Below are positions 1-64,000 of a DNA stretch of 64,000 bases, piece after piece. The DNA comes from Sulfurimonas hongkongensis (GTDB lineage Bacteria; Campylobacterota; Campylobacteria; Campylobacterales; Sulfurimonadaceae). The stretch covers positions 62,001-126,000 of the forward strand of contig NZ_AUPZ01000002.1 of the NCBI RefSeq assembly GCF_000445475.1, in the 5' to 3' direction. The notes under the pieces are model-generated. The model was not told where the DNA came from, did no database searches, and worked only from the letters and a program-made list of their open reading frames with translations. The first letter of the stretch is position 1; each line of letters begins with the position of its first letter. The position numbers were made by a program, and so were the translations under genes.

Positions 1-1
1 A

Positions 2-1663
2 AAACAGATAAGTAGCCTCTACTCCTACTTTGATAAAGCTATAAAAATAAACAACTATAGAGGCAGTTTTAATGCTGTTTTCCCTCTTAAAGTAAACCAG
101 TTTCCTCATGCTATAGAGGCTATTACAGAGCAAGGAGGGAGATTTAACTATGGGCTTGAGGCAGGTTCAAAAGCAGAGCTAATCCTTGCCATGAGTAAAA
201 CTCCACTTGGAGCTTACATAACAGTAAATGGCTTTAAAGATAAGGAGATGATAACTCTAGGATTTATTGCAGCTCAAAGTGGACACAATATCACTCTAAC
301 TATCGAAGGTTTAGGAGAGCTGGAGACCATCATAGAAGTGGCACAGGAGTGCAATTTAAAGGTTCCTGACATTGGTATAAGAGTAAGACTTCATAGTGCG
401 GGAAGTGGCATCTGGGCAAAAAGTGGTGGAATGGATGCTAAGTTTGGACTCACTTCTACAGAGATTATAGAGGCTATTAAACTCTTAAATGAAGCAGATT
501 TATTAAAACATCTAAGTATGGTTCATTTTCATTTAGGCTCTCAAATGTCAGATATAGCTCCTCTTAAAAAAGCACTAAGAGAGGCTGGAAATATCTATGC
601 TGAACTTAGAAAGATGGGTGCAGACTCACTTGATAATATAAATATTGGCGGAGGTTTAGCCGTAGAGTATGACCAACATACCAAATCAAAAGCTAGAAAC
701 TACTCAATAGATGAATTTACAAGCTCAGTTGTCTTCTCGCTTGGTCAAGTAATGGATGCTAAAAATGTAAAACATCCAAATATTTTTACAGAATCAGGTA
801 GATTTATAGTAGCATCGCATGCAGTTCTTGTCACTCCAGTACTAGAGCTTTTTACGCATGACTATCAAAAAAAACTCTTAAACTTTAAACCTGTAAATCC
901 ACCTCTTCTTGATGAGCTAATAGAGCTAAATAATCTTCTTAGCAATCAAAACTGTATAGAGTATCTTCACGATGCACTAGATCATATGGAGTCACTACTT
1001 ACTCTTTTTGATTTAGGCTATATCGATCTTCAAGACAGATCAAACGCAGAGATTTTAGTTCACAACATTATAAAAAGAGCCTTGTATCTAAAGTCAGCAG
1101 ACCCAACAGATGAGTTAGAGCAACTTCAGGTAAAGCTACAAGAGAGATATCTTATAAATGCCTCTATCTTTCAAAGTTTGCCAGATTACTGGGGTCTAAA
1201 TCAACACTTCCCAGTTATGCCACTACACTACCTAAACACAACACCACTAAGAGCCGCGTCTCTATGGGATATAACTTGTGATAGTGATGGAGAGATAGGT
1301 TTTGATCCTGATAAACCTCTCTATTTACATGATATTGATCTTGATGAAGAGGATTATTTTTTAGGCTTCTTTAACGTTGGAGCTTATCAAGAAACACTTG
1401 GAATGAACCACAATCTTTTTACGCATCCTAGTGAATATACTATTGAAATAGATGAAGATGGACACAAAATCACAAACGAAGTTGAATCAAAAAACATTTT
1501 AGAGATATTAGAATCACTCGGTTATAGTAAAGATGATATTTTAGATAAACTTAAAGGTGATTTGATAAAAAGTGACTTTATTTCGAAGCAAGAAAAAAAT
1601 GATACACTTGCAAAACTTGAAACTTTTGTAAATCAAAATGGTTATCTACGAACTACAAACTAA
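2..1663 (+). CDS. speA: Biosynthetic arginine decarboxylase, 5' end outside window
   Basis: PLP enzyme of the SpeA type that turns arginine into agmatine, the first step of one route to putrescine and other polyamines. The frame is open from base 2, so the gene enters from the left; the ATG at 191 is internal. The motif PLKVNQ carries the PLP-binding lysine, encoded at 89-91, and is followed by the glycine-rich barrel segment GLEAGSKAEL and by VHFHLGSQ and NIGGGLAVEY. About 553 residues are present, so roughly 60 to 100 N-terminal residues are missing compared with known SpeA proteins. The stop at 1661-1663 is 8 bases before cysE, suggesting cotranscription. Identity is strong; only the N-terminus cannot be judged. 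Confidence 0.93.
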   Translation, partial: KQISSLYSYFDKAIKINNYRGSFNAVFPLKVNQFPHAIEAITEQGGRFNYGLEAGSKAELILAMSKTPLGAYITVNGFKDKEMITLGFIAAQSGHNITLTIEGLGELETIIEVAQECNLKVPDIGIRVRLHSAGSGIWAKSGGMDAKFGLTSTEIIEAIKLLNEADLLKHLSMVHFHLGSQMSDIAPLKKALREAGNIYAELRKMGADSLDNINIGGGLAVEYDQHTKSKARNYSIDEFTSSVVFSLGQVMDAKNVKHPNIFTESGRFIVASHAVLVTPVLELFTHDYQKKLLNFKPVNPPLLDELIELNNLLSNQNCIEYLHDALDHMESLLTLFDLGYIDLQDRSNAEILVHNIIKRALYLKSADPTDELEQLQVKLQERYLINASIFQSLPDYWGLNQHFPVMPLHYLNTTPLRAASLWDITCDSDGEIGFDPDKPLYLHDIDLDEEDYFLGFFNVGAYQETLGMNHNLFTHPSEYTIEIDEDGHKITNEVESKNILEILESLGYSKDDILDKLKGDLIKSDFISKQEKNDTLAKLETFVNQNGYLRTTN

Positions 1664-1671
1664 GGTTAATT

Positions 1672-2373
1672 ATGGGATTATTTGGCGAAATTAAAGAAGA
1701 TTTTTTGAATGTTTATAGAAATGATCCTGCTTTTAACTCTAAACTAGATTTTATCTTTAATTATCCTGGCATTTGGGCAATAGCGTGGTACAGAATAGCA
1801 CACAGACTCTATAATGCAAACTATAAAAGACTCTCTAGAATGATTATGGGTGTAAATCATATAATAACCAACATAGATATACACCCAGCTGCAACTATTG
1901 GACCTAGAGTTTTTATAGATCATGGAACTGGTGTTGTTATAGGAGAGACTAGTGTTATAGAGAGTGATGTTTTGATATATCAGGGAGTAACCCTAGGTGG
2001 TGTCTCTTTAGTTCAAGGAAAGCGACATCCCACTATTAAAAAAGGTGTAGTTATCGGCGCTGGAGCCAAGATATTAGGTAATATTACTATCGGAGAGTAT
2101 TCAAAAATAGGTGCTAACTCTGTGGTCGTTAGAGAGGTTCCTGATTGCTCTACTGCTATTGGTATCCCTGCTCATGTTATTCAAAAAGGAAGATGTAAAG
2201 ATCCATTTATGCATAACTTGCTTCCAGATATCAACAAAGAGATGTTTGAGTATCTTCTAAAGAGAGTTGCTATACTAGAACATATCTTAGTTGTTGACAA
2301 TAAAAATGTTCTAGAAGAAGATTTAGAACTAGAAAATATCTACGAATCCTTTATAAAAGCTATGAAAAACTAA
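1672..2373 (+). CDS. cysE: Serine O-acetyltransferase
   Basis: Acetylates L-serine with acetyl-CoA to O-acetylserine, the precursor for cysteine synthesis in the cytoplasm. The 233-residue protein has an N-terminal helical part ending in AWYRIAHRLYNANYKRL and then a left-handed beta-helix of hexapeptide repeats with IDIHPAATIG, IDHGTGVVIGET and YQGVTLGGV, which carry the family's active-site His and Asp. This is the shorter, bacterial EpsC-like form rather than the 270-residue enterobacterial form. AAGG lies just before the ATG at 1672. It follows speA by 8 bases. A long acidic C-terminal tail after about residue 190 is where cysteine feedback would be expected in this family. Confidence 0.92.
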   Translation: MGLFGEIKEDFLNVYRNDPAFNSKLDFIFNYPGIWAIAWYRIAHRLYNANYKRLSRMIMGVNHIITNIDIHPAATIGPRVFIDHGTGVVIGETSVIESDVLIYQGVTLGGVSLVQGKRHPTIKKGVVIGAGAKILGNITIGEYSKIGANSVVVREVPDCSTAIGIPAHVIQKGRCKDPFMHNLLPDINKEMFEYLLKRVAILEHILVVDNKNVLEEDLELENIYESFIKAMKN

Positions 2374-2395
2374 GCTATATATATTATATTTTTAG

Positions 2396-2401
2396 TATAA
2401 T
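2396..2401 (+). promoter_or_regulatory. -10 box of the aminotransferase gene
   Basis: TATAAT in a very AT-rich stretch between cysE and the aminotransferase start at 2434. It would put transcription start near 2408 and leave a leader of about 26 bases. No -35 box is visible, as usual in this phylum. Confidence 0.5.
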
Positions 2402-2433
2402 TGCATCAATATTTTATTGCAAGGAATGCACTT

Positions 2434-3603
2434 ATGCTAACTGACCGCGTCAACACACTTTCTGAATCTATTACTATTGCTATTACTACCTTAGCACAAG
2501 AGTTAAAAGCCCAGGGGAAAGATATCCTTAGCTTTTCTGCTGGAGAGCCTGATTTTAATACACCTAAAGTTATCAACGATGCTGCAATTGCCGCAATAAA
2601 TGAAGGTTTTACAAAATATACTGCTGTTGATGGTATAGTTGAGTTAAGACAAGCGATAGCTAATAAGTTAAAAAAAGACAATAATCTTACATACGCACCA
2701 AACCAAATTATCACAAGCAATGGTGCTAAACACTCTCTTTTTAACCTCTTTAGTGCAACCATACAAAAAGGCGATGAAGTTATTATCCCTGCACCTTATT
2801 GGGTTACTTATCCTGAATTGGTTAAGTATTGCGGTGGGGATGTAGTTGAGATAGAGACTAGTGATGAAACATCTTTTAAAATAACTCCAGAGCAACTCAG
2901 CGCTGCTATTACTTCAAAAACAAAGATATTAGTATTAACTACTCCATCAAACCCTACTGGCTCCATCTACTCAAAAGATGAACTTATAGCTTTAGGTAAG
3001 GTCTTAGAAGGTACTGATATCATAGTTGCTTCTGATGAGATGTATGAAAAACTCACCTTTGATGGTACCTTTACATCTTGTGCGGCTGTTAGTGAGGATA
3101 TGTTTAAAAGAACTGTAACCATTAACGGACTAAGCAAGTCAGTAGCAATGACTGGTTGGAGATTTGGTTATATGGCTGCACATGATACTGAGCTTATAAA
3201 AGCTACTAAAAAGTTACAAAGTCAAAGTACGTCAAACATCAATACTATAACTCAAAAAGCCGCTATTGCAGGTCTTGATGGAAGTGCTGATGCAGACATT
3301 GAGATGATGAGATTAGAGTTCATTAAACGAAGAGATGAAGCCTACGAGCTTATAAACAAGATAGATGGACTTAGTGTTGTAAAGCCTGATGGTGCATTTT
3401 ACTTGTTTGTCAATATCAAAGAGGTTAGCTCTGATTCACTTGCATTTTCAAAAGATTTGCTTGATAAAAAACTTGTAGCTGTAGTTCCAGGTATAGCTTT
3501 TGGAAGCGAGGGTTACTTTAGAATGAGCTTTGCAACTGATATAGGTACTATTCGTACAGGAATCTCTAGAATCGCAGAGTTTGTTAAAGAGTGCAGAAAA
3601 TAA
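2434..3603 (+). CDS. aspC: Aspartate-type aminotransferase (class I/II PLP)
   Basis: Class I aminotransferase that most likely transfers the amino group between glutamate and oxaloacetate to make aspartate. The start is taken at the ATG at 2434, which has AAGGA six bases upstream; a TTG at 2401 in the same frame overlaps the -10 box and is unlikely. The protein is then 389 residues. It shows SAGEPDFNTP near the N-terminus, the cofactor-binding ASDEMYEKLTFDG, and the PLP lysine K235 in NGLSKSVAMTGWRFGY. The C-terminal RMSFATD holds the carboxylate-binding arginine. Substrate range cannot be fixed from sequence; members of subgroup I-gamma can also use prephenate. Confidence 0.88.
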   Translation: MLTDRVNTLSESITIAITTLAQELKAQGKDILSFSAGEPDFNTPKVINDAAIAAINEGFTKYTAVDGIVELRQAIANKLKKDNNLTYAPNQIITSNGAKHSLFNLFSATIQKGDEVIIPAPYWVTYPELVKYCGGDVVEIETSDETSFKITPEQLSAAITSKTKILVLTTPSNPTGSIYSKDELIALGKVLEGTDIIVASDEMYEKLTFDGTFTSCAAVSEDMFKRTVTINGLSKSVAMTGWRFGYMAAHDTELIKATKKLQSQSTSNINTITQKAAIAGLDGSADADIEMMRLEFIKRRDEAYELINKIDGLSVVKPDGAFYLFVNIKEVSSDSLAFSKDLLDKKLVAVVPGIAFGSEGYFRMSFATDIGTIRTGISRIAEFVKECRK

Positions 3604-3615
3604 AAATTATCCACT

Positions 3616-3640
3616 AGTTCCAATGCTCTGCGTTGGAACT
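3616..3640. repeat. Intergenic hairpin element
   Basis: Arms at 3617-3626 (gttccaatgc) and 3630-3639 (gcgttggaac) pair except for one G-T position, around a 3-base loop, and extend by one more A-T pair. The stem stands 13 bases after the aminotransferase stop, but no T-run follows, so it is not a standard terminator. Further related fragments lie downstream: cgtggagcgtggaagcc near 3680 and cagagcatggga near 3740. Together they look like pieces of a palindromic 'ttccca-gctctgcg-tgggaa' type of interspersed repeat filling the gap 3604-3766. Confidence 0.55.
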
Positions 3641-3766
3641 CATATATATATCTTAGTTGTTGTACATATATAGGCTCACACGTGGAGCGTGGAAGCCAGA
3701 GTGATTAAAGCACTAGTCGAGAGTGAGTTGTTATATAGACAGAGCATGGGATTGAGTGAAAACTCT

Positions 3767-3970
3767 TTATTTTAGAGCTTTAAGTGCTTCTATAACTTCA
3801 TCTAAATTATCTAGTGGTATATGAACTTTCCACTCTGGAGCATCACTCTTCCCAGTTAAAGATATACCTATACTAGCTACTGTTTCACTATCTTCTCCAT
3901 ATGGCTCTTCTAGCTTAGTTATAGATATAACACCTTTTTTTGTTCCACTTAATTCTATTGTTTTTAACAT
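3767..3970 (-). CDS. Small conserved-looking protein of unknown function
   Basis: A 67-residue soluble, acidic protein that I do not recognise. It has no signal peptide, membrane segment, cysteine or obvious catalytic motif. The pattern suggests short beta strands (GVISITKLEEPYG, ETVASIGISLTG, EWKVHIPLD) followed by a C-terminal helix (LDEVIEALKAL). Its ATG at 3970 lies 20 bases after lpxD on the same strand, so it is probably the last gene of the ilvB-ilvN-lpxD transcript. The strand-then-helix layout faintly recalls PC4-like single-stranded DNA binding proteins, but this is too weak to name it. Confidence 0.7.
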   Translation of the reverse strand: MLKTIELSGTKKGVISITKLEEPYGEDSETVASIGISLTGKSDAPEWKVHIPLDNLDEVIEALKALK

Positions 3971-3990
3971 GATTTGAAATCCTTTAAAAG

Positions 3991-4941
3991 TTATTTTACT
4001 AGTTTAGCTAGTTTAGCCTGAAGTTTCAACCACAATCTATGTTCCATCAAAGGAAAACCAGCAAATGTCAAGCCGCTCTCTTTGATGCTTTTTGTAACCC
4101 CACTTCTTGCGGCCATAGTTGTAAATGCTGCAATCTCAAGATGCCCAGCTATTGCACTTTGTCCGCCCATTACAACATTTCTACCCATCTTAGTAGATCC
4201 TGCAATACCAGCTTGTGAGACTAAAACGCTATACTCACCTATCTCGCAGTTGTGACCGACTTGAACAAGGTTGTCAATCCTAACGCCTTTTTTTATAAGA
4301 GTAGTTCCAAAAGCAGCCCTATCTATCGCAGTAGAACTTCCAATTTCAACACTATCTTCTATAACTACATTTCCATTTTGATATATCTTTTTATGCTCAC
4401 CTAGCTTTGAAGTAGCAAAACCAAAACCATCACTTCCTATGGTTGTATTTGCATGTATAATACAATCACTTCCAACTTTACAATCTCTATAGATACAAAC
4501 ACTTGGATGAAGAGTAGTATTATCACCTATGGTAACATTTGCACCTATATATACATGAGCCATAATAGTACAGTTCTCACCAATAGTAGCACCTTTTGCT
4601 ATTTCAGCTTTAGGCGATACTTTACTACCCTCGCCTATCTTTGGCTCTGGAAGTGTTTCATCTTCTATACTAGGAGCAAAATACTTTGAAAGTTTTGCCA
4701 TCTCCCAATAAGGAGATTCTACTACCAAAGCTATAGAGTTCTCTGGTACAAACTCTTTTGTGTTAGCATCAACTATTATAGCCCTCGCTTTTGAGTCTTT
4801 TATATCATTTATATACTTTGAGTTTGACACAAAAGAGAGTTCTGTTTTTGAGGCAGATTTGAGAGTGTTTATGCCTGTAATTTCAAAGTCTTCTTGGTTA
4901 AAATCAACTCCAATGATGGTAGCTATTTCTGATATCTTCAT
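3991..4941 (-). CDS. lpxD: UDP-3-O-acylglucosamine N-acyltransferase
   Basis: Third enzyme of lipid A synthesis: adds the second 3-hydroxyacyl chain, from acyl-ACP, to UDP-3-O-acylglucosamine. The 316-residue protein has the LpxD N-terminal uridine-binding domain (about 1-95), then a long run of hexapeptide repeats from about residue 100 to 255, and a C-terminal helix. The catalytic histidine lies in VQVGHNCEIG. Length fits Campylobacterota LpxD, slightly shorter than the 341-residue E. coli protein. It sits 44 bases downstream of ilvN on the same strand. Coupling of lipid A and branched-chain amino acid genes has no obvious functional reason and probably reflects shared housekeeping expression. 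Confidence 0.93.
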   Translation of the reverse strand: MKISEIATIIGVDFNQEDFEITGINTLKSASKTELSFVSNSKYINDIKDSKARAIIVDANTKEFVPENSIALVVESPYWEMAKLSKYFAPSIEDETLPEPKIGEGSKVSPKAEIAKGATIGENCTIMAHVYIGANVTIGDNTTLHPSVCIYRDCKVGSDCIIHANTTIGSDGFGFATSKLGEHKKIYQNGNVVIEDSVEIGSSTAIDRAAFGTTLIKKGVRIDNLVQVGHNCEIGEYSVLVSQAGIAGSTKMGRNVVMGGQSAIAGHLEIAAFTTMAARSGVTKSIKESGLTFAGFPLMEHRLWLKLQAKLAKLVK

Positions 4942-4985
4942 CTATATCCTTTTAGGCAATATACTACCTTACTAAAGATCATCTA

Positions 4986-5462
4986 CTATCTCTCAAGTGC
5001 AACAGCACCGCTTCTTACTATCTCTTTAGGATTATATCTTTTTATCATCTTTAAGAAGTTATCTACTCTTTTTGGATCATCTGCTATCATTGCAATAAAG
5101 ATATTTTCTCCAACATTTACAATATTACCGTTATAAGCCTGACACAAAGCAGTTATATCGCTAATACTTTCAGTTATAGGAAACTTTATAAGAGCCATCT
5201 CTTTTTCAACCAAATCAGCATGCTCATAAACCTTTAAAACAGGAACTAGCTTGTGAAGCTGCTTAGTAATCTGCTCTATAACTCTAACTGAGCCAGAAGT
5301 TACTATAGTTAGTCTTGAGTATTTGCTCTCAGGAATCGGAGCTACTGTTAGTGAAGTGATGTTATACCCGCGACCAGAAAAAAGATCTGTGATACGAGAT
5401 AAAACACTCGCTTCATTGACAACGATAACTGAAACTACTCTTCTTTCACTATTTTCAGTCAT
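4986..5462 (-). CDS. ilvN: Acetolactate synthase small subunit
   Basis: Regulatory subunit of acetohydroxyacid synthase. The 158-residue protein has an N-terminal ACT domain (VSVIVVNEASVLSRITDLFS, then GRGYNITSLTV) that in this family binds valine for feedback inhibition, and a C-terminal ALS_ss_C domain of about 80 residues. The ATG at 5462 overlaps the ilvB stop by one base (TAATG), so translation is likely coupled and the two subunits are made in step. Confidence 0.93.
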   Translation of the reverse strand: MTENSERRVVSVIVVNEASVLSRITDLFSGRGYNITSLTVAPIPESKYSRLTIVTSGSVRVIEQITKQLHKLVPVLKVYEHADLVEKEMALIKFPITESISDITALCQAYNGNIVNVGENIFIAMIADDPKRVDNFLKMIKRYNPKEIVRSGAVALER

Positions 5463-7156
5463 TATTTCTCCTTTCTCTCTAATAACATCATGTTAAAGAG
5501 GCTTCCACCTGATGGGACCATCGGCATAACATTCTCTAACCTCTCAACTACAACATCGATAAAAGCAACGATGTTCTTCTCTATCGCATCCTTTAGTGCT
5601 GCATCAAACTCCTCTTTTGTTGTAACTCTATAACCTACCCCACCAAAAGCCTCTGCTAAGAGGACAAAATCAGGCTGAACGCTTAGGTCTGTTTCACTAT
5701 GCCTTTTATCATAAAATAGTGTCTGCCATTGTCGAACCATTCCTAGATAGTTGTTATTTAGGATGATGTTTATAACTGGAAGCTTTTGCTCAACCGCAGT
5801 CATTAACTCTTGGCAGTTCATAAGGATAGAGCCATCTCCAGTAAAGTTTATACTAATTTTATCAGGAGATGCAGCTTTAACGCCCATTGCAGCTGGAAAA
5901 CCAAAGCCCATAGTTCCAAGTCCACCAGAACTTATAAACTGTCTAGGACGACTAAAAGGGTAAAACTGTGCAGTCCACATCTGATGCTGACCAACATCTG
6001 TTGAAATATTTGCATCATCTCCCAGTAACTCGCCTACTCTCTCTACAACCCATTGTGGTTTTATTCTATCTGTGTCTTCATGATAGACAAGAGGATGAAG
6101 TTCGGCAAAGTTTGCTACAGTCTCTCTCCACGGCTCATATTTATTAGAGTTGATGGATGTAGAGAGTTCAAGCATCTCTTTTACAACATTTTTAACATCT
6201 CCAACTATTGGGTAGTCAGCATTTACAAGTTTTGAGATAGATGCAGGATCTATATCAACATGGATAACACTTGCATTTTTTGCAAATTCAGATAGCTTAC
6301 CAGTTACACGGTCATCAAATCTCGCCCCTAGACCTATAACTAAGTCAGTCTCACTCATTGCCATATTTGATGCGTAAGAACCATGCATTCCAAGCATTCC
6401 AACTAAGAGTTTATCATCATGAGATAAAACACCTCTAGCCATAAATGTCTCAACAGCAGGTATCCCAGTCTTCTTTATAAGCTCTCTTACTTCGTAACCA
6501 GCATTTGCATTTATTACCCCACCACCAATATAAAATAGTGGTCTTTTTGCTTTAGCAATTGCCGCTATCGCTTTTTTGATTTGACGAGGATTACCTTTGA
6601 CATTTGGTTTATAAGTCTCAAGACCAAGCTCTATAGAATAATCAAACTCTGCAATCTCAGCGGTCACATCTTTTGGAATATCTACGTGAACAGGACCAGG
6701 ACGACCAGATGCTGCAATATGAAACGCTTCTTTTAAAACACGAGGTAGATCACTTGCATTTGTTACAAGGTAGTTGTGTTTAGTACATGAACGACTTATA
6801 CCAACTGCATCTATCTCTTGAAATGCGTCAGTGCCGATAAGACTCATAGGAACTTGCCCACTTATAACAACTAATGGAATAGAATCCATATAAGCATCAG
6901 CTAAACCAGTCACAGCATTTGTAAAACCAGGACCACTCGTAATCATAGCTACACCGACTTTTCCACTCGCTTTTGAGTAGCCCTCAGCAGCATGAACTGC
7001 TGCTTGTTCGTGTCTTGTCAAAATATGTTTAAAATTGTCTTGTTTATAAATCTCGTCGTAAACATTCATAATCGCTCCACCAGGGTAGCCAAAAACTGTG
7101 TCTACACCCTCTGCGATTAATGCTTCAATGACCATTTGTGCGCCACTAATCTGCAT
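5462..7156 (-). CDS. ilvB: Acetolactate synthase large subunit
   Basis: Catalytic, thiamine-diphosphate and FAD dependent subunit that condenses two pyruvates to acetolactate, or pyruvate with 2-oxobutyrate on the isoleucine route. The 564-residue protein shows the TPP glutamate segment FGYPGGAIMNVYDE with the following RHEQAAVHAAEGY, the central domain (LVIGLGARFDDRVTGK), and the TPP/Mg motif NFTGDGSILMNCQEL followed by NNNYLGMVRQWQ. Length is normal. It starts the operon ilvB-ilvN-lpxD-small gene. RBS AAGGAG lies before the ATG. With ilvA close by on the same strand, this covers the first two steps towards isoleucine. Confidence 0.95.
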   Translation of the reverse strand: MQISGAQMVIEALIAEGVDTVFGYPGGAIMNVYDEIYKQDNFKHILTRHEQAAVHAAEGYSKASGKVGVAMITSGPGFTNAVTGLADAYMDSIPLVVISGQVPMSLIGTDAFQEIDAVGISRSCTKHNYLVTNASDLPRVLKEAFHIAASGRPGPVHVDIPKDVTAEIAEFDYSIELGLETYKPNVKGNPRQIKKAIAAIAKAKRPLFYIGGGVINANAGYEVRELIKKTGIPAVETFMARGVLSHDDKLLVGMLGMHGSYASNMAMSETDLVIGLGARFDDRVTGKLSEFAKNASVIHVDIDPASISKLVNADYPIVGDVKNVVKEMLELSTSINSNKYEPWRETVANFAELHPLVYHEDTDRIKPQWVVERVGELLGDDANISTDVGQHQMWTAQFYPFSRPRQFISSGGLGTMGFGFPAAMGVKAASPDKISINFTGDGSILMNCQELMTAVEQKLPVINIILNNNYLGMVRQWQTLFYDKRHSETDLSVQPDFVLLAEAFGGVGYRVTTKEEFDAALKDAIEKNIVAFIDVVVERLENVMPMVPSGGSLFNMMLLERKEK

Positions 7157-7184
7157 AAACGACTCCTTATTAAAAAATTCGCCA

Positions 7185-7190
7185 ATTATA
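7185..7190 (-). promoter_or_regulatory. -10 box of the ilvB operon
   Basis: On the minus strand this reads TATAAT, about 29 bases before the ilvB ATG, giving a leader of about 22 bases. The leader is too short for an attenuator leader peptide, so attenuation is not supported here. Confidence 0.5.
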
Positions 7191-7244
7191 TGAAAATAGA
7201 ACTATAATAGAGGTTAAAAAGTCTAAAAATTTTGTGATTTAAAT

Positions 7245-9371
7245 TTAATCTAAGATGGAGTTTACAATCATAGAAGTTCGCCACATACTCTTAGAGCCTT
7301 TAGTTTGGAGTTTTAGGTTAAGTTTTGTTTGCGGATAATTGTCTTTAAAGATATTAAAAAGAGACTCTATTTGGTCTTGAAGTCCAAAGTATAAAATATA
7401 GTTTTTTATACCCTTCTCTATAGTAGCTTGATCTCTTCTTTCTTCTATGGCCTTTTCAAGCTCAACCATATAACACCAACCATAGATGCCTGCAAGTGCT
7501 GAGCTTTTGGAGCTTACCTTTATATACTTTTCTAAAACTCTATTTAACCCTTTTATATTTGCATCTAGTGCAAACTCATTTGCAGTTGCTACTGCATCGT
7601 TATACTCTTTTTGAAGTTTTTTAGCATCTTGCGTGTTTTGTAGGTCTTCATTTAGAGCTAATATATTGTAGGCAGTAGTCATATCATCTTCTTTTATAGC
7701 TGCGTAAAACTTATGTCTGCACTCTATGCTTTTCATAAGCTTCTTTGCATCTAGAGAAAAGTCAGTAAAATCCACTAAAATTCTTAACATCTTGATAGCT
7801 TCATGGGTATTGTCTTGCTGGAGAAATTTTTGGCTCTTTATATAGAGTGAATCCCCGTAATTTATAAGTGCGCTATAGTCTGGGAGCTCTTTTAAAAATG
7901 AGTTTAGTTTTATAAGCTCAAATGCTACTTTAAAATCTTTTTGTCCTATAGCTATACGAAAGCGTTTATAAACTTCACTCTTTGCAAGTAGATCTTGGAT
8001 AAACTTCGTTTTTTGCGTCACACCCCTGTATGGAGCTAAAATTTCACGAGCCAACTCTGCACCATTTGGATCTATGGCATATCTTTTAGCCTCAGAAAAT
8101 GTTTTTTTCCAGTTTAGCTCAAGCGTCTTATATAGTTGAGAATCTTGGTAGTGAGGATGCTTTAGAGCTAAAGCATAGGCAAGGGGAAATTTTGACTCTT
8201 GTGCAAATTTTGCAAATTTATCAAACTCTTGATACTCTGAGATAATGGCTTTAATAGCAGAGTTTCTAGCTGGTATCTTTTGAAAATTCCCAAAAAGTGC
8301 AAGAGCCTTTTTTTTATCATTTTTCTCTAACGCCAACCTTGCTTTTTTTACCGTTGTATTCCAAATGGAGATAACAATTTGATAGGCTTTTGTGTAGGCT
8401 AGGAGTGGATTTTTTTCTACAATTTCTTGGATTTTTTTATAATTTTTTATCTTCAATAGCTTAGTTATACGTTCCTGTGATTCAAATATATCATAAATAA
8501 GTAGATTAGAATTCTCAGTTGCAACAATGAGCTGTGAAGTTTTTCCATCAAACTCAAGAGCTGTTATAGTAGATGATAATTTTATATATTTTCTTGACAA
8601 TATCTTGTAACTCTCAAGTTCGTAAACTATAACATAGCCTAACTCGGTTCCCAAAAAAAGAAAGACTCCATCTTGACTTGATGTTATACTCGATATGTCA
8701 TCATGAACACCTTCAAGCCTCTGAATAATTTTCCCTTTTTCATAATCCCAAACTATAGCAGTGTTTGCCTTATCTATACTAAAGAGTCTATTTTCGCTCA
8801 AGAAATGAACTTGTAAAACTGCTTCTTTATGTCCTATAAGTTTGCATTTTTTTGTCATAGTTATCATATTAAAAAGATAGATTTTTTTATCATAGCTCGC
8901 AGTTGCAGCCCACTGAGCATTTTTACTAAAGGCTAAATCATTGATGGCATCAGAATGGATGGGAAGTGTAAAAGCTACTCTTTTATTTATAATATCTATG
9001 GCGTATGATTTTCCATCATCACCACAACTAAACATATACTTAGAACTTGGATCTATTGCCACACAGTTAACTTCACCGCTATGCCTATCCATCTTTGCAA
9101 TAGCTCTTTTGCTCTTTGCATTATAAAGAAGCGACTCTTTTTTAGTAGAGCTTATAAGCGTAAAATATAAACCATTACCACTAAAGTCAAAGACTTGTCT
9201 CTTAAAACTACTATATTCTATAGCGCACTTAAACCCAGAGAGAGTTCTTAAACTCATAAGATCTAAAAATCTAATTACACTCTTGGCATCTACAACTAAG
9301 AGTTTGCCATCATCCATAAGTTTAACTCTTATGATGGCATCTTTTAGGCTTACTTCTTTTGTTGGCTTCAT
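7245..9371 (-). CDS. WD40-type beta-propeller with C-terminal helical repeats
   Basis: A 708-residue protein of unknown role. Residues 1 to about 297 look like a beta-propeller of WD40-like blades; visible blade patterns include HSGEVNCVAIDPSSKYMFSC, HSDAINDLAFSKNAQWAATA and GHKEAVLQVHF with NTAIVWDYEKG. Residues about 300-708 are almost wholly helical and TPR-like. No signal peptide or membrane segment is present, so it should be cytoplasmic. It starts one base after the ilvA stop and is probably cotranscribed with ilvA. It has a paralog at 46811-48907 with the same 297-residue propeller length; the best shared block is residues 404-550, with LAPY..VTQK and GQKDFKVAFEL matching LSPY..IPQK and KKQDFKTYFRL. 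A scaffold role is a guess. Confidence 0.85.
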   Translation of the reverse strand: MKPTKEVSLKDAIIRVKLMDDGKLLVVDAKSVIRFLDLMSLRTLSGFKCAIEYSSFKRQVFDFSGNGLYFTLISSTKKESLLYNAKSKRAIAKMDRHSGEVNCVAIDPSSKYMFSCGDDGKSYAIDIINKRVAFTLPIHSDAINDLAFSKNAQWAATASYDKKIYLFNMITMTKKCKLIGHKEAVLQVHFLSENRLFSIDKANTAIVWDYEKGKIIQRLEGVHDDISSITSSQDGVFLFLGTELGYVIVYELESYKILSRKYIKLSSTITALEFDGKTSQLIVATENSNLLIYDIFESQERITKLLKIKNYKKIQEIVEKNPLLAYTKAYQIVISIWNTTVKKARLALEKNDKKKALALFGNFQKIPARNSAIKAIISEYQEFDKFAKFAQESKFPLAYALALKHPHYQDSQLYKTLELNWKKTFSEAKRYAIDPNGAELAREILAPYRGVTQKTKFIQDLLAKSEVYKRFRIAIGQKDFKVAFELIKLNSFLKELPDYSALINYGDSLYIKSQKFLQQDNTHEAIKMLRILVDFTDFSLDAKKLMKSIECRHKFYAAIKEDDMTTAYNILALNEDLQNTQDAKKLQKEYNDAVATANEFALDANIKGLNRVLEKYIKVSSKSSALAGIYGWCYMVELEKAIEERRDQATIEKGIKNYILYFGLQDQIESLFNIFKDNYPQTKLNLKLQTKGSKSMWRTSMIVNSILD

Positions 9372-9372
9372 G

Positions 9373-10578
9373 CTAATGATCTCTTAAGTACCCCTCAGCT
9401 CTTAACTTATCTTCTATCTCTTGTTGATGTGCTTGACCTTTTGTCTCCATGTGAACAGTAACATTCGCATCTCCATAATCAAGTGAAATCGAAGTTCGAT
9501 CATAGGCAATATGAACAATGTTTGCATTTAACTCTTTTAGTATCTCTGTAAAGTGCATAAGAGAGCCTGGTTTATCTATAAGAGTAACAGTTAGCTTCAT
9601 CTTTCTGCCAGACTTTAAAAGACCTTTTTCGATAATTACAGACAAAAGTGTAACATCCATATTTCCGCCACTTAGAACTAGGGCCACTTTTTTTCCCTTT
9701 AGATGGTCAAGCTTGTTATGAATAACAGCGGCTACAGTTGCAGCTCCAGCACCCTCAACTACGAGCTTTTGTTTCTCAAGTAAAGCTAAAATAGCACTAG
9801 CAATCTCTGCATCATCCACACTAACAAAACGATCTACACTCTTTAGTGCATATGCAAGCGTGATTGAAGAAGTGTCTCTAACTGCGATCCCATCAGCAAT
9901 AGTTCTAACACTAAGAGAATCAACAGCTTTTTTAAGCTCAAATGAGTCTTTAAAAGCAGGTGCACCTTTTGCGCTAACGCCTATAACTTCTATGTTAGGA
10001 TTTATACTCTTTATGGCAGTAGCCATTCCAGCAATAAGACCGCCACCACCAACTGGGATGACTACTGCATCTAACTCTTTGCAAGATTCAAGTATCTCTA
10101 GCGCTAGTGTGCCTTGACCTGCCATCACATCTTCATCTTCAAAAGGGTGTACAAAAGTCAGAGAATTTTTTTGCCCAAACTCTTTCGCATAGGCATAAGC
10201 TTCATCATAGTTAGAACCTGCCAAAATCACCTCTGCACCATAGAGCTTTACACCATCTATCTTTGTTAAGGGAGTAGAGTCTGGCATCACAATAACTGCT
10301 CTAATACCAAACTTTGAGGCGCTAAGAGCCACGCCTTGAGCGTGATTTCCAGCGCTTGCAGCTATAACACCACAATCTTTTTGAGCCTCTGTGAGTGAGG
10401 CTATCTTGTTATAGGCACCTCTAATCTTAAAAGCACCAGTTATTTGAAGGTTCTCTTTTTTTAGGTAAATCTCCATCGATGATATCTTACTTAGATGTGG
10501 AGCGTATGAAAATGGAGTTTGTGATATAACCTCCGCTATTGTCTCTTTTGCTTTATTAATCTTATCTAAATCTAACAA
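9373..10578 (-). CDS. ilvA: Threonine ammonia-lyase with ACT domain
   Basis: PLP enzyme that deaminates threonine to 2-oxobutyrate, the entry into isoleucine synthesis. The 401-residue protein has the PLP lysine K51 in GAFKIRGAYN, the substrate loop ASAGNHAQGVA, the phosphate-binding GGGGLIAG and the C-terminal GAGAATVAA. From about residue 325 there is a single ACT domain (KMKLTVTLIDKPGSLMHFTEILKEL), as in the shorter, roughly 400-residue subgroup rather than the 514-residue E. coli IlvA. The start is a TTG at 10578 with AAGG upstream. It lies 5 bases after the CoA-binding gene and one base before the propeller gene. The nearby ilvBN operon supports a biosynthetic role. Confidence 0.92.
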   Translation of the reverse strand: MLDLDKINKAKETIAEVISQTPFSYAPHLSKISSMEIYLKKENLQITGAFKIRGAYNKIASLTEAQKDCGVIAASAGNHAQGVALSASKFGIRAVIVMPDSTPLTKIDGVKLYGAEVILAGSNYDEAYAYAKEFGQKNSLTFVHPFEDEDVMAGQGTLALEILESCKELDAVVIPVGGGGLIAGMATAIKSINPNIEVIGVSAKGAPAFKDSFELKKAVDSLSVRTIADGIAVRDTSSITLAYALKSVDRFVSVDDAEIASAILALLEKQKLVVEGAGAATVAAVIHNKLDHLKGKKVALVLSGGNMDVTLLSVIIEKGLLKSGRKMKLTVTLIDKPGSLMHFTEILKELNANIVHIAYDRTSISLDYGDANVTVHMETKGQAHQQEIEDKLRAEGYLRDH

Positions 10579-10583
10579 CTTGT

Positions 10584-11015
10584 CTAACCTTCCAATGCTT
10601 TATGCTCTACCATCGTACATAGATTTTGTACAACTCTCATCCCTGTGTCTTTAGCTCTTTGTGCAGCCTCATTATTTACAATACCAATCTGCGACCAAAA
10701 AACTTTAATATCGCCTCTTTGAATGCACGCATCAGCTACATCATCTAGTGCTTTTGGTTTTCTAAAAATATCTACCATATCTACTTCAAACGGTATCTCT
10801 TTTAGTGATCTATATACTTTTTCTCCAAGTATAGTCTCTTCTTTTGGGTAGATGGGGACTATCTTATAACCAGACTCTTTAAGATAAGCTGCAACTCTAT
10901 GACTAGCCTTGCTCTCATCTGGAGATAGACCTACAACAGCAATAGTTTTTATCTCTTTAAAAATCTCTTGTATCTCTTTTTTATTTGAATTTACTGAGGG
11001 GAATTCGCACTCCAT
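10584..11015 (-). CDS. CoA-binding domain protein (YccU-like)
   Basis: A 143-residue single-domain Rossmann protein of the CoA_binding_2 type. The glycine motif KTIAVVGLSPDESKASHRVA and IVPIYPKEETILGEKVYRSL are the characteristic nucleotide-binding segments; VFWSQIGIVNNEAAQRAKD and CTMVEHK at the end also fit YccU-type proteins. This family resembles the CoA-binding part of succinyl-CoA synthetase but has no partner ligase domain and its function is not established. It begins the transcript that includes ilvA and the 708-residue propeller protein. Confidence 0.8.
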   Translation of the reverse strand: MECEFPSVNSNKKEIQEIFKEIKTIAVVGLSPDESKASHRVAAYLKESGYKIVPIYPKEETILGEKVYRSLKEIPFEVDMVDIFRKPKALDDVADACIQRGDIKVFWSQIGIVNNEAAQRAKDTGMRVVQNLCTMVEHKALEG

Positions 11016-11053
11016 TATAATCTCCTTGAAATAAAGTATATATTAAAGATGCG

Positions 11054-11059
11054 ATTATA
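11054..11059 (-). promoter_or_regulatory. -10 box of the CoA-binding/ilvA transcript
   Basis: Minus strand reads TCGATATAATCGC. The box stands about 38 bases before the ATG at 11015. The same GATATAATCGC core occurs before accD at 45654-45659. Confidence 0.45.
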
Positions 11060-11060
11060 T

Positions 11061-11243
11061 CGAAATTTAGCCGTGTTAGTTTATGCTGTGTAAAAAAACA
11101 TCTAGCATTTCTAAGAGAGGCGTTGCTTAAAGTTGCTATGTCTTTTAGAAGTGATGCTTCAGCTTCGCCCTATACTACTTTAAAATCAAAATAGAATTTG
11201 TAAGCCCTATCTACGAGGTTGAAATCTAGCTTCTTAAAGGTGG
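11061..11243 (-). other. Intergenic region with coding-like remnant
   Basis: Between the NicO-type gene and the CoA-binding gene. Read on the minus strand in one frame it gives a run of about 60 codons with one amber stop, including GEAEASLLKDIATLSNASL and RNARCFF, before it meets the promoter. There is no start codon with a ribosome-binding site, so it is not called as a gene. It may be a gene relic or an interspersed repeat. Confidence 0.35.
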
Positions 11244-12680
11244 CTAGGTTGAGAAAAAAAGCACAATTCCTAAGATGAAGATTAGTGCAAGTGAGAGATA
11301 CTCTAGTATAAGCTGGATTTTTGTATGTTTTTGTGAGGTTTTTTTACGCACACTTACACTTACGATGGCTGAGAGAAAGATTATAGTGCTCATTCCTAAA
11401 CTCATCACAAAAGCTGATAAAAATCCTAAAAAGTACATCCCCATAGAGAGTGAAAAGATAAAAATAGTTACAGTCCCCGGACAAGGAATGATTCCAGCAG
11501 AGATTATAAGTGCTAAGTCCGTAGAGTTTTGATCTACTTTACATGAGCCACAACCACAATTTGATTCGTGAGGTGTTGTACTAAAACTCATGCTGTTTTT
11601 TTTAACTCTATAAGCTTTTAGTTTTTTATATAACAGATATAGAGCTATTGAGATGATAACAAAAGCGGAGACCTTTGTAGTTAACATAATGGTGTTTTGC
11701 ATAAACTGAGCCAAAAAAGTCTCTACAACAAAGTAGATAAATAGAGTAAGCAAAAAGGCTGAAAAAGTATGCACAACTCCGATGGCAAGAGAGATAAAAA
11801 ATGCTTTCGTGTAAGACCTCTCATTTGAGAGAAAGTAGCTCGCTACAAGTGTTTTTCCATGCCCTGGACCTATGGCGTGAACAACTCCATAAACATAAGC
11901 AAATAGTAAAATAAGCAGATATGTCAAAGGTTTTTTATTCTCTTGTGCATCTTTAAAAAGTGACTTTAATTTCTCTATGGTTTTAAGCAGAAGATTTTCT
12001 TGTGTAGTTGGTTCATCTTGTTTTTGGGTTTTTTCTTGCTGTACTGGTTCGTCAGTTATAACTACATCCTCTTTTAAAATAGTTCCAGACTCTGTCTTTG
12101 TCTCTACTGTTGTTGGAACTTCCTCAAAAGGCTCAAAACGAAAATGTACTGCCGCACTAAAGAGATAAAGATTTTTAAGAAAATCAAAATCCTCTGCTTC
12201 TACTTCTACATCATCCACTATAAAACTAAAAAAAGCCTCATCATCTTCAAACAAAAAAGATATAGTATGTTTGTTTTTAATATCTATATCAACAAAGATA
12301 TTAAACCCAAAAAGAAGTCTGTTATCTACTACTTCTATAGTAAAATCGCCATATGTCGCATCTATAATGTTTTCATGATCACTATCTCCATACTTTATAA
12401 GTGTGAGCATATCTTTAGCTAAAAGATAGTCAAGTTTTATCTCTAAAACCTTCTCAAGCTCTTCTTTATCTAAGATAAGATTTTTATTTTTATCGTAGTT
12501 GTGAGTTAGCTCCGAGGTATACGCATCAGAGAAGTGCCACATTACTTCTATTTTTTTAAGTTTGTTATTTTCTATAGGAAGTCTCAACCCAACATCTGCA
12601 GTGGGAATCATAAATGAGCATGTAGCACAAGAGTACAAGAGAGCTTGCGTTAAAAGAATATAAAAGAGGATTTTTTTCAT
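11244..12680 (-). CDS. DUF1007-like domain fused to NicO-type nickel/cobalt transporter
   Basis: A 478-residue membrane protein likely to move nickel or cobalt, or to secure metal supply at the envelope. It begins with a signal peptide (about 1-21, LLTQALLYSCATCSF). Residues about 25-190 form a periplasmic domain resembling DUF1007 (KKIEVMWHFSDAYTSELT, NKNLILDKEELEKV). A charged linker rich in T, E, Q and K (about 195-235) leads to a membrane part with about six helices. The NicO-type signature VVHAIGPGHGKTLVASYFL begins it, and LIISAGIIPCPGTVTIFIF begins the second half. A cytoplasmic-loop CGCGSC near residue 370 may bind metal. It follows the methyltransferase gene by 23 bases. Export or import cannot be told. 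Confidence 0.75.
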   Translation of the reverse strand: MKKILFYILLTQALLYSCATCSFMIPTADVGLRLPIENNKLKKIEVMWHFSDAYTSELTHNYDKNKNLILDKEELEKVLEIKLDYLLAKDMLTLIKYGDSDHENIIDATYGDFTIEVVDNRLLFGFNIFVDIDIKNKHTISFLFEDDEAFFSFIVDDVEVEAEDFDFLKNLYLFSAAVHFRFEPFEEVPTTVETKTESGTILKEDVVITDEPVQQEKTQKQDEPTTQENLLLKTIEKLKSLFKDAQENKKPLTYLLILLFAYVYGVVHAIGPGHGKTLVASYFLSNERSYTKAFFISLAIGVVHTFSAFLLTLFIYFVVETFLAQFMQNTIMLTTKVSAFVIISIALYLLYKKLKAYRVKKNSMSFSTTPHESNCGCGSCKVDQNSTDLALIISAGIIPCPGTVTIFIFSLSMGMYFLGFLSAFVMSLGMSTIIFLSAIVSVSVRKKTSQKHTKIQLILEYLSLALIFILGIVLFFST

Positions 12681-12703
12681 ATAGTTATTGTATCTATAAA
12701 AAG

Positions 12704-13297
12704 TTACTTTATAGCAGTAAGCAAGAAAACACCATACTCTTGTTGTGGCTTTTTAATCTTATTTACTTGTGAAATTTCTATATCCTTAAATCCACAATTT
12801 GAGGCAATTTTTCGCAGTTTTTTTGTATCAAAACCAAAATGAAACACTCCACTATTATCTGAATGAAAGCTACCATCTTCTAGTTCAAGGTCAGCAATAG
12901 CTATAAATCCATCGTCTTGTATATTTGAATGAATTGTAGAAAAAAATAGATGCAAATCCTCTATATGATGCAGAGTCATAGAGCTTATAAGCCCATCAAA
13001 ACTTCTTTGCAGTGGTGTTTTTATGATGTCTTGATGCACTGGTTCAATACTAAGTTCAGAACTGTTTTTAGCGACAAGCTCCTCTAACATACTAAATGAG
13101 GTATCAACACCATAAACTTTTTTAACATGCCCAGCTATCTCAAAACCCAAAAGCCCAGTTCCAGTTCCAAAGTCTAAGAGCTCCATCTCAGAATGCAGAG
13201 CAAATCTTTCTAAAATAGCACCACCAATAGTTTTTGTGTTGGTATTACTTTTGTTATCCCAATCTTTAGCTTTATCTTTAAAGTTGTCGTGTTGCAT
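12704..13297 (-). CDS. Class I SAM-dependent methyltransferase
   Basis: A 197-residue protein with the Rossmann SAM-binding motif LLDFGTGTGLLGFEIA (motif I), the acidic residue ending strand 2 in VYGVDTSFSMLEEL, and FDGLISSMTLHHIED (motif IV with the conserved HH seen in UbiE-like enzymes). The substrate cannot be read from the sequence. It is the first gene of a two-gene transcript with the metal transporter; a TATAAT -10 box stands about 25 bases upstream. Confidence 0.85.
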   Translation of the reverse strand: MQHDNFKDKAKDWDNKSNTNTKTIGGAILERFALHSEMELLDFGTGTGLLGFEIAGHVKKVYGVDTSFSMLEELVAKNSSELSIEPVHQDIIKTPLQRSFDGLISSMTLHHIEDLHLFFSTIHSNIQDDGFIAIADLELEDGSFHSDNSGVFHFGFDTKKLRKIASNCGFKDIEISQVNKIKKPQQEYGVFLLTAIK

Positions 13298-13321
13298 CTA
13301 CATCCCTATATTTGTTAAAAA

Positions 13322-13327
13322 ATTATA
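13322..13327 (-). promoter_or_regulatory. -10 box of the methyltransferase/transporter transcript
   Basis: Minus strand GGTATAATTTTTTAAC. The divergent thioredoxin-like gene has a nearly identical box, GGTATAATTTTTTGAT, at 13446-13451. Confidence 0.5.
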
Positions 13328-13445
13328 CCAGCACTTTAGTAAATTCAAGTACTTAAGTCTATAAAAAAAGAGTTCTAATACCCTTTTTTAAGAATATAGA
13401 ATTCTCCAAGTTTGTGATTTTCAGCAATATTTTTGAAAGTGGTGG

Positions 13446-13451
13446 TATAAT
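13446..13451 (+). promoter_or_regulatory. -10 box of the thioredoxin-like gene
   Basis: TATAAT preceded by TGG, 43 bases before the ATG at 13494. A GAAGGA ribosome-binding site precedes the start codon. Confidence 0.5.
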
Positions 13452-13493
13452 TTTTTGATATAAATCAAAATCTCAATATCTTGAAGGATAAAA

Positions 13494-13898
13494 ATGAAAT
13501 ATATAGTTTTAACTCTACTTTTGATCTCTTCACTTTGGAGTGTGGAACTTGGCTGGTCAGACGACTATGAAGCATCACTTAAAGTTGCACAAAAAGAGAA
13601 CAAAAACCTCTACATTTTGATAACTTCATCAACTTGTGGGTGGTGCAAAAAGTTTAAAAACACAACCTTACAAGATAAAGAAGTCTTAAAAATGTTAAAT
13701 GAAAAATATATCTTAGTTCACTTAGATAGAGATATAGATGATTTTCCATCTTGGATGAAGGTAAAAAGTGTCCCAAGACACTACTTTGTAACTGCAAAAG
13801 GTAAAGAGATTTTTACATTTTTAGGTTATTGGGACTCTTTAGACTTTAAATCATTTTTAGGCGATGTTGAAGAGAAGATTAAACAAGACATAAAGTAA
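13494..13898 (+). CDS. Periplasmic thioredoxin-fold protein
   Basis: A 134-residue protein with a signal peptide (KYIVLTLLLISSLWSVELG, cleavage near residue 18) and a thioredoxin-like domain of the SoxW/thioredoxin_7 kind. The active-site motif STCGWCKKF has cysteines C48 and C51; a cis-proline segment follows in KVKSVPRHYFV. It starts with a DUF255-like helix (DDYEASLKVAQKENKNLYI). It probably reduces or isomerises disulfides on exported proteins such as c-type cytochromes. It stands alone: its neighbours are divergent on the left and separated by a long gap on the right. No dedicated partner such as DsbD is in the window. Confidence 0.85.
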   Translation: MKYIVLTLLLISSLWSVELGWSDDYEASLKVAQKENKNLYILITSSTCGWCKKFKNTTLQDKEVLKMLNEKYILVHLDRDIDDFPSWMKVKSVPRHYFVTAKGKEIFTFLGYWDSLDFKSFLGDVEEKIKQDIK

Positions 13899-13931
13899 GT
13901 ATATATAAATTCGCCAATTCAAAAAAACAAA

Positions 13932-13969
13932 GCATCATCTCTTATAAAATATTTTATAAGAGATGATGC
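13932..13969. repeat. Perfect 38-bp palindrome
   Basis: The 19-base arm gcatcatctcttataaaat at 13932-13950 is followed at once by its exact reverse complement at 13951-13969. It lies 33 bases after the thioredoxin-like gene. On the minus strand it is followed by a T-rich run (TTTGTTTTTTT), as in a terminator, but no gene on that strand reads into it; on the plus strand no T-run follows. It may be a terminator for the thioredoxin-like gene or a protein-binding site. Confidence 0.7.
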
Positions 13970-14173
13970 AACTACCACAATAATATAAAATCTCCCTATT
14001 AAACTTCACTAAATTTAGATTTTATTTAATCCTTTTTCTATTAAGCATGCTCATTTAAGTTAAAAGCAAGAGAAAAAGCAATAAACTTACTTACTCGAAA
14101 GTAAGTTTATTTACTGTTCCTATGAATATCAGAAAAAAACTGTACGAATATCAACACCAAAAGAAGTAAAAGT
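13970..14173. other. Gene-free part of the 13.9-14.2 kb gap
   Basis: Apart from the palindrome before it and the operator-like inverted repeat within it, this AT-rich stretch holds only a 15-codon ORF at 14122-14169 with no ribosome-binding site. I see no RNA gene and no clear -10 box. Confidence 0.5.
14080..14111. promoter_or_regulatory. Likely TetR-family operator
   Basis: A perfect inverted repeat: aataaacttactt at 14080-14092, spacer actcga, and aagtaagtttatt at 14099-14111. The core ACTTACT...AGTAAGT resembles operators bound by many TetR-family repressors. It is 152 bases upstream of the tetR-type gene that opens the efflux operon, so autoregulation is a reasonable inference. A plain stem-loop is the alternative. 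Confidence 0.55.
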
Positions 14174-14263
14174 ATGAAAACAAAAAAAATGTCAGCTTTG
14201 CAAAAAAGCATAAACTATACAAAAACAATAGAGTCCTTTATAAAACAAGCAGAGAGTTTATAA
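14174..14263 (+). CDS. Candidate 29-residue small protein coupled to the TetR gene
   Basis: A short ORF beginning ATG at 14174 with AAGAAG upstream and ending at TAA 14261-14263, which overlaps the regulator's ATG (TAATG). The peptide, starting MKTKKMSALQKSINY, is basic at the N-terminus and could form an amphipathic helix. The exact stop/start overlap resembles coupled genes elsewhere in this window. It may be a leader ORF that sets translation of the regulator, a real small protein, or chance in AT-rich DNA. Confidence 0.35.
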   Translation: MKTKKMSALQKSINYTKTIESFIKQAESL

Positions 14264-14871
14264 TGGCTAAAAAATCAAAAAAAGAGTTAATTTTAACAAC
14301 TGCTATAACAAACTTTTCAAAATATGGTTATGAAAATACAAATTTAGATCTGATTGCTAAAGAGTGTGATATTACCAAACCTGCTATCTATTATCATTAC
14401 AAAGATAAAGCAGCACTATATGAGGCTGTTGTTTGCTCCCAGTTTTCAAAACTTGCTCAAATTATTGAAAAAAATACCTTAGAGGGTGATGCTAAAGATA
14501 AGCTTTACAACTATATCAATACCTTTGGCTCCTTTCTTATCTCAAATCCAACTTTTAGCTCCATCTTTGCAAGAGAGATAGCAAGTACAGCAGCAACGCT
14601 TCCAGATAAATGTGCAGTATTTCTCTCCCGTACTCTTGCAAGATTGATACTCATCTTAGAGCAAGGTGAAGATGAAAAAGTATTTGAAAAAGAGAATCCC
14701 TTTATGATTCAGATGATGATTGTCTCAACACTTACTTCTTACAACACCACAAAACCACTTAGAGAGAGGATATTTTCTGTGCTTGAAGATAAAAGCAAAC
14801 TTCCTGAGATTGAGTTTGAAAACATAGTTGAATCTCTCTCTAAAAAAATCATAAAAGGATTACTATGTTAA
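14263..14871 (+). CDS. TetR/AcrR-family transcriptional regulator
   Basis: A 202-residue repressor-type protein. The N-terminal HTH is clear (about residues 10-56, with NLDLIAKECDITKPAIYYHY and KDKAALYEAV); the C-terminal ligand domain is divergent, as usual. It overlaps the next gene, the TolC-like outer membrane protein, by 7 bases, so it is the first gene of a four-gene efflux operon. By analogy with AcrR-type regulators it should repress the operon until an effluxed compound binds. The inverted repeat at 14080-14111 is the likely target. Confidence 0.88.
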   Translation: MAKKSKKELILTTAITNFSKYGYENTNLDLIAKECDITKPAIYYHYKDKAALYEAVVCSQFSKLAQIIEKNTLEGDAKDKLYNYINTFGSFLISNPTFSSIFAREIASTAATLPDKCAVFLSRTLARLILILEQGEDEKVFEKENPFMIQMMIVSTLTSYNTTKPLRERIFSVLEDKSKLPEIEFENIVESLSKKIIKGLLC

Positions 14872-16130
14872 AAAAAGCATTAATAATGTTCTCTTTACCT
14901 TTGCTACTAAGTGCATACACAATGCCCGAACTCTTTGATGCGCTTAAAAAACATTCACAAACAAAGTCTGATGAGATGGTAGTAAAAAAAGCAGAGCTTT
15001 ATGAGGATTTAAACAAAGCAGAGCTTTACCCAAGGATAGATCTATTTGTAAGTTTCGACCACTACTCTTCGCCGACAAATCTTTTACCAGTTCCGCCAAA
15101 CAGTGTAAAAAATCCTGCAACGGCACAACCTTTTAGTGAGAATATTACTCGCGAGGGAGTTACCTTTACTATGCCTCTTTTTATGAAGTCTATTTTCACT
15201 CTAGTTGACAAAGCCAAAGCAATACAAAAAAGTGCAAAAGCAAAAAAACATATAAATCTTCTTCAAAACGAAGCACTTATAGTTGGAAATAATGCAAATT
15301 TTGTCTACTTACTAGCACTTCAAAAATCTCTAAACGCAAAAGAAAAATCACTACTAGAGACAAAAAAAACTCTGCAAATAAAAGTAGAAAATGGAAGAGT
15401 TGCTGCATCAGCACTCTATAAAATAAATGATAGTCTCAACCAGATAAATATCGCTAAAAACAATATCAACCTTCAAAAGAAAAAACTTATAAGTATAATA
15501 TATTCTCTCACAGGCATAAAACTAGAAACTCCCGTTGCTATGACTCTTAGTGACAACCTTGATAGTAGCAAAGGCTTAGCGTCGCTAGAACCTTTAAGAG
15601 TAAAAATAGCTGCTGATAAGTTAAGTGTAAAAGCCAAAAAAGAGAGACTCTACCCTTCCCTTTTTGCTCAAGGCTCTTATACTTTCTCACAAGGTACGGC
15701 ATATAACAATAATAAAAGTCTAAATGAAGAGTATGGAAACATAGGCGTGGTTTTAAATATACCACTATTTCAAATGGATAGTTATAGTGAGATCTCTTTA
15801 GCCAAAGTAGAAGTAAAATCAAGCGAAGTAGAACTTAAAAAAGCAACAGATGAACTAGAAGCAAAAGCGCAGATGCTAGAGGAGTCTCTACCTCTTCTAG
15901 ACAACTCTATGAAGCTCTATACTCAGAGTATATACAATAAAAAACAGCTACTTGAGATTGCAAAACTCAACTTTAAAAACGCAAGACTCTCAACTGAAGA
16001 GTACTTAAGGTATGAAGATGATGTGGTCTCTGCAGAGGCCGAGCTTCACAAGGCAGAAGCCGAGATGATACAAACAAAAATGCAACTAGCAGTTATTTAT
16101 GCTAACAATATTGAGGAGATGGTCAAATGA
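14865..16130 (+). CDS. TolC-family outer membrane efflux protein
   Basis: Outer membrane channel of a tripartite RND pump. The 421-residue protein has a short signal peptide (KKALIMFSLPLLLSAYT) and two outer-membrane-efflux repeats rich in heptad-like helices: the first around residues 25-220 and the second around 225-415, with KLYPSLFAQGSYTFS-like and NLNFKNARLSTEEYLRYEDD segments marking the helix-strand pattern. It overlaps the regulator by 7 bases and the adaptor gene by 4 bases (ATGA). It is on the short side for the family. It assembles as a trimer with the adaptor and RND proteins encoded next. Confidence 0.88.
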   Translation: MLKKALIMFSLPLLLSAYTMPELFDALKKHSQTKSDEMVVKKAELYEDLNKAELYPRIDLFVSFDHYSSPTNLLPVPPNSVKNPATAQPFSENITREGVTFTMPLFMKSIFTLVDKAKAIQKSAKAKKHINLLQNEALIVGNNANFVYLLALQKSLNAKEKSLLETKKTLQIKVENGRVAASALYKINDSLNQINIAKNNINLQKKKLISIIYSLTGIKLETPVAMTLSDNLDSSKGLASLEPLRVKIAADKLSVKAKKERLYPSLFAQGSYTFSQGTAYNNNKSLNEEYGNIGVVLNIPLFQMDSYSEISLAKVEVKSSEVELKKATDELEAKAQMLEESLPLLDNSMKLYTQSIYNKKQLLEIAKLNFKNARLSTEEYLRYEDDVVSAEAELHKAEAEMIQTKMQLAVIYANNIEEMVK

Positions 16131-17176
16131 AAAAATATTTAAAGATAGTTTTAGCCCTAATCGTTGTCGTAGCTCTTGGTATAGCTGGAGCAAAAAAAAT
16201 TCAAACAGCAAGAGCGGCTGATGCATCCATGCCAAAAGCAAAGATTTATCCTATTGTAGTAAAAGTTATGACACCAGCCATAGTTGATGCTAAGCTATCT
16301 CTTCCCTATCTCGCTGAGGTAGAAAATGACAAAGATGTTTTACTCTCTTCAAGAATTTCAGCAAGGATTATTAGTATAAAAAATAGTGGTGCACCAGTAA
16401 AAAAAGGTGATGTAATCGCACGACTCGACACAACTAGTATAGAGAGCTCTCTTAAAAGTATTCAAAATCAGATAACTTCTGAAAATATCGCACTAAAGAA
16501 CTTAAAAGCGACACACAAAAGAACAACCCAACTCCTCAGTATGCAAGGTGCGTCTATAGAGGAATCTCAAAAAGAGGCAACTATGATAGCCGCAACTGAG
16601 GCAAAAATAGCAGGACTTAAACAGCAAGAGATAGAGTCAAAAAACAATCTATCCTACGCAGTTATCATTTCTCCAGTTGATGGCGTTATAGCTAAAAGCA
16701 TGTCAAGCGATGGAGCTATGAGTATGCCGGGTAGTCCACTTGCTAAAATCAGTTCTAAAAATGGTTTTTATCTGTTACTTAGAATCCCTACAAACATAAA
16801 CATAAAGGGGGTCTCGTTTAATGGAGAAGTTTTTCCTGCTATTGCTCTTAATAGCACCTTTCATGGCTTAGCAGAGTATAAAGTTTATATAGGAGACTCT
16901 AAGCTTACAAGTGGCGATAGAGCCGAAGTAGATGTGATAACTTATAATGATAAAGGTTTTCTACTGCCGTTTGATGCACTTCTTAACCGTAACGGCAAAA
17001 GTTATGTTCTTGTTGTAAATGGCAACAAAGCAGAGTCAAAAGAGGTGCATATTCTAGAGAGTGCCGAACAAGGTGTTCTTATATCTGAGAGCTTTGAAGG
17101 TGAGAAAATTGTTGTAGCAAAACCAGATATCTTACTTAAACTCTCAAGTGGCCATGCGTTAGAGGTAAAGGAGTAA
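16127..17176 (+). CDS. RND periplasmic adaptor (membrane fusion protein)
   Basis: A 349-residue HlyD/AcrA-type subunit linking the RND pump to the outer membrane channel. It starts with an N-terminal membrane anchor or signal (KIVLALIVVVALGIAGAKK), then a biotinyl-lipoyl half-motif (SSRISARIISIKNSGAPVKKGDVIARLD), a coiled-coil hairpin of about 70 residues (100-165), the second lipoyl half (AVIISPVDGVIAKSMSSDG) and beta-barrel domains. No lipobox cysteine is present, so it is held by the N-terminal helix or is free in the periplasm. Its ATG overlaps the TolC-type gene's stop by 4 bases; the RND gene follows after 4 bases. Confidence 0.88.
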   Translation: MKKYLKIVLALIVVVALGIAGAKKIQTARAADASMPKAKIYPIVVKVMTPAIVDAKLSLPYLAEVENDKDVLLSSRISARIISIKNSGAPVKKGDVIARLDTTSIESSLKSIQNQITSENIALKNLKATHKRTTQLLSMQGASIEESQKEATMIAATEAKIAGLKQQEIESKNNLSYAVIISPVDGVIAKSMSSDGAMSMPGSPLAKISSKNGFYLLLRIPTNINIKGVSFNGEVFPAIALNSTFHGLAEYKVYIGDSKLTSGDRAEVDVITYNDKGFLLPFDALLNRNGKSYVLVVNGNKAESKEVHILESAEQGVLISESFEGEKIVVAKPDILLKLSSGHALEVKE

Positions 17177-17180
17177 AAAA

Positions 17181-20100
17181 ATGTTTGAGTATTTTTATAA
17201 AAGACCTTATCTACTCTACTCCATAATTGCCACATTTTTTGTAATAGGAACTATTGCTCTTATAGTTCTACCAAAAAACTTATTTCCAGATGCAAATCCA
17301 CCTCAAGTCGTAGTCATTACTGCAGTCCCTGGTGCTACTGCCCAAGTAGCAGCATCAACTGTTTCTAAACCAATAGAACAAGAGATTGCCCGTTTAGGTC
17401 TAGTTACAGATGTGAGCAGTGTGAATGTTGCAAACTTCTCTATAGTAAAAGCTGAGTTTGAGTATGAAAAAGGCTTAAATGCAGCAGCAGTTGATGTAGC
17501 AAATGCACTTAGTATCGCAAGAGCAAAGATACCATCAGGTCTCAGTCCTGCCGTCTATACAGCAGGTGATTTCACACTTCCTGTTGATATTATCTCACTT
17601 ACTCCAAAAAACAGTAGCGTTGATTTGTCGGATATTAGAAAAATAGCGGATAGTTTCATAAAACCATATCTCTTAAGTAATACAGAGATAGGAAATGTCG
17701 AAGTATTTGGTGGATTTGAGAGTGCCATAAACATTGAGATAGACCCCTTTAAAGCAAAGCGTTATAGTATCAATTTTGAGGAGATAGCTAAAGCCATCAG
17801 AGCACTTAATCGTGACATTCCTATTGGATTTATCAAAGGTGATAATGATTTTTACACAGTTACATATTATGGTGAAAAAAACAATGTAGAACGTCTTAAA
17901 CAACTACCCGTGATGCCAAATGTGCGTCTTGGAGATGTAGCAGACATTAAGTGGAGCTACCAAAAGAGAACTAGCGGATACTTGGGAAATGGGCAAGGAG
18001 CTATTGCTCTTGCCATCCAGCGTGCACCAGGAGGGAGTGTTCTTGATGTTAGTAGTGCAGCTCGTAATGAGATGCAAAAACTTCAAACTGAGTACCCTAG
18101 CATCAATTTTGAGATAAGTGATACACAAAGAGATTTGATAGAACAAGCAAACTCCAACATGCTTGATGCTCTAAAGGATGCTATAATCTTTACTCTTTTT
18201 ATTCTTATGCTTTTTTTGGGTAATTTTAGAGCTATTATCGCAGCAGGGCTCTCTATACCTATGGTTTTTTTCTCTACTATTGCCATCGTTTGGCTCACTG
18301 GGGGAGAGTTAAACATAGTAATCTATACCGCGATTATTTTAGCACTTGGTATGCTCGTAGATGATGCAGTGGTTGTTTTAGAAAATATAGAGAGGCATTT
18401 AGATGAAAAGCATGCAAACTTACAAGATGCTATAAAAGAGGGAACAAAGGAGGTATTAACTCCTGTTTTTGCTGGAACTATTGCTACTGCTGCTATTCTT
18501 TTTCCACTTATGTTTATTGGAGGCTATCCACAAAAGATTTTTAGACCTCTGATTGAGACCCTTATAATTGCTCTGTTTATAAGTTGGTTTTTATCTATAA
18601 CCTTTATACCCCTACTCTCAGCTTGGTTATATAAGAATGGAACTGGTAAAACAAAAGTAGAAAAGATGTTTGATAGTTTTTATAACAATACCATTGGTAA
18701 ACTTGTCACTCCCTATATAGGCATCATAAAGTTCTCAAACAAAAAGTTTAAAGTTTTTCGTCGCATCTTACTTACAGTTGGTGTTATCTTACTCCTTGGC
18801 GTTAGTTTGAAAAACATCATGCCTACAATTGGCAAAGATGCTATGCCACCAATGGATACAGGAATCATCAAAGCTCAAGTTGCTTTTAGTGTTAATGAAA
18901 CCGTTGAGAGTGCAGAGGAGAAGATAAAACCAGTTTTAAAGTGGTTACATGAACAAAAATGGGTAAAAATGAGTTCTGTTGCTTTTGGTACAGAGCCTGG
19001 TGTTTTATCCCTAGGCAGTGGAAACTTACCTGCAGAAGCTACTATTACCATTAGCTGTATCAATAGATTTGAAAGAGAAGAGACTATTTGGGAACTTGAA
19101 GATATCATTCGTGATAAAATTTCCCAAATAGAGGGCGTTAAACGCAACGATGTCTTTGATTTTGGAGCAACTGCACTCTCAAGTATAAAAGCAACTATAG
19201 ATGTGAGGTTATCTTCCGCAGTTGTTGATGGACTAAGTGATAAATCACACCTTGTCGAGCAGGCTCTTAGCGATGTTGCAGGACTTACCTCTGTAAGTAC
19301 AAGTTGGGATAAGGACTTTATGGAAGTTGAGTTAAACATAGATGAAAACAAGGCACTAAGTTATGGAATTACACCATATCAAATAGCTATGCAACTTCCT
19401 ATAAAAGGTGAGATAATCGGGCTAAATGCAAATTTAGAATCGATGAATACCCAGTTTGTAAGACTTTACTTAAAAGGGAAATTTTCTCAAAATATTGAGA
19501 CTCTAAGACTTCTGCCAATCACAACACCGATGGGTGAAATCCCACTTTCACACATTGCCTCGCTAAATCGTCATCTTACCTTTGCAAAGATAGAACGTGA
19601 TAAGATGCTCTACTCTATAGATGTAAATGGTTACCGCTCAAAACGTCCTGTTACTCACTTAACTGACGATACCATAGAAGCACTAAAGAGTGTAAAACTA
19701 AATGATGTAATAGTTGAGCAAACAGGAGATATAGCTCAGATAGATGATAGTTTTAAACGCATGATAAAAGCCATAGGCTTTGGGATTATAATCCTTATTA
19801 TGATACTTATTGCGATATATCGCTCTGTTAGAATGGCATTTATTATGATACTTGTTTTGCCACTCTCTCTAATTGGCGCTGCATGGGGTATGTTAATCTT
19901 TGAGAAACCTAGCTGTATGCCGAGTTTGCTAGGTATTCTTCTACTCTTTGGGATTATAATAAAAAATGCAGTACTCTTAATCGACTTCTATCAAAACAAT
20001 CGTAAGAGTGGGGAGGGAGCTTTTGAGAGTGCTGTAGAAGCTGTAAGAGTTCGTTTTCGCCCTGTAATGATGACAGCTTTTGCAACAGCAGCAGGTATGA

Positions 20101-20270
20101 TACCTATAGCCCTAGAGCAAGCCGTTGGACTAGAGAGGCTTAGTCCCTTAGCAGATGTGGCAATTGGCGGAGTTATCGTTGGAACACTCCTTACACTCAT
20201 CTACGTGCCAATGTTTGCTTATGTGTTTGATAAAGACGAGAGTAAAAATAAAGCTCAATATGACGTTTGA
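17181..20270 (+). CDS. RND efflux transporter, inner membrane subunit
   Basis: Proton-driven pump of the AcrB/HAE1-like superfamily, 1029 residues, with twelve predicted membrane helices and two large periplasmic loops. The proton-relay aspartates of TM4 are visible in ILALGMLVDDAVVVLENIER, and the TM10 lysine in LFGIIIKNAVLLIDF. The first helix is followed by LFPDANPPQVVVITAVPGAT, a typical RND start. The operon order regulator, channel, adaptor, pump is compact. Substrates cannot be read from the sequence; hydrophobic toxic compounds or bile-like or solvent molecules are common for this class. No second pump gene follows. Confidence 0.92.
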   Translation: MFEYFYKRPYLLYSIIATFFVIGTIALIVLPKNLFPDANPPQVVVITAVPGATAQVAASTVSKPIEQEIARLGLVTDVSSVNVANFSIVKAEFEYEKGLNAAAVDVANALSIARAKIPSGLSPAVYTAGDFTLPVDIISLTPKNSSVDLSDIRKIADSFIKPYLLSNTEIGNVEVFGGFESAINIEIDPFKAKRYSINFEEIAKAIRALNRDIPIGFIKGDNDFYTVTYYGEKNNVERLKQLPVMPNVRLGDVADIKWSYQKRTSGYLGNGQGAIALAIQRAPGGSVLDVSSAARNEMQKLQTEYPSINFEISDTQRDLIEQANSNMLDALKDAIIFTLFILMLFLGNFRAIIAAGLSIPMVFFSTIAIVWLTGGELNIVIYTAIILALGMLVDDAVVVLENIERHLDEKHANLQDAIKEGTKEVLTPVFAGTIATAAILFPLMFIGGYPQKIFRPLIETLIIALFISWFLSITFIPLLSAWLYKNGTGKTKVEKMFDSFYNNTIGKLVTPYIGIIKFSNKKFKVFRRILLTVGVILLLGVSLKNIMPTIGKDAMPPMDTGIIKAQVAFSVNETVESAEEKIKPVLKWLHEQKWVKMSSVAFGTEPGVLSLGSGNLPAEATITISCINRFEREETIWELEDIIRDKISQIEGVKRNDVFDFGATALSSIKATIDVRLSSAVVDGLSDKSHLVEQALSDVAGLTSVSTSWDKDFMEVELNIDENKALSYGITPYQIAMQLPIKGEIIGLNANLESMNTQFVRLYLKGKFSQNIETLRLLPITTPMGEIPLSHIASLNRHLTFAKIERDKMLYSIDVNGYRSKRPVTHLTDDTIEALKSVKLNDVIVEQTGDIAQIDDSFKRMIKAIGFGIIILIMILIAIYRSVRMAFIMILVLPLSLIGAAWGMLIFEKPSCMPSLLGILLLFGIIIKNAVLLIDFYQNNRKSGEGAFESAVEAVRVRFRPVMMTAFATAAGMIPIALEQAVGLERLSPLADVAIGGVIVGTLLTLIYVPMFAYVFDKDESKNKAQYDV

Positions 20271-20304
20271 GATTAGTTTAAACAGAGAGTTGTTTTTACT
20301 AATC
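20271..20304 (+). terminator. Stem-loop after the efflux operon
   Basis: Starts at the base after the RND stop: gattagt at 20271-20277 pairs with actaatc at 20298-20304, and aaaca at 20280-20284 with tgttt at 20291-20295, leaving a T-T mismatch inside and a 6-base loop. No T-run follows, so it may stabilise the 3' end or act in a factor-dependent stop. Confidence 0.4.
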
Positions 20305-20349
20305 TGCAAGTGGTGGTAAAATAAGTTAAAGGGGCAAAATACAATTAAT

Positions 20350-21114
20350 TTAGATTAATTTTTCTTGCCCAATTCTATATAAAGCAAAATCATACTTTAA
20401 AGGGTCATTTTCATCAAATCTCTTTAGCATTTGGGTTAGCTCTACTGCGGCTTGAAGGTCGTAGGTTTTTCTATGGAGTAGCCCTAGTTTTTTTGAAACT
20501 TTAAAAGTATGAGTATCTAGTGGCATGATTAAGTCTGCTTTATCTACACAACTCCAAAGCCCCATATCTATATTGTCATCTCTTACCATCCATCTAAGAA
20601 ACATCATCCATCTCTTTAATGCCCCAGCTCCTTTGGTTTTTGTGGTGACTTTTGAGATTAAAAATCTGTAGCCTTGAGAGTTATGTGGAAAAAGTGAGTT
20701 TATAGCCTCTATAAGAGCGTTGATACCGTGGATAACACTTCTCTCTTTTATGTAAGCAATTCTAAATATCTCTTCTAAGCTACTCTCTTCATTTAATCTC
20801 TTTAGAGCGATAAAAAGAGCAATAACATCCTCACTCTTTTGAAATCTATAGTAGTGGTTTTGTAAAGCCTCTCTTATATCTTTGTCACTCTTTTTTAAAA
20901 GCGAGAAGTCTAGTGAGTCTAAAAATTTAACTATCTGTTTGACTCCACCATAAGCAAACAAGGCACAGATTAAGGAGATGTTTGCATCTTTGTAGCGTTT
21001 TGCAACTAAGATGGGATCTAGTCTATCTAGCGAGACTTCATCTGCATTATCTCTTTTTTTAGCTTCTCTATCTAAAAGTTTTTTAATGTAGATGATAGAG
21101 TTTTTTTCTTTCAC
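20350..21114 (-). CDS. TIGR02757-type protein (DUF2400)
   Basis: A 254-residue soluble protein of the TIGR02757/DUF2400 family, whose function is not established. Recognisable features are DPILVAKRYKDANISLICAL, FAYGGVKQIVKFL near the N-terminus and IMPLDTHTFKVSKKLGLL near residue 200, which together recall HhH-GPD-like helical DNA repair folds. The start is a GTG at 21114, inside the rpoN 3' end, giving a 32-base overlap; no ATG fits the family length. It ends the long transcript that begins with the S4 gene. Confidence 0.8.
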   Translation of the reverse strand: MKEKNSIIYIKKLLDREAKKRDNADEVSLDRLDPILVAKRYKDANISLICALFAYGGVKQIVKFLDSLDFSLLKKSDKDIREALQNHYYRFQKSEDVIALFIALKRLNEESSLEEIFRIAYIKERSVIHGINALIEAINSLFPHNSQGYRFLISKVTTKTKGAGALKRWMMFLRWMVRDDNIDMGLWSCVDKADLIMPLDTHTFKVSKKLGLLHRKTYDLQAAVELTQMLKRFDENDPLKYDFALYRIGQEKLI

Positions 21115-22351
21115 TTGAACCTGCTATATTTAGTTGTTTTCTATACTTTGCGATGGTGCGTCTAACCATCTTAACTTTAAATTTTTCTTGAATAAGCTCA
21201 AGCAATTTCATATCACTCAAGGGTTTTTGACGATTTTCTTGCTTAATTAGCCCTATTAAAAACTCCTTTATAGCCGCGTTTGAGACATCTTCATCTATGG
21301 CAGTTGTAAAAAACTCTTTCATAGCAAAGAGACCTCTATCACACGCTATATACTTGTTTGCAATGGCACGAGAAATAGTAGATGGGTTGTGTCCAAACTC
21401 ATCTGCTAAAGTTTTTAGAGTAAGTGGCATAATCTGACCACCAACAAAAAACTCATACTGATACTCAACTATCATAAGTCCAACCTTGTAAAGGGTTGCA
21501 CGCCTCATATCAAGCGCATCAACTAAACTCTTTGCCTCTTTTATCTTTTGAGTGATAAATTCATGCTCAACCGCATAATTTGTGTCTATCTTTATGATTG
21601 GATAGTACTCATCATTTAGTTTTATCTCTATCTCATCTTCATCATTAAAAAAAATCATAAGGTCTGGTACAACTTGAGCAGAATCTTCTTGATACTCTAT
21701 AGCTGGAGGGTTTTTGAAGCTAGATAAGACTCTCATAGCTTCACTAAAATGCTCTTTTGATGAAAATTCATGTATATCCTCAAGTGAGTTTATAATTTCT
21801 ACGCAAAAAGGGTAAGCTTCATCACTAATGTCTGAGTTATCTAGTTGAAACAAAAATGATTCAGCTAGATTTTTTGCAGCAATTCCAACAGGTTCAATAA
21901 AAGCAAACCTAAGACGAACCCTCTCAAACTCATCTTCACTTATAGCGTTTACTCCACAAAAACTCTTTGTATCTCCCTCATAATAGCCATTTTCATCTAG
22001 ATTTTCTACTATAAATGAAGCTATTTTTTGAGAGAGAGGAGTTGGAAAGAGTGGTTTTCCTATCTGCTCATCCAAAATCTCATAAAGGGATCTGCTCTGA
22101 ATTGTAAGAGCCTCTATCTGCTGGGTTCTTGAGTTACTAACTTGTCCGCTTAAAATCTTTTTAGGTATTTTTTTAGCAAATTCTTCTTCATATCCAGACT
22201 TTATTTCAACAACAGGATTTGCCTCAACAAAAGGAGCCATAATCTCATTTAAATCCCCAAGACTAGAGTGCAAAATAGGGAGCCAATTTCGCAGAGTGTT
22301 TGAGAGCTTATGCTTTGTCGCAACGCTTGTGTTTTGCCTTAGTGTAGCCAT
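21083..22351 (-). CDS. rpoN: RNA polymerase sigma-54 factor
   Basis: Alternative sigma factor that directs RNA polymerase to -24/-12 promoters and needs an AAA+ activator; in Campylobacterota it controls middle flagellar genes. The 422-residue protein has a short N-terminal activator-interaction region, the core-binding domain (about 70-230), a helix-turn-helix (TLKTLADEFGHNPSTISRAIANK) and the RpoN box RRTIAKYR at 397-404. The glutamine-rich N-terminal segment is shorter than in E. coli but typical for this group. It follows lptB by 16 bases. Flagellar genes elsewhere in the window (fliN, fliO-like, fliL-like) may be among its targets, but I see no -24/-12 site there. Confidence 0.95.
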   Translation of the reverse strand: MATLRQNTSVATKHKLSNTLRNWLPILHSSLGDLNEIMAPFVEANPVVEIKSGYEEEFAKKIPKKILSGQVSNSRTQQIEALTIQSRSLYEILDEQIGKPLFPTPLSQKIASFIVENLDENGYYEGDTKSFCGVNAISEDEFERVRLRFAFIEPVGIAAKNLAESFLFQLDNSDISDEAYPFCVEIINSLEDIHEFSSKEHFSEAMRVLSSFKNPPAIEYQEDSAQVVPDLMIFFNDEDEIEIKLNDEYYPIIKIDTNYAVEHEFITQKIKEAKSLVDALDMRRATLYKVGLMIVEYQYEFFVGGQIMPLTLKTLADEFGHNPSTISRAIANKYIACDRGLFAMKEFFTTAIDEDVSNAAIKEFLIGLIKQENRQKPLSDMKLLELIQEKFKVKMVRRTIAKYRKQLNIAGSSERKKLYHLH

Positions 22352-22367
22352 GATATTTTAAGCCAAG

Positions 22368-23090
22368 CTATAGCTTAAACTCCTCGCCTAGATAGTGCTT
22401 TCTAACATCTGCATTTTGCCCTATCTCATCACTTGTTCCAGATGCAAGAAGCGAGCCTGCCTTTATAACATAGGCACGATCGCAAACCGCTAGAGTTTCA
22501 CGAACATTATGATCAGTTATCAAAACCCCTATATCATAAGAGACAAGCTGATGGATAACATTTTGTATATCTAAAACAGCTATGGGATCAACTCCCGCAA
22601 ATGGCTCATCAAGAAGTAAAAACTTAGGACGATTAACCAAAGCTCTCGCAATCTCAACACGGCGTCTCTCCCCTCCGCTAAGGCTAATTCCTTTTCGGTT
22701 ACGAATCGGCTCGATATTAAACATATCTAAAAGTTCTAAGATTCTAGCCTCTTGAGACTCTTTGTCTTTATAGCCAACTTGAGCTGCTACCATCAGGTTA
22801 TCTTCTACACTCAAATCTTTAAATATAGAAGCCTCTTGAGGAAGGTAACCGATACCTTTTATGGCTCTTTCATGTAGAGGCATATCTGATATGTTTTCAT
22901 CATCAAAAAAAACCTCTCCACTGCTTGCCTCAACAAGTCCGCATATCATATAAAAAGTAGTAGTTTTTCCAGCTCCATTTGGACCTAAGAGACCAACAAC
23001 TTCTCCACTACTAACTTCAAGGCTCATTCCTTTTACTATCTCTAAATCTTTTATCTTTTTCTTTAAGTTAACTGCTCTAAGCGTGTGCAT
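22368..23090 (-). CDS. lptB: Lipopolysaccharide export ABC ATPase
   Basis: ATPase that powers LPS extraction from the inner membrane with LptF, LptG and LptC. The 240-residue protein has Walker A GPNGAGKTT, a Q-loop in GIGYLPQEAS, the signature LSGGERRR, Walker B FLLLDEPFAGVDP and the switch histidine in VLITDHNVRET. The IGYLPQE and FAGVDPIAV stretches are characteristic of LptB among ABC ATPases. Its start at 23090 lies inside the tsaE 3' end (14-base overlap). The neighbouring order lptB-rpoN is widely conserved in proteobacteria. Confidence 0.95.
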   Translation of the reverse strand: MHTLRAVNLKKKIKDLEIVKGMSLEVSSGEVVGLLGPNGAGKTTTFYMICGLVEASSGEVFFDDENISDMPLHERAIKGIGYLPQEASIFKDLSVEDNLMVAAQVGYKDKESQEARILELLDMFNIEPIRNRKGISLSGGERRRVEIARALVNRPKFLLLDEPFAGVDPIAVLDIQNVIHQLVSYDIGVLITDHNVRETLAVCDRAYVIKAGSLLASGTSDEIGQNADVRKHYLGEEFKL

Positions 23091-23496
23091 AATCTACCTC
23101 ATATTCTCTACTATTATCATCTATTTTTTTTATACTAACGGTCATATTCTTGATCTCTGCACTATCTAAAATCTCTTTGAGTTTTTCATCACCCCACTCT
23201 ACTAAATGAACTCCATCTTTTTCCAACTCTTCAAGCATTCCCAAAGAGATAAAATGTTCTAGCCCATGATTATAGATATCATAGTGAAAAACTCTATCTC
23301 CATAACATTGTTGAAGTGAAAAAGTGGGTGATGTAACTTCATCATTTATCTCTTTGTACTTTACAAACTCTCTCACAAAAGTTGTCTTTCCAGATGCTAG
23401 ATCCCCTCTTAATATTATGACTCCATTATCAAAATTTTTACAAATATCTCCTACTAAAGTCTTGATTTGGTCTAATTTTAGTAGATATTTTTTCAT
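23077..23496 (-). CDS. tsaE: tRNA t6A biosynthesis ATPase
   Basis: Small P-loop ATPase that works with TsaB and TsaD in making N6-threonylcarbamoyladenosine at position 37 of ANN-decoding tRNAs. The 139-residue protein has Walker A LRGDLASGKTTF, SPTFSLQQCY (the conserved SPTF(S/T) motif), FHYDIYN (conserved D-Y/L pair) and HLVEWGDE with the family's WxE. It overlaps trpD by 4 bases (ATGA) and lptB by 14 bases, so all three are translated from one transcript. tsaB and tsaD are not in the window. Confidence 0.93.
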   Translation of the reverse strand: MKKYLLKLDQIKTLVGDICKNFDNGVIILRGDLASGKTTFVREFVKYKEINDEVTSPTFSLQQCYGDRVFHYDIYNHGLEHFISLGMLEELEKDGVHLVEWGDEKLKEILDSAEIKNMTVSIKKIDDNSREYEVDYAHA

Positions 23497-24479
23497 AATT
23501 TATTTGATATTTCAATAATTTTTCTAAGTTTTTCTTTGGCTTTTGCTGATTTTATAGTTTCTCTAGCAATTTCTAGCCCATCTTGCATATCTCTAGCCAT
23601 TCCATCAACCATCAGAGCTGCCGCAGTATTGATTAGGACTATATCTCTTTGTGCATTTGTAGCATTTGAGTCAAGTATATCTCTAAGTATAGTTGCATTA
23701 TAACTTGCATCTCCACCAACAATAGAACTCAGTGGCGCTCTTTTTATACCATAGGTTTGTGGGTCAATTTCAAACTCTTTTACCTCATCCTTGTAGAGTT
23801 GTGAAGCGTAAGTAATATCAGAAATACTTATCTCATCCATGTTCTCTTTTGAGCTTACAACCATAGTTGATTTTGCACCATTTATCTTTAGAGCTTCTGC
23901 CATCTTTGATACAAAAGATTTGTTAAAAACACCAAGAAGTGACTTCTTAACTCCAGCGGGATTTGTAAGAGGACCTAGAATATTAAAGATAGTCTTATCA
24001 GGTATGTTTTTTCTAACAGGCATGATAAATTTCATGGCCGGATGATGGTTTGCTGCAAACATAAAAGTAAAACCACTCTCTTCTAAAAGCCTAGCACTAT
24101 CTTCTATGCTCAGATCAAGCCTAACACCTAGCTTTTCAAACATATCTGCACTTCCAGACTTTGAAGTAACAGAGCGACTTCCATGCTTTGCAACATAGCA
24201 GCCAGATGCTGCTAGTATGATAGCAACAGTTGATGAGATATTAAAGCTCCCTATCTTGTCTCCACCAGTTCCTACAACATCCACAGCTTTATCCCTAAGT
24301 TCCCTAGAAATTGGCAGCATCAAAGCATTTTGACGCATCACATCAGCCGCAGCTGCAATTGTTTCTACAGAAGTGTTTTCATCAAGCTTTATGCTAATTA
24401 AAAACTCTAACATCTCTTTGTCATTCATCTCATTGTTAAAGAGTGAGACAAACTGCTCTTTTGCTCTCTCATAAGTCAT
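23493..24479 (-). CDS. trpD: Anthranilate phosphoribosyltransferase
   Basis: Second committed step of tryptophan synthesis: joins anthranilate and PRPP. The 328-residue protein shows the glycine-rich PRPP loop VDVVGTGGDKIGSFNIST and the anthranilate-binding KHGSRSVTSKSGSADMFEKLG, then HPAMKFIMPVRK and NILGPLTNPAGV. Length is normal for a stand-alone TrpD. It overlaps the upstream S4 gene by 4 bases and tsaE by 4 bases. No other trp gene is near, so the pathway is dispersed. Confidence 0.94.
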   Translation of the reverse strand: MTYERAKEQFVSLFNNEMNDKEMLEFLISIKLDENTSVETIAAAADVMRQNALMLPISRELRDKAVDVVGTGGDKIGSFNISSTVAIILAASGCYVAKHGSRSVTSKSGSADMFEKLGVRLDLSIEDSARLLEESGFTFMFAANHHPAMKFIMPVRKNIPDKTIFNILGPLTNPAGVKKSLLGVFNKSFVSKMAEALKINGAKSTMVVSSKENMDEISISDITYASQLYKDEVKEFEIDPQTYGIKRAPLSSIVGGDASYNATILRDILDSNATNAQRDIVLINTAAALMVDGMARDMQDGLEIARETIKSAKAKEKLRKIIEISNKL

Positions 24480-24724
24480 GACAACTCCTTTACATACTCG
24501 CCCTGGAGTGATTTTGGGGTTGATTTGGTAGTAGGAATCTTAAGTACCTCATACATTTTGGTACTATCTAAAAAGTTGATACTAATGATACTACCAACTT
24601 CAACATTTTTACTAGCCTTAGCTACTGTACCATCTATCAAAACAACCTTGTTGTTTATCATATCCTGTGCAACTGAACGCCTTTTTGTAATATTTACGGA
24701 GTTTAAAAACTTATCTATTCTCAT
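24476..24724 (-). CDS. S4-domain RNA-binding protein
   Basis: An 82-residue protein made up of one S4 domain: MRIDKFLNSVNITKRRSVAQ followed by DMINNKVVLIDGTVAKASK and VEVGSIISINF. The family includes HslR and RqcP, which bind ribosomal RNA or stalled 50S-peptidyl-tRNA complexes; which of these applies here is not clear, but the size fits. It is the first gene of the S4-trpD-tsaE-lptB-rpoN-TIGR02757 run and overlaps trpD by 4 bases. Confidence 0.88.
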   Translation of the reverse strand: MRIDKFLNSVNITKRRSVAQDMINNKVVLIDGTVAKASKNVEVGSIISINFLDSTKMYEVLKIPTTKSTPKSLQGEYVKELS

Positions 24725-24755
24725 TTTTTTGTACTTTATTTGTTATTTGTTGAGC

Positions 24756-24761
24756 ATTGTA
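24756..24761 (-). promoter_or_regulatory. Possible -10 box of the S4-rpoN transcript
   Basis: Minus strand TACAAT, 31 bases before the S4 gene ATG. The match to TATAAT is imperfect, and no better site lies between the gene and the repeat at 24882-24945. Confidence 0.3.
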
Positions 24762-24881
24762 GAATATTAAAACTGAGAATATAGTAAGAGTTGGAACATT
24801 TTTTGCTGTTTTTTCTGATTTTTGGCAATATTTATAGTCTGTATCAGTATCAAAAAAGTAGTAAATTAAAATATAATTTTC

Positions 24882-24945
24882 AATTAAATCTTCTGATTAA
24901 TCTACAAACTAGATTCCATGTCAAGCACTAAATGGCGAGACACGC
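24882..24945. repeat. Copy 1 of a 64-bp dispersed intergenic repeat
   Basis: Matches 45805-45868 at 55 of 64 positions by direct comparison, in the same orientation. Shared parts include ttctgattaa, aaactagattcc, tgtcaagca and gacacgc. In this copy the central stem (attccatg / cactaaat) is degraded, so it is probably the older copy. It lies between the response regulator gene and the S4 gene. Confidence 0.75.
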
Positions 24946-24989
24946 ATACTTTTTATTTGGATATATTAATTCTTATTATGTTTGTAGTG

Positions 24990-25748
24990 TTAGATTTGTT
25001 GGACTATCCTATATCCTAGTCCATGAACATTTTTTATAAGTTCACGCGGAAGTTTTTGTCTAAGCTTATACACAAGTTTTCTAACATTATCTAAGCTTAC
25101 ATCTTTTGAAGATAAATATAGATAGTTTACTATTTCATCATTTGAAACACTTTGGTTTAGCTTTGAGAGCATTATTTCTAAGATAAGCTTCTCATAAGGG
25201 CTTAAAAATATTTCATTTTTATCTTTATATAGAGTTTTTTCTCTTATATTAAAGTGTACATTTTCAGAGAGATTTATGATGTTTGAGAGTTCGCTCTCTT
25301 TATATATCGCTAAACAAACTAGTGACAGCTCATCTAGTAAAGAGTTGAAATCAACTGGCTTTGGTATAAAACGTCTAATGCCAAGATTTAAAAATTCTAA
25401 AAGATAGTTTGTCTCTTTATGAGCAGAGAGTATTACTACATTTTGCGTAGGATTTATCTTCTTGATAGCTTTTGAAAGCCCTACTCCATCCATATTTGGC
25501 ATCACTATATCGCTCAAAACTAAGTCATAAGTTTCATTGTTTTTTACTCTATTTTCATACAAAGCAAGGGCCTCTTTGCCATCAAAGGCTACATCTACAC
25601 TCAAAAATAGAGAACTTAGTATTTTTTTTAAGCTTAGATGCAAAGGCACATAATCTTCAGCCATCAATAGACTCATATCTTTTGTATAATTTTTAAGTTT
25701 TAGTATCTTGTGTTTATCTCTATCTATATCTATATTTAAAGTTTCCAT
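24990..25748 (-). CDS. Response regulator with winged-helix output
   Basis: A 252-residue OmpR/PhoB-type regulator. The receiver domain starts only at about residue 25 after a charged leader; it has the acidic pair at E31-D32, phospho-acceptor D80 in DLVLSDIVMPNMDG, the switch Ser in VVILSAH and K130 in FIPKPVD. A winged-helix domain follows from about residue 155, ending VRKLVYKLRQKLPRELIKN and VHGLGYRI. It is 107 bases downstream of the histidine kinase gene on the same strand, so it is its likely partner. Target genes are unknown. Confidence 0.9.
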   Translation of the reverse strand: METLNIDIDRDKHKILKLKNYTKDMSLLMAEDYVPLHLSLKKILSSLFLSVDVAFDGKEALALYENRVKNNETYDLVLSDIVMPNMDGVGLSKAIKKINPTQNVVILSAHKETNYLLEFLNLGIRRFIPKPVDFNSLLDELSLVCLAIYKESELSNIINLSENVHFNIREKTLYKDKNEIFLSPYEKLILEIMLSKLNQSVSNDEIVNYLYLSSKDVSLDNVRKLVYKLRQKLPRELIKNVHGLGYRIVQQI

Positions 25749-25855
25749 AGCTTGAATTGTACGACAAAAACACTTTTAAGTCCATTTCTCTCTACATCTA
25801 CACTTTAGAATATTTTTAATATAGCCCCTTTATTCATAGAGAACCCTTTAGTATG

Positions 25856-27028
25856 CTATCTATATATACTCTTTTGAATTGGTAACACTATCTCAAACAC
25901 TGCTCCGCTAGCTTTGTTTTTTGCGCTTATACTACCATGTAAGTGCTCACAAATGATTATCTTAGAGACGTATAGTCCTAGCCCTGTTCCATTTTTTTGT
26001 TTTTTGGTAGAGAAGTATAAGTCAAAAACTTTATCTATTATATCTTCATCTATTCCGCCTGCATTATCTTCAATGTTAATATAGATGCCATTAGCGTCAC
26101 TACTACAAGAGACTTTTACAAACTTATCTTTTTTTCCATCAGCAAAGGCCTCTTTAGCATTTGCAACTATATTTATCAAAGCCTGTATAAGTTCACTTTT
26201 AAATGTTTTTAGCACTATCTTTTGGCACTTATTTTCAAAGACTAAGGCAATTGCTGATTTAGCAAACTGCTTTTCTAAAAGAGCTATACTGCTAGTTATA
26301 ACATCACTTAAGACAAACTCTTCTTCTTGTTTACTCTCTTTAAAGAAGCTTCTAAAGTCATCAATAGTGTCTGAGAGATACTTTATTTGTCTATTTATAC
26401 CCTCTAAATCATCTTTTAGTACGCTAATGTCTAACTCATCTAGGAGTATATTTAAGATGATATTATTTGATATCATTCCTATTGTAGTTATGGGTTGCCG
26501 CCACTGATGGGCTATCATCTCTATCATCTCACCCATCACAATATTTTTAGACTTTACTAAAAGAATCTTTTCTTGTTCTGTTATCTTTTTACTTGACTCT
26601 TCTACCTTATACTCTAGCTCCGCATTGAAACTCTCTAAAGCCTCAACTCCTTTACAAGCACTTATAGCAAAGTTTATCTTTTTTTGAAATCTAGATATAA
26701 GCGATATAATGTACTCCATCTCTTCATCATATCTGCCCTCATATACGAAGCTAAGATAACCTATCTTCAAAGGTAAAACAACTACTACTTTATCACCTTG
26801 AGTAAAACTAAAGCATCTGTTTTCTTTTAATCTCTCTCTATCAATTTCTATCTGACAATGCTTTCCAATATTTATTATGATGTCGTCATCTTTAGAATAA
26901 CTCGTATAGATAGCCTTAGTTTGACGATAATAAGTTATCATAATCTCTGATATCATGCTCTCAAGTTCAAAAGAGTTGCCTATAGAGTTTAAACATTCAA
27001 ATAAGACTTCATCATTTTTTACACTCAC
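25856..27028 (-). CDS. Sensor histidine kinase, cytoplasmic
   Basis: A 390-residue kinase without membrane segments. Residues 1-125 form a GAF-like sensor of unknown ligand, followed by a coiled coil (about 128-165). The phospho-acceptor is H174 in MIAHQWRQPITT, a form of H-box common in Campylobacterota. The ATPase domain shows the N-box LINIVANAKEAF, the G1 motif EDNAGGI and the G2 motif GTGLGLYVSKII. The start is a GTG at 27028, overlapping the upstream gene's stop by 4 bases (GTGA) with AAGG inside that gene. A soluble sensor should respond to an internal signal. Confidence 0.9.
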   Translation of the reverse strand: MSVKNDEVLFECLNSIGNSFELESMISEIMITYYRQTKAIYTSYSKDDDIIINIGKHCQIEIDRERLKENRCFSFTQGDKVVVVLPLKIGYLSFVYEGRYDEEMEYIISLISRFQKKINFAISACKGVEALESFNAELEYKVEESSKKITEQEKILLVKSKNIVMGEMIEMIAHQWRQPITTIGMISNNIILNILLDELDISVLKDDLEGINRQIKYLSDTIDDFRSFFKESKQEEEFVLSDVITSSIALLEKQFAKSAIALVFENKCQKIVLKTFKSELIQALINIVANAKEAFADGKKDKFVKVSCSSDANGIYINIEDNAGGIDEDIIDKVFDLYFSTKKQKNGTGLGLYVSKIIICEHLHGSISAKNKASGAVFEIVLPIQKSIYR

Positions 27029-28725
27029 CTTAAACTCTCTTGTATATTTTTTGATGGATGACCTATATAGTAGCCTTGCATAAAATCAACATTTAACTCT
27101 AAAAGTTTCTCATAAAGCTCTTTTGAACTAACAAACTCAGCTATAACTTTGATGTCAAATTTATGAGCAAACTTGATTATAGTCTCTATAAAAAAGTGAA
27201 TTTTTTCATCTTCGAGCATATTTTGAACAAGTGAACCATCAAGCTTTATAAAATCTGGATTTATATTAAAGATATATGCAAAGTTAGAGTATCCACTTCC
27301 AAAGTCATCTATAGCAACTCTAACACCCAGAGCTTTAAACCTCTTTAAAAAACTATCTGCTACAGCAATGTCATCAATAATGTCACTCTCAACTATCTCA
27401 AAAATCAACCTATGAGCTAAAGAATTTTTAACTATATAAGACTCTAGTGAGTTTAAAAACTCACTATTTTTCATATCTGAGTATGTAAAATTAAGCGAGA
27501 AAACTCCAGCTGTACTAGTTGCAAACTCTAGTGCTTTAAAAATCGTAACTTCTGACATTTGATTGTAGTAGTTATGATCTTTAGCGATCTGTAAAAAAGA
27601 GATAGGCGTTAAGTATTCATCTTTTAAAATATCTTCTTGGATACGCATCAAAACTTCATGTTTTACATTTCCATCACTATCTACAATGGGCTGAAAAAAT
27701 GGAATAACAAGATTATTCTTTAAGCTTGATTGTAAAATCCTCTTTACTCTTATTATCTCTTTGGCACTTTGAGACTCATCGCAAATATCTTGATACATCG
27801 CATATTTTAGAGAGTTCCTCTTAGCATATGACATAGTTTTGTAAAGCTCTTCTAGAAGATTACTATGTCCTTTAATCATGGCAACTCTTACATGCACGCT
27901 TAAATCTTTTTCATCACTTATTTTAAAATCTTTTTTCTCTAAGAGAGTAGATATTTTAATAGCATCATCTCTTAATTTCTTACAATTATAATTCATATCA
28001 CTTTTTATAAGCACAAAGTTATCACTAGAGATTCTAAATGTAGTAAAGTCATACTTCTTAGCCTCAGTTTTTAAAACATTTGCAAACTGCAATAAAAAAT
28101 CATTTCCATGTACATAAGAGTAACCCTCATTTATAAGTCTAAATCCATTTATATTTATTAGCATGGCATATTTTTGAGTAGTATAACTGAGCATATCCAC
28201 TAGATATGAGTAGTTATAAAGGTTGGTTAGTGGATCTAAAATATGCTTATTTTCATGAAGTAAAGATTGTTCTTCTATCTTTTTAATAACTTTATTATGA
28301 TGCTTTATCATTTTGTCTCTATTTATCTTCTCAACACTCTGAAAAATCTGCTCAAACATCATATCAACATCTATAGGCTTTAAGACATATCCAGAGATTC
28401 CATTTTGGACTAATTTTAAGATTTGATCAACATCTTTGTGAGCTGAAATTATTATGATATTCTGATTTGTATTGTGTTCTTTTATCTTTGAACTTAAAGC
28501 TTGTCCATCAATGTTTGGCATGTTTAAGTCAGTTATGATTAAATCATAATATTTATTTTTGTAGAGTCTCAAGGCTTCTTCACCATCAGAGGCGAGGTCT
28601 AAGTCATCAAAAATTTTTCTAAGAACCCTGCTTGTTTGTATCAATATACCCTCTTCATCTTCAACATACAATACACTGATGTTTTGACACATATTACGAA
28701 GTTTTTTTAAACAATTTACATCCAC
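27025..28725 (-). CDS. Receiver-GGDEF-EAL protein with degenerate GGDEF
   Basis: A 566-residue response regulator for cyclic di-GMP turnover. The receiver (about 15-130) has E22-D23, phospho-acceptor D66 in LIITDLNMP and K116 in YVLKPID. The GGDEF-like domain (about 160-300) has SSDNF at 233-237 in place of GGDEF, so cyclase activity is unlikely. The EAL domain (about 325-560) keeps EVLMR for EALxR, VAIDDFGSGYSN, FIKLDGSLV and MQGYYIGHP, so it may be an active phosphodiesterase. The start is a GTG at 28725 with GAGG upstream. It shares a transcript with the histidine kinase, which could phosphorylate it. Confidence 0.9.
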   Translation of the reverse strand: MDVNCLKKLRNMCQNISVLYVEDEEGILIQTSRVLRKIFDDLDLASDGEEALRLYKNKYYDLIITDLNMPNIDGQALSSKIKEHNTNQNIIIISAHKDVDQILKLVQNGISGYVLKPIDVDMMFEQIFQSVEKINRDKMIKHHNKVIKKIEEQSLLHENKHILDPLTNLYNYSYLVDMLSYTTQKYAMLININGFRLINEGYSYVHGNDFLLQFANVLKTEAKKYDFTTFRISSDNFVLIKSDMNYNCKKLRDDAIKISTLLEKKDFKISDEKDLSVHVRVAMIKGHSNLLEELYKTMSYAKRNSLKYAMYQDICDESQSAKEIIRVKRILQSSLKNNLVIPFFQPIVDSDGNVKHEVLMRIQEDILKDEYLTPISFLQIAKDHNYYNQMSEVTIFKALEFATSTAGVFSLNFTYSDMKNSEFLNSLESYIVKNSLAHRLIFEIVESDIIDDIAVADSFLKRFKALGVRVAIDDFGSGYSNFAYIFNINPDFIKLDGSLVQNMLEDEKIHFFIETIIKFAHKFDIKVIAEFVSSKELYEKLLELNVDFMQGYYIGHPSKNIQESLR

Positions 28726-28810
28726 AACACTCTACCTCAATTGATTTTATCTTGTATAGTTTAAATCAATAGTGTCATTTATTTGTCACATTATTCATAT
28801 TTTTTAGTAT

Positions 28811-30586
28811 TTATGATGCAAATCCACTCTTAAAGCACTCTTTTGCTACGACTATTTGCTTCTGTTTCTCTTTTCTTTTTGTATCTTTTTCTACAAAAAT
28901 TTTCTTTCGCGATTTTGGATCTAACTCTGTGTAGTACATAACTGCGGAGTAAGTGCTAGGTGTGGGAGTAAAGACTTGAGCTTGTTCTGGGTTCATCTTT
29001 AGCTCATCTGTTGTAAAACGCTTTAGCTCATGCATATCTTTCTCCTCACATCCAGGATGTGCAGCTATAAGATAGTAGGTTAAAAATTGATTTTTACCTG
29101 ACTCTCTGTTTAGCCTATCATATAGCTTTTTAAAGTCAACTAGAGTCCCTTTACCAGGTTTTCCCATAAGCTCTAAAACATGTTGCTGTGTATGCTCGGG
29201 AGCTACTTTCATCTGCCCAGAGATGTGATGCTCTACCATCTCTTTTAAGTATGAATATCCATGTTTTTTATCCGCAGTAATAAGATCATATCTAACTCCA
29301 GACGCAACAAAGGCTTTCCTAACTCCTTCTACTTCTCTTACCTTTCTAAGTAGGTTGATGTTTCTTTCATGATTCACATGCATAACCTTACAAAGCCTTT
29401 CTGCATCTACACAGCGTATATCATCACAAGTACCTTTTTTAAGCTTTTTAACACACTCATAGCCATACATATTTGCAGTGGGACCACCGACATCACTTAT
29501 GATACCTTTGTAGTCTTTATACTTGTTAAACTCTTTTGCTTCTTCTAAAATATTGGCTTCTGTTCTAGTTCTGATGGTTCTACCCTGATGAACACCGATG
29601 GCACAAAAGTTACACTCTCCCCAGCATCCATGATGAGTCATGATGGAAAATTTTATAGTCTCTAGGCACTTAACCTTTCCAAACTTTCTATAGTAAGGAT
29701 GCAGCTCTCTTGTAAAGGGTAAGTTGGAGTTTGCATCCATCTCCTCTTGGTTTAAATAGTCACAGGGTGGATTTTGTATAAGATATCTATCATCCACTTT
29801 TTGGCAGAGTCCTCTTGCACTGATGGGGTCATTATTATCGTAAAAATCATCAAATAGGTCGATGTAACGCTCTTTATCATCCACGCACTCTTGATGTGAT
29901 GGAAGTTGTATATATTCATATTTTGGCTCTTTTGAGATGTAGCAAACTCCTCTGATATGTGTATAGTCGCTTGCTTCTTCTATAGCACGAGTTAGCTCCT
30001 CTAGTGCTATCTCACCCATCCCATAGATAAGAATATCAGCCTTTGAGTCAAAGAGTATTGGCTTTTTTAGCTTGTTTTGCCAGTAGTCATAATGACTTAC
30101 ACGTCTGAGGGAGGCTTCGATTCCCCCTATAACCAGAGGAACTGTTCCCTTAAAGTATCTTCTTATAAGATTGCAGTAAACACTAAGAGCTCGGTCTGGC
30201 CTTTTGTCGTTTTTTCCACCGGGAGTATAGTCATCTGTATTTCTAAACTTTTTTGTAGCAGTATAGTTACTAACCATACTATCAACACTTCCACCGCTCA
30301 CGCCCCAGTAGAGTCTAGGTTCACCTAGCCTTTTTATATCAACGCCACTATTTATATCAGGCTGACCTATCATTCCAACCCTATAACCGAGTCTCTCTAG
30401 CATCCGACCAACCATTGCCACACCGATAAAAGGAGAGTCTATATATGCATCTCCACTAACTAGGATAACATCGCATTTATCCCAGCCAAGAGCATCCATC
30501 TCTGCTTTTGTTGTTGGCAAAAAATCTTTTTCGCTAAACTCTACAGTGTTTCGTTTTGTTTGGTTATTTTTACTTCTTCTACTCAA
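28811..30586 (-). CDS. YgiQ-family radical SAM protein
   Basis: A 591-residue member of the YgiQ family, whose reaction is not established. It has an N-terminal cobalamin-like Rossmann part (DVILVSGDAYIDSPFIGVAM), then the [4Fe-4S] cluster motif CxxxCxxC in HHGCWGECNFCAIGVHQGR, a further cysteine pair in CDDIRCVDAERLC, and the C-terminal extension ending in PTPSTYSAVMYYTELDP. The start is a TTG at 30586; the reading frame before FLPTTKAEMDALGW agrees with family N-termini. It is divergent from the acyl-CoA synthetase gene, with 56 bases between. Confidence 0.92.
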   Translation of the reverse strand: MSRRSKNNQTKRNTVEFSEKDFLPTTKAEMDALGWDKCDVILVSGDAYIDSPFIGVAMVGRMLERLGYRVGMIGQPDINSGVDIKRLGEPRLYWGVSGGSVDSMVSNYTATKKFRNTDDYTPGGKNDKRPDRALSVYCNLIRRYFKGTVPLVIGGIEASLRRVSHYDYWQNKLKKPILFDSKADILIYGMGEIALEELTRAIEEASDYTHIRGVCYISKEPKYEYIQLPSHQECVDDKERYIDLFDDFYDNNDPISARGLCQKVDDRYLIQNPPCDYLNQEEMDANSNLPFTRELHPYYRKFGKVKCLETIKFSIMTHHGCWGECNFCAIGVHQGRTIRTRTEANILEEAKEFNKYKDYKGIISDVGGPTANMYGYECVKKLKKGTCDDIRCVDAERLCKVMHVNHERNINLLRKVREVEGVRKAFVASGVRYDLITADKKHGYSYLKEMVEHHISGQMKVAPEHTQQHVLELMGKPGKGTLVDFKKLYDRLNRESGKNQFLTYYLIAAHPGCEEKDMHELKRFTTDELKMNPEQAQVFTPTPSTYSAVMYYTELDPKSRKKIFVEKDTKRKEKQKQIVVAKECFKSGFAS

Positions 30587-30603
30587 GGTATCTCATTTTT
30601 AAG

Positions 30604-30609
30604 TATAAT
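30604..30609 (+). promoter_or_regulatory. -10 box of the acyl-CoA synthetase gene
   Basis: AAGTATAATGAT about 34 bases before the ATG at 30643; leader about 27 bases with an AGAG ribosome-binding site. Confidence 0.5.
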
Positions 30610-30642
30610 GATACTCAATCAAATTAAAATAAGAGATTAGTT

Positions 30643-32328
30643 ATGACATACCCTTATGAAAATTTAGACAACTATACATTACCAAGTCTATTAAATCGTT
30701 CAATTAAACTCTATGGAGACAACAATGCACTAAGCAAACTCTCAGAAGTACCCATGAAGTATAGAGAGTTTGGGCAAAAAGTACAAGAGACTGTAAAACT
30801 ACTTCAAGACAATGGTATCTCTCATGGCGATAAGGTAGTACTTCTTAGCCAAAATATGCCAAATTGGGGCATAGCTTACTTTAGTGTTACTTATATCGGT
30901 GCCGTTATAGTACCTGTACTTCCAGACTTTCATCCATCAGAGGTTCTTCATATACTTCGCCACTCTGAAGCAAAAGCGGCTTTTGTATCTCGCAAGCATA
31001 TAAGCACACTAGAAGAGAGTAACAACACTGATTTAGAGTTTGCTATAGAGCTAGATAGCCTTAAAATTATTGATGAGTCTATAAATAAAAGCCACCTCGG
31101 CGAGCTTGCAAAAAGAACCAAAGAGATGGCAAAAAAACTATCAAACACAGCTACAAAAGAGCCAAAAGAGGATGATTTAGCCGCTATTATATACACATCA
31201 GGAACAACAGGACACTCAAAAGGTGTTATGCTAAGTCACAAAAACATTGTAACAAATGCTCTCTCAACTCACTCCATTTTAGAGATAACAAAAGATGATG
31301 TCTTTTTATCCATACTTCCACTAGCTCACACTTATGAATGTACAGTTGGGCTGATAGTTCCCATACTGCATGGTTCAAGTGTTGTATATATTGACAAAAC
31401 ACCAACTCCAAGTGTTTTACTAAAAGCTTTTGAGATTGTAAAGCCGACGATGATGCTAAGCGTGCCTCTAATTATAGAGAAGATTTACAAAAACAGAGTC
31501 TTACCAAAGTTTACAGGCTCTTTTATTATGAGAAACCTCTATAAAAACAGCTTTATACGAAAAAAATTAAACAAAATAGCTGGAAAAAAACTCTTAGAGA
31601 CCTTTGGCGGCAGGCTTAGATTTTTTGGTATAGGTGGAGCGGCTCTTTCACCATATGTTGAGAAGTTCCTTCTAGAGGCTGAATTTCCTTATACCGTTGG
31701 TTATGGTTTAACTGAGACTGCACCTTTGTTAGCTGGTACAAACATTAATCTTCCTCCAAAGTACAGATCAACTGGTCCAGCTTTTTATGGAGTTACTCTT
31801 AAGATTAAAGATGCAGACCCTATCACTAAAGAGGGAGAAATTATCGCTTCATCCCCAAGCGTGATGTTAGGATACTACAAAGACAAAGAAAAAACTGATG
31901 AAGTGATGGAAGACGGTTGGCTCTTAACTGGAGACTTGGGCTATATAGATGAGGACGGTTATCTCTTTATTAGAGGTAGAAGCAAAAATGTTATCATCGG
32001 CTCAGATGGCAAAAATATATATCCAGAACAACTAGAGTCCATCATAAATCAAGATGAGGCTGTGCTTGATTCACTAGTAATAGAGCAAAACTCTAGATTA
32101 GTAGCAAGAGTTCACTTAGACTATGAACTATTAGATGAGAGATTTAATGCTAGCAAAAACTCTGATGCAAAGGTCAAAGAAGATATAACAGAATTTTTAG
32201 AAGAGTTACGACTTAAAGTAAATGATCAAGTAGCCTCATCTTCTAAGATGGTTAAGTTTATAGAACAAATAGAGCCATTTGTAAAAACTCCTACTAAAAA
32301 GATAAAAAGATATCTTTATGTTGAGTAA
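30643..32328 (+). CDS. Long-chain acyl-CoA synthetase (AMP-forming)
   Basis: Adenylate-forming ligase that activates fatty acids with CoA. The 561-residue protein has the AMP-binding P-loop AAIYTSGTTGHSKGVML in YTSGTTGHSKG form, the adenine-binding VGYGLTETAPLLAG and the hinge and C-terminal domain GWLLTGDLGYIDEDGYLF then RSKNVIIGSDGKNIYP. The final catalytic lysine is in TPTKKIKRYL. The soluble type resembles FadD/FAA1. It is followed directly by a FliL-like gene (TAA-ATG with no spacer). No beta-oxidation gene is in the window, so its use in membrane lipid turnover or exogenous fatty acid uptake is as likely as degradation. Confidence 0.88.
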   Translation: MTYPYENLDNYTLPSLLNRSIKLYGDNNALSKLSEVPMKYREFGQKVQETVKLLQDNGISHGDKVVLLSQNMPNWGIAYFSVTYIGAVIVPVLPDFHPSEVLHILRHSEAKAAFVSRKHISTLEESNNTDLEFAIELDSLKIIDESINKSHLGELAKRTKEMAKKLSNTATKEPKEDDLAAIIYTSGTTGHSKGVMLSHKNIVTNALSTHSILEITKDDVFLSILPLAHTYECTVGLIVPILHGSSVVYIDKTPTPSVLLKAFEIVKPTMMLSVPLIIEKIYKNRVLPKFTGSFIMRNLYKNSFIRKKLNKIAGKKLLETFGGRLRFFGIGGAALSPYVEKFLLEAEFPYTVGYGLTETAPLLAGTNINLPPKYRSTGPAFYGVTLKIKDADPITKEGEIIASSPSVMLGYYKDKEKTDEVMEDGWLLTGDLGYIDEDGYLFIRGRSKNVIIGSDGKNIYPEQLESIINQDEAVLDSLVIEQNSRLVARVHLDYELLDERFNASKNSDAKVKEDITEFLEELRLKVNDQVASSSKMVKFIEQIEPFVKTPTKKIKRYLYVE

Positions 32329-32865
32329 ATGACCATGTTGCAAAAAATTATAAAAATATTTATATTACTTATCATATCAGTTCTTCTTGTTTTAATGATT
32401 GTCTATGGCGTATCAAATTCAGATTTCAAAAACTTAAAAAAGTACAATGAAGAAGATTACGGCATCAACAATATAAGAGATAAGATGCAAAATCCATCAA
32501 AAAGAAAACAGGAGTTTGCAAAAGAGAGATTTTATACTAACAGAGTGACTGTTAAAAGCTCTACTATGGCAAATCTAGGCGACTTTACTGTAAATATTGC
32601 TGGGGATAAAAAGCTTATACTTAACATATCACTAAAGTATAAAGAGAAAAATAAAAATGCTTGGATAAGTACAGGGGCTGCAAAAAATGAGATTTTAGCT
32701 AAAGGCGATGTACTAAGAGATGCAGTTATTCATACTTTTTCAAACTCAAATAGCGCCAGAGTAACAAACCATAGAATGAAAAAAGAGTTAGTTAAAAACA
32801 TAAACACTTATCTCTCAGAAGGAGAGATAGAAGAGGTTTATTTTAATAGATTTTTAATCCAGTAA
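32329..32865 (+). CDS. FliL-like single-span membrane protein
   Basis: A 178-residue protein with an N-terminal membrane helix (about 5-27, IIKIFILLIISVLLVLMIVYG) and a periplasmic domain. That domain matches FliL in its plan: TMANLGDFTVNIAGDKKLIL (the 'LG-F-vNL' strand), LNISLKYKEK, then GDVLRDAVIHTF and the C-terminal GEIEEVYFNRFLIQ. FliL associates with the flagellar stator and basal body. Unlike flagellar operon fliL genes, this one stands behind an acyl-CoA synthetase gene with no gap, so it may be the cell's FliL or a FliL-domain paralog with another job. ATGs at 32329 and 32335 are both possible starts. Confidence 0.65.
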   Translation: MTMLQKIIKIFILLIISVLLVLMIVYGVSNSDFKNLKKYNEEDYGINNIRDKMQNPSKRKQEFAKERFYTNRVTVKSSTMANLGDFTVNIAGDKKLILNISLKYKEKNKNAWISTGAAKNEILAKGDVLRDAVIHTFSNSNSARVTNHRMKKELVKNINTYLSEGEIEEVYFNRFLIQ

Positions 32866-32867
32866 AC

Positions 32868-33785
32868 TTAAAACTGTGCTTGAAGAAATGGAATAACCTG
32901 CTTTTTACGGCTTAAAACTCCATCAAGCCACGCTTGTGAGTTCTCAAGTTTGCACTTAAATGCACGCTCAATTTTACTATCATCATCACTAATAACTAGC
33001 ATTTGAGAGCCTTCTCTCATAATGTCAGTGAGAAGAATGATAACACTATGAAGATTGTTCTGCTCTTTTAGTTTTTTCATATCTTCAAATAGGTCATTTT
33101 TAATCCCATCAAAAACACTCAAGTCAACCACTTCAAGTTGTCCAACTCCAAGCTTATCACTGCCCATAACAAACTCTTTATAGTCACGAGTATTTAGCTC
33201 TCTTGCACTAGCTCCTTCTACAGCTGATTTTACTATAAACATCTCCATGCCAAGGGCTTTATAATCCTCAATATCCGCTATTTTAGCTAACTCTTTAACT
33301 ACTTTTGTATCTAGTTTTGTACAAGTTGGAGACTTAAAGATAACGGTATCACTAAGTATAGCACACATCATCATCCCTGCTATATCTTTTGGAATATCTA
33401 TACCGTGATAATCATATGCTTCTTTTATAACAGTGTTTGAACTGCCAATAGGCCGTATCCAACACTCTAATGGGGTTGAAGTAGTTATATCACCTAGTTT
33501 ATGATGGTCATAAATCCCTAAAATAGTAGCCTCCATAATATCTGCTGGAGCTTGAGCTAGATCTGAGAAATCAACCAAGTAGACACTCTCTCCTGCATAA
33601 GAAGTTTTTAGTTCTGGTACATCAGCGCCAAACTTGTTTAGTATAAACTCAGTTTCAGGAGAAATTTCACCTTGACGAGTAGCTACACAATCTTCACCAA
33701 GTTTGTTTTTAAGATAAGCTAGAGAAATTGCTCCTACTATAGAATCAGAGTCTGGATTAGTGTGCCCAAAAATATATGTTGACAT
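32868..33785 (-). CDS. ppaC: Manganese-dependent inorganic pyrophosphatase
   Basis: Family II pyrophosphatase of the DHH superfamily, hydrolysing pyrophosphate and driving biosynthesis. The 305-residue protein has the metal ligands in FGHTNPDSDSIVGA (H8, D12, D14), VDFSDLAQ, the DHH motif GIYDHHKLGD and, in the C-terminal DHHA2 domain, the substrate-binding arginine and lysine region ending SRKKQVIPFLQ. RPIGSSNTVI is also typical. It has its own TATAAT box at 33814-33819 and convergently meets the FliL-like gene with 2 bases between stops. Confidence 0.94.
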   Translation of the reverse strand: MSTYIFGHTNPDSDSIVGAISLAYLKNKLGEDCVATRQGEISPETEFILNKFGADVPELKTSYAGESVYLVDFSDLAQAPADIMEATILGIYDHHKLGDITTSTPLECWIRPIGSSNTVIKEAYDYHGIDIPKDIAGMMMCAILSDTVIFKSPTCTKLDTKVVKELAKIADIEDYKALGMEMFIVKSAVEGASARELNTRDYKEFVMGSDKLGVGQLEVVDLSVFDGIKNDLFEDMKKLKEQNNLHSVIILLTDIMREGSQMLVISDDDSKIERAFKCKLENSQAWLDGVLSRKKQVIPFLQAQF

Positions 33786-33813
33786 TTATATTGACCTTTA
33801 AAAAATTTTTGTA

Positions 33814-33819
33814 ATTATA
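33814..33819 (-). promoter_or_regulatory. -10 box of ppaC
   Basis: Minus strand GAGTATAATTAC, 29 bases before the ppaC ATG, in the gap after the lipoprotein gene. Confidence 0.5.
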
Positions 33820-33841
33820 CTCTTAGTTTTTAAAGCAAAAC

Positions 33842-34279
33842 TTAGTTGCTTATCTTATCAACTTGAGCTACTTTGTTACCATCTTTTATGATTTTAACAC
33901 GATCACCTACTGCAATAAAATCACTTCCTTTAACAACAACTACAACCATCTCACCACTCTCTAACTCAACTGTAAGCTCTGCACCATTTGCTTTTCCTAT
34001 CTCTTTTCCAGCATATCCACCAGCTAAGCCACCGCCAAGCATTGCTAGAGTTGTTCCGCTTCCTCTACCTACGGTTGAACCTAAAACTGCACCTACAACA
34101 GCTCCCAAAAATGTTCCTGTGCCATTATCACTTATAACGACAGGTCTCTGTTTTATAACTCGCCCTATCTCAATACGCTTCATTTGCTTATAACTACTTC
34201 CATCATAAAGAGGACCCTTATTTGTTGCACATCCTACAAGCAAAAATAGACTCAAAACCGACATATAAAATACTCTCAT
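33842..34279 (-). CDS. Glycine-zipper outer membrane lipoprotein
   Basis: A 145-residue lipoprotein of the SlyB/17-kDa surface antigen type. The start is taken at the ATG at 34279 because AGGAG lies 6 bases upstream; a TTG two codons earlier falls too close to it. The signal peptide ends in the lipobox LLVGCAT. A glycine-zipper stretch (GTFLGAVVGAVLGSTVGRG and the following AMLGGGLAGGYAGKEIG) can form tightly packed membrane helices. The C-terminal beta domain carries ELTVELESGEMVVVV. Family members are thought to stabilise the outer membrane; that is not shown for this one. It is 12 bases from the nitroreductase gene. Confidence 0.8.
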   Translation of the reverse strand: MRVFYMSVLSLFLLVGCATNKGPLYDGSSYKQMKRIEIGRVIKQRPVVISDNGTGTFLGAVVGAVLGSTVGRGSGTTLAMLGGGLAGGYAGKEIGKANGAELTVELESGEMVVVVVKGSDFIAVGDRVKIIKDGNKVAQVDKISN

Positions 34280-34290
34280 AACCAACTCCT

Positions 34291-34920
34291 CTACTCTATA
34301 TACTCTACTACTTCATCAAAGCTTAATCTTATCTGCGAAGATTGCTCATTTACCCTATAGCCTAGGGGAAGTAGCATAGAGAGTCTAAACTTTGCTTTAT
34401 CAAGCCCTAAAATACTCTCAACAGCATCTTTATCATAACCCTCTATAGGACAAGAGTCAACTCCTTTAACAGCTGCCGCACTCATCATATTTGCCGCTGC
34501 AAATGCAGTCTGTTTTGCAGTCCAAGCGTAAATATTTTTATCACTACTTAGTGTATCTTTTAGATGATCTGCATAAAGCTTAAGATAAAATTCTAATTTA
34601 TCTTGGGGCATCTCTCGTCTTGCAAATCTTTTCTTTGGTATGCCAGATTCTACTTTTACACTCTCGATGCCAGCCAAAATTACAACTAGATGCGAACAAG
34701 AAGTTATCTGTACTTGATCCCAACAATGTGGTCTTAACTTTGCTTTTAACTCTTCGTTTGTTATAATTAAAAACTTCCAAGCCTCCATACCAAAAGAGGA
34801 AGGAGCACGTCTTGCAGCATCTAGTATAAACTCCAAGTCTTCTTGCGGAATCTTTTTTGATTCATCAAAAACCTTGCAAGCGTGTCTAAACTCTAATACC
34901 TCTTCAAATGTTTTATCCAT
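34291..34920 (-). CDS. Nitroreductase-family FMN oxidoreductase
   Basis: A 209-residue flavoprotein that likely uses NAD(P)H to reduce nitro compounds or quinones. FMN-binding segments are FRHACKVFDESKKIP with the conserved basic residues, AARRAPSSFGMEAWKFLII, and the C-terminal CPIEGYDKDAVESILGL and LPLGYR. The pattern matches NfsB-type enzymes. It lies 8 bases after uvrA, with the lipoprotein gene next. Physiological substrate unknown. Confidence 0.87.
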   Translation of the reverse strand: MDKTFEEVLEFRHACKVFDESKKIPQEDLEFILDAARRAPSSFGMEAWKFLIITNEELKAKLRPHCWDQVQITSCSHLVVILAGIESVKVESGIPKKRFARREMPQDKLEFYLKLYADHLKDTLSSDKNIYAWTAKQTAFAAANMMSAAAVKGVDSCPIEGYDKDAVESILGLDKAKFRLSMLLPLGYRVNEQSSQIRLSFDEVVEYIE

Positions 34921-34928
34921 ATTTTCTC

Positions 34929-37751
34929 CTATTCTTGCTCTAACTCTTTTATCAAATACTCAGCTGTATAACTCTTGGTTTTTTTATAATTTTCAATCAA
35001 ATCCTCAGGAGAGCCTTCGGCTATGATAAGTCCACCACCTGAGCCTCCCTCTGGACCCATATCTATAATCCAGTCAGCATTCTTAATCATATCTAAATTA
35101 TGCTCTATTATCAAAACACTATTTCCAAGCTCTACAAAATGATGAAGTACTTTTGTAAGTCTGTCAACATCCGCAAAGTGAAGCCCTGTTGTAGGCTCGT
35201 CTAAGATGTAGAGCGTTTTACCTGTATCTTTTCGACTCAGTTCTTTACTTAGTTTTATCCTTTGAGCCTCTCCACCTGAGAGTGTTACTGCATTTTGCCC
35301 TAAAGTAATATAACCAAGTCCAACATCAACTAGTGTTTTCATTTTTTGATGAATTTTTGGGATTGGTTTAAAAAATTCAAAAGCTTCATCAACACTCATC
35401 TTCAACACATCAGAGATATTTTTACCCTTATAAAAAACTTCTAAAGTCTGTTGATTGTATCTGGTACCATTACAAGTATCACACTTAACCATGATGTCTG
35501 GTAAGAAGTGCATCTCTATCTTTATCTCACCTTCGCCTTGACACTTTTCGCATCTGCCACCTTTGACATTGAAGCTAAATCTTGAAGTTGTATATCCTCT
35601 TATTTGTGACTCTTTTGTTTGAGAAAAAAGGTTTCTTATCTCATCCATCACGCCTGTATAAGTTGCAGGGTTTGAGCGAGGAGTTCTACCAATTGGGCTT
35701 TGATCAAGATAGATAACCTTATCAACATGCTCTAATCCTGTAATCTCAACACCTGCTACTTTGTTAACTTTTCTAGCATGATTTAGAAGCTCTCTTGCAG
35801 TTGGAAGTAGAGTTTGAAGCATAAGTGAACTCTTTCCGCTTCCGCTCACACCTGTTATACAAACAAAGTTATTTAAAGGAATCCTCGCACTCAAATCTTT
35901 AATATTGTTTATAGTTACATTTTTTATCTCTATATATTTATCTTGCTCTCGTCTATAAAAGTACTCTATTTTTTTTCTTCCATAGAGATAGTCTGAGGTA
36001 AGAGTTTTAGCTTTTCTTAGTTTATCTAGCGTTCCACTAAAGACAACTTCTCCACCAAAGTTCCCTGCCCCAGGACCAATATCTACAATATAATCAGCAT
36101 TTATAATTGTCTCTTTATCATGCTCAACCACGATAACACTATTGCCTTTTTCTTGCAAACTTCTTAGTGTGCGGATGAGTTTTTTTGTATCTCTCTCATG
36201 AAGTCCAATGCTCGGTTCATCTAAGACATATAAAACTCCAGTTAAACCACTTCCTATCTGTGAAGCGATACGAATTCTTTGGGCCTCTCCACCGCTTATA
36301 GTTCTTGCATCACGTCCTAGAGTAATATAGCCAAGCCCAACATCGTGTAAGAAGTAGAGTCTCTCTCTTATCTCATTTAGTATTGGCTGTGCTACTTGAG
36401 TATCTTGAGCATCAAAATGTTCAAAGTTTTTGGTATCTGCAAACCACTCATAAGTCTTAGAAATTGGCATATCTAAAATCTCAGCAATGCCTTTATCTCC
36501 TACTCTAACAGCCAAAGACTCTCTTTTTAGTCTATGAGATTCACAGATATTACAAGTTCTCTCACTCATATAGTCAGCCAACTCTTTTTCATCCTTGAAC
36601 ATGTCGTAAGCTATTTTTATGATGCCCGGCCAAATTCTTTTTACCTTATGGTTTTTCCAAAGAAATGTAACTTCATCTATCCCACCATGAAGTATCGCTT
36701 TTTTCTGATGCTCTGGTAATTCTGAGTATGGCACAGTTATATCTATATCATTATGCTCACAAAAACCTTTTAAAAATGTAAAGTAGTAACCCTTATTAAA
36801 ACCATAAACTATCTTTACAGCCCCTTTTTCAACAGGGAGGTCAATGTCTATTATCTTCTCATGGTCTAGTGCGTAGCGAAGCCCTAAACCATCACACTCA
36901 CTACAAGCTCCTTTTGGCGAATTAAATGAAAATGATAATGGTTCAAGAGGGTCAAAACTTATCTTACAGTCAAAACAAGCATTATGCTCGCTATAGTGAA
37001 TGTTACTCTGTTTTAGACCAAGCTCTTCGTGGTTTAGTATATCAATCTCAAGCTCTCCGTAACTCTCTTTTAGAGCCTTTTCAACATCAGCTGCTATTCT
37101 CTCTTTATTTTCAGCCTTTACTACAACTCTATCTATAACAACCTTGATAGTATGTTTTTTAGTCTTACTAAGCTCTATCTCTTCATCGAGTCTAACCATC
37201 ACACCATCTATCATGGCCCTTACATAACCTTTATGAACTAAAGATTCAAGCAAATCAGCATATGAGCCCTTTTTCTCACGAACAAGTGGAGCTAAAAGAG
37301 CCAGTTTTGCACCCTCTGGAAGCTTTGCAACTTCAACTATGATATCTGCTGCTGACATCTGTGAGATGACTTTTTGGCATTTATGGCAGTGCTGCACACC
37401 AACTCTTGCATACAAAAGTCTAAAATAGTCATAAATCTCTGTAATAGTCCCAACAGTTGAGCGAGGATTTTTAGAAGTTGTTTTTTGATCTATCGCGATA
37501 GCTGGAGTAAGTCCTTCAATCTTGTCAACATCAGGCTTTCCAACACGGTCTAAAAACTGTCTTGCATAAGAGGACAAAGACTCCATATACCTTCTTTGTC
37601 CCTCTGCGTAAAGTGTATCAAAAGCTAGAGTTGACTTACCGCTTCCACTAATACCAGTCATAACAACAAGGGAATTTTTTGGGATTTGTAAATTAATATT
37701 TTTTAAATTATTTTCTCTTGCACCAGTTATTGTTATAAAATCTTTTTTCAT
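34929..37751 (-). CDS. uvrA: Excinuclease ABC subunit A
   Basis: Damage-recognition ATPase of nucleotide excision repair. The 940-residue protein has two ABC modules: Walker A VMTGISGSGKSTLAFDTL near residue 33 and ITGVSGSGKSSLM near residue 640; signatures ISGGEAQRIRIASQ and LSGGEAQRIKL; and Walker B LYVLDEPSIGLH and LYILDEPTTGLH. Zinc-finger cysteine pairs are visible: CHKCQKV, CFDCKIS and, in the C-terminal finger, CEKCQGEGE with CDTCNGTRY. Length is standard. It lies between a TauE-type permease gene (10 bases) and the nitroreductase gene (8 bases). Confidence 0.97.
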   Translation of the reverse strand: MKKDFITITGARENNLKNINLQIPKNSLVVMTGISGSGKSTLAFDTLYAEGQRRYMESLSSYARQFLDRVGKPDVDKIEGLTPAIAIDQKTTSKNPRSTVGTITEIYDYFRLLYARVGVQHCHKCQKVISQMSAADIIVEVAKLPEGAKLALLAPLVREKKGSYADLLESLVHKGYVRAMIDGVMVRLDEEIELSKTKKHTIKVVIDRVVVKAENKERIAADVEKALKESYGELEIDILNHEELGLKQSNIHYSEHNACFDCKISFDPLEPLSFSFNSPKGACSECDGLGLRYALDHEKIIDIDLPVEKGAVKIVYGFNKGYYFTFLKGFCEHNDIDITVPYSELPEHQKKAILHGGIDEVTFLWKNHKVKRIWPGIIKIAYDMFKDEKELADYMSERTCNICESHRLKRESLAVRVGDKGIAEILDMPISKTYEWFADTKNFEHFDAQDTQVAQPILNEIRERLYFLHDVGLGYITLGRDARTISGGEAQRIRIASQIGSGLTGVLYVLDEPSIGLHERDTKKLIRTLRSLQEKGNSVIVVEHDKETIINADYIVDIGPGAGNFGGEVVFSGTLDKLRKAKTLTSDYLYGRKKIEYFYRREQDKYIEIKNVTINNIKDLSARIPLNNFVCITGVSGSGKSSLMLQTLLPTARELLNHARKVNKVAGVEITGLEHVDKVIYLDQSPIGRTPRSNPATYTGVMDEIRNLFSQTKESQIRGYTTSRFSFNVKGGRCEKCQGEGEIKIEMHFLPDIMVKCDTCNGTRYNQQTLEVFYKGKNISDVLKMSVDEAFEFFKPIPKIHQKMKTLVDVGLGYITLGQNAVTLSGGEAQRIKLSKELSRKDTGKTLYILDEPTTGLHFADVDRLTKVLHHFVELGNSVLIIEHNLDMIKNADWIIDMGPEGGSGGGLIIAEGSPEDLIENYKKTKSYTAEYLIKELEQE

Positions 37752-37761
37752 TTTTAAATTC

Positions 37762-38493
37762 CTAAATAAATATTCTTTGTATTAAATATGCTACAACTAA
37801 AAAGTAAAAGATAACAAGAAGTCTCTTTTGTAGCACAATACCAACCCTATCTTTTAAATGTATACCTATATAGACTCCAAATAGAGATGCCAATCCTATT
37901 GTAACTCCACTAAAAAAATCCACATGTCCTATCTTTGCATGAGAAATTAGTCCTGCAATAGATGAGAAAACCACAAAAAATAGACCTGCAGATATAGCTT
38001 TTTTTAGTGGTACATGTAAAAAACCAACCAAGATGGGAACAAGCAGTATACTACCACCAACTCCAATAGTCATACTAATTGCACCCAAAATAAAACCTAT
38101 AATAAAGAGCCAAATTTTGCTCACTTCTCTTTGAGGTAACTCCTCTTTTGTCTTGATAAAGAGTCTCATAAGGGCAAAGAGAGCAAAGGCTAAAAATATT
38201 ATCTCTAAAGTTACATCATCAAAACTAGAAGCGATATTTCCGCTAAGCAGAGCTCCTATAAAGCCACCAACACCGATAACACCAATCATGGCACTATCTA
38301 ATGTACCTTTTTTATGGTTTAGATAGCTACCATAAACAGAGCTAAAGACCATCTGAACTACTGCTATTCCTATGGCAATCTTTACCTCATAGCCTAGTAT
38401 TAACAGAAGTGGAACTAAAATTGTTCCACCTCCTATACCAAAAAAACCAGAGAGAACTCCAACAGTAGCACCAAGAAACAGTAACTCAATCAT
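37762..38493 (-). CDS. TauE/SafE-family membrane permease
   Basis: A 243-residue inner membrane protein with about seven or eight helices. The inverted-repeat signature of the family appears twice, as GFFGIGGGTILVPLLL near residue 17 and MTIGVGGSILLVPILV near residue 140. Family members are proposed to export sulfite, sulfoacetate or other organosulfonates, which would suit a sulfur-oxidising lifestyle, but the substrate is not shown here. It is the first gene of a transcript that continues with uvrA; a TATAAT box is about 25 bases upstream. Confidence 0.85.
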   Translation of the reverse strand: MIELLFLGATVGVLSGFFGIGGGTILVPLLLILGYEVKIAIGIAVVQMVFSSVYGSYLNHKKGTLDSAMIGVIGVGGFIGALLSGNIASSFDDVTLEIIFLAFALFALMRLFIKTKEELPQREVSKIWLFIIGFILGAISMTIGVGGSILLVPILVGFLHVPLKKAISAGLFFVVFSSIAGLISHAKIGHVDFFSGVTIGLASLFGVYIGIHLKDRVGIVLQKRLLVIFYFLVVAYLIQRIFI

Positions 38494-38517
38494 TAATAGC
38501 CATTAAACTTTTTTCGA

Positions 38518-38523
38518 ATTATA
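38518..38523 (-). promoter_or_regulatory. -10 box of the TauE-uvrA transcript
   Basis: Minus strand ATGTATAATTCG, 25 bases before the ATG at 38493. It is divergent from the cheX-like promoter at 38589. Confidence 0.5.
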
Positions 38524-38588
38524 CATCTAGTAGGCTTTATAGTTGTTTTATTCTAAAGAGTTTAATTTTGCTTTGAGATTGGATGAAG

Positions 38589-38594
38589 TATAAT
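38589..38594 (+). promoter_or_regulatory. -10 box of the cheX-fliN-fliO transcript
   Basis: AAGTATAATCAAG, 22 bases before the ATG at 38616; AAAGGG serves as ribosome-binding site. It is a sigma-70 type box; I see no -24/-12 sigma-54 pattern. Confidence 0.5.
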
Positions 38595-38615
38595 CAAGTT
38601 CAATAAAGGGCATAA

Positions 38616-39035
38616 ATGTTAAAAACAATAATAGAAGCTTCAGAAAATTTTTGCATTCATCAAATCCGTGTTGCTCACAGTGTTAGTGATGTTATACCTA
38701 AAAAGAGAACACTTATTGCTTACATAGATATACAAACGGCTGAACCTAAACAATTTAGAGTATATTTAGCATCAGACTTAGGTTTTATGCAAAGAGTCTC
38801 AAAAGTTTTTTTAGAAGAAGATGAAAGCGATGAAGAGACTCTCATAGATATGACATTAGAGACAACAAACCTTATTATAGGAAGTGCTAAAGTTCTAGCT
38901 CAAAATGCTGATAAATCTTACACTATAGCAACACCTCGCTTTGAGAAGGTAGATGTTTTTGACTGTGATTTTGATGAGGCAAAGACTATTAAGATAGATA
39001 GTGACGAGATGGTGTTAGCCATCAAGGAGATATAA
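38616..39035 (+). CDS. CheX/CheC-like chemotaxis phosphatase domain protein
   Basis: A 139-residue protein with the alpha-beta pattern of CheX. The helix motif TLETTNLIIGSAKVLAQ carries the E-x2-N-x3-G signature that in CheC/CheX/FliY proteins removes phosphate from CheY-P. The first strand pair (LIAYIDIQTAEPKQFRVYLA) and SDEMVLAIKEI at the end fit too. It is followed after one base by fliN. The link to the motor switch gene suggests a role in switch control or in targeting to the C-ring. The assignment is by motif only. Confidence 0.65.
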   Translation: MLKTIIEASENFCIHQIRVAHSVSDVIPKKRTLIAYIDIQTAEPKQFRVYLASDLGFMQRVSKVFLEEDESDEETLIDMTLETTNLIIGSAKVLAQNADKSYTIATPRFEKVDVFDCDFDEAKTIKIDSDEMVLAIKEI

Positions 39036-39036
39036 A

Positions 39037-39378
39037 TTGGCTAAAAAAAGTAAATATTACTATGGAGAATCTCAACCTCCCTATAATGCAGACAAAGAAC
39101 TCTCATGGATGAACTATAGTGGTCTTCTAGATATGGAAGTAGAGTTTATTGCAGATTTAGGAGAGACTGAGAAGACTATAGCTGAGATACTAGACCTAAA
39201 AAAAGATGCCATTATTGACCTTAAAAAACCAGCTGGAGAGAGTGTCGAGACCTATGTTAATGGTCGTATTTTAGGTAAGGGTGAAGTTATGGTTTATGAA
39301 AAAAACCTCGCTATTCGTATAAATGAGATACTAGATTCTAGTGCAGTTTTATATCATCTTTCTAAAGAGAGACTATGA
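39037..39378 (+). CDS. fliN: Flagellar motor switch protein FliN
   Basis: C-ring component that with FliM and FliG sets rotation direction. The 113-residue protein has the SpoA (FliMN_C) domain from about residue 35 to 110: DMEVEFIADLGETEKTIAEI, LDLKKDAIIDLKKPAGESV and VYVNGRILGKGEVMV-like order with LAIRINEI at the end. The start is TTG at 39037 with AAGGAG 8 bases upstream and no in-frame ATG near. Its stop overlaps the fliO-like ATG by 4 bases. Confidence 0.9.
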   Translation: MAKKSKYYYGESQPPYNADKELSWMNYSGLLDMEVEFIADLGETEKTIAEILDLKKDAIIDLKKPAGESVETYVNGRILGKGEVMVYEKNLAIRINEILDSSAVLYHLSKERL

Positions 39379-40253
39379 TTAGACTTCTGCTTATCGCTCT
39401 TCTTCCTCTAGTTTTAAATGCATCAAAAATTTTAAGTTATAACATCTATGATAGAACAGATAGAGCAGATGTTATGATAACTTTTGATACTCCTTATGAG
39501 GGTGTTATAAAACAGAGTGTTTCTAACTCCATCATCACTATAAAGCTAATAGATGCAAATATAGAGTCATTTAAGACAAAAAAACTATCTTCAAAGTTTC
39601 TACACTCCATCAGTATAACACCGATGTCAGGATATACTCAAATAGTAGCATCGGTTGCTCCATCAGTAGAACTACAAGCCTCTAAAACTTCTGATGCTTA
39701 CGGACTTAGACTAAGATTTCACTTAAGCACTCCAACTCCATCTACTAAAACAAAAACACCAGTTCCATCAAACAATCCTTTAGCACTTCTGCCAACTAAG
39801 CAAGATTCTGGCATGTCACAGAGTTACTATATAGTTATAGCTATTTTAATAATCGGTATTTTGATTTTGATATATCTAAAGAAAAAGATGGCGCCAAAAG
39901 AGTCTAAAACAAATAAGTGGACATACAACTCTTCAACACAAAACAACACTCAGATGCAGCGAACTTCTAAGGGCGATGAGAATGTCTCCATTAGATTTCA
40001 AAAGAACATTGATAGCTCAAGTAGTGTGGTTATGCTTGATTTTGGTGAGCAAAGTTATTTAGTACTTATGGGCTCAAACAATATTTTACTTGATAAGTTT
40101 ACAGATGATAAACCCTCAACTCAAGATGAGTTTGAGTCAATTTTACGAAATAGGCAAGAAGACTTAGACAAGCTTATAAATCCAAAAAAAGAAGCTAAAG
40201 AGCCACTACAAGCCTACAAAGAAAGAGCTGCTTCTATATCTTACGAAGCATAA
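39375..40253 (+). CDS. fliO: FliO-like flagellar export component
   Basis: A 292-residue protein with a signal peptide (IRLLLIALLPLVLNASK), a periplasmic beta domain of about 110 residues resembling an AMIN-type fold (SYNIYDRTDRADVMITFDT), one membrane helix (about 152-171, YIVIAILIIGILILIYLKKK) and a cytoplasmic part with SSVVMLDFGEQSYLVLMGSN, which matches the conserved FliO strand pattern. The large periplasmic domain is known from Helicobacter FliO. The position right after fliN, overlapping by 4 bases, supports the call. FliO helps assemble FliP in the export gate; fliP, fliQ and fliR are not in the window. Confidence 0.7.
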   Translation: MIRLLLIALLPLVLNASKILSYNIYDRTDRADVMITFDTPYEGVIKQSVSNSIITIKLIDANIESFKTKKLSSKFLHSISITPMSGYTQIVASVAPSVELQASKTSDAYGLRLRFHLSTPTPSTKTKTPVPSNNPLALLPTKQDSGMSQSYYIVIAILIIGILILIYLKKKMAPKESKTNKWTYNSSTQNNTQMQRTSKGDENVSIRFQKNIDSSSSVVMLDFGEQSYLVLMGSNNILLDKFTDDKPSTQDEFESILRNRQEDLDKLINPKKEAKEPLQAYKERAASISYEA

Positions 40254-40264
40254 GAGACTATTTT

Positions 40265-41398
40265 TTAGTTTCGCTCAAACTTTGCTCTTAGAAGCTTTTT
40301 TATCTTCGTTAGGCTCAATAGGCTCAGCTTATAACTATCATCCATCATCTTATTTATATGAAAGACTTCTGTTACGGTTATACCATAAGGATCTTTTTTC
40401 TCTTTAGTGACTTTTAGAGCGTCATTAAAAGAGTATAGATAGAGATTTTTACGATTTTTTTGTAAGTAGTAAGTTAGAACTATCTCGTCATTGTATTTTT
40501 TCTCTATTGCTACTATAACTCTCTGGTCCTCTTGATACTCACCTTGTAAATCTAGCAGTTTCTTAGCATCTTCTATATCTATGTAACCTATATAAAATTT
40601 ATTGTAAAGATTATGGTATCTCTGCACAGTATCTTTATATAAAAAGTTCATATCTAGTGTAAACTTTTTATGCGACCTTAGGGTCTTTGTTATCCATGAC
40701 ATAGTGTTGTAGTATCTAAATTGATAAAGTTTAAGAGAGTGTGCCTCAATCATCTTTGTAGAGCATATTCTTGAGATGGGAGCCAACTCTCTTGAGTCAG
40801 GATTTTGGATGTAATCTAGTACATCTTTTGCTGTGAACTCTTTTGTAAACCAAACTGTACAGTAGTCTGGAAACTGTCTAGTCCCAGTTGCACCCTCATT
40901 TAAAATAATGAGTGCTTTTATCTCATAATTTGGAAATATAGTCTCTAAGAGTGCTTTTTTCTTTCTAAGTCTTTTTCGCAGCTTTAAAACAGATTTTACA
41001 AGAGTCATCTCTACAAAATATAGCTCTTTATCTTTTGTAATAAACATAGCATCAAACTCGCTAATCTCTCTACTCTTTGTTCTATAAACAATCTGCTGTT
41101 TTTCACTTATAGAGAGTGTGTTTGCATGTGCCTTTTGTCTTCTTTGATGAAAACCTTTAAGTATAAACTTATCTATATTGTCATTTTCCTCAGCATATCT
41201 TAGGAGTTTTTCATAGATAAAATTTTCAAAAACTTCACCTTCAAAAGAACGGTATGAACTTAAAAACAGGGTATCTTCTTGATCTACTCCATCAGCTATG
41301 AGTGAGAGCAAATGATTTACATTATAATCATAGTGAAAAATGTTATCACCTATATCAATGTCGTCTAGTTTTTTTATAGATTTGCTTATCTCTAACAT
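40265..41398 (-). CDS. Unknown protein with PD-(D/E)XK-like motif
   Basis: A 377-residue cytoplasmic protein that I cannot name. Residues 50-170 follow the plan of a PD-(D/E)XK nuclease fold: a helix with G54-E55..E58 (SFEGEVFENFIYEKL), then SEFDAMFI with D116, and ELYFVEMTLVKS with E130. The usual catalytic lysine position is T132; K135 nearby could substitute. A very basic helix (RKRLRKKKALLETIF) follows, then a strand ALIILNEG. The C-terminal 200 residues show no motif I recognise. It lies 10 bases after dus at the end of the accD transcript, facing fliO convergently. Nucleic-acid processing is a guess; a dead-nuclease binding protein is possible. Confidence 0.6.
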   Translation of the reverse strand: MLEISKSIKKLDDIDIGDNIFHYDYNVNHLLSLIADGVDQEDTLFLSSYRSFEGEVFENFIYEKLLRYAEENDNIDKFILKGFHQRRQKAHANTLSISEKQQIVYRTKSREISEFDAMFITKDKELYFVEMTLVKSVLKLRKRLRKKKALLETIFPNYEIKALIILNEGATGTRQFPDYCTVWFTKEFTAKDVLDYIQNPDSRELAPISRICSTKMIEAHSLKLYQFRYYNTMSWITKTLRSHKKFTLDMNFLYKDTVQRYHNLYNKFYIGYIDIEDAKKLLDLQGEYQEDQRVIVAIEKKYNDEIVLTYYLQKNRKNLYLYSFNDALKVTKEKKDPYGITVTEVFHINKMMDDSYKLSLLSLTKIKKLLRAKFERN

Positions 41399-41408
41399 AT
41401 ATAAACCA

Positions 41409-42362
41409 TTAAGTTACCTGCTGATTGTTTTTAAAAAAATCATCTATAACATCACGATATTCACTAATGTCAGATATATTATTCACGCTATTTCTTAGCA
41501 CCGATGCACCTTGATAGCCTTTTGAGTATGTGTGCGTATGCTTTCTAAACATTGCCACACCGTGGCTTCCATAAAACTCTATCATCTTATCAAAATGCTC
41601 CATGATTATCTCATGCTTGATTTTGTTATCTATCTCTCTAGTTCCACTACAAAGCTGATGAAAAATCCACGGAGCACCAATTGCACCACGACCAATCATA
41701 ATACCATCACAGCCTGTATGCTCTTGTACCCACTTTGCTTTGTCGTACGAGTCAATATCACCATTTGCAATAACTGGGATAGAGAGGGACTCTTTTATCT
41801 CTTTAATAGCATCATAATCGACTTCAGACTTAAACTTCCCTGCTCTAGTTCTTCCATGAACTGCTATAAAGTCTGCACCACTCGCCTCAACCATTTTTGC
41901 TATCTCAATATGGTTTTTTTTCTCAAATCCAAGTCTTATCTTTACACTAGTTAGACTCTTATTTGAAGTCTCTTTCATAGTCTTTATGATATCTCCCATC
42001 AGAGGCAGATTTAAAAGCAGAGAGCTTCCACTTCCATGCCCTACAACTTTAGGAACAGGACAACCACAATTTAAGTCTAGTATATCTATGCCATCTTGCT
42101 CATTTAAAATCTCAACTGCGCTTCTTACAACATCTACATCTGAACCTGAGATTTGAACTGAGTAAGGGTCTTCAATGCTTGCTTTTTTAAGCATATGGAG
42201 TGTTTTTTGTGAGCCATGACTAAGTGCATTTGAGCTTATCATTTCACTCACAGTTAGATCTGCTCCAAATTTTTTTGCAACACTTCTAAATGGTAGGTCT
42301 GTATATCCAGCTAAAGGAGCTAGAACATATATAGATTTAGAAAAAGAGAGTTTATCAAGCAT
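41409..42362 (-). CDS. tRNA-dihydrouridine synthase
   Basis: FMN enzyme that reduces uridine in tRNA D-loops. The 317-residue TIM-barrel protein has LAPLAGYTDLPFRSVAKKFG at the N-terminus, the hallmark DILDLNCGCPVPKVV with the catalytic cysteine in the NCGCP loop, FIAVHGRTRAGKF, VIANGDI and GIMIGRGAIGAPW. These mark the DusB-like branch. Its ATG overlaps the stop of the upstream membrane protein gene by one base (TGATG). Length is normal. Confidence 0.93.
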   Translation of the reverse strand: MLDKLSFSKSIYVLAPLAGYTDLPFRSVAKKFGADLTVSEMISSNALSHGSQKTLHMLKKASIEDPYSVQISGSDVDVVRSAVEILNEQDGIDILDLNCGCPVPKVVGHGSGSSLLLNLPLMGDIIKTMKETSNKSLTSVKIRLGFEKKNHIEIAKMVEASGADFIAVHGRTRAGKFKSEVDYDAIKEIKESLSIPVIANGDIDSYDKAKWVQEHTGCDGIMIGRGAIGAPWIFHQLCSGTREIDNKIKHEIIMEHFDKMIEFYGSHGVAMFRKHTHTYSKGYQGASVLRNSVNNISDISEYRDVIDDFFKNNQQVT

Positions 42363-43378
42363 CAGATAAAAAGATTGATATTAAAATTTTTACCACACTC
42401 TTTTAGCGCACTATATGCTTTGTAGTTTTGGTACTCATGCTCTTGAGTGTTTAGTAGAAGTTCATTAGCAGGAGCTATCATCTCTAGGTCAAAAAGAGTA
42501 AATATATAAGCTTCAAAACCATCTTCTCGCTTCTCGCTTAGTATCTCAAAAAGCTTCATTCTCTGTTCTGGAATCATATTAGTAGAGAGTGCTGTTGATA
42601 TTTTTATAAGGTCTTTTGCATCTAAGTCAAGTGCATTTATCAAAGATATAAGCGCTTCATTAGAGATTTCCAAAGGGTTTTTTGAAGCATTAATTCTAGC
42701 TAAAACTATAAAAAGCCCAGCTTTTGTTAAAAATTGCTTATGTTGTTCTATAAGAGTTATCGGAGCAGTTGCAAGTATACCTGTATAGGCTTCTTTTACT
42801 AAAGACTCATCATAGTTTTCTATATGACTTAAAATATTCTCAGCTGTTATGCTCCCCTTTTTGTAGCGATTTTTATCATTTTGGATAACTAAAGGATTTT
42901 GTGGTTTTAGTGAGTATTTTTTAAGCTCAACTACTTCACCACTTTTAATGTCTTCTATAACCTTTAAAACGCTTTGAAGTTTTTCATTTTCAACTCCACT
43001 CTTTAGTAGAGCTGATGGAAAAAGAGTTGAGTTATCTATAATAAAACCTAGCAATTTATATCTTGGAGTTTTGTAACTATGTTCTCTCTCTTCTTTTGCA
43101 AGATAAGCCTCAGCAACTGCATCTATAATCTTCTCATAATCTTTATCATATTTTCTATCTTTAAAATTTGACAATATTGAGTAAAAAGACATATGAAAAA
43201 CACTCGCAACATATAGTATTAAAATAGGCACAATCACCCATATAGCAGTTGGCATCGCTGGTAGAGTAATACCAAATATATTCAGTGTCATAATATCTTG
43301 GGAGATATATGAATAAACATACCATCCCACCAAAGCAATCAGAATCAATGATGCTATTGTGTATCTTTTTATATACAT
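42362..43378 (-). CDS. Unknown membrane protein
   Basis: A 338-residue protein with two N-terminal membrane helices (about 9-28 and 43-64) and a long soluble part with many charged helices that should face the cytoplasm. I see no catalytic motif. The gene has a strong GGAGCG ribosome-binding site before the ATG at 43378, sits 17 bases after dksA and is translationally coupled to dus. The soluble part contains possible helical repeats (EISNEALISLINALDLDAKD, then MKLFEILSEKREDGFEAYIF). Function unknown. Confidence 0.75.
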   Translation of the reverse strand: MYIKRYTIASLILIALVGWYVYSYISQDIMTLNIFGITLPAMPTAIWVIVPILILYVASVFHMSFYSILSNFKDRKYDKDYEKIIDAVAEAYLAKEEREHSYKTPRYKLLGFIIDNSTLFPSALLKSGVENEKLQSVLKVIEDIKSGEVVELKKYSLKPQNPLVIQNDKNRYKKGSITAENILSHIENYDESLVKEAYTGILATAPITLIEQHKQFLTKAGLFIVLARINASKNPLEISNEALISLINALDLDAKDLIKISTALSTNMIPEQRMKLFEILSEKREDGFEAYIFTLFDLEMIAPANELLLNTQEHEYQNYKAYSALKECGKNFNINLFI

Positions 43379-43395
43379 AACTCGCTCCTTAAAAT

Positions 43396-43746
43396 TTAAC
43401 TAGACTTCTCTACTATCTCTCTACAATCTATGCAGTATATCGCATGAGGCTTAACTTTTAGTCTTTGAAAACCTATCGAGTCTTCACACATCTCACATAT
43501 ACCATAATCACCATTGGCAATCTTTGCTAAAGTGACTTCTATCTCTCTTAACTCTTTTTGTTGTTGGTTTACTATCGCACTCTCTACCATGGAGTTGTTA
43601 TTTACCGAAGCGTGATCGCCCTCATCATTTAACTCTAAAGAACTTAACTGAAACAACTCAGCATTAACACCCGAAATATTTTTTACAATTTGATCTTTTC
43701 TACTCTCTAGTATCTCTTTAAAGTAGTTTAATTCACTCTCTTGCAC
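43396..43746 (-). CDS. dksA: DksA/TraR-family zinc-finger protein
   Basis: Small RNA polymerase secondary-channel regulator that works with ppGpp. The 116-residue protein has a long coiled coil with a conserved acidic turn (LNDEGDHASVNNNS) and a C4 zinc finger: CEMCEDSIGFQRL followed by YCIDCREIV. It is shorter than the 151-residue E. coli DksA and similar to Campylobacter DksA. The start is a GTG at 43746 with GAAGGA upstream. It lies 12 bases after rlmH, in an operon with accD and rRNA/tRNA modification genes, fitting a growth-rate theme. Confidence 0.85.
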   Translation of the reverse strand: MQESELNYFKEILESRKDQIVKNISGVNAELFQLSSLELNDEGDHASVNNNSMVESAIVNQQQKELREIEVTLAKIANGDYGICEMCEDSIGFQRLKVKPHAIYCIDCREIVEKSS

Positions 43747-43758
43747 TTACACTTTCCT

Positions 43759-44217
43759 TCATTTATGATATGGATGATTACTCAGTATTGAAAAACCTCT
43801 ATAAATCTGCTCTAGCAAAACTACTTTTGCTATTTTATGACTCATTGTGAGATTACTTAAACTTATGACTGCATCACTTTGTTGTAAAAAGTCTTCATGC
43901 AATCCATAAGCGCCGCCTATGAAAAATTTAACGGACATTCTATCATTTAATAGCTTACTAAATTCAAAACTATCTATTATTTTGCCCTCAGGATGCAAAC
44001 TTACACAAAAGCCACTGCCCATATAGGGTGAAAAAGCTCTTGTGTATGCTTCTTTTGAGGCATCTGATGAGATAGTGTGTGCTTTTGTTACATCTTTTGA
44101 AAAAAGCTCTATATCCTCCACTTTTGTAAAACGGGATATCATTTTTGTAAGCTCTTTATATAGTGGATCATAAGTTGAGCGTTCTTTTTTTGCGATGCTA
44201 ATAATCTCTATCTTCAC
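43759..44217 (-). CDS. rlmH: 23S rRNA pseudouridine-1915 methyltransferase
   Basis: SPOUT-fold enzyme that methylates N3 of pseudouridine 1915 in 23S rRNA. The 152-residue protein has the knotted SAM-binding segment [13 protein letters not shown] and [22 protein letters not shown], ending in the conserved HPYHK. The start is a GTG at 44217 directly after the stop of the thiE-like gene (TAAGTG). Length is normal. Confidence 0.94.
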
Positions 44218-44775
44218 TTATAAAAGCCCGCTTCCTATAACTCTATAAGTAACATTGCTAAACTCGTCATCAAGTTTCACGCCACCAATAGCAGCGACTA
44301 GATGCTTTGACTTTGCGGCTATAGAGTCTAACTCTTTACCTAAGATAGTAGATATATTTGATTTTGTAGAACTCTCTCTATATGCACCAAGTCCTATATA
44401 GTTTAAGTCCATCTCATTTGCAAGAAGAACTTCTGCTTCATTATGAGTTGAGATGCCAAGAAGTTTTTCTTTTATAACACTTCTAAGTATCTTTACCGCC
44501 TTAATGGCATCTGCATCTATTGATTTTAAATCCTCTTGTCCTACATGAACGCCATCACAAAACTCTACAAGCTCATAAGCATCATTTACTATCAAAAAGC
44601 CATCATATATTTTTCTAATCGCTATAAGTTGCTGCTTTATAAAAGCTATATCTGCATTTTTATTTCTATACTGAATAATCTCTGCTTTGTTAGCTTTTGC
44701 AACTCTTACAAACTCTTCTAAAGTGAGCTCATTTCTATCAAGGAGTTCTTGGTCACATAAGGCATAGAGTCTCAT
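44218..44775 (-). CDS. thiE: Thiamine-phosphate synthase-like protein
   Basis: A 185-residue TIM-barrel protein of the ThiE/TenI group, which joins the thiazole and pyrimidine halves of thiamine. Recognisable are AEIIQYRNKN (pyrophosphate side), FLIVNDAYELVEFCDGVHVGQ, LGISTHNEAE, YIGLGAYRESSTKS and AAIGGV. It is some 20 to 25 residues shorter than typical ThiE and ends soon after the GGV and IGSGLL strands, so the last helix is missing or minimal; a TenI-type regulator or a reduced ThiE are alternatives. The ATG overlaps the accD stop by one base (TAATG). No other thi gene is present. Confidence 0.7.
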   Translation of the reverse strand: MRLYALCDQELLDRNELTLEEFVRVAKANKAEIIQYRNKNADIAFIKQQLIAIRKIYDGFLIVNDAYELVEFCDGVHVGQEDLKSIDADAIKAVKILRSVIKEKLLGISTHNEAEVLLANEMDLNYIGLGAYRESSTKSNISTILGKELDSIAAKSKHLVAAIGGVKLDDEFSNVTYRVIGSGLL

Positions 44776-45620
44776 TAAGCAACTTTTAGAAGTGTTAACA
44801 TGTCTGAGAGAGTCTTTTTAAGCTCATTTCTATTTACTATCATATCGATAGATCCTTTTTCAAGCAAAAATTCCGCTCTTTGAAAACCATCAGGAAGAGC
44901 TGAACCTATAGTCTGCTCTATTACTCTTTGCCCTGCAAAGCCTATCAAAGCACCCGGTTCTGCGATTATAATATCGCCTAGAGTTGCAAATGAAGCACTA
45001 ACTCCACCCATAGTTGGGTCTGTTAAAACTGAGATATATGGGATGTTGTATCTTGCAAGTTTTGCAAGAGCTGCTGATGTTTTACTCATCTGCAAAAGAG
45101 AGAAAGTACTCTCTTGCATCCTCGCACCTCCACTAGCACTCAGTATGACTAAACCTTGTCTTTTTTCTATAGCACGATTTACTGCTCGCACTATCTTCTC
45201 ACCCTCTACAGAGCCTAAAGAGCCACCCATAAAGGCAAAGTCAAAGATTACAATTTGAGCATCAACTCCGTTCATAATTATCTCACCACTAACCACAGAT
45301 GATTTTCTTCCAGTCTTAGCAAAGCCCTCTTCTATTCTTTTTGTGTAAGCTTTAGAGTCCACAAATTTTATAGGGTCTACTGGATGAAGATTTGCATCAT
45401 ACTCTACAAATGAGCCTTCATCTTCTAAAAGTTTTATTCTCTCTTTTACACCGATGCGAAGATGAAAACCGCATTTTGGACAGACATAGTTTTGATTTTC
45501 TACCTCTTTGTAGTACATCAAAGAGTGACAAGATTTACACTTTACCCAGTGTGAAGATGATTCGTTTTTAATGGCTTCTTTTTTATTTGAGTTAAAAGAA
45601 AAAATGCTTAAGAGATTCAA
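44775..45620 (-). CDS. accD: Acetyl-CoA carboxylase carboxyltransferase subunit beta
   Basis: With AccA forms the carboxyltransferase that makes malonyl-CoA for fatty acid synthesis. The 281-residue protein has the N-terminal zinc ribbon CKSCHSLMY and CPKCGFHLR, and the crotonase-like domain with [35 protein letters not shown] and [14 protein letters not shown]. The start is a TTG at 45620 with AAGGAT upstream; no closer ATG fits. It opens a seven-gene transcript running to the PD-(D/E)XK-like gene. Confidence 0.95.
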
Positions 45621-45653
45621 AGAGTATCCTTTTTATATATAAAATTGCGAGCG

Positions 45654-45659
45654 ATTATA
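45654..45659 (-). promoter_or_regulatory. -10 box of the accD operon
   Basis: Minus strand CGATATAATCGC, 34 bases before the accD TTG start. The same core precedes the CoA-binding gene near 11056. Confidence 0.5.
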
Positions 45660-45804
45660 TCGTATTTATACTTTAAACTGTAAAAATCATATAGATTGTA
45701 TCAATATTATTTACTGTTTTATAGATTTTAATTATACTTAAAGTAATTTTATATATTATGATAAGGTGACAAATTAATGACAATTTTATGTTAAACTTTT
45801 ATGT

Positions 45805-45868
45805 AATTGAACCTTCTGATTAATTTATAAACTAGATTCCGTGTCAAGCACGGAATGACGGGACACGC
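45805..45868. repeat. Copy 2 of a 64-bp dispersed intergenic repeat
   Basis: 55 of 64 positions match 24882-24945. This copy contains a perfect stem: attccgtg at 45836-45843, loop tcaag, and cacggaat at 45849-45856. The 'attccgtgtcaagcacggaat' core resembles palindromic elements found scattered in intergenic DNA of many bacteria. The copy keeps its pairing, so it may be younger or under constraint. Confidence 0.75.
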
Positions 45869-45922
45869 GTCATCCTGAACAAACAAACCGTCATCCTGAA
45901 CAAACAAACCGTCATACTGAAC
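45868..45922 (+). repeat. 21-base tandem repeat
   Basis: The unit cgtcatcctgaacaaacaaac occurs exactly at 45868-45888 and 45889-45909. A third, partial unit (cgtcatactgaac) begins at 45910 and runs into cttgattcaggatct, which pairs as ctgaa...ttcag. The full form, 'gtcatcctgaacttgattcaggatct', is a common type of intergenic palindrome; here its left half has been duplicated. Confidence 0.8.
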
Positions 45923-45995
45923 TTGATTCAGGATCTACCTTAATAATTATTCAGAGCACTCAATTAAAAAAAGATAAAGACTTCAAAGGTTAAAT

Positions 45996-46829
45996 ATGAG
46001 CAAGGATACCAAACAAAGCGCCGATTTGGCAAAAGAGTTACACCAAACAAATAAGATTCTTAAAGAGTATAAAAAGGCTGTTGATGAGTCAACAATCTTC
46101 TCTATTGGTGATTTAAGCGGGAAAATAACTTATGCAAATAAACAATTTAGAAGTATCTCTGGCTATACGCTAGAAGAACTTATAGGAAAGCCTCACTCTA
46201 TAGTCCGTGATCCAAACACTCCAAAAGAGATATTTGAAGATATGTGGCAAACTATACAAAATAAAAAAGTATGGAGAGGAACTCTAAGTAACCGCAAAAA
46301 AAATGGTGAGATCTACTATGTAGATGCGACTATAGTCCCCATCCTTGATGAAAATGATGAGATTGTTGAGTATGCAGGAATACGAAGCGACATCACACTT
46401 TTAGTAAATAAAGAGAAGGAACTCCTAGAATTAAGAGATAAACAGAGATTTGAAGATGTTGATAAAGCACTAAAAATTACCAACTCAAACATTTTAGCAT
46501 CTATACCAATTGCATCTATCCTTGTATGTGAAAGATCTCATAAAATCATAGGGTTCAATGAGTGTTTTGAATCTATGTTTTTTGAGAGTTCATTTTTACA
46601 AAAAGAGCCTAAAATAGGCGAACTTTTACTAAAAAATGAAGATGATGCCATCTATGAAGATGAGCAGATTAGTTTTGTTCAAAGATATGAATTATTAACT
46701 CCAGATTGTAAAGCCTACATAGATGTTAATGGCGAAAAAGTTGAGTTTTTGATGGGTGTAAAAAAACTTAGCGAAGCTTTTATTGTCTCTTTTGCTGCTA
46801 AGGGATATGCATGCAAAACTACCATATAA
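45996..46829 (+). CDS. Tandem PAS-domain sensor without output domain
   Basis: A 277-residue cytoplasmic protein. PAS 1 (about 30-145) is an Aer-like redox PAS: IFSIGDLSGKITYANKQF, ISGYTLEELIGKPHSIVRDPN, then WRGTLSNRKKNGEIYYVDAT and YAGIRSDIT. A linker coil follows and a second, weaker PAS (about 165-275, IASILVCERSHKIIGFNECF). There is no kinase, GGDEF or methyl-accepting domain, so it must signal through a partner. The gene ends 19 bases inside the next gene, a propeller/helical-repeat protein, which suggests that the two proteins work together. AAAGG precedes the ATG. Confidence 0.85.
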   Translation: MSKDTKQSADLAKELHQTNKILKEYKKAVDESTIFSIGDLSGKITYANKQFRSISGYTLEELIGKPHSIVRDPNTPKEIFEDMWQTIQNKKVWRGTLSNRKKNGEIYYVDATIVPILDENDEIVEYAGIRSDITLLVNKEKELLELRDKQRFEDVDKALKITNSNILASIPIASILVCERSHKIIGFNECFESMFFESSFLQKEPKIGELLLKNEDDAIYEDEQISFVQRYELLTPDCKAYIDVNGEKVEFLMGVKKLSEAFIVSFAAKGYACKTTI

Positions 46830-48907
46830 AAAACCATTTTACACTTGAGAATCCAATCGTAGAAGTAAAACTACAAGAAGACAATATCTCTTTTGTAGAT
46901 TCTCAAAATGTTTTATATATCTTTGATAAAAAATTCAAATTGTCCTTAAAAATGAAGCTAGACAAAAGTAATGATACCAGACATATGTTTTGCAATGAGT
47001 TTAATATCTCTAAAAACAGTATCTCTGTGCCCTTGAAAAAAAATCTCATCTCAACTCTCTATAATGAAGGGAAGATAAAGGCCACATTTAAAAGTACTAT
47101 CCATCAAAGTAATATAAACTTCACCCGTTATTCTAAAGATGCTAAATATCTACTAAGTGCTAGTCTAGATGGAAAGGTTTTTATACACGACTTAGAGACA
47201 AAAACCATAAGATATAGTTATAAAAACAGACCAGATTACTGTTCATATGCTACTTTTTCACACAAAAACAAACTTGTTTTTGTGTCATACTTTAATCGTA
47301 CTAATACTCTACTAAACCTACAAGATGACACTCTTGTAGAGTTTAATACTAACGACCCTATAGAACTTGCGATTTTTTTTGATGAAGATAGAAAACTCTT
47401 TTTAGCAAATAGAGAGGGTTATAGTATTATTTATGACTGCATAGAAAAAGAGATTATAAGTCAAAAAGTTCTTTTTACTCACTGGCCAACTAGTGCAACT
47501 CTCTCACAAAACAGAAAAAACATAGTAATTGGCACTAGAACAAACAAGCTTTACATAATAGACCCTTTTAAAAATGAGCTTATAAATAGCATGGATTTTG
47601 AAGATAGTGCAGTCGCAAATGTTGATATAAAAAACAATGACTTACTTATAGGCTTTACAAATGGAAATCTATCTTTAATAGACTTAAGCTACAAAAAAGA
47701 GCAGTTTCTTCATCATGTAAATCTAAAAGAGTATGACAAAGCCAAGGAGATACTAGATAGTAACTGCTTTTTATATCTTGATGATGCTATAGATAAATTC
47801 AAAAAGAGTTTTGATGAAGTTTTAGTAAAAGCAAAAGAACTTATTACCAAAAAGTTTGTTGATGAAGCTATAAAGCTAGTAGATCCTTTTATGCAATATA
47901 AAGAGTTCAAAACAAAGATAGATGCACTTCTTATACAACAAGACCATATAGCCCACTTTATAGAAGCAGTTGAAAAAAAAGAAATACAAAATGCTTACTT
48001 TTTTGCTCAAAAATACCCAATAATAGAGTCCCTCCACTACTATACTTTACTAGAAAACCGCTGGGAAAAAATTTATGCCGAAGCTAGAAGTGCATTAGAA
48101 GAAGATCCTCTTAGAGGTGTACATAAAGCAAAAAATATCTTAAGTCCTTATGAGAAAATCCCACAAAAGAGTGAACTTATAAAGTTTCTTCTAAACAATA
48201 GTGTAATGTTGAGTAGAGCTGATGCAGCGGTGAAAAAGCAGGACTTTAAAACATATTTTAGACTTGTAGAAGAGTTTGATTTTTTAAAACAAACCAGACT
48301 CTTTAAAAAGATACAAGACTTAGCAGTATCCATAAAGAACAAAGCTACACAACTTTATGCAGATGGAGAATATAAAGCGGCACAAAACACTTTTAGAACT
48401 ATTTTAGACTTTCAAGAGTATAAACAATTTGCGCTCAATGAGATAGAAAAAATAGACCATATATTAAGATTTCAATTTGCGATAGAGAAGGGAAATAAGA
48501 AGCTAATATACTCTTTTGCTAACAAATATAATTTTTTAAGTTTTACACCAGAATTTGAGGGCTTCAATGAAGAGTTTGATAAACATATAAACAAAGCTCT
48601 AAAGGTCACAAAATATGGAGATGTTAAAAAAGCCAGATATATACTAAATGACTACATAGGAATAAAAGAGCTAGAGAAAAAGATAGATAACTGCATTAAG
48701 ATTGGCTATCTTAAGCAGTTCGAAAATACAGATGCAAGCCCAAAAGAACAAGATTTATTTTTAAAGAGATATAACTTTTTATTTGGAATTGATAACCTCT
48801 TAGAAGCATCAATGATAAAAAAATCTCTATCTGCCCTTTTTAAAGAGTTCTGTGAGGACCCATCAACTCTTGAAGTAAAACGCTATCCAGACTCCTTGCA
48901 TCTTTAG
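46811..48907 (+). CDS. WD40-like propeller with helical repeats, paralog of the 7.2-9.4 kb gene
   Basis: A 698-residue cytoplasmic protein of unknown role. Residues 1 to about 297 look like a beta-propeller with poorly conserved WD-like blades (YSKDAKYLLSASLDGKVFIH is the clearest). Residues 300-698 are helical. The region 401-540 aligns with 404-550 of the protein at 7245-9371: YTLLENRWEKIYAEARSALE with LYKTLELNWKKTFSEAKRYA, then LSPY, PQK, KKQDFK and ILDF at matching spacing. It overlaps the PAS gene by 19 bases and so is translationally linked to it. The pairing of a redox-type PAS protein with a propeller/solenoid protein suggests a signalling scaffold, which is an inference. Confidence 0.85.
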   Translation: MQNYHIKNHFTLENPIVEVKLQEDNISFVDSQNVLYIFDKKFKLSLKMKLDKSNDTRHMFCNEFNISKNSISVPLKKNLISTLYNEGKIKATFKSTIHQSNINFTRYSKDAKYLLSASLDGKVFIHDLETKTIRYSYKNRPDYCSYATFSHKNKLVFVSYFNRTNTLLNLQDDTLVEFNTNDPIELAIFFDEDRKLFLANREGYSIIYDCIEKEIISQKVLFTHWPTSATLSQNRKNIVIGTRTNKLYIIDPFKNELINSMDFEDSAVANVDIKNNDLLIGFTNGNLSLIDLSYKKEQFLHHVNLKEYDKAKEILDSNCFLYLDDAIDKFKKSFDEVLVKAKELITKKFVDEAIKLVDPFMQYKEFKTKIDALLIQQDHIAHFIEAVEKKEIQNAYFFAQKYPIIESLHYYTLLENRWEKIYAEARSALEEDPLRGVHKAKNILSPYEKIPQKSELIKFLLNNSVMLSRADAAVKKQDFKTYFRLVEEFDFLKQTRLFKKIQDLAVSIKNKATQLYADGEYKAAQNTFRTILDFQEYKQFALNEIEKIDHILRFQFAIEKGNKKLIYSFANKYNFLSFTPEFEGFNEEFDKHINKALKVTKYGDVKKARYILNDYIGIKELEKKIDNCIKIGYLKQFENTDASPKEQDLFLKRYNFLFGIDNLLEASMIKKSLSALFKEFCEDPSTLEVKRYPDSLHL

Positions 48908-48930
48908 TATTTAACCAAAACCAAGAACCA

Positions 48931-50313
48931 TTAGAGCAAGTTTTTAACTATGTTTCTAGCGGCTTCTCTTCCATCATATGCAGCAGTTACAACTAAATCA
49001 GCACCTCTATAACAATCTCCACCAGCATAGACTCCAGCAGTAGTAGTCTCATATGTCTCTTCATTTATTATGATACCACCCCAACTATTTGTCTCTATGC
49101 CATTTTCATGTAAAAAAGATGGTATTTCTGTATCAAAACCTAAAGACATAATAATAATATCAGCGTTAATTTTTATCTGGCTATCTTTTATCTCTTGCAT
49201 CTTTTGGCGACCACTCTCATCTTTTGCACCAAGAGTAGTTTTAATGACCTTTACAGATATAGCTTGCCCTGTATCATTTAAAATAATCTCTTTTGGAGCT
49301 AAATTAAACATAAACTCAACGCCCTCCTCCATCGCATTTTTATACTCTTTTTTACTTCCTGGCATATTTTGTGCATCTCTTCTGTATAAACATCTAACTC
49401 TTTTTGCATCTTCTCTTTTTGCAGTCCTCAGACAGTCCATAGCAGTATCTCCACCACCGATTACAACTACATCCAAATCTTTAAAGTCAAACTTTTTATC
49501 ATAAGGAAGTTTAAAGTTTTTTTTCTGCATTGCAGTTAGATACTCCATCGCATCGTAAATATTAGGAGCATTTTCACCTACAAGCGAGGCTTTCTTTGCT
49601 TTAGTTGCACCTATGCCTATAAACATCGCATCGTGAGAGTTAGCTATCTCTTCAAAAGAGATATCTCTGCCTACTTCACAATTTAAGATGAGTTTTAGTC
49701 CAGCCTCTTTCAAAAGTCTTACACGACGCTCAACTATCTTTTTATCTAACTTAAAGTTAGGGATACCATAAGTTAAAAGCCCACCTGCTCTATCACTTCT
49801 CTCATAGATACTAACAGCAATTCCTGAGCGAAGAAGATATGTAGCGCACGAGAGTCCAGCTGGTCCACTTCCTATGATGGCTACACTCTTGTTTGTACTT
49901 ATACCAGGAAATGTAGGCTTGTATCCAGCTTTAAATCCCTCTTCTGTTATATGAGTCTCAACTGAGCCGATTGTGATAGCACCATGACCATCATTTAGCG
50001 TACAGTCTCCCTCACAGAGTCTCTCATGCGGACATACTCTTCCCATCACTTCTGGAAAAGGCGATGGCTCATTTGAGAGCTTAAATGCAAACTCCAAATC
50101 ACTCTGTGCTACAGCCTTTAGCCATTGCGGTATATAGTTGTGAAGCGGACACTTATTTAGACAAAATGGGTCACCACACTGTATACATCTCTCGCTTTGA
50201 GTTGAAGCCTCTTTTTCATCAAAGAGCTCATAAATCTCGCCAAAATCTTTTGTTCTCTCAACTACATCTCTTTTCTTTGCATCTACTCTTTGGGTTGTTA
50301 AGTACTCTTTCAT
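48931..50313 (-). CDS. gltD: Glutamate synthase small subunit
   Basis: NADPH-oxidising subunit passing electrons to GltB. The 460-residue protein has N-terminal iron-sulfur cysteines (CIQCGDPFCLNKCPLHNYIP and CPHERLCEGDC), the FAD-binding VAIIGSGPAGLSCATYLL, NADPH-binding VVIGGGDTAMDCLRTA and the C-terminal GVYAGGDCYRGADLVVTA. Length is typical. It begins 2 bases after the gltB stop, so it is co-expressed with gltB. Confidence 0.95.
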   Translation of the reverse strand: MKEYLTTQRVDAKKRDVVERTKDFGEIYELFDEKEASTQSERCIQCGDPFCLNKCPLHNYIPQWLKAVAQSDLEFAFKLSNEPSPFPEVMGRVCPHERLCEGDCTLNDGHGAITIGSVETHITEEGFKAGYKPTFPGISTNKSVAIIGSGPAGLSCATYLLRSGIAVSIYERSDRAGGLLTYGIPNFKLDKKIVERRVRLLKEAGLKLILNCEVGRDISFEEIANSHDAMFIGIGATKAKKASLVGENAPNIYDAMEYLTAMQKKNFKLPYDKKFDFKDLDVVVIGGGDTAMDCLRTAKREDAKRVRCLYRRDAQNMPGSKKEYKNAMEEGVEFMFNLAPKEIILNDTGQAISVKVIKTTLGAKDESGRQKMQEIKDSQIKINADIIIMSLGFDTEIPSFLHENGIETNSWGGIIINEETYETTTAGVYAGGDCYRGADLVVTAAYDGREAARNIVKNLL

Positions 50314-50315
50314 AG

Positions 50316-53300
50316 CTAGTCTCCTTTGTCCGCACTAAGAGGAAGTTTTATTAAGTTTTTAGGTTTTACTAACCAAAAGTTTCTTACCTCTACTCTGTAG
50401 TTATTTAGTAAATCTTTAGCCTTAGTACTCTGAGTTTCTACTAAGTAGTTTTTTAGTAGTTTTTTAAGTAAATGCCTAACATCAGCACTCTCATCAGTGT
50501 CTATGCGAATGGCCTCAACTAACTCACGATTTACATTTTCAACAAAAGTATGATCTTTATCATAAACAAAGCTAATTCCGCCCGTCATACCAGCCCCAAA
50601 GTTTATACCAGTTTTACCAAGAATGACCACGATTCCACCTGTCATATATTCACAAGCATTGTCTCCTGAACCCTCAACTATAGCTAAAGCCCCAGAGTTA
50701 CGAACTGCAAATCTCTCTCCAACTGAACCAGTTATATAGAGCTTTCCAGCAGTAGCACCATATAGGCAAGTATTACCACCTGCTGTAAACTCTTCACCCT
50801 CATTTTTTGAAGTGATGATAATTTTACCGCCATGCATACCTTTTCCGATATAGTCATTTGCCTCGCCCTCTAAATATAAAGAGACACCATGAATCAAAAA
50901 TGCACCAAAGGCTTGGCCAGCTATACCTTGTAGTTTTATCTTGATAGTATCACTCTTTAGTCCCCCATCTCCATAGTACTGAGCTATCTCTCCTGAGATT
51001 AGGGCACCAAAACTTCTGTTTGTATTTCTTATCTCTCTTGAGATGCAAATAGCATGCTCTGGATGTTTGATGGCTACCATTGCATCTTTTAAAACATCTT
51101 TTTCAAAAGCGTTATCATCAAAAGGAGGATTTGACTCTTGTTGATGAGTGTTTACACCCTCTTCTTTATGCAAAATGGAGCTAAAGTCAAACTTTTGTGC
51201 AAAGTCATTATCTACAACCTTAAGCAAATCAACACGACCTACCATCTCCTCCATAGTTTTAAACCCAAGAGAAGCCATAATACTTCTAATATCCTCCGCT
51301 AAAAGCGTAAAGTAGTTTATGAGTTGATCTACATGACCCTTAAAAAACTCCGCTCTAAGCTTTTCATTTTGAGTTGCAATTCCAACTGTACACTTGTTTA
51401 CATGGCAGATACGAAGCATCTTACAGCCTACTATTGTTAAAACTCCAGTACCAAAAGCATAAGACTCTGCACCTAGAAGTGCGGCTTTTACAACATCAAG
51501 ACCAGATTTTAATCCACCATCGGTTTGAAGCTCAACAAATGAACGAAGATTGTTAGCTTTTAGTGCGTTATGAGCCTCACTTAGTCCTATCTCCCAAGGA
51601 TTTCCAGCAAACTTTATAGAGCTAAGTGGAGCAGCTCCAGTTCCACCATCACCACCTGAGATGATGATTTTATCTGCATAAGATTTTGCAACACCAGCCG
51701 CTATAGTTCCAACTCCTATGGCTGAGACAAGCTTAACAGCAACTTTAGCCTTAGGGTTTACCTGCTTTATATCAAAGATAAGTTGTGCCAAATCTTCTAT
51801 GGAGTAGATATCATGATGTGGTGGTGGCGAGATAAGAGTAACACCAGGTACAGTATGACGAAGTTTTGCTATAAGAGGAGTTACTTTATGTCCAGGGAGT
51901 TGTCCGCCTTCTCCTGGTTTTGCACCCTGAGCTACTTTTATCTGAATCTCCTCGGCACTTCTAAGATAAGCAGGAGTCACACCAAACCTCCCAGATGCAA
52001 CTTGCTTTATCTTTGAGTTTCTATAACTCTCAAACCTACTTACATCTTCTCCACCCTCTCCTGAGTTTGACTGAGCACCAATTCTATTCATTGCCATGGC
52101 TATAGTCTCATGAGCTTCTGGCGAGATAGAGCCTAAACTCATAGCAGCAGATGCAAACCTTTTAAAGATAGCCTCTTTTGGTTCAACCTCAGAGATGTCT
52201 ATAGATTTTCTATCAGACTTAAGCTCAAAAAAGTCACGAATAAATTTTAAGTCTCTTTTGTTTACCAAGTCTCTTAACTTGTTATAATCCTCTTTTTTGC
52301 CACTCTGTGCTACAGCATGAATAGCATGAATAACGCTAGGTCCAAAGTCATGATGCTCTTGCCCGCTGTAAAACTTGTAAAAACCACCAATATTTAGCGG
52401 AAATATTGTGTTAAATCCACCCTCTAAAAAGGTTTCTTTGTGGTACTTTGAAATTCTTGCGTCTATATCATCATAACCTAGACCACCAAGCTCTGAGTGA
52501 GAACTTCTAAAGCACTCTCTTACTATCTCATCACTTAGTCCTAAGATGTCAAAAAGCCCAGCATTGCGGTAAGATGCAATGGTGGAGATGCCCATCTTAG
52601 ATATAATCTTTAAAAGCCCTCCATTTAAAGCACTATGAATAGACTTTAGTGCCTCACTGCACTCCATATTAAGAGAGTTTAAAGACTCTAGTTTCTCTAT
52701 TACGATAGCAAAAAGAAGGTTTGGATATATAGCACTTGCTCCATAACCAATGAGCACTGCTGCACTATGTGCATCTATAACCTCGCCTGTTACACAGACT
52801 ATGGAAGTGAGATGTCGCAAGCGAGACTCAAGAAGTGCAAAACTTAGGCGACCAACTACCATAGCCATAGGGATGATTTTATTCTCTTTACTAAACTCAT
52901 AATCATCTAGTATGATTATCCTAGTTCCATCCTCTTCTACGCTTGTTACTATCTTTTTGATAAGTTCATCTAGTGACTCTTTTAGTGAGCCTTGATATGC
53001 AGTTGAAAATGTTTTATTTTGATAAAAAGCTTGATAACGAGGCGATTTTTTATCTCCAAAAGATTTTAAAACATCTAGTTTTTCACGAGTTATGATAGGC
53101 GAGATAGACTTTAGACGATGTGCGTGAGTTGGTATCTCATCTAAGATGTTGTGAACTTCTCCAAACCCAGCGTTAAGACTCATTACAACTCTCTCACGAA
53201 TTGGATCTATAGGAGGGTTTGTAACTTGAGCAAATTTTTGTTTAAAAAAGTCTGTAAAGTTTCTTTGTTTGTTTGAAAATGCAGCTAGAGGAGTATCATC

Positions 53301-54755
53301 TCCCATAGAGCCAACTGCCTCTTTTGCCTCAATAATCATCGGCTCTATAATTTGCTCAACTACCTCTTGGGTTATATTAAAATATCTCTGTCTTTTTATA
53401 AAGTCTTTTATCTCAAAGTTGCACTTATCAGTGTACTGAACTTCTACAAACTCTTGAAGGTAGATCATATGCTCATTTAACCACTTCATATAAGGATTTG
53501 AGCTCTTTAAGTAGTCGTTGATCTGATCATTTTTTAGAAGCTCTCCAAATTTTAAGTCAAGCCCTATCATCTCGCCAGATTGAAGACGACCTCTCTCTTT
53601 TATCTCTTCTTGCGGTATATCTATAACTCCGTACTCACTAGCTATTAGAAAGTTATCATCTTTGGTTACTATATATTTTGCAGGACGAAGACCATTTCTA
53701 TCTAAAGCACATCCGATATAGCGACCATCAGTCACACAAAATGCAGCTGGACCATCCCATGCTTCAAAAACTGTTGACTGGTACTCATAAAATGCACGAA
53801 GCTCTGGATCCATATGTGGAGCATTTTGCCATGCTGAGGGAATAACTGCACGAACAGCTTTAAAAAAGTCCATATTGTTGGCTATAAGAAACTCAAAAAA
53901 GTTATCAGCAGACGCACTATCAGATGCATCTAGTTGAAGTATTGGCAATATTCTTTGTATCTCTTCATCGCTAAAGACTTCACTGTTTATAGATTCAGAC
54001 TTTATCTCTACGTTTATACGATTGCCCTCTACAGAGTTTATCTCTCCATTGTGTGCAACTGCACGAAAGGGTTGGGCTAATCTCCACTCTGGTAGTGTAT
54101 TTGTTGAGAATCTCTGGTGAAATAGTGAAAAAGAGATTTTAAAGTTTTCATCTTGTAAATCTTTGTAGAACTCTTTTATGTGCGTTGGCATAACAAGTCC
54201 TTTATAAGAGAGAACTTTTGAACTCATAGATGAGATATAAAAATCCTTTTGCTCTACTAAAGCGTGTTCTATCTCTTTTCTGCTGAGATACAAAAGTGCA
54301 TCAAATCTTTTAGTAGCCATTATAGAGTTTGGTGTTATAAAGAGTTGAGTGATACTTGGCAGTGTTTTTAAAGCCTGATTACCTAGTGCATTTGTATCTA
54401 TGGGTACATCACGATTTAAAACTACTTTCAAGTCATTGTTTGCACATATTTTTGCAACAACCTCTAAATGTTTTTTATCCTTATAAAAGATAGATGCTAC
54501 TGCAAAGAGTTTTGGAAGTTCAACTCCACTCTTTGATGCTTCTACTCTTAAAAACTCATCGGGCAGCGAAAAAAGCAGTCCACTTCCATCCCCTGTTTTT
54601 CCATCAGCTGCAACCGCCCCACGGTGCATCATTCTCTCTAGTGCTGTAACTGCATCATCTAAAACTTTATGAGATGCTTCATTTTTTATATTGGCAACAA
54701 GTCCAAAACCACAGTTATCTTTGAACGATCTTAGTAGATCATAGTGTTTTGTCAT
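50316..54755 (-). CDS. gltB: Glutamate synthase large subunit
   Basis: Makes glutamate from glutamine and 2-oxoglutarate. The start is taken at the ATG at 54755, with GAGGGG upstream; a further 21 codons upstream in frame look like leader. This gives 1479 residues with the catalytic cysteine C15 in FKDNCGFGLVANI, exposed after removal of a 14-residue propeptide. Domains: glutaminase (15-400), central domain, FMN-binding synthase domain with GGDGGTGAAPLSSIKFAG, the 3Fe-4S cysteines in GCKMLRICHVNKCTVGIAT, and the C-terminal GXGXG beta-helix (GGIVVILGKTGINFGAGMTGG). Length and order are standard for the bacterial NADPH enzyme. Confidence 0.96.
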   Translation of the reverse strand: MTKHYDLLRSFKDNCGFGLVANIKNEASHKVLDDAVTALERMMHRGAVAADGKTGDGSGLLFSLPDEFLRVEASKSGVELPKLFAVASIFYKDKKHLEVVAKICANNDLKVVLNRDVPIDTNALGNQALKTLPSITQLFITPNSIMATKRFDALLYLSRKEIEHALVEQKDFYISSMSSKVLSYKGLVMPTHIKEFYKDLQDENFKISFSLFHQRFSTNTLPEWRLAQPFRAVAHNGEINSVEGNRINVEIKSESINSEVFSDEEIQRILPILQLDASDSASADNFFEFLIANNMDFFKAVRAVIPSAWQNAPHMDPELRAFYEYQSTVFEAWDGPAAFCVTDGRYIGCALDRNGLRPAKYIVTKDDNFLIASEYGVIDIPQEEIKERGRLQSGEMIGLDLKFGELLKNDQINDYLKSSNPYMKWLNEHMIYLQEFVEVQYTDKCNFEIKDFIKRQRYFNITQEVVEQIIEPMIIEAKEAVGSMGDDTPLAAFSNKQRNFTDFFKQKFAQVTNPPIDPIRERVVMSLNAGFGEVHNILDEIPTHAHRLKSISPIITREKLDVLKSFGDKKSPRYQAFYQNKTFSTAYQGSLKESLDELIKKIVTSVEEDGTRIIILDDYEFSKENKIIPMAMVVGRLSFALLESRLRHLTSIVCVTGEVIDAHSAAVLIGYGASAIYPNLLFAIVIEKLESLNSLNMECSEALKSIHSALNGGLLKIISKMGISTIASYRNAGLFDILGLSDEIVRECFRSSHSELGGLGYDDIDARISKYHKETFLEGGFNTIFPLNIGGFYKFYSGQEHHDFGPSVIHAIHAVAQSGKKEDYNKLRDLVNKRDLKFIRDFFELKSDRKSIDISEVEPKEAIFKRFASAAMSLGSISPEAHETIAMAMNRIGAQSNSGEGGEDVSRFESYRNSKIKQVASGRFGVTPAYLRSAEEIQIKVAQGAKPGEGGQLPGHKVTPLIAKLRHTVPGVTLISPPPHHDIYSIEDLAQLIFDIKQVNPKAKVAVKLVSAIGVGTIAAGVAKSYADKIIISGGDGGTGAAPLSSIKFAGNPWEIGLSEAHNALKANNLRSFVELQTDGGLKSGLDVVKAALLGAESYAFGTGVLTIVGCKMLRICHVNKCTVGIATQNEKLRAEFFKGHVDQLINYFTLLAEDIRSIMASLGFKTMEEMVGRVDLLKVVDNDFAQKFDFSSILHKEEGVNTHQQESNPPFDDNAFEKDVLKDAMVAIKHPEHAICISREIRNTNRSFGALISGEIAQYYGDGGLKSDTIKIKLQGIAGQAFGAFLIHGVSLYLEGEANDYIGKGMHGGKIIITSKNEGEEFTAGGNTCLYGATAGKLYITGSVGERFAVRNSGALAIVEGSGDNACEYMTGGIVVILGKTGINFGAGMTGGISFVYDKDHTFVENVNRELVEAIRIDTDESADVRHLLKKLLKNYLVETQSTKAKDLLNNYRVEVRNFWLVKPKNLIKLPLSADKGD

Positions 54756-54847
54756 ATTTCCCCTCTTTTTAGCAAAATTCATATAAAATTTTGATATTTT
54801 TAACCTCTTTTTAAACATATTTAGTATATTTAGAGATAAAGTAGTGC

Positions 54848-54853
54848 ATTATA
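54848..54853 (-). promoter_or_regulatory. -10 box of gltBD
   Basis: Minus strand AGTATAATGCAC, about 93 bases before the gltB start. The leader is long, about 85 bases, and very AT-rich. Confidence 0.45.
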
Positions 54854-54874
54854 CTATTTAAAGTTTTAAAAAAG

Positions 54875-54880
54875 TATAAT
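54875..54880 (+). promoter_or_regulatory. -10 box of recO
   Basis: AAGTATAATATA, 53 bases before the recO ATG at 54933, back to back with the gltB promoter. Confidence 0.45.
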
Positions 54881-54932
54881 ATACTTAAAATTTTATTATT
54901 AAATTTAAAAAATGTGTAGATAAGAAGCGAAA

Positions 54933-55553
54933 ATGCAAGGTTACATCATAAAACTTAACAAAGTTAAAGACGAAGACTTAATAGTTACCATAATAACAAA
55001 GGGCAACTTAGATACCCTTTACAGGTTTTATGGAGCAAGACATGGGGTTATAAACCTAGGTTTTAAGATAGATTATGAGAGAGAAGATAGTGCAAAATCA
55101 ACTATAGGAAGACTAAAAGATGTTGTCCATATAGGCTTTAAGTGGATAAATAACTATAAGCTACTAAAGCTATGGCAAGACTTTATAGCTCTCTTTTATA
55201 AGCACCTACAAGATGCACAAGAGCTAGATGATTTTTACTTCGAGCTAATAGATGAAGCATCTAAAAAATGGAGCGAACAAAATCCAAAGAGAGTAGCTAT
55301 AGAGTCTTATGTTAAGCTACTTGAACATGAGGGAAGGCTCCATACGGACCTTGATTGTTTTTTATGTTCCATCAAGATAGAAGATGATGAAGTCTCACTT
55401 ATAAGAGCCTACTTGCCAACACATAGAGCCTGCTCTTGCACTCTTGGTATCAACAAAAAGGGACTTATTGAACTATTTAGGGCAAAGTCTTCTATCTTTT
55501 TAAGTGATAAAGAGGTAGATAGACTTTGGATAGTTTTACTTGAGGGGCTTTAA
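54933..55553 (+). CDS. recO: DNA recombination/repair protein RecO
   Basis: A 206-residue RecO of the short Campylobacterota type, which loads RecA on SSB-coated DNA with RecR. An N-terminal OB-fold (MQGYIIKLNKVKDEDLIVTI, then YRFYGARHGVINLG) is followed by a helical part and a cysteine cluster (LDCFLCSIKI...HRACSC) that may bind zinc. Its stop overlaps the stop of the convergent methyltransferase gene by 4 bases. Confidence 0.85.
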   Translation: MQGYIIKLNKVKDEDLIVTIITKGNLDTLYRFYGARHGVINLGFKIDYEREDSAKSTIGRLKDVVHIGFKWINNYKLLKLWQDFIALFYKHLQDAQELDDFYFELIDEASKKWSEQNPKRVAIESYVKLLEHEGRLHTDLDCFLCSIKIEDDEVSLIRAYLPTHRACSCTLGINKKGLIELFRAKSSIFLSDKEVDRLWIVLLEGL

Positions 55554-56104
55554 GATTTTTTAGCAACTATAGATGCTATTTTTACTCTATCACCATTTGG
55601 GTTTACATCTATACGCTCTTCATAGTAGATAACTTCAAGAGCTATAAAAGCATGAAGTAGCTCATTTTTTCGCAACAGATAGTCAAGATTCATAGTTGGA
55701 ATCTTAAAGTCACCATGAGCGAGTAAATATGTCTCAAAAATAACTACACCACCACTTTTTAGTCCATCTTTCATTTGAGAGACTATGCGTCTGTTTAGAT
55801 AGTTCACATTAACTATTAGGTCATACTTGTTAGGTGTGATGTTATATTTATCTAAGTCAGCCTCTATCTTGTTTATAGTTGGGAGTTTGCTTATTTTATC
55901 AAGTGCAACATTTGAGATATCGACTGCATCTACTTCAAAGCCTTTTTTAGCTAAAAAGTTAGTATTTCTCCCTGTTCCACAAGCAACATCAAGTGCGATG
56001 CCAATATTTGCATGACTTACATACTTCTCAAGTATAGTAGAGACCTCTTCTTGGACTTCCTTTTGTGAATACTTTTCATTCCATCTTTTTTTATCTTCTA
56101 ACAC
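55550..56104 (-). CDS. SAM-dependent methyltransferase (TehB-like)
   Basis: A 184-residue class I methyltransferase. Motif I is IALDVACGTGRNTNFLAKKG, strand 2 ends in VDAVDISNVALDKI and the post-motif is YDLIVNVNYLNRR. TehB-type enzymes methylate tellurite or other thiol- or oxyanion substrates, but this group is broad and the substrate here is unknown. The start is GTG at 56104 with GGAT upstream. It follows the GGDEF-EAL gene by 3 bases. Confidence 0.85.
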   Translation of the reverse strand: MLEDKKRWNEKYSQKEVQEEVSTILEKYVSHANIGIALDVACGTGRNTNFLAKKGFEVDAVDISNVALDKISKLPTINKIEADLDKYNITPNKYDLIVNVNYLNRRIVSQMKDGLKSGGVVIFETYLLAHGDFKIPTMNLDYLLRKNELLHAFIALEVIYYEERIDVNPNGDRVKIASIVAKKS

Positions 56105-56107
56105 AAT

Positions 56108-58384
56108 TTATCCTTTTCTTAAAAATTTTTTCAAATCCTCTTTAGAGAGTGGTTTTGAGTAGTAATAACCTTGAAATATATCACATTTACTTCTCTTTAG
56201 CTCATTTACTTGCTCTATGCACTCAACTCCCTCTGCTAAAGTTTTCATGTGAAAGTTTTTTCCAATGTTTATTATACTCTCTACTAAAATTTTTTCGCTT
56301 TCATCATACAAGATTTTATCAATAAAACTTTTATCTATCTTTAACTCATCTATAGGTAACTCTCTTAAAATACTAAGAGACGAATAACCAGTTCCAAAGT
56401 CGTCTAAAGATATCTGTATATCATGCTCTTGTATATCATACAAAATAGGCAAGACATCATCTAGACTCTCTATGGACAAAGATTCTGTAATCTCAAGCGT
56501 TAGAGAGCTTCTATCAAAGTTCTCTTTAGCTATGATTTTTAGTAAATTTGGCAGAAAATCAGCTTCCATAAGCTGAACAACTGAGATATTTATGGAGAGA
56601 CTAAAGGAAAGATTTAGCTCTTTTTGAAGCTCCCCTATCTCTCTTAAAGAAGTTTGTATGATAAACTCTCCAAGCTCTTTCATAAGCCCACTCTCCTCCG
56701 CCACATATATAAACTTATCTGGAGGGACAAACCCTAATTTTTCATTTTGCCACCTCACAAGAGCTTCAACTCCATAAAGAGTCTCATCCGCGTTTATCTG
56801 TGGTTGATAAGCCATCCAAAGCTCACAAGACTCTATGGCACCTCTTAGCTCATGCTCTACATCTGCTCTAAAAGCATTTAGTGATCGCATCTCTTCTGTA
56901 AAGAAAGAGTATGAGTTTTTAATTTTTTTTGCTTGATACATTGCAGTATCAGCTAAACTTAAGAGTTCCTCTATATTTTGCGCATCTTTTGGACACTCAG
57001 ATATTCCTATACTTACACCTACTCTAAAGTCTCTTTTTTTTATATGATAGATTTTAGATATATAGCTTATAAGGTCTTGAATCTTTATCTCTAGCTCTTT
57101 TTTGTCTATATTTCCTACAAAGATAATAAACTCATCCCCACCCTGTCTTACTATCATATCATCTTCGTTAAAAAATATGTTTAGTCTATTTGCAACTTCG
57201 ATTAAGATAGCATCTCCAGCAGTATGACCAAACTTATCATTGATATTTTTAAAATTATCCAAATCAAGATAAAGAATAAAATATTTATCGTTGTGTAACT
57301 CTTTATATTCTTTTATATTTTTATACATATAGATTCTATTTGGCAGATTTGTTAGGGTGTCGTGTTGAACCTGATAGACAAGCTCTCTATCCTTTTGCTT
57401 CTCAGATAAAACAACACTCCTAAAAAGGATAAAAAATACAATAAAAGTCAAGATAGACATCAGGATATGCAGTGATGACTCTCTAAAAAATTCCTCTTTT
57501 ATCTCTTTTGCATCTCCCCCAACAGATATCCAAAGCTTATACTTTTTATTGTAAACTAAACCCGCTACATTATGACCAACAAGAGGATTGTCTACAAACA
57601 AACTAACAGTTTTAGGAGCCTCTCTTAACTCTTCTATAGAGTATCCATACTTTGAATAAAAATTCTCTTTAACGTGAGAGAGCAACTCTTTGTCTACAGG
57701 CTTTTCATATAACTCTTTATGAGAAGAGTCTTGTTTGCTATAGTAAAGTCTGTACATTTCTCCTTTGTTATCAAAATCTTTTAAGACAACCACTGTCTTG
57801 TTTTGTGAGAGATCAAGCGCATCAAGATAGTTAGAATTTTTAGAGTTTTTCATGCCAGCCACAATAACACCTAAAATATTTCCATCATCATCTCTTATGG
57901 CTTTTCTAAGTGGAATAATCCACTCACCTATATCTTTAAAATAGTAAGTTCTTGAGACTACCATATGCGCAGAGCTTAGTGATCTTTTAAAATCATAGCT
58001 AGTCTTATCACTTTGCATAAAGTTTATATCTTTTTTTTCTACATTTGAGCTTGCTATTAAGACCTGGCCACTCGCATCAGCTAAACCGAGACTAACTAAG
58101 TAGGGATTATGCTTTAACAAGAGATTAAAGAGTTCTTCTATTTTGGCTTTTGAATTACTCTTATACTCTCTAAATACTCTCTCGCCAATAACACTTAAAA
58201 GCACTTCTTTTTGCATAAAATCCACTTCTATTGAATTGGCTACTATTTGAGTGTAGTACTCCACCTGAGTGCTATGTCTCTCATTTATCTCTTTGTAGTT
58301 AAAATAAAGAAATGCCACTAAGAGAGAAATAGCAACTACTGACAATAGATAAAATATCTTCCATATATTGTTTTTAATTATCAT
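56108..58384 (-). CDS. Membrane GGDEF-EAL cyclic di-GMP protein
   Basis: A 758-residue inner membrane protein for cyclic di-GMP metabolism. A membrane helix near the N-terminus (IFYLLSVVAISLLVAFLYF), a periplasmic Cache-like sensor (about 40-290) and a second helix (about 300-325, LHILMSILTFIVFFILFRSV) lead to GGDEF and EAL. GGDEF is intact (RQGGDEFIIFV near residue 415), as is EAL (GVEALVRWQNE, SLDDFGTGYSSL, LKIDKSFI, FQGYYYSKPL). Either activity is possible. The ATG at 58384 is chosen because the helix follows at once; a GTG at 58408 is an alternative. It lies 22 to 46 bases after nspC. Confidence 0.92.
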   Translation of the reverse strand: MIIKNNIWKIFYLLSVVAISLLVAFLYFNYKEINERHSTQVEYYTQIVANSIEVDFMQKEVLLSVIGERVFREYKSNSKAKIEELFNLLLKHNPYLVSLGLADASGQVLIASSNVEKKDINFMQSDKTSYDFKRSLSSAHMVVSRTYYFKDIGEWIIPLRKAIRDDDGNILGVIVAGMKNSKNSNYLDALDLSQNKTVVVLKDFDNKGEMYRLYYSKQDSSHKELYEKPVDKELLSHVKENFYSKYGYSIEELREAPKTVSLFVDNPLVGHNVAGLVYNKKYKLWISVGGDAKEIKEEFFRESSLHILMSILTFIVFFILFRSVVLSEKQKDRELVYQVQHDTLTNLPNRIYMYKNIKEYKELHNDKYFILYLDLDNFKNINDKFGHTAGDAILIEVANRLNIFFNEDDMIVRQGGDEFIIFVGNIDKKELEIKIQDLISYISKIYHIKKRDFRVGVSIGISECPKDAQNIEELLSLADTAMYQAKKIKNSYSFFTEEMRSLNAFRADVEHELRGAIESCELWMAYQPQINADETLYGVEALVRWQNEKLGFVPPDKFIYVAEESGLMKELGEFIIQTSLREIGELQKELNLSFSLSINISVVQLMEADFLPNLLKIIAKENFDRSSLTLEITESLSIESLDDVLPILYDIQEHDIQISLDDFGTGYSSLSILRELPIDELKIDKSFIDKILYDESEKILVESIINIGKNFHMKTLAEGVECIEQVNELKRSKCDIFQGYYYSKPLSKEDLKKFLRKG

Positions 58385-58429
58385 TCGATTATCATACCTA
58401 AAATCCACTACAGATAAGATTTTTTTATA

Positions 58430-59560
58430 TTATGAGAGTCTGTTTTTATAATTTTCATAGCCAAACTCTTTTACTCCCTCTATCTTACCATCTCTTCTTT
58501 TTATAGCTAATGATGGGAGTTTTATACCATTAAATGTTGTACTTTTTACAAAAGTATAATGAATCTGGTCTTCAAAAATAACTCTACTTCCAACTTCAAG
58601 TGGCTTATCAAATGAGTAGTCTCCCATTATATCTCCAGCCAAACAAGTGTTTCCTGCGAGTCTATAAGTAAACTCATTTTCATTTGCCTCAGCAGCACCC
58701 CTTACCTCTGCACGATATGGCATAGCCATAGTATCTGGCATATGAGCCTCAGCAGAAGCATCTAGTATTGCTATCTTCATGCCATTATCAACTATATCCA
58801 AAACACTAGATATGAGATATCCACACTCCCATCCAACTGCTTCACCAGGTTCAAGATAAACCTCTACACCATACTTCTCTCTAAAGTCTTTGATAACCTT
58901 TATAAGACGCTCAACATCATAACCCTCTTTAGTTATGTGATGCCCTCCTCCAAAGTTTATATATTTTAGACCTTTAAAATACTTAGAAAACTTACTCTCA
59001 AAAGCTCTTAAGACACCCTCTAGTGCATCTACATTTTGCTCACACAAAGCGTGAAAGTTTAGTCCATCAACAAACTCTAAAACTCCCTCATCAAAGTTTG
59101 CTTTAGTTGTGCCTAAGCGACTATAGATGCCACAAGGATTATAAATCTCTTTTGGAGACTCTGAATACTCTGGATTTATCCTAAGTGAGATTTCTATCTT
59201 TGGATTTACCTCTTTTACTCTTTGTGCGTACTTAAAGAGCTGGTTTGGAGAGTTAAAAACTATATGGTCTGATATAAATGCTATCTCATCTATCTCTTCA
59301 CCTTTAAATGCTGGTGAGTAGGTGTGAACCTCTTTACCAAACTCCTCGTAAGCTAGTTTTGCCTCATGTAGTCCACTAGCTGTACATCCATGAAGATACT
59401 TTTTTATCTGATCAAAGGTACTCCACATCGCAAAACCTTTAAGCGCTAGTATAACCTTAGCTCCACTTCTTTTTTGCACATCATCTAAGATGAGAAGATT
59501 TCTCTCTAAGAGCTCTTCTTCACAGACATAGCATGGAGTTTGGATATCTTCAATCTTCAT
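58430..59560 (-). CDS. nspC: Carboxynorspermidine/carboxyspermidine decarboxylase
   Basis: PLP enzyme that decarboxylates carboxyspermidine to spermidine, the last step of an alternative spermidine route common in Campylobacterota. The 376-residue protein has the PLP lysine K41 in VILALKGFAMW, the glycine-rich FGGGHH phosphate-binding loop and the family's C-terminal CLAGDIMGDYSF with the active-site Cys. It is coupled to the dehydrogenase gene (4-base gap), and both would use putrescine made through SpeA at the left end of the window. Confidence 0.93.
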   Translation of the reverse strand: MKIEDIQTPCYVCEEELLERNLLILDDVQKRSGAKVILALKGFAMWSTFDQIKKYLHGCTASGLHEAKLAYEEFGKEVHTYSPAFKGEEIDEIAFISDHIVFNSPNQLFKYAQRVKEVNPKIEISLRINPEYSESPKEIYNPCGIYSRLGTTKANFDEGVLEFVDGLNFHALCEQNVDALEGVLRAFESKFSKYFKGLKYINFGGGHHITKEGYDVERLIKVIKDFREKYGVEVYLEPGEAVGWECGYLISSVLDIVDNGMKIAILDASAEAHMPDTMAMPYRAEVRGAAEANENEFTYRLAGNTCLAGDIMGDYSFDKPLEVGSRVIFEDQIHYTFVKSTTFNGIKLPSLAIKRRDGKIEGVKEFGYENYKNRLS

Positions 59561-59564
59561 ACTC

Positions 59565-60749
59565 TTAAACTTCCATCTCTTTTATCTCCCAAGGAAGTCC
59601 TTGTTTGTTCATCTCATCCATAAACGGATCTGGGTCAAGTTCTTCTAGGTTAAACACACCTACCCCGCTCCACTTCCCTTGTAACATAAGTTTTGCACCT
59701 ATCATAGCTGGAACTCCTGTTGAGTATGAGACACCTTGAGAGTTCGTCTCAGCAAAACAATCTTCATGATCTTTTACTTGATAGATATATATCTTTCTTT
59801 TTTTACCATCTTTTATGCCTTGGGCTAAAATACCGATGTTTGTTTTACCAGTTGTTCTAGGACCAAGTGAAGCTGGATCTGGCAGAAGAGTTTTTAAAAA
59901 CTCCATAGGAACTATCTTCGTGCCTTTGTGTTCCACCTCTTTGATGCCAAGCATTCCAACATTTTCCAAGCATTTCATATGAGTTAAGTAACTCTGCCCA
60001 AAAGTCATAAAAAATCTTATGCGTTTTAAGCCCTTGATGTTTTTAACAAGTGATTCTAACTCTTCATGATAGAGCAGATAAGAGTCCTTTGGACCAACCT
60101 CAGGATAATCCCAAACTTGCATAATCTCCATAGGCTCAGTCTCTATCCACTCTCCATCTTCCCAGTAGCGACCCTTTGAGCTAACTTCTCTTAGGTTTAT
60201 CTCAGGGTTGAAGTTTGTAGCAAAAGCGTAACCATGATCACCTGCATTACAGTCAAGTATATCTATAGTGTGAATCTCATCAAAGTAGTGTTTTTGAGCA
60301 TATGCACAAAAAACATTTGTAGCTCCTGGGTCAAAACCACTCCCTAGCAGTCCCATTATCCCAGCTTCTTTGAACTTTTCATCCCTAGCCCACTGAAGTT
60401 TATACTCAAACTTCGCCTCATCTGGATGCTCATAGTTTGCAGTATCGAGATATGGTGTCTTTGTAGCTATACAAGCGTCCATGATAGTCAGGTCTTGATA
60501 CGGAAGTGCCACATTTATGACGATGTCCGCATCTACATCTTCTATAAGTTTTATAATCTCATCTACACTATCCGCATCTACGCTTCTAGTCTCTATATCT
60601 GCATCTGGCAAATCACTCTTTATAAGGTCACATTTTGCAATAGTTCTACTCGCTAATACTATACGACCAAACACATCTGAATTTTGTACACATTTGTGTA
60701 CTACTACACGGCTAACTCCGCCAGCGCCAATTATTAAAGTTGTTTTCAA
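59565..60749 (-). CDS. Carboxynorspermidine/carboxyspermidine dehydrogenase
   Basis: Saccharopine-dehydrogenase-like enzyme that joins putrescine or diaminopropane to aspartate semialdehyde reductively, forming carboxyspermidine or carboxynorspermidine. The 394-residue protein has an N-terminal NAD(P)-binding motif (LIIGAGGVSRVVVHKC), VINVALPYQDLTIMDACIA, LGSGFDPGATNVFCAY and GYAFATNFNPEINLREV. The start is a TTG at 60749 with GGGAGA upstream. It lies next to nspC, its pathway partner. Confidence 0.9.
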   Translation of the reverse strand: MKTTLIIGAGGVSRVVVHKCVQNSDVFGRIVLASRTIAKCDLIKSDLPDADIETRSVDADSVDEIIKLIEDVDADIVINVALPYQDLTIMDACIATKTPYLDTANYEHPDEAKFEYKLQWARDEKFKEAGIMGLLGSGFDPGATNVFCAYAQKHYFDEIHTIDILDCNAGDHGYAFATNFNPEINLREVSSKGRYWEDGEWIETEPMEIMQVWDYPEVGPKDSYLLYHEELESLVKNIKGLKRIRFFMTFGQSYLTHMKCLENVGMLGIKEVEHKGTKIVPMEFLKTLLPDPASLGPRTTGKTNIGILAQGIKDGKKRKIYIYQVKDHEDCFAETNSQGVSYSTGVPAMIGAKLMLQGKWSGVGVFNLEELDPDPFMDEMNKQGLPWEIKEMEV

Positions 60750-60822
60750 AATTTTTCTCCCAAATAGTGTCTAATTAATCTCAACCGTTAACTATAATCT
60801 CATTTCATATCCTTTGTTAACT

Positions 60823-61200
60823 TTATACCAACTCAAAAGCTACAAAAAGGGTAAAAATCCAAACAAGAGCTGTAACTATAAGGCTCACAAGAACCAGTGT
60901 AGCTCCAACATCTTTTGCTCTCTTTGCTAAGATATGATAGTCACTTGTTACAAGGTCGACTACTCTCTCAATAGAACTGTTTGTAATCTCTGCTAAGAGA
61001 GGTAAAAATAGAGATATAAACAAAATGCTAGAGTATCCAAAACTTAGAGGTAAAACCCAAGCCACCAAACCCATTACACTAAGAAGCAAAAGTTGCCACT
61101 TAAATGATGTCTCATTTTTTGTGATATCTATAAAACCCTCAAGAGCATAGATACCATTCTTAAAAAGTGAGTGCTTAGGCTTGTTAAGTTTCATGTTCAT
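60823..61200 (-). CDS. dgkA: Diacylglycerol kinase
   Basis: Small integral membrane kinase that returns diacylglycerol to phosphatidic acid. The 125-residue protein has about three helices and the family signature FISLFLPLLAEITNSSIERV with the conserved glutamates and Asn. It starts with ATG at 61200, inside the end of the upstream acyltransferase fusion gene (17-base overlap). The two lipid-recycling functions are therefore expressed together. Confidence 0.9.
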   Translation of the reverse strand: MNMKLNKPKHSLFKNGIYALEGFIDITKNETSFKWQLLLLSVMGLVAWVLPLSFGYSSILFISLFLPLLAEITNSSIERVVDLVTSDYHILAKRAKDVGATLVLVSLIVTALVWIFTLFVAFELV

Positions 61201-63004
61201 CCTTTAAGTTTTTTATAATATCTCGTACTTCTTGTGATTTTGTATCTCTACATACTGGTTTTCCTAAGTAGACTACTACATCTCTTTTTGTAAAAAATTT
61301 AAACTCTCTTTTTTTAGAAAATATACTACCCTGCATCCCATCTATAAAAAAAGTACAAATAGAGCCATCATAGTCACTAGAGATAAATTCATATCCTTTG
61401 TAAAACTCTCCAAGTTCTCCATCAGGGCTTATTCTGCCCTCTGGAAACAGAGCCACAATTTTACCATTTTTTAATCTTTTTGATGCCTCTTTAAACGCAC
61501 CATTTGAAGCTTTTTTTGATATGGGTATAAGTGAACCTTTTCTTAGTACTATGTTAAAAAATCTGTTGTTATAGATATCTTTGTCTATCATAAAGTTGAT
61601 ACGTCTCTCTATTGGAATCTGGATAATCGCCCAATCAATCCAGCTAACATGATTTCCTAAAAGTAAAACACCGCCACTTTTTGGGATATTTTCAAGCCCC
61701 TCGTAACGAAATCTATATCTTATCTTAAGTAGCATCTCTACAAGTGCCCAAAAAGAGATAACAAAATATCTACGCAGTAAGATAAAAGAGAGATATGCCC
61801 CCACTAAACTCATAAGGTAAAAGAGTGAGATGGCACTCGTTCCAAAAAACGCAAAAAGAGTAGTTAAGAGTAAAAAAGAGACCATAAAGATATTTTGTAC
61901 AAAGTTGTTACCAGCTAATATAATGCCAAGATGAACTCTGGGAGCTTTGAGTTGTATAAGAGAGTTTAGTGGCACCATTATAAAACCTGAAAAGATTCCA
62001 AAAAGAGCAAAAAGCAAGACTAAACTTAGTATTGACTCACAAGATGGAATAACAAAAACTATGATAGTAACCCCTAATGCTCCGATGGTTGCAACTCCAC
62101 TGTTGACATAGTATTTTGAAAAAGCTGCTGCAAGAAATGAACCGGCTATGATACCAAAACCTGCCATTGCCATAGCTCCTTGAACATAGATAGCGTTTGT
62201 GATACCAAGTTCTCCCTTTGCAAACTCTCCAAAGATAGCAAGCACAACTTGAGAGATAGACCAAAATAGGCTAAGAGCTAGTATGGCGTCAAAGATCTCT
62301 TTGTTTCTCTTAATAGTTTTAATATTTTTTTGAAGATACTCAGCTCTTATGTATCTCTTAAAGTTAAATTTTTTTTGGCTAGCTTCGACCATCATATTTG
62401 GAAGATTTGAAGCCAAAAACCACTCAATAAGTGAGCCTAAGACCAAAAGCCAGCCAAGCGGAGCTATTGCCTTTAAGACATCCTCTTTTGTCTGAAAGTT
62501 ATCAGCTAAAGAGATTTCAAACAAAACTGTATAAAAGATTATCCCGCTTAATATTGCTATGGTAGTAACTGCTTGGACTGCACCATTTCCTAGGCTTATA
62601 AACTTCAAACCTACTAACTCTTTTATATATCCATACTTTGCAGGACTATAGATAGCACTTTGTAGAGCGAGCATAAAAGTCATAAAAAATGCACTATAAA
62701 ACCAGCCTTGGTAGTAAAAGTATGTGATAAGGAGCGTAACAACAACTGCTAAAGCCGAGGAGTATTTCATAATAGCACTCTTAGCAAACCTATCGGCTAA
62801 AAATCCAGATGGAGAGAAGAGTAAGATAAAAGGTAGAAGTATCAAAGCATTTACGATGGCAGTTAAGATAATCTGCAGCTCGCCATCATAAACTTTAAAA
62901 ATAGTATTTTGTATAATTATTTTATGCCCTAAGTCTGTAAAAGCGTTTAAAAACACCACTATAAGGTAGTTTATAACTCCTACAATCTTAAACATCTCTC
63001 TCAA
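61184..63004 (-). CDS. LplT-Aas-like lysophospholipid transporter/acyltransferase fusion
   Basis: A 606-residue two-part protein. Residues 1 to about 425 are an MFS-type transporter with about twelve helices, similar to the lysophospholipid flippase LplT. From about 430 it is a PlsC-type acyltransferase: HxxxxD at H452 (GNHVSWIDWAII), IEKR-like RINFMIDK, and LFPEGRISPDGELGEF. No acyl-ACP synthetase part follows, unlike full-length Aas fusions. It should bring lysophospholipids in and re-acylate them. The start is a TTG at 63004; an ATG at 62995 is an alternative. It begins 3 bases after the DUF695-type gene. Confidence 0.85.
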   Translation of the reverse strand: MREMFKIVGVINYLIVVFLNAFTDLGHKIIIQNTIFKVYDGELQIILTAIVNALILLPFILLFSPSGFLADRFAKSAIMKYSSALAVVVTLLITYFYYQGWFYSAFFMTFMLALQSAIYSPAKYGYIKELVGLKFISLGNGAVQAVTTIAILSGIIFYTVLFEISLADNFQTKEDVLKAIAPLGWLLVLGSLIEWFLASNLPNMMVEASQKKFNFKRYIRAEYLQKNIKTIKRNKEIFDAILALSLFWSISQVVLAIFGEFAKGELGITNAIYVQGAMAMAGFGIIAGSFLAAAFSKYYVNSGVATIGALGVTIIVFVIPSCESILSLVLLFALFGIFSGFIMVPLNSLIQLKAPRVHLGIILAGNNFVQNIFMVSFLLLTTLFAFFGTSAISLFYLMSLVGAYLSFILLRRYFVISFWALVEMLLKIRYRFRYEGLENIPKSGGVLLLGNHVSWIDWAIIQIPIERRINFMIDKDIYNNRFFNIVLRKGSLIPISKKASNGAFKEASKRLKNGKIVALFPEGRISPDGELGEFYKGYEFISSDYDGSICTFFIDGMQGSIFSKKREFKFFTKRDVVVYLGKPVCRDTKSQEVRDIIKNLKDEHET

Positions 63005-63007
63005 AGG

Positions 63008-63718
63008 CTACTCTTTTCTTGCTAGAGTTGTACTCCAGCCCTCATAGTATCCGCCAAACTCTTTTGCTTTTTTGTAGAGTTCATCTACCACTTCACTAAT
63101 TTCCTTTTGAGTAGGTGCGTGAACTTTGATGAGCGCAATACCATTATCAAATTCATCGCTACTTATTTCATCTTTAAAACTTACGCCTTCAATATCTAGA
63201 TTTTGCAAAAATCTATCTTTTTGCGATGGAGTTTCAAATGAGAGGTAATGCTCCACATCTCTTTTAATACTCAAATCATCACCCTCTTCTTCGAGCATAA
63301 AGATGATTTTATCACTCTCAATATGACAAAATTCCAACTCGGTAGGATAGAGCTCTTTTTCATAAAAATTCCACTTTGTATCTCTTACAACATTGCTTTC
63401 ATAGACATACGAAGATGGAGTAAGTATCTTTGAAGTGATAGCATCTAATCTTTTAGAATCCATAGCATAGAAATAAAGTTCCGCCCAACCATCATAGAGT
63501 CTACTTCCTACAAAAACTGCTCTATCCTGATGTTCTAATGCGATAATTAAAGACTCTTTTGTCTCTAAAAACTCTTCGTATTTCTCATCAGCAGTTTTTT
63601 CTTGCTTTAAAAACACACTAAACAACCAAGGATTCATCTCTTTTACATCAAGTGCTTCAAGATTTGTCTCTATAATCATCTCACAAGAGTCTTGGACTCT
63701 CTTAAATATCTCTCTCAT
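63008..63718 (-). CDS. DUF695/RraB-like protein
   Basis: A 236-residue soluble protein made of two acidic alpha-beta parts. The first (about 25-140, EKYEEFLETKESLIIALEH and GWAELYFYAMDSKRL) fits DUF695. The second (about 150-235, FDNGIALIKVHAPTQKEISE, then FGGYYEGWSTTLAR) resembles RraB, a regulator of RNase E activity. No RNase E regulatory evidence is visible here; the function is unproven. A TATAAT box lies about 25 bases before the ATG. It opens the transcript that continues with the LplT-Aas-like fusion and dgkA. Confidence 0.75.
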   Translation of the reverse strand: MREIFKRVQDSCEMIIETNLEALDVKEMNPWLFSVFLKQEKTADEKYEEFLETKESLIIALEHQDRAVFVGSRLYDGWAELYFYAMDSKRLDAITSKILTPSSYVYESNVVRDTKWNFYEKELYPTELEFCHIESDKIIFMLEEEGDDLSIKRDVEHYLSFETPSQKDRFLQNLDIEGVSFKDEISSDEFDNGIALIKVHAPTQKEISEVVDELYKKAKEFGGYYEGWSTTLARKE

Positions 63719-63742
63719 TTAACTCTTTTATATTTTTATTGC

Positions 63743-63748
63743 ATTATA
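63743..63748 (-). promoter_or_regulatory. -10 box of the DUF695-type/lipid recycling transcript
   Basis: Minus strand AGATATAATGCA, 25 bases before the ATG at 63718; leader about 17 bases. Confidence 0.45.
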
Positions 63749-63778
63749 TCTTATATATCATAAAAGATATAAAGTCTC

Positions 63779-64000
63779 TTAGTCATATATCAGCGTCTCA
63801 TAAGCATCTTTAAAAACAATAGGATATGCAATTTTTGCAAACTTGAGTACACCTCTATACTCTTTAAGCTCTTGTTGATTTTGCTCTTTTGTTATAAAAT
63901 AAACTCCATTTACAACAGCTTCATGCTTTAGATGAGGATATCTTTTATACAAGAGACTTAAAAACTCTACACCATTTTTAAAGCCAGAGCCCTTAAAATT
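63779..64000 (-). CDS. C-terminal part of an unidentified protein, cut by the window edge
   Basis: The minus strand is open from base 64000 to a TAA at 63779-63781, giving the last 73 residues of a protein. It reads NFKGSGFKNGVEFLSLLYKR at the cut and ends KDAYETLIYD. The composition is that of a normal cytoplasmic protein with strong helix propensity (KEQNQQELKEYRG). I do not recognise it. The 60-base gap to the DUF695-type gene contains that gene's promoter, so it is probably a separate transcript. Confidence 0.7.
   Translation of the reverse strand, partial: NFKGSGFKNGVEFLSLLYKRYPHLKHEAVVNGVYFITKEQNQQELKEYRGVLKFAKIAYPIVFKDAYETLIYD

Follow-up and report, generated by a model that had tools for sequence, protein, structure and literature searches.

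In the window analysed here, a stretch of 64,000 nucleotides from Sulfurimonas hongkongensis, the gene for a PAS-type sensor protein (P0003) overlaps the gene for a protein with a propeller and a helical solenoid (P0001). It is common for bacterial sensors to lack an enzymatic or DNA-binding output, and what they act on is often not known. An earlier note on this DNA had proposed that P0001, its paralog P0002 and the PAS protein may form one undescribed signal-to-scaffold module. The features are listed in Table 1.

Table 1. Positions in the window of the sensor and propeller-solenoid genes, their predicted domains and the paralog
Feature	Position	Strand	Evidence
Propeller-solenoid protein P0001, 698 aa	46811..48907	+	ORF, homology searches, AlphaFold model
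Predicted seven-bladed WD40 propeller, P0001 aa 1-292	46811..47686	+	AlphaFold model, 28 strands; VIA-align
Solenoid repeat unit 1, P0001 aa 296-376	47696..47938	+	hhalign of units; models
Solenoid repeat unit 2, P0001 aa 377-463	47939..48199	+	hhalign of units
Solenoid repeat unit 3, P0001 aa 464-547	48200..48451	+	hhalign of units
Solenoid repeat unit 4, P0001 aa 548-640	48452..48730	+	hhalign of units
Sensor partner gene P0003, 277 aa, predicted Aer/NifL-type PAS and C-terminal domain CD	45996..46829	+	ORF; Pfam PAS_9 3.3e-19
PAS domain, P0003 aa 24-140	46065..46415	+	Profile and structure matches
C-terminal domain CD, P0003 aa 141-277	46416..46826	+	Alignment A3; genome searches
AAGGGA, ribosome-binding-like, inside PAS gene, 5 bases before propeller ATG	46800..46805	+	Sequence
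19-base overlap of sensor and propeller reading frames	46811..46829	+	ORFs
P0002, ancient paralog of 708 aa in the other clade, flanked by ilvA and ilvB and lacking a sensor partner	7245..9371	-	ORF, BLASTP, tree

Modelled structure of the propeller-solenoid protein

According to the AlphaFold model (m9e197fb0334c, pLDDT 91.5), P0001 consists of a WD40 propeller followed by an all-helical C-terminal half. The strands lie within residues 6-291 and correspond to seven four-stranded blades. The propeller is fitted to that of WDR61 (3ow8_A) with a Z of 29.8 and an rmsd of 2.6 for 281 aligned residues. Pfam WD40-type propeller models also match P0001 (best 1.1e-10), all of them under their own cut-offs. 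The N-terminal half is thus modelled as a seven-bladed WD40 beta-propeller, and its end in the model is close to the length of about 297 residues given in the earlier note. G-beta and WDR61 have the same seven-bladed propeller, and RACK1 is a seven-bladed WD40 scaffold; P0001 differs from these proteins in its attached solenoid and in its bacterial sensor partner.

The solenoid contains four tandem repeats. The period is about 83 residues, whereas the TPR hairpin has 34 residues; local TPR-like hairpin matches are present. Among 97 family members at E <= 0.01, the TPR profiles found were TPR_14 in two and TPR_6 in one. Using the solenoid alone, no Foldseek match to solved structures was obtained at E <= 0.001, and the best match, at 0.038, was an IFT-A chain. 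The best VIA-align match of the solenoid (Z 9.4, rmsd 7.8, 112 aligned) lies below the quoted background of helical models, in a search in which families absent from its list stay possible.

Sensor protein P0003

The nearest solved structures of P0003 are 3ewk (2.9e-33), an aerotaxis receptor (8dik, 7e-27) and a nitrogen fixation regulatory protein (2gj3, 4e-22), and 31cj is also among the best solved-structure matches of its PAS domain. By sequence, this domain belongs to the FAD-type PAS domains of Aer, NifL and MmoS. The matches 3ewk, 8dik, 31cj and 2gj3 are FAD binders, and P0003 is predicted to bind FAD. The PAS domains of Aer and NifL bind FAD, according to a portion of PMC3558505.

The NCBIfam nifL model covers residues 25-197 at 2.4e-30, but its 105.5 bits are below the cut-off of 242; 2gj3 is a relative of the first PAS. 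The second PAS of NifL carries no cofactor and serves dimerisation (PMC3558505). NifL has kinase-like and ATPase regions at its C-terminus; P0003, in contrast, ends after CD, and a profile scan of its 277 residues gave no HATPase match.

P0003 had been described as a tandem PAS protein with no output domain. The first PAS stands. The second half matches no Pfam family at E <= 0.01, and a profile comparison with hhalign failed to align it to the first PAS (probability 0.8%, E 0.07); by motif, a second PAS there is plausible. As for the output, P0003 is better described as a sensor with a conserved C-terminal domain, CD, as the probable contact. CD comprises about 125 residues, and its best match to solved structures reached an E of only 0.093. 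It is the constant element of the sensor-propeller pair, and the inputs preceding it vary (PAS, receiver plus PAS, receiver alone, or a CxxCH-containing segment). The 19-base overlap noted earlier is exact, and 19 bases are again shared in an 86%-identical relative.

Linkage between CD and the propeller gene

The search of 298 phylum genomes with CD gave 19 matches at E <= 1e-14, and 17 of these end, by coordinates, directly upstream of a propeller gene. Two of the 17 (G246 and G262) have a partial propeller match; the gap in G246 is 1 base at the locus, and the adjacency in G262 is by coordinates only. In G040, CD is located one gene further upstream in the same operon as the propeller. In G336, CD runs to the contig end, and the propeller ortholog begins at base 2 of another contig. 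Twelve of the 19 matches are from outside the search alignment, including one (G252) that scores identically to the aligned G055. In the genus, 10 matches at E <= 1e-14 were detected in 135 genomes, seven of them already in the search alignment. Of these, eight immediately precede a propeller gene, one lies two genes behind such a gene, and one is at a contig end. The unit is rare in the genus, with strong CD matches in 9/135 genomes.

In the genomes searched, high-scoring CD was thus confined to propeller operons and contig ends. Among the weak matches (E above about 1e-12) are long sensor proteins whose genes do not adjoin a propeller gene; CD therefore probably belongs, as a divergent member, to a common superfamily. 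The 10 genomes of genus g20 that have a propeller match all have CD, and three g20 genomes without one (G156, G170 and G307) are not among the CD carriers.

The gap between the CD gene and the propeller gene is from -25 to +25 bases at 17 loci. These loci form 10 groups with no common flanking gene at E <= 1e-10, a comparison that is thin at contig ends (two genes at L042). The distances of the CD and propeller proteins are correlated (Mantel r 0.91 for 17 pairs and 0.53 for 11 divergent pairs, p 0.0002), as is also expected from shared ancestry alone. The earlier note had let its proposal depend on the PAS gene accompanying the propeller gene in relatives. PAS genes in general are found everywhere; the specific partner is marked by CD instead, and the coupling is conserved across genomes when the partner is defined in this way, so that the proposal withstands this check. 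What is new here, as judged from sequence comparison, is that the constant partner is CD and not the common PAS domain.

Proposed mechanism

We consider it fairly probable that the two proteins make up one signalling unit, in which a modular sensor docks via CD on a propeller-solenoid scaffold. This proposal is based on homology, on the domain layout of the two proteins as a confident model, on the tandem repeats, on the close, position-independent linkage between CD and propeller, and on co-inheritance. P0003 would sense the redox state through its PAS domain, as homology suggests, and its CD would bind the protein encoded by the overlapping gene. A signal-driven change in the PAS domain would then be passed via CD to the scaffold, presumably in this direction. 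In relatives, a receiver or a CxxCH-motif sensor would act as the input in place of PAS. The propeller and the helical arm may hold further proteins as the output; in some relatives, these are probably parts of the chemotaxis or phosphorelay machinery.

A sensor gene directly before a scaffold-like gene suggests an unnoticed route of signal passing in these bacteria, and one class of output-less sensors, defined by CD, gains a testable target. The pair had been called undescribed, and a literature keyword search, with most subscription journals outside its reach, returned no description of it and no paper on WD40 together with Sulfurimonas or Sulfurospirillum; WD40 occurs together with Campylobacterota in one paper (PMC10988111) and with Arcobacter in two. 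PMC4519771 deals with an unrelated PAS regulator.

Chemotaxis neighbours and alternative explanations

The CetA-CetB system of Campylobacter jejuni also has a soluble redox-type PAS protein encoded by a separate gene adjoining that of its signalling partner, and CetA and CetB are reported to interact directly (PMC3558505). The partner there is a chemoreceptor, whereas here it is a propeller-solenoid protein, and the PAS protein has an extra C-terminal domain. P0001 could accordingly be an accessory of chemoreceptor arrays, linking a CetB-like redox PAS input ('CetB-like' by gene layout) to chemoreceptors or receivers, as in CetAB-like energy taxis with an extra scaffold. The PAS of P0003 is close to those of aerotaxis receptors, and MCP or receiver genes are beside the propeller gene in three relatives. 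In G336 (51% ortholog), the order is PAS162, MCP480 with CZB, a lone CD of 124 aa, PAS+CD of 251 aa and the contig end; the other contig carries propeller, receiver 345 and MCP633. In G031, it is PAS162, MCP482, propeller, receiver 340, an unnamed protein of 259 aa, a kinase-like protein of 393 aa and a receiver-GGDEF-EAL protein; the PAS and MCP genes overlap in both genomes. In G222, the propeller gene is followed by receiver 355 and MCP752, and in G056 a CheB gene is located two genes before the PAS+CD gene. However, the profile scan detected no chemoreceptor (MCP) gene beside the PAS gene or anywhere else in the window, and none is present within the five-gene neighbourhood of any of the 16 other CD-propeller loci in the tree. 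The C-terminal domain of receiver 340 (alignment A6), a candidate second partner family, was rejected as unspecific: of its eight matches with E below 1e-39, four adjoin a propeller gene, and three of these four were in the search alignment. An array accessory is a possible but rather unlikely explanation.

A second alternative is that the sensor and the propeller protein are merely co-expressed and act apart, the linkage reflecting co-transfer of a two-gene cassette. In the window, the pair fills the junction between accD and gltD. In G407 and G425, these two genes adjoin each other with no pair between them, and in G345 other genes occupy the junction. Thus, the pair was gained or lost as a unit, as such a cassette would be. 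On the other hand, the same CD is beside the propeller despite differing inputs in 10 neighbourhoods, and no CD match at E <= 1e-14 in the 298 phylum genomes is clearly apart from a propeller. We regard independent action as improbable.

In the models, the order of the domains is that of the membrane-coat-like proteins of eukaryotes and PVC bacteria, with a beta-propeller at the N-terminus and helical repeats after it; outside eukaryotes, a 2010 survey reported this layout in PVC bacteria only (PMC2799638). The three Gemmata proteins described there have 1,039-1,287 aa, compared with about 700 aa here, and are from another phylum; the family studied here has repeats of about 83 residues and is coupled to sensors. 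A portion of PMC5587647 contains no mention of epsilon, Sulfurimonas or Campylobacter. The family studied here extends the propeller-then-solenoid layout to Campylobacterota, where one genome carries two old paralogs. That P0001 itself shapes or tethers membranes under redox control, as a coat-like protein such as those of COPI, IFT or PVC bacteria, is very improbable: an IFT-A chain (9a2d_C) tops the whole-chain Foldseek list at E 6.9e-16 with a query TM of 0.31, but its rmsd is 62, plain propellers such as G-beta (3.5e-15) score nearly level, and the models show the propeller-then-helices order and an all-helical C-terminal half, with no significant similarity of the solenoid to known coat solenoids.

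Returning to the docking of CD on the scaffold, a bolder form of this proposal seems doubtful to us. CD would be a common adaptor of receivers, redox PAS and CxxCH sensors, which switches a scaffold laid out like eukaryotic coat or intraflagellar transport subunits. Bacterial signalling would then have a new class of output, and non-PVC bacteria would run a signal-controlled, coat-like scaffold.

Family in Campylobacterota and the paralog

According to profile matches at E <= 1e-20 in at least 93 of 298 genomes, the propeller-solenoid family is widespread in Campylobacterota. Copies per genome are lower bounds, with at most three candidates scored per genome. Both halves are homologous over the full length among family members (60-row alignment A1; BLASTP). 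A tblastn search gave no match among 72,556 plasmid records. A scan across all bacteria, with a single query protein and short peptide patterns that reach close relatives only, gave one locus. Single stops are listed in some copies; pseudogenes were dismissed, as in the four reread the match overruns the terminal stop by a few codons.

The tree has 103 rows for loci picked among the matches (L101 was omitted as a copy of L112), and 10 loci come from the genus search with P0001 itself, which biases it toward the subclade of P0001. It is a quick tree with SH-aLRT support only, several open forks in clade A and a long-branch warning. An adjacent same-strand signalling gene is present at 24/53 loci of clade A and at 0/50 loci in the rest of the family (16/43 in clade A without the 10 genus-search loci). 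Within three genes, the counts are 26/53 and 3/50; contig-end loci with a missing neighbour were scored as negative. CD is absent directly upstream at 36 of the 53 clade A loci, some of them in stable housekeeping positions; therefore, the scaffold does not generally require CD.

P0001 and P0002 are, by sequence, full-length, ancient paralogs (BLASTP E 1e-32, 22% identity and 44% positives for 673 aligned positions), and they are the sole matches to P0001 at E <= 1 in their own genome. The paralogy proposed earlier is thereby borne out, and the alignment, near full length, exceeds the helical block 401-540 on which it had been based. The two proteins do not form one module, as they belong to different clades, and the 50 rows without an adjacent signalling gene are those on the side of the ilvA-linked copy. 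The position of this copy is kept within the genus. Other clades keep their positions beside fliI/recJ, ispG, a polysaccharide deacetylase gene, polA or an ftsY-like gene, as read by eye. A functional link to ilvA was therefore dropped, and the ilvA link represents a conserved position rather than a pathway.

Linkage of the CD domain to the propeller gene

According to the reading frames, the gene of the propeller-solenoid protein P0001 starts within the last 19 bases of the gene of the PAS protein P0003, an overlap that the earlier note had described correctly. AAGGGA is located five bases 5' of the ATG in the sequence. PAS domains like that of P0003 are abundant, the window's genome alone having 17 matches at E ≤ 1e-10. 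In other genomes, the six proteins that match the PAS protein best (G008, G056, two from G059 and two from G040; E 1.5e-72 to 8.3e-50) are all encoded 5' of propeller genes. According to the protein alignment A3, the common part of the propeller-linked sensors beyond PAS is the C-terminal domain of P0003 (CD, residues 141–277). CD carries the pattern IPxPxxxID...N..F, by which it looks like a divergent PAS domain; profile comparison gave no confirmation of this.

A CD search of the 298 genomes of the phylum gave 19 matches at E ≤ 1e-14. By coordinates, 17 of them end right 5' of a propeller match, that of G262 being placed by extrapolation from a partial propeller match. The strong match of G040 belongs to a tandem pair, of which it is the upstream member. 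In G336, no more than 140 bases separate the match from a contig end, and the propeller ortholog starts on another contig at base 2. The profile's alignment did not include twelve of the 19; among these, G252 is identical in score to G055, a member of the alignment. Seven weaker matches were detected (7e-12 to 3.3e-8); one is in the G336 operon, and none of the remaining six adjoins a propeller among the matches listed. The same search in the genus gave 10 matches at E ≤ 1e-14. Eight are directly 5' of the propeller gene, and the remaining ones are two genes behind it (G342) or at a contig end (G336). Two further matches in G424 (~3e-12) both run to contig ends, and the weaker genus matches are mostly long sensor proteins, judged by open-frame length.

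The linkage is more than conserved synteny: among the 17 CD-propeller loci of the tree, 10 groups can be told apart that have no flanking gene in common at E ≤ 1e-10. The gap between the two genes is −25 to +25 bases. The CD and propeller-protein distances are correlated (r 0.91, n = 17; r 0.53 for 11 divergent pairs), as would be expected for co-inheritance.

In the window, the pair is located between accD and gltD. These genes are neighbours in G407 (~150 bases between) and G425 (~590 bases, with no ORF of 40 aa wholly within), and the junction of G345 holds other genes. Thus, the pair is gained or lost as one unit. Turnover may be a feature of this junction. A dispersed repeat of ~160 bases, containing a 21-base tandem repeat, lies just 5' of the PAS gene. 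The window's genome has other copies (99% and 96%), G408 has two (90% and 85%), and partial copies occur in other Sulfurimonas genomes. In G006, a second ilvA copy is directly 5' of the CD-propeller pair, and the usual ilvA-propeller-ilvB locus (L061) is also present.

Features of the window and of compared loci (L numbers) in other genomes (G numbers)
Feature	Coordinates	Strand	Remark
P0001, propeller-solenoid protein	46811-48907	+	698 aa
P0002, paralog of P0001	7245-9371	−
P0003, PAS protein	45996-46829	+	277 aa
Dispersed repeat	45805-45968
Tandem repeat	45868-45909
CxxCH CD proteins	L118:3062-4591, L120:2897-4429, L115:6609-8144, L052:4363-5925		510–521 aa
CD almost alone (G336)	L151:4926-5300		124 aa
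Receiver proteins directly 3' of propeller genes	L078:3816-4835, L113:2129-3163, L136:6246-7310, L148:6517-7533		339–355 aa
accD-gltD junction (G345)	L167:3092-6547
Gene in this junction	L167:4116-5510		ends in GGDEF-like domain, by eye
Second ilvA copy (G006)	L053:3892-5088
Tandem propeller-family genes (G056)	L049:4936-9232
Phospholipase-family gene (G043)	L087:3914-4903

Structure of P0001

The AlphaFold model of P0001 from a 60-row alignment (pLDDT 91.5, pTM 0.84) has 28 strands in residues 6–291 and purely helices in residues 296–679. The strands form a standard seven-bladed WD40 propeller (Z 29.8 and rmsd 2.6 over 281 residues against WDR61). Four units of ~83 residues in tandem make up the helical half. 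When the four slices were compared by profile, all six pairs gave E 1.5e-21 to 1.3e-13, against 0.11 to 0.73 in 12 control comparisons with propeller slices. The solenoid was also modelled by itself (pLDDT 93.7, pTM 0.68). No Foldseek match to solved structures was obtained at E ≤ 0.001, the resemblance to known folds is limited to local TPR-like hairpins, and no consistent Pfam family was found for the helical half across 97 family members. We take this half to be a TPR-like yet distinct repeat.

Eukaryotic membrane coats are outlined in PMC2799638 as having an N-terminal propeller and C-terminal stacked helices. The P0001 family shows the same domain order in a different phylum. The family is not filed as one of coat proteins, because the solenoid similarity is not significant and the whole-chain IFT-A matches barely outscore plain propellers.

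Sensor inputs and proposed mechanism

The input before CD is PAS alone in the window, G408, G293 and G059, and receiver plus PAS in G055, G192, G228, G213, G180 and G008 (the G008 receiver being under Pfam's cut-off). A receiver without PAS is found in G246 and in a second protein of G342, and a receiver-like domain under the cut-off, also without PAS, in G006. In G056, G342, G418 and G424, the N-terminal region before PAS is long and has both hydrophobic segments and a CxxCH motif. One such protein gave a weak Tll0287-like match (E 0.0036, under the cut-off); these proteins are perhaps haem-binding membrane sensors. In G336, an MCP gene ends within the gene for CD almost alone, which is followed by a PAS+CD gene.

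The closest solved structures to the P0003 PAS domain are 3ewk ('sensor protein'), 8dik (aerotaxis receptor) and 2gj3 (nitrogen fixation regulator, NifL). We take 3ewk to be MmoS, and the PAS domains of all three to be FAD PAS domains. As the P0003 domain is nearest to these, redox sensing is the likely input. In the CetAB system described in PMC3558505, CetB is the PAS protein and binds CetA, which is a separate receptor. By analogy, P0003 would dock on P0001, the product of the neighbour gene, and CD would be the contact. The value of this domain-defined sensor-scaffold unit lies in its tight linkage, its confident structural model and the direct tests that are possible.

Family and signalling neighbours

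P0002 matches P0001 with E 1e-32 across 673 positions by BLASTP, so that the paralogy proposed previously holds, and the two are the sole matches of P0001 in the window's genome. Propeller genes 86% identical to that of P0001 are present in JAQUFE010000007.1 (Sulfurimonas sp. MAG) and in G408 of the same genus. The family was detected in 51 of 60 relatives (E ≤ 0.001) and in 93 of 298 phylum genomes (E ≤ 1e-20). The tree of 103 family proteins has two sides, 53 rows with P0001 (clade A) and 50 with P0002; the latter comprise 31 linked to ilvA/ilvB, 10 to fliI/recJ, 4 to polA and 5 others. Their placement on different sides makes P0001 and P0002 old paralogs rather than a recent pair. The signal-to-scaffold module suggested in the earlier note was right in kind, but its pairing of the two paralogs was wrong.

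An adjacent same-strand receiver, PAS, MCP or CD gene is present at 24/53 loci of clade A versus 0/50 of the other side (Fisher p 5e-9, kinship ignored). Within three genes, the counts are 26/53 versus 3/50, and of the genes farther than three from the propeller 14/354 are of these kinds. Neighbours other than CD proteins are MCPs and receivers at G031, G336 and G222. The order in G031 is PAS162, MCP482, propeller, receiver 340, unnamed 259 aa, kinase-like and receiver-GGDEF-EAL. The receiver proteins listed in the table have a common C-terminal domain without a Pfam name, with related domains elsewhere too. CheB is near the CD-propeller locus of G056. For some relatives, these MCP, receiver and CheB neighbours point to taxis or phosphorelay systems; no such gene lies beside the pair in the window. 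In clade A, 36/53 loci are without CD directly upstream and 29/53 without an adjacent same-strand signalling gene, which argues against a general rule.

In G056, two propeller-family genes are in tandem with 31 bases between them. In G043, a gene of the Tle1-like phospholipase family (Pfam PF09994, 1.8e-72) is directly 3' of a propeller-family gene.
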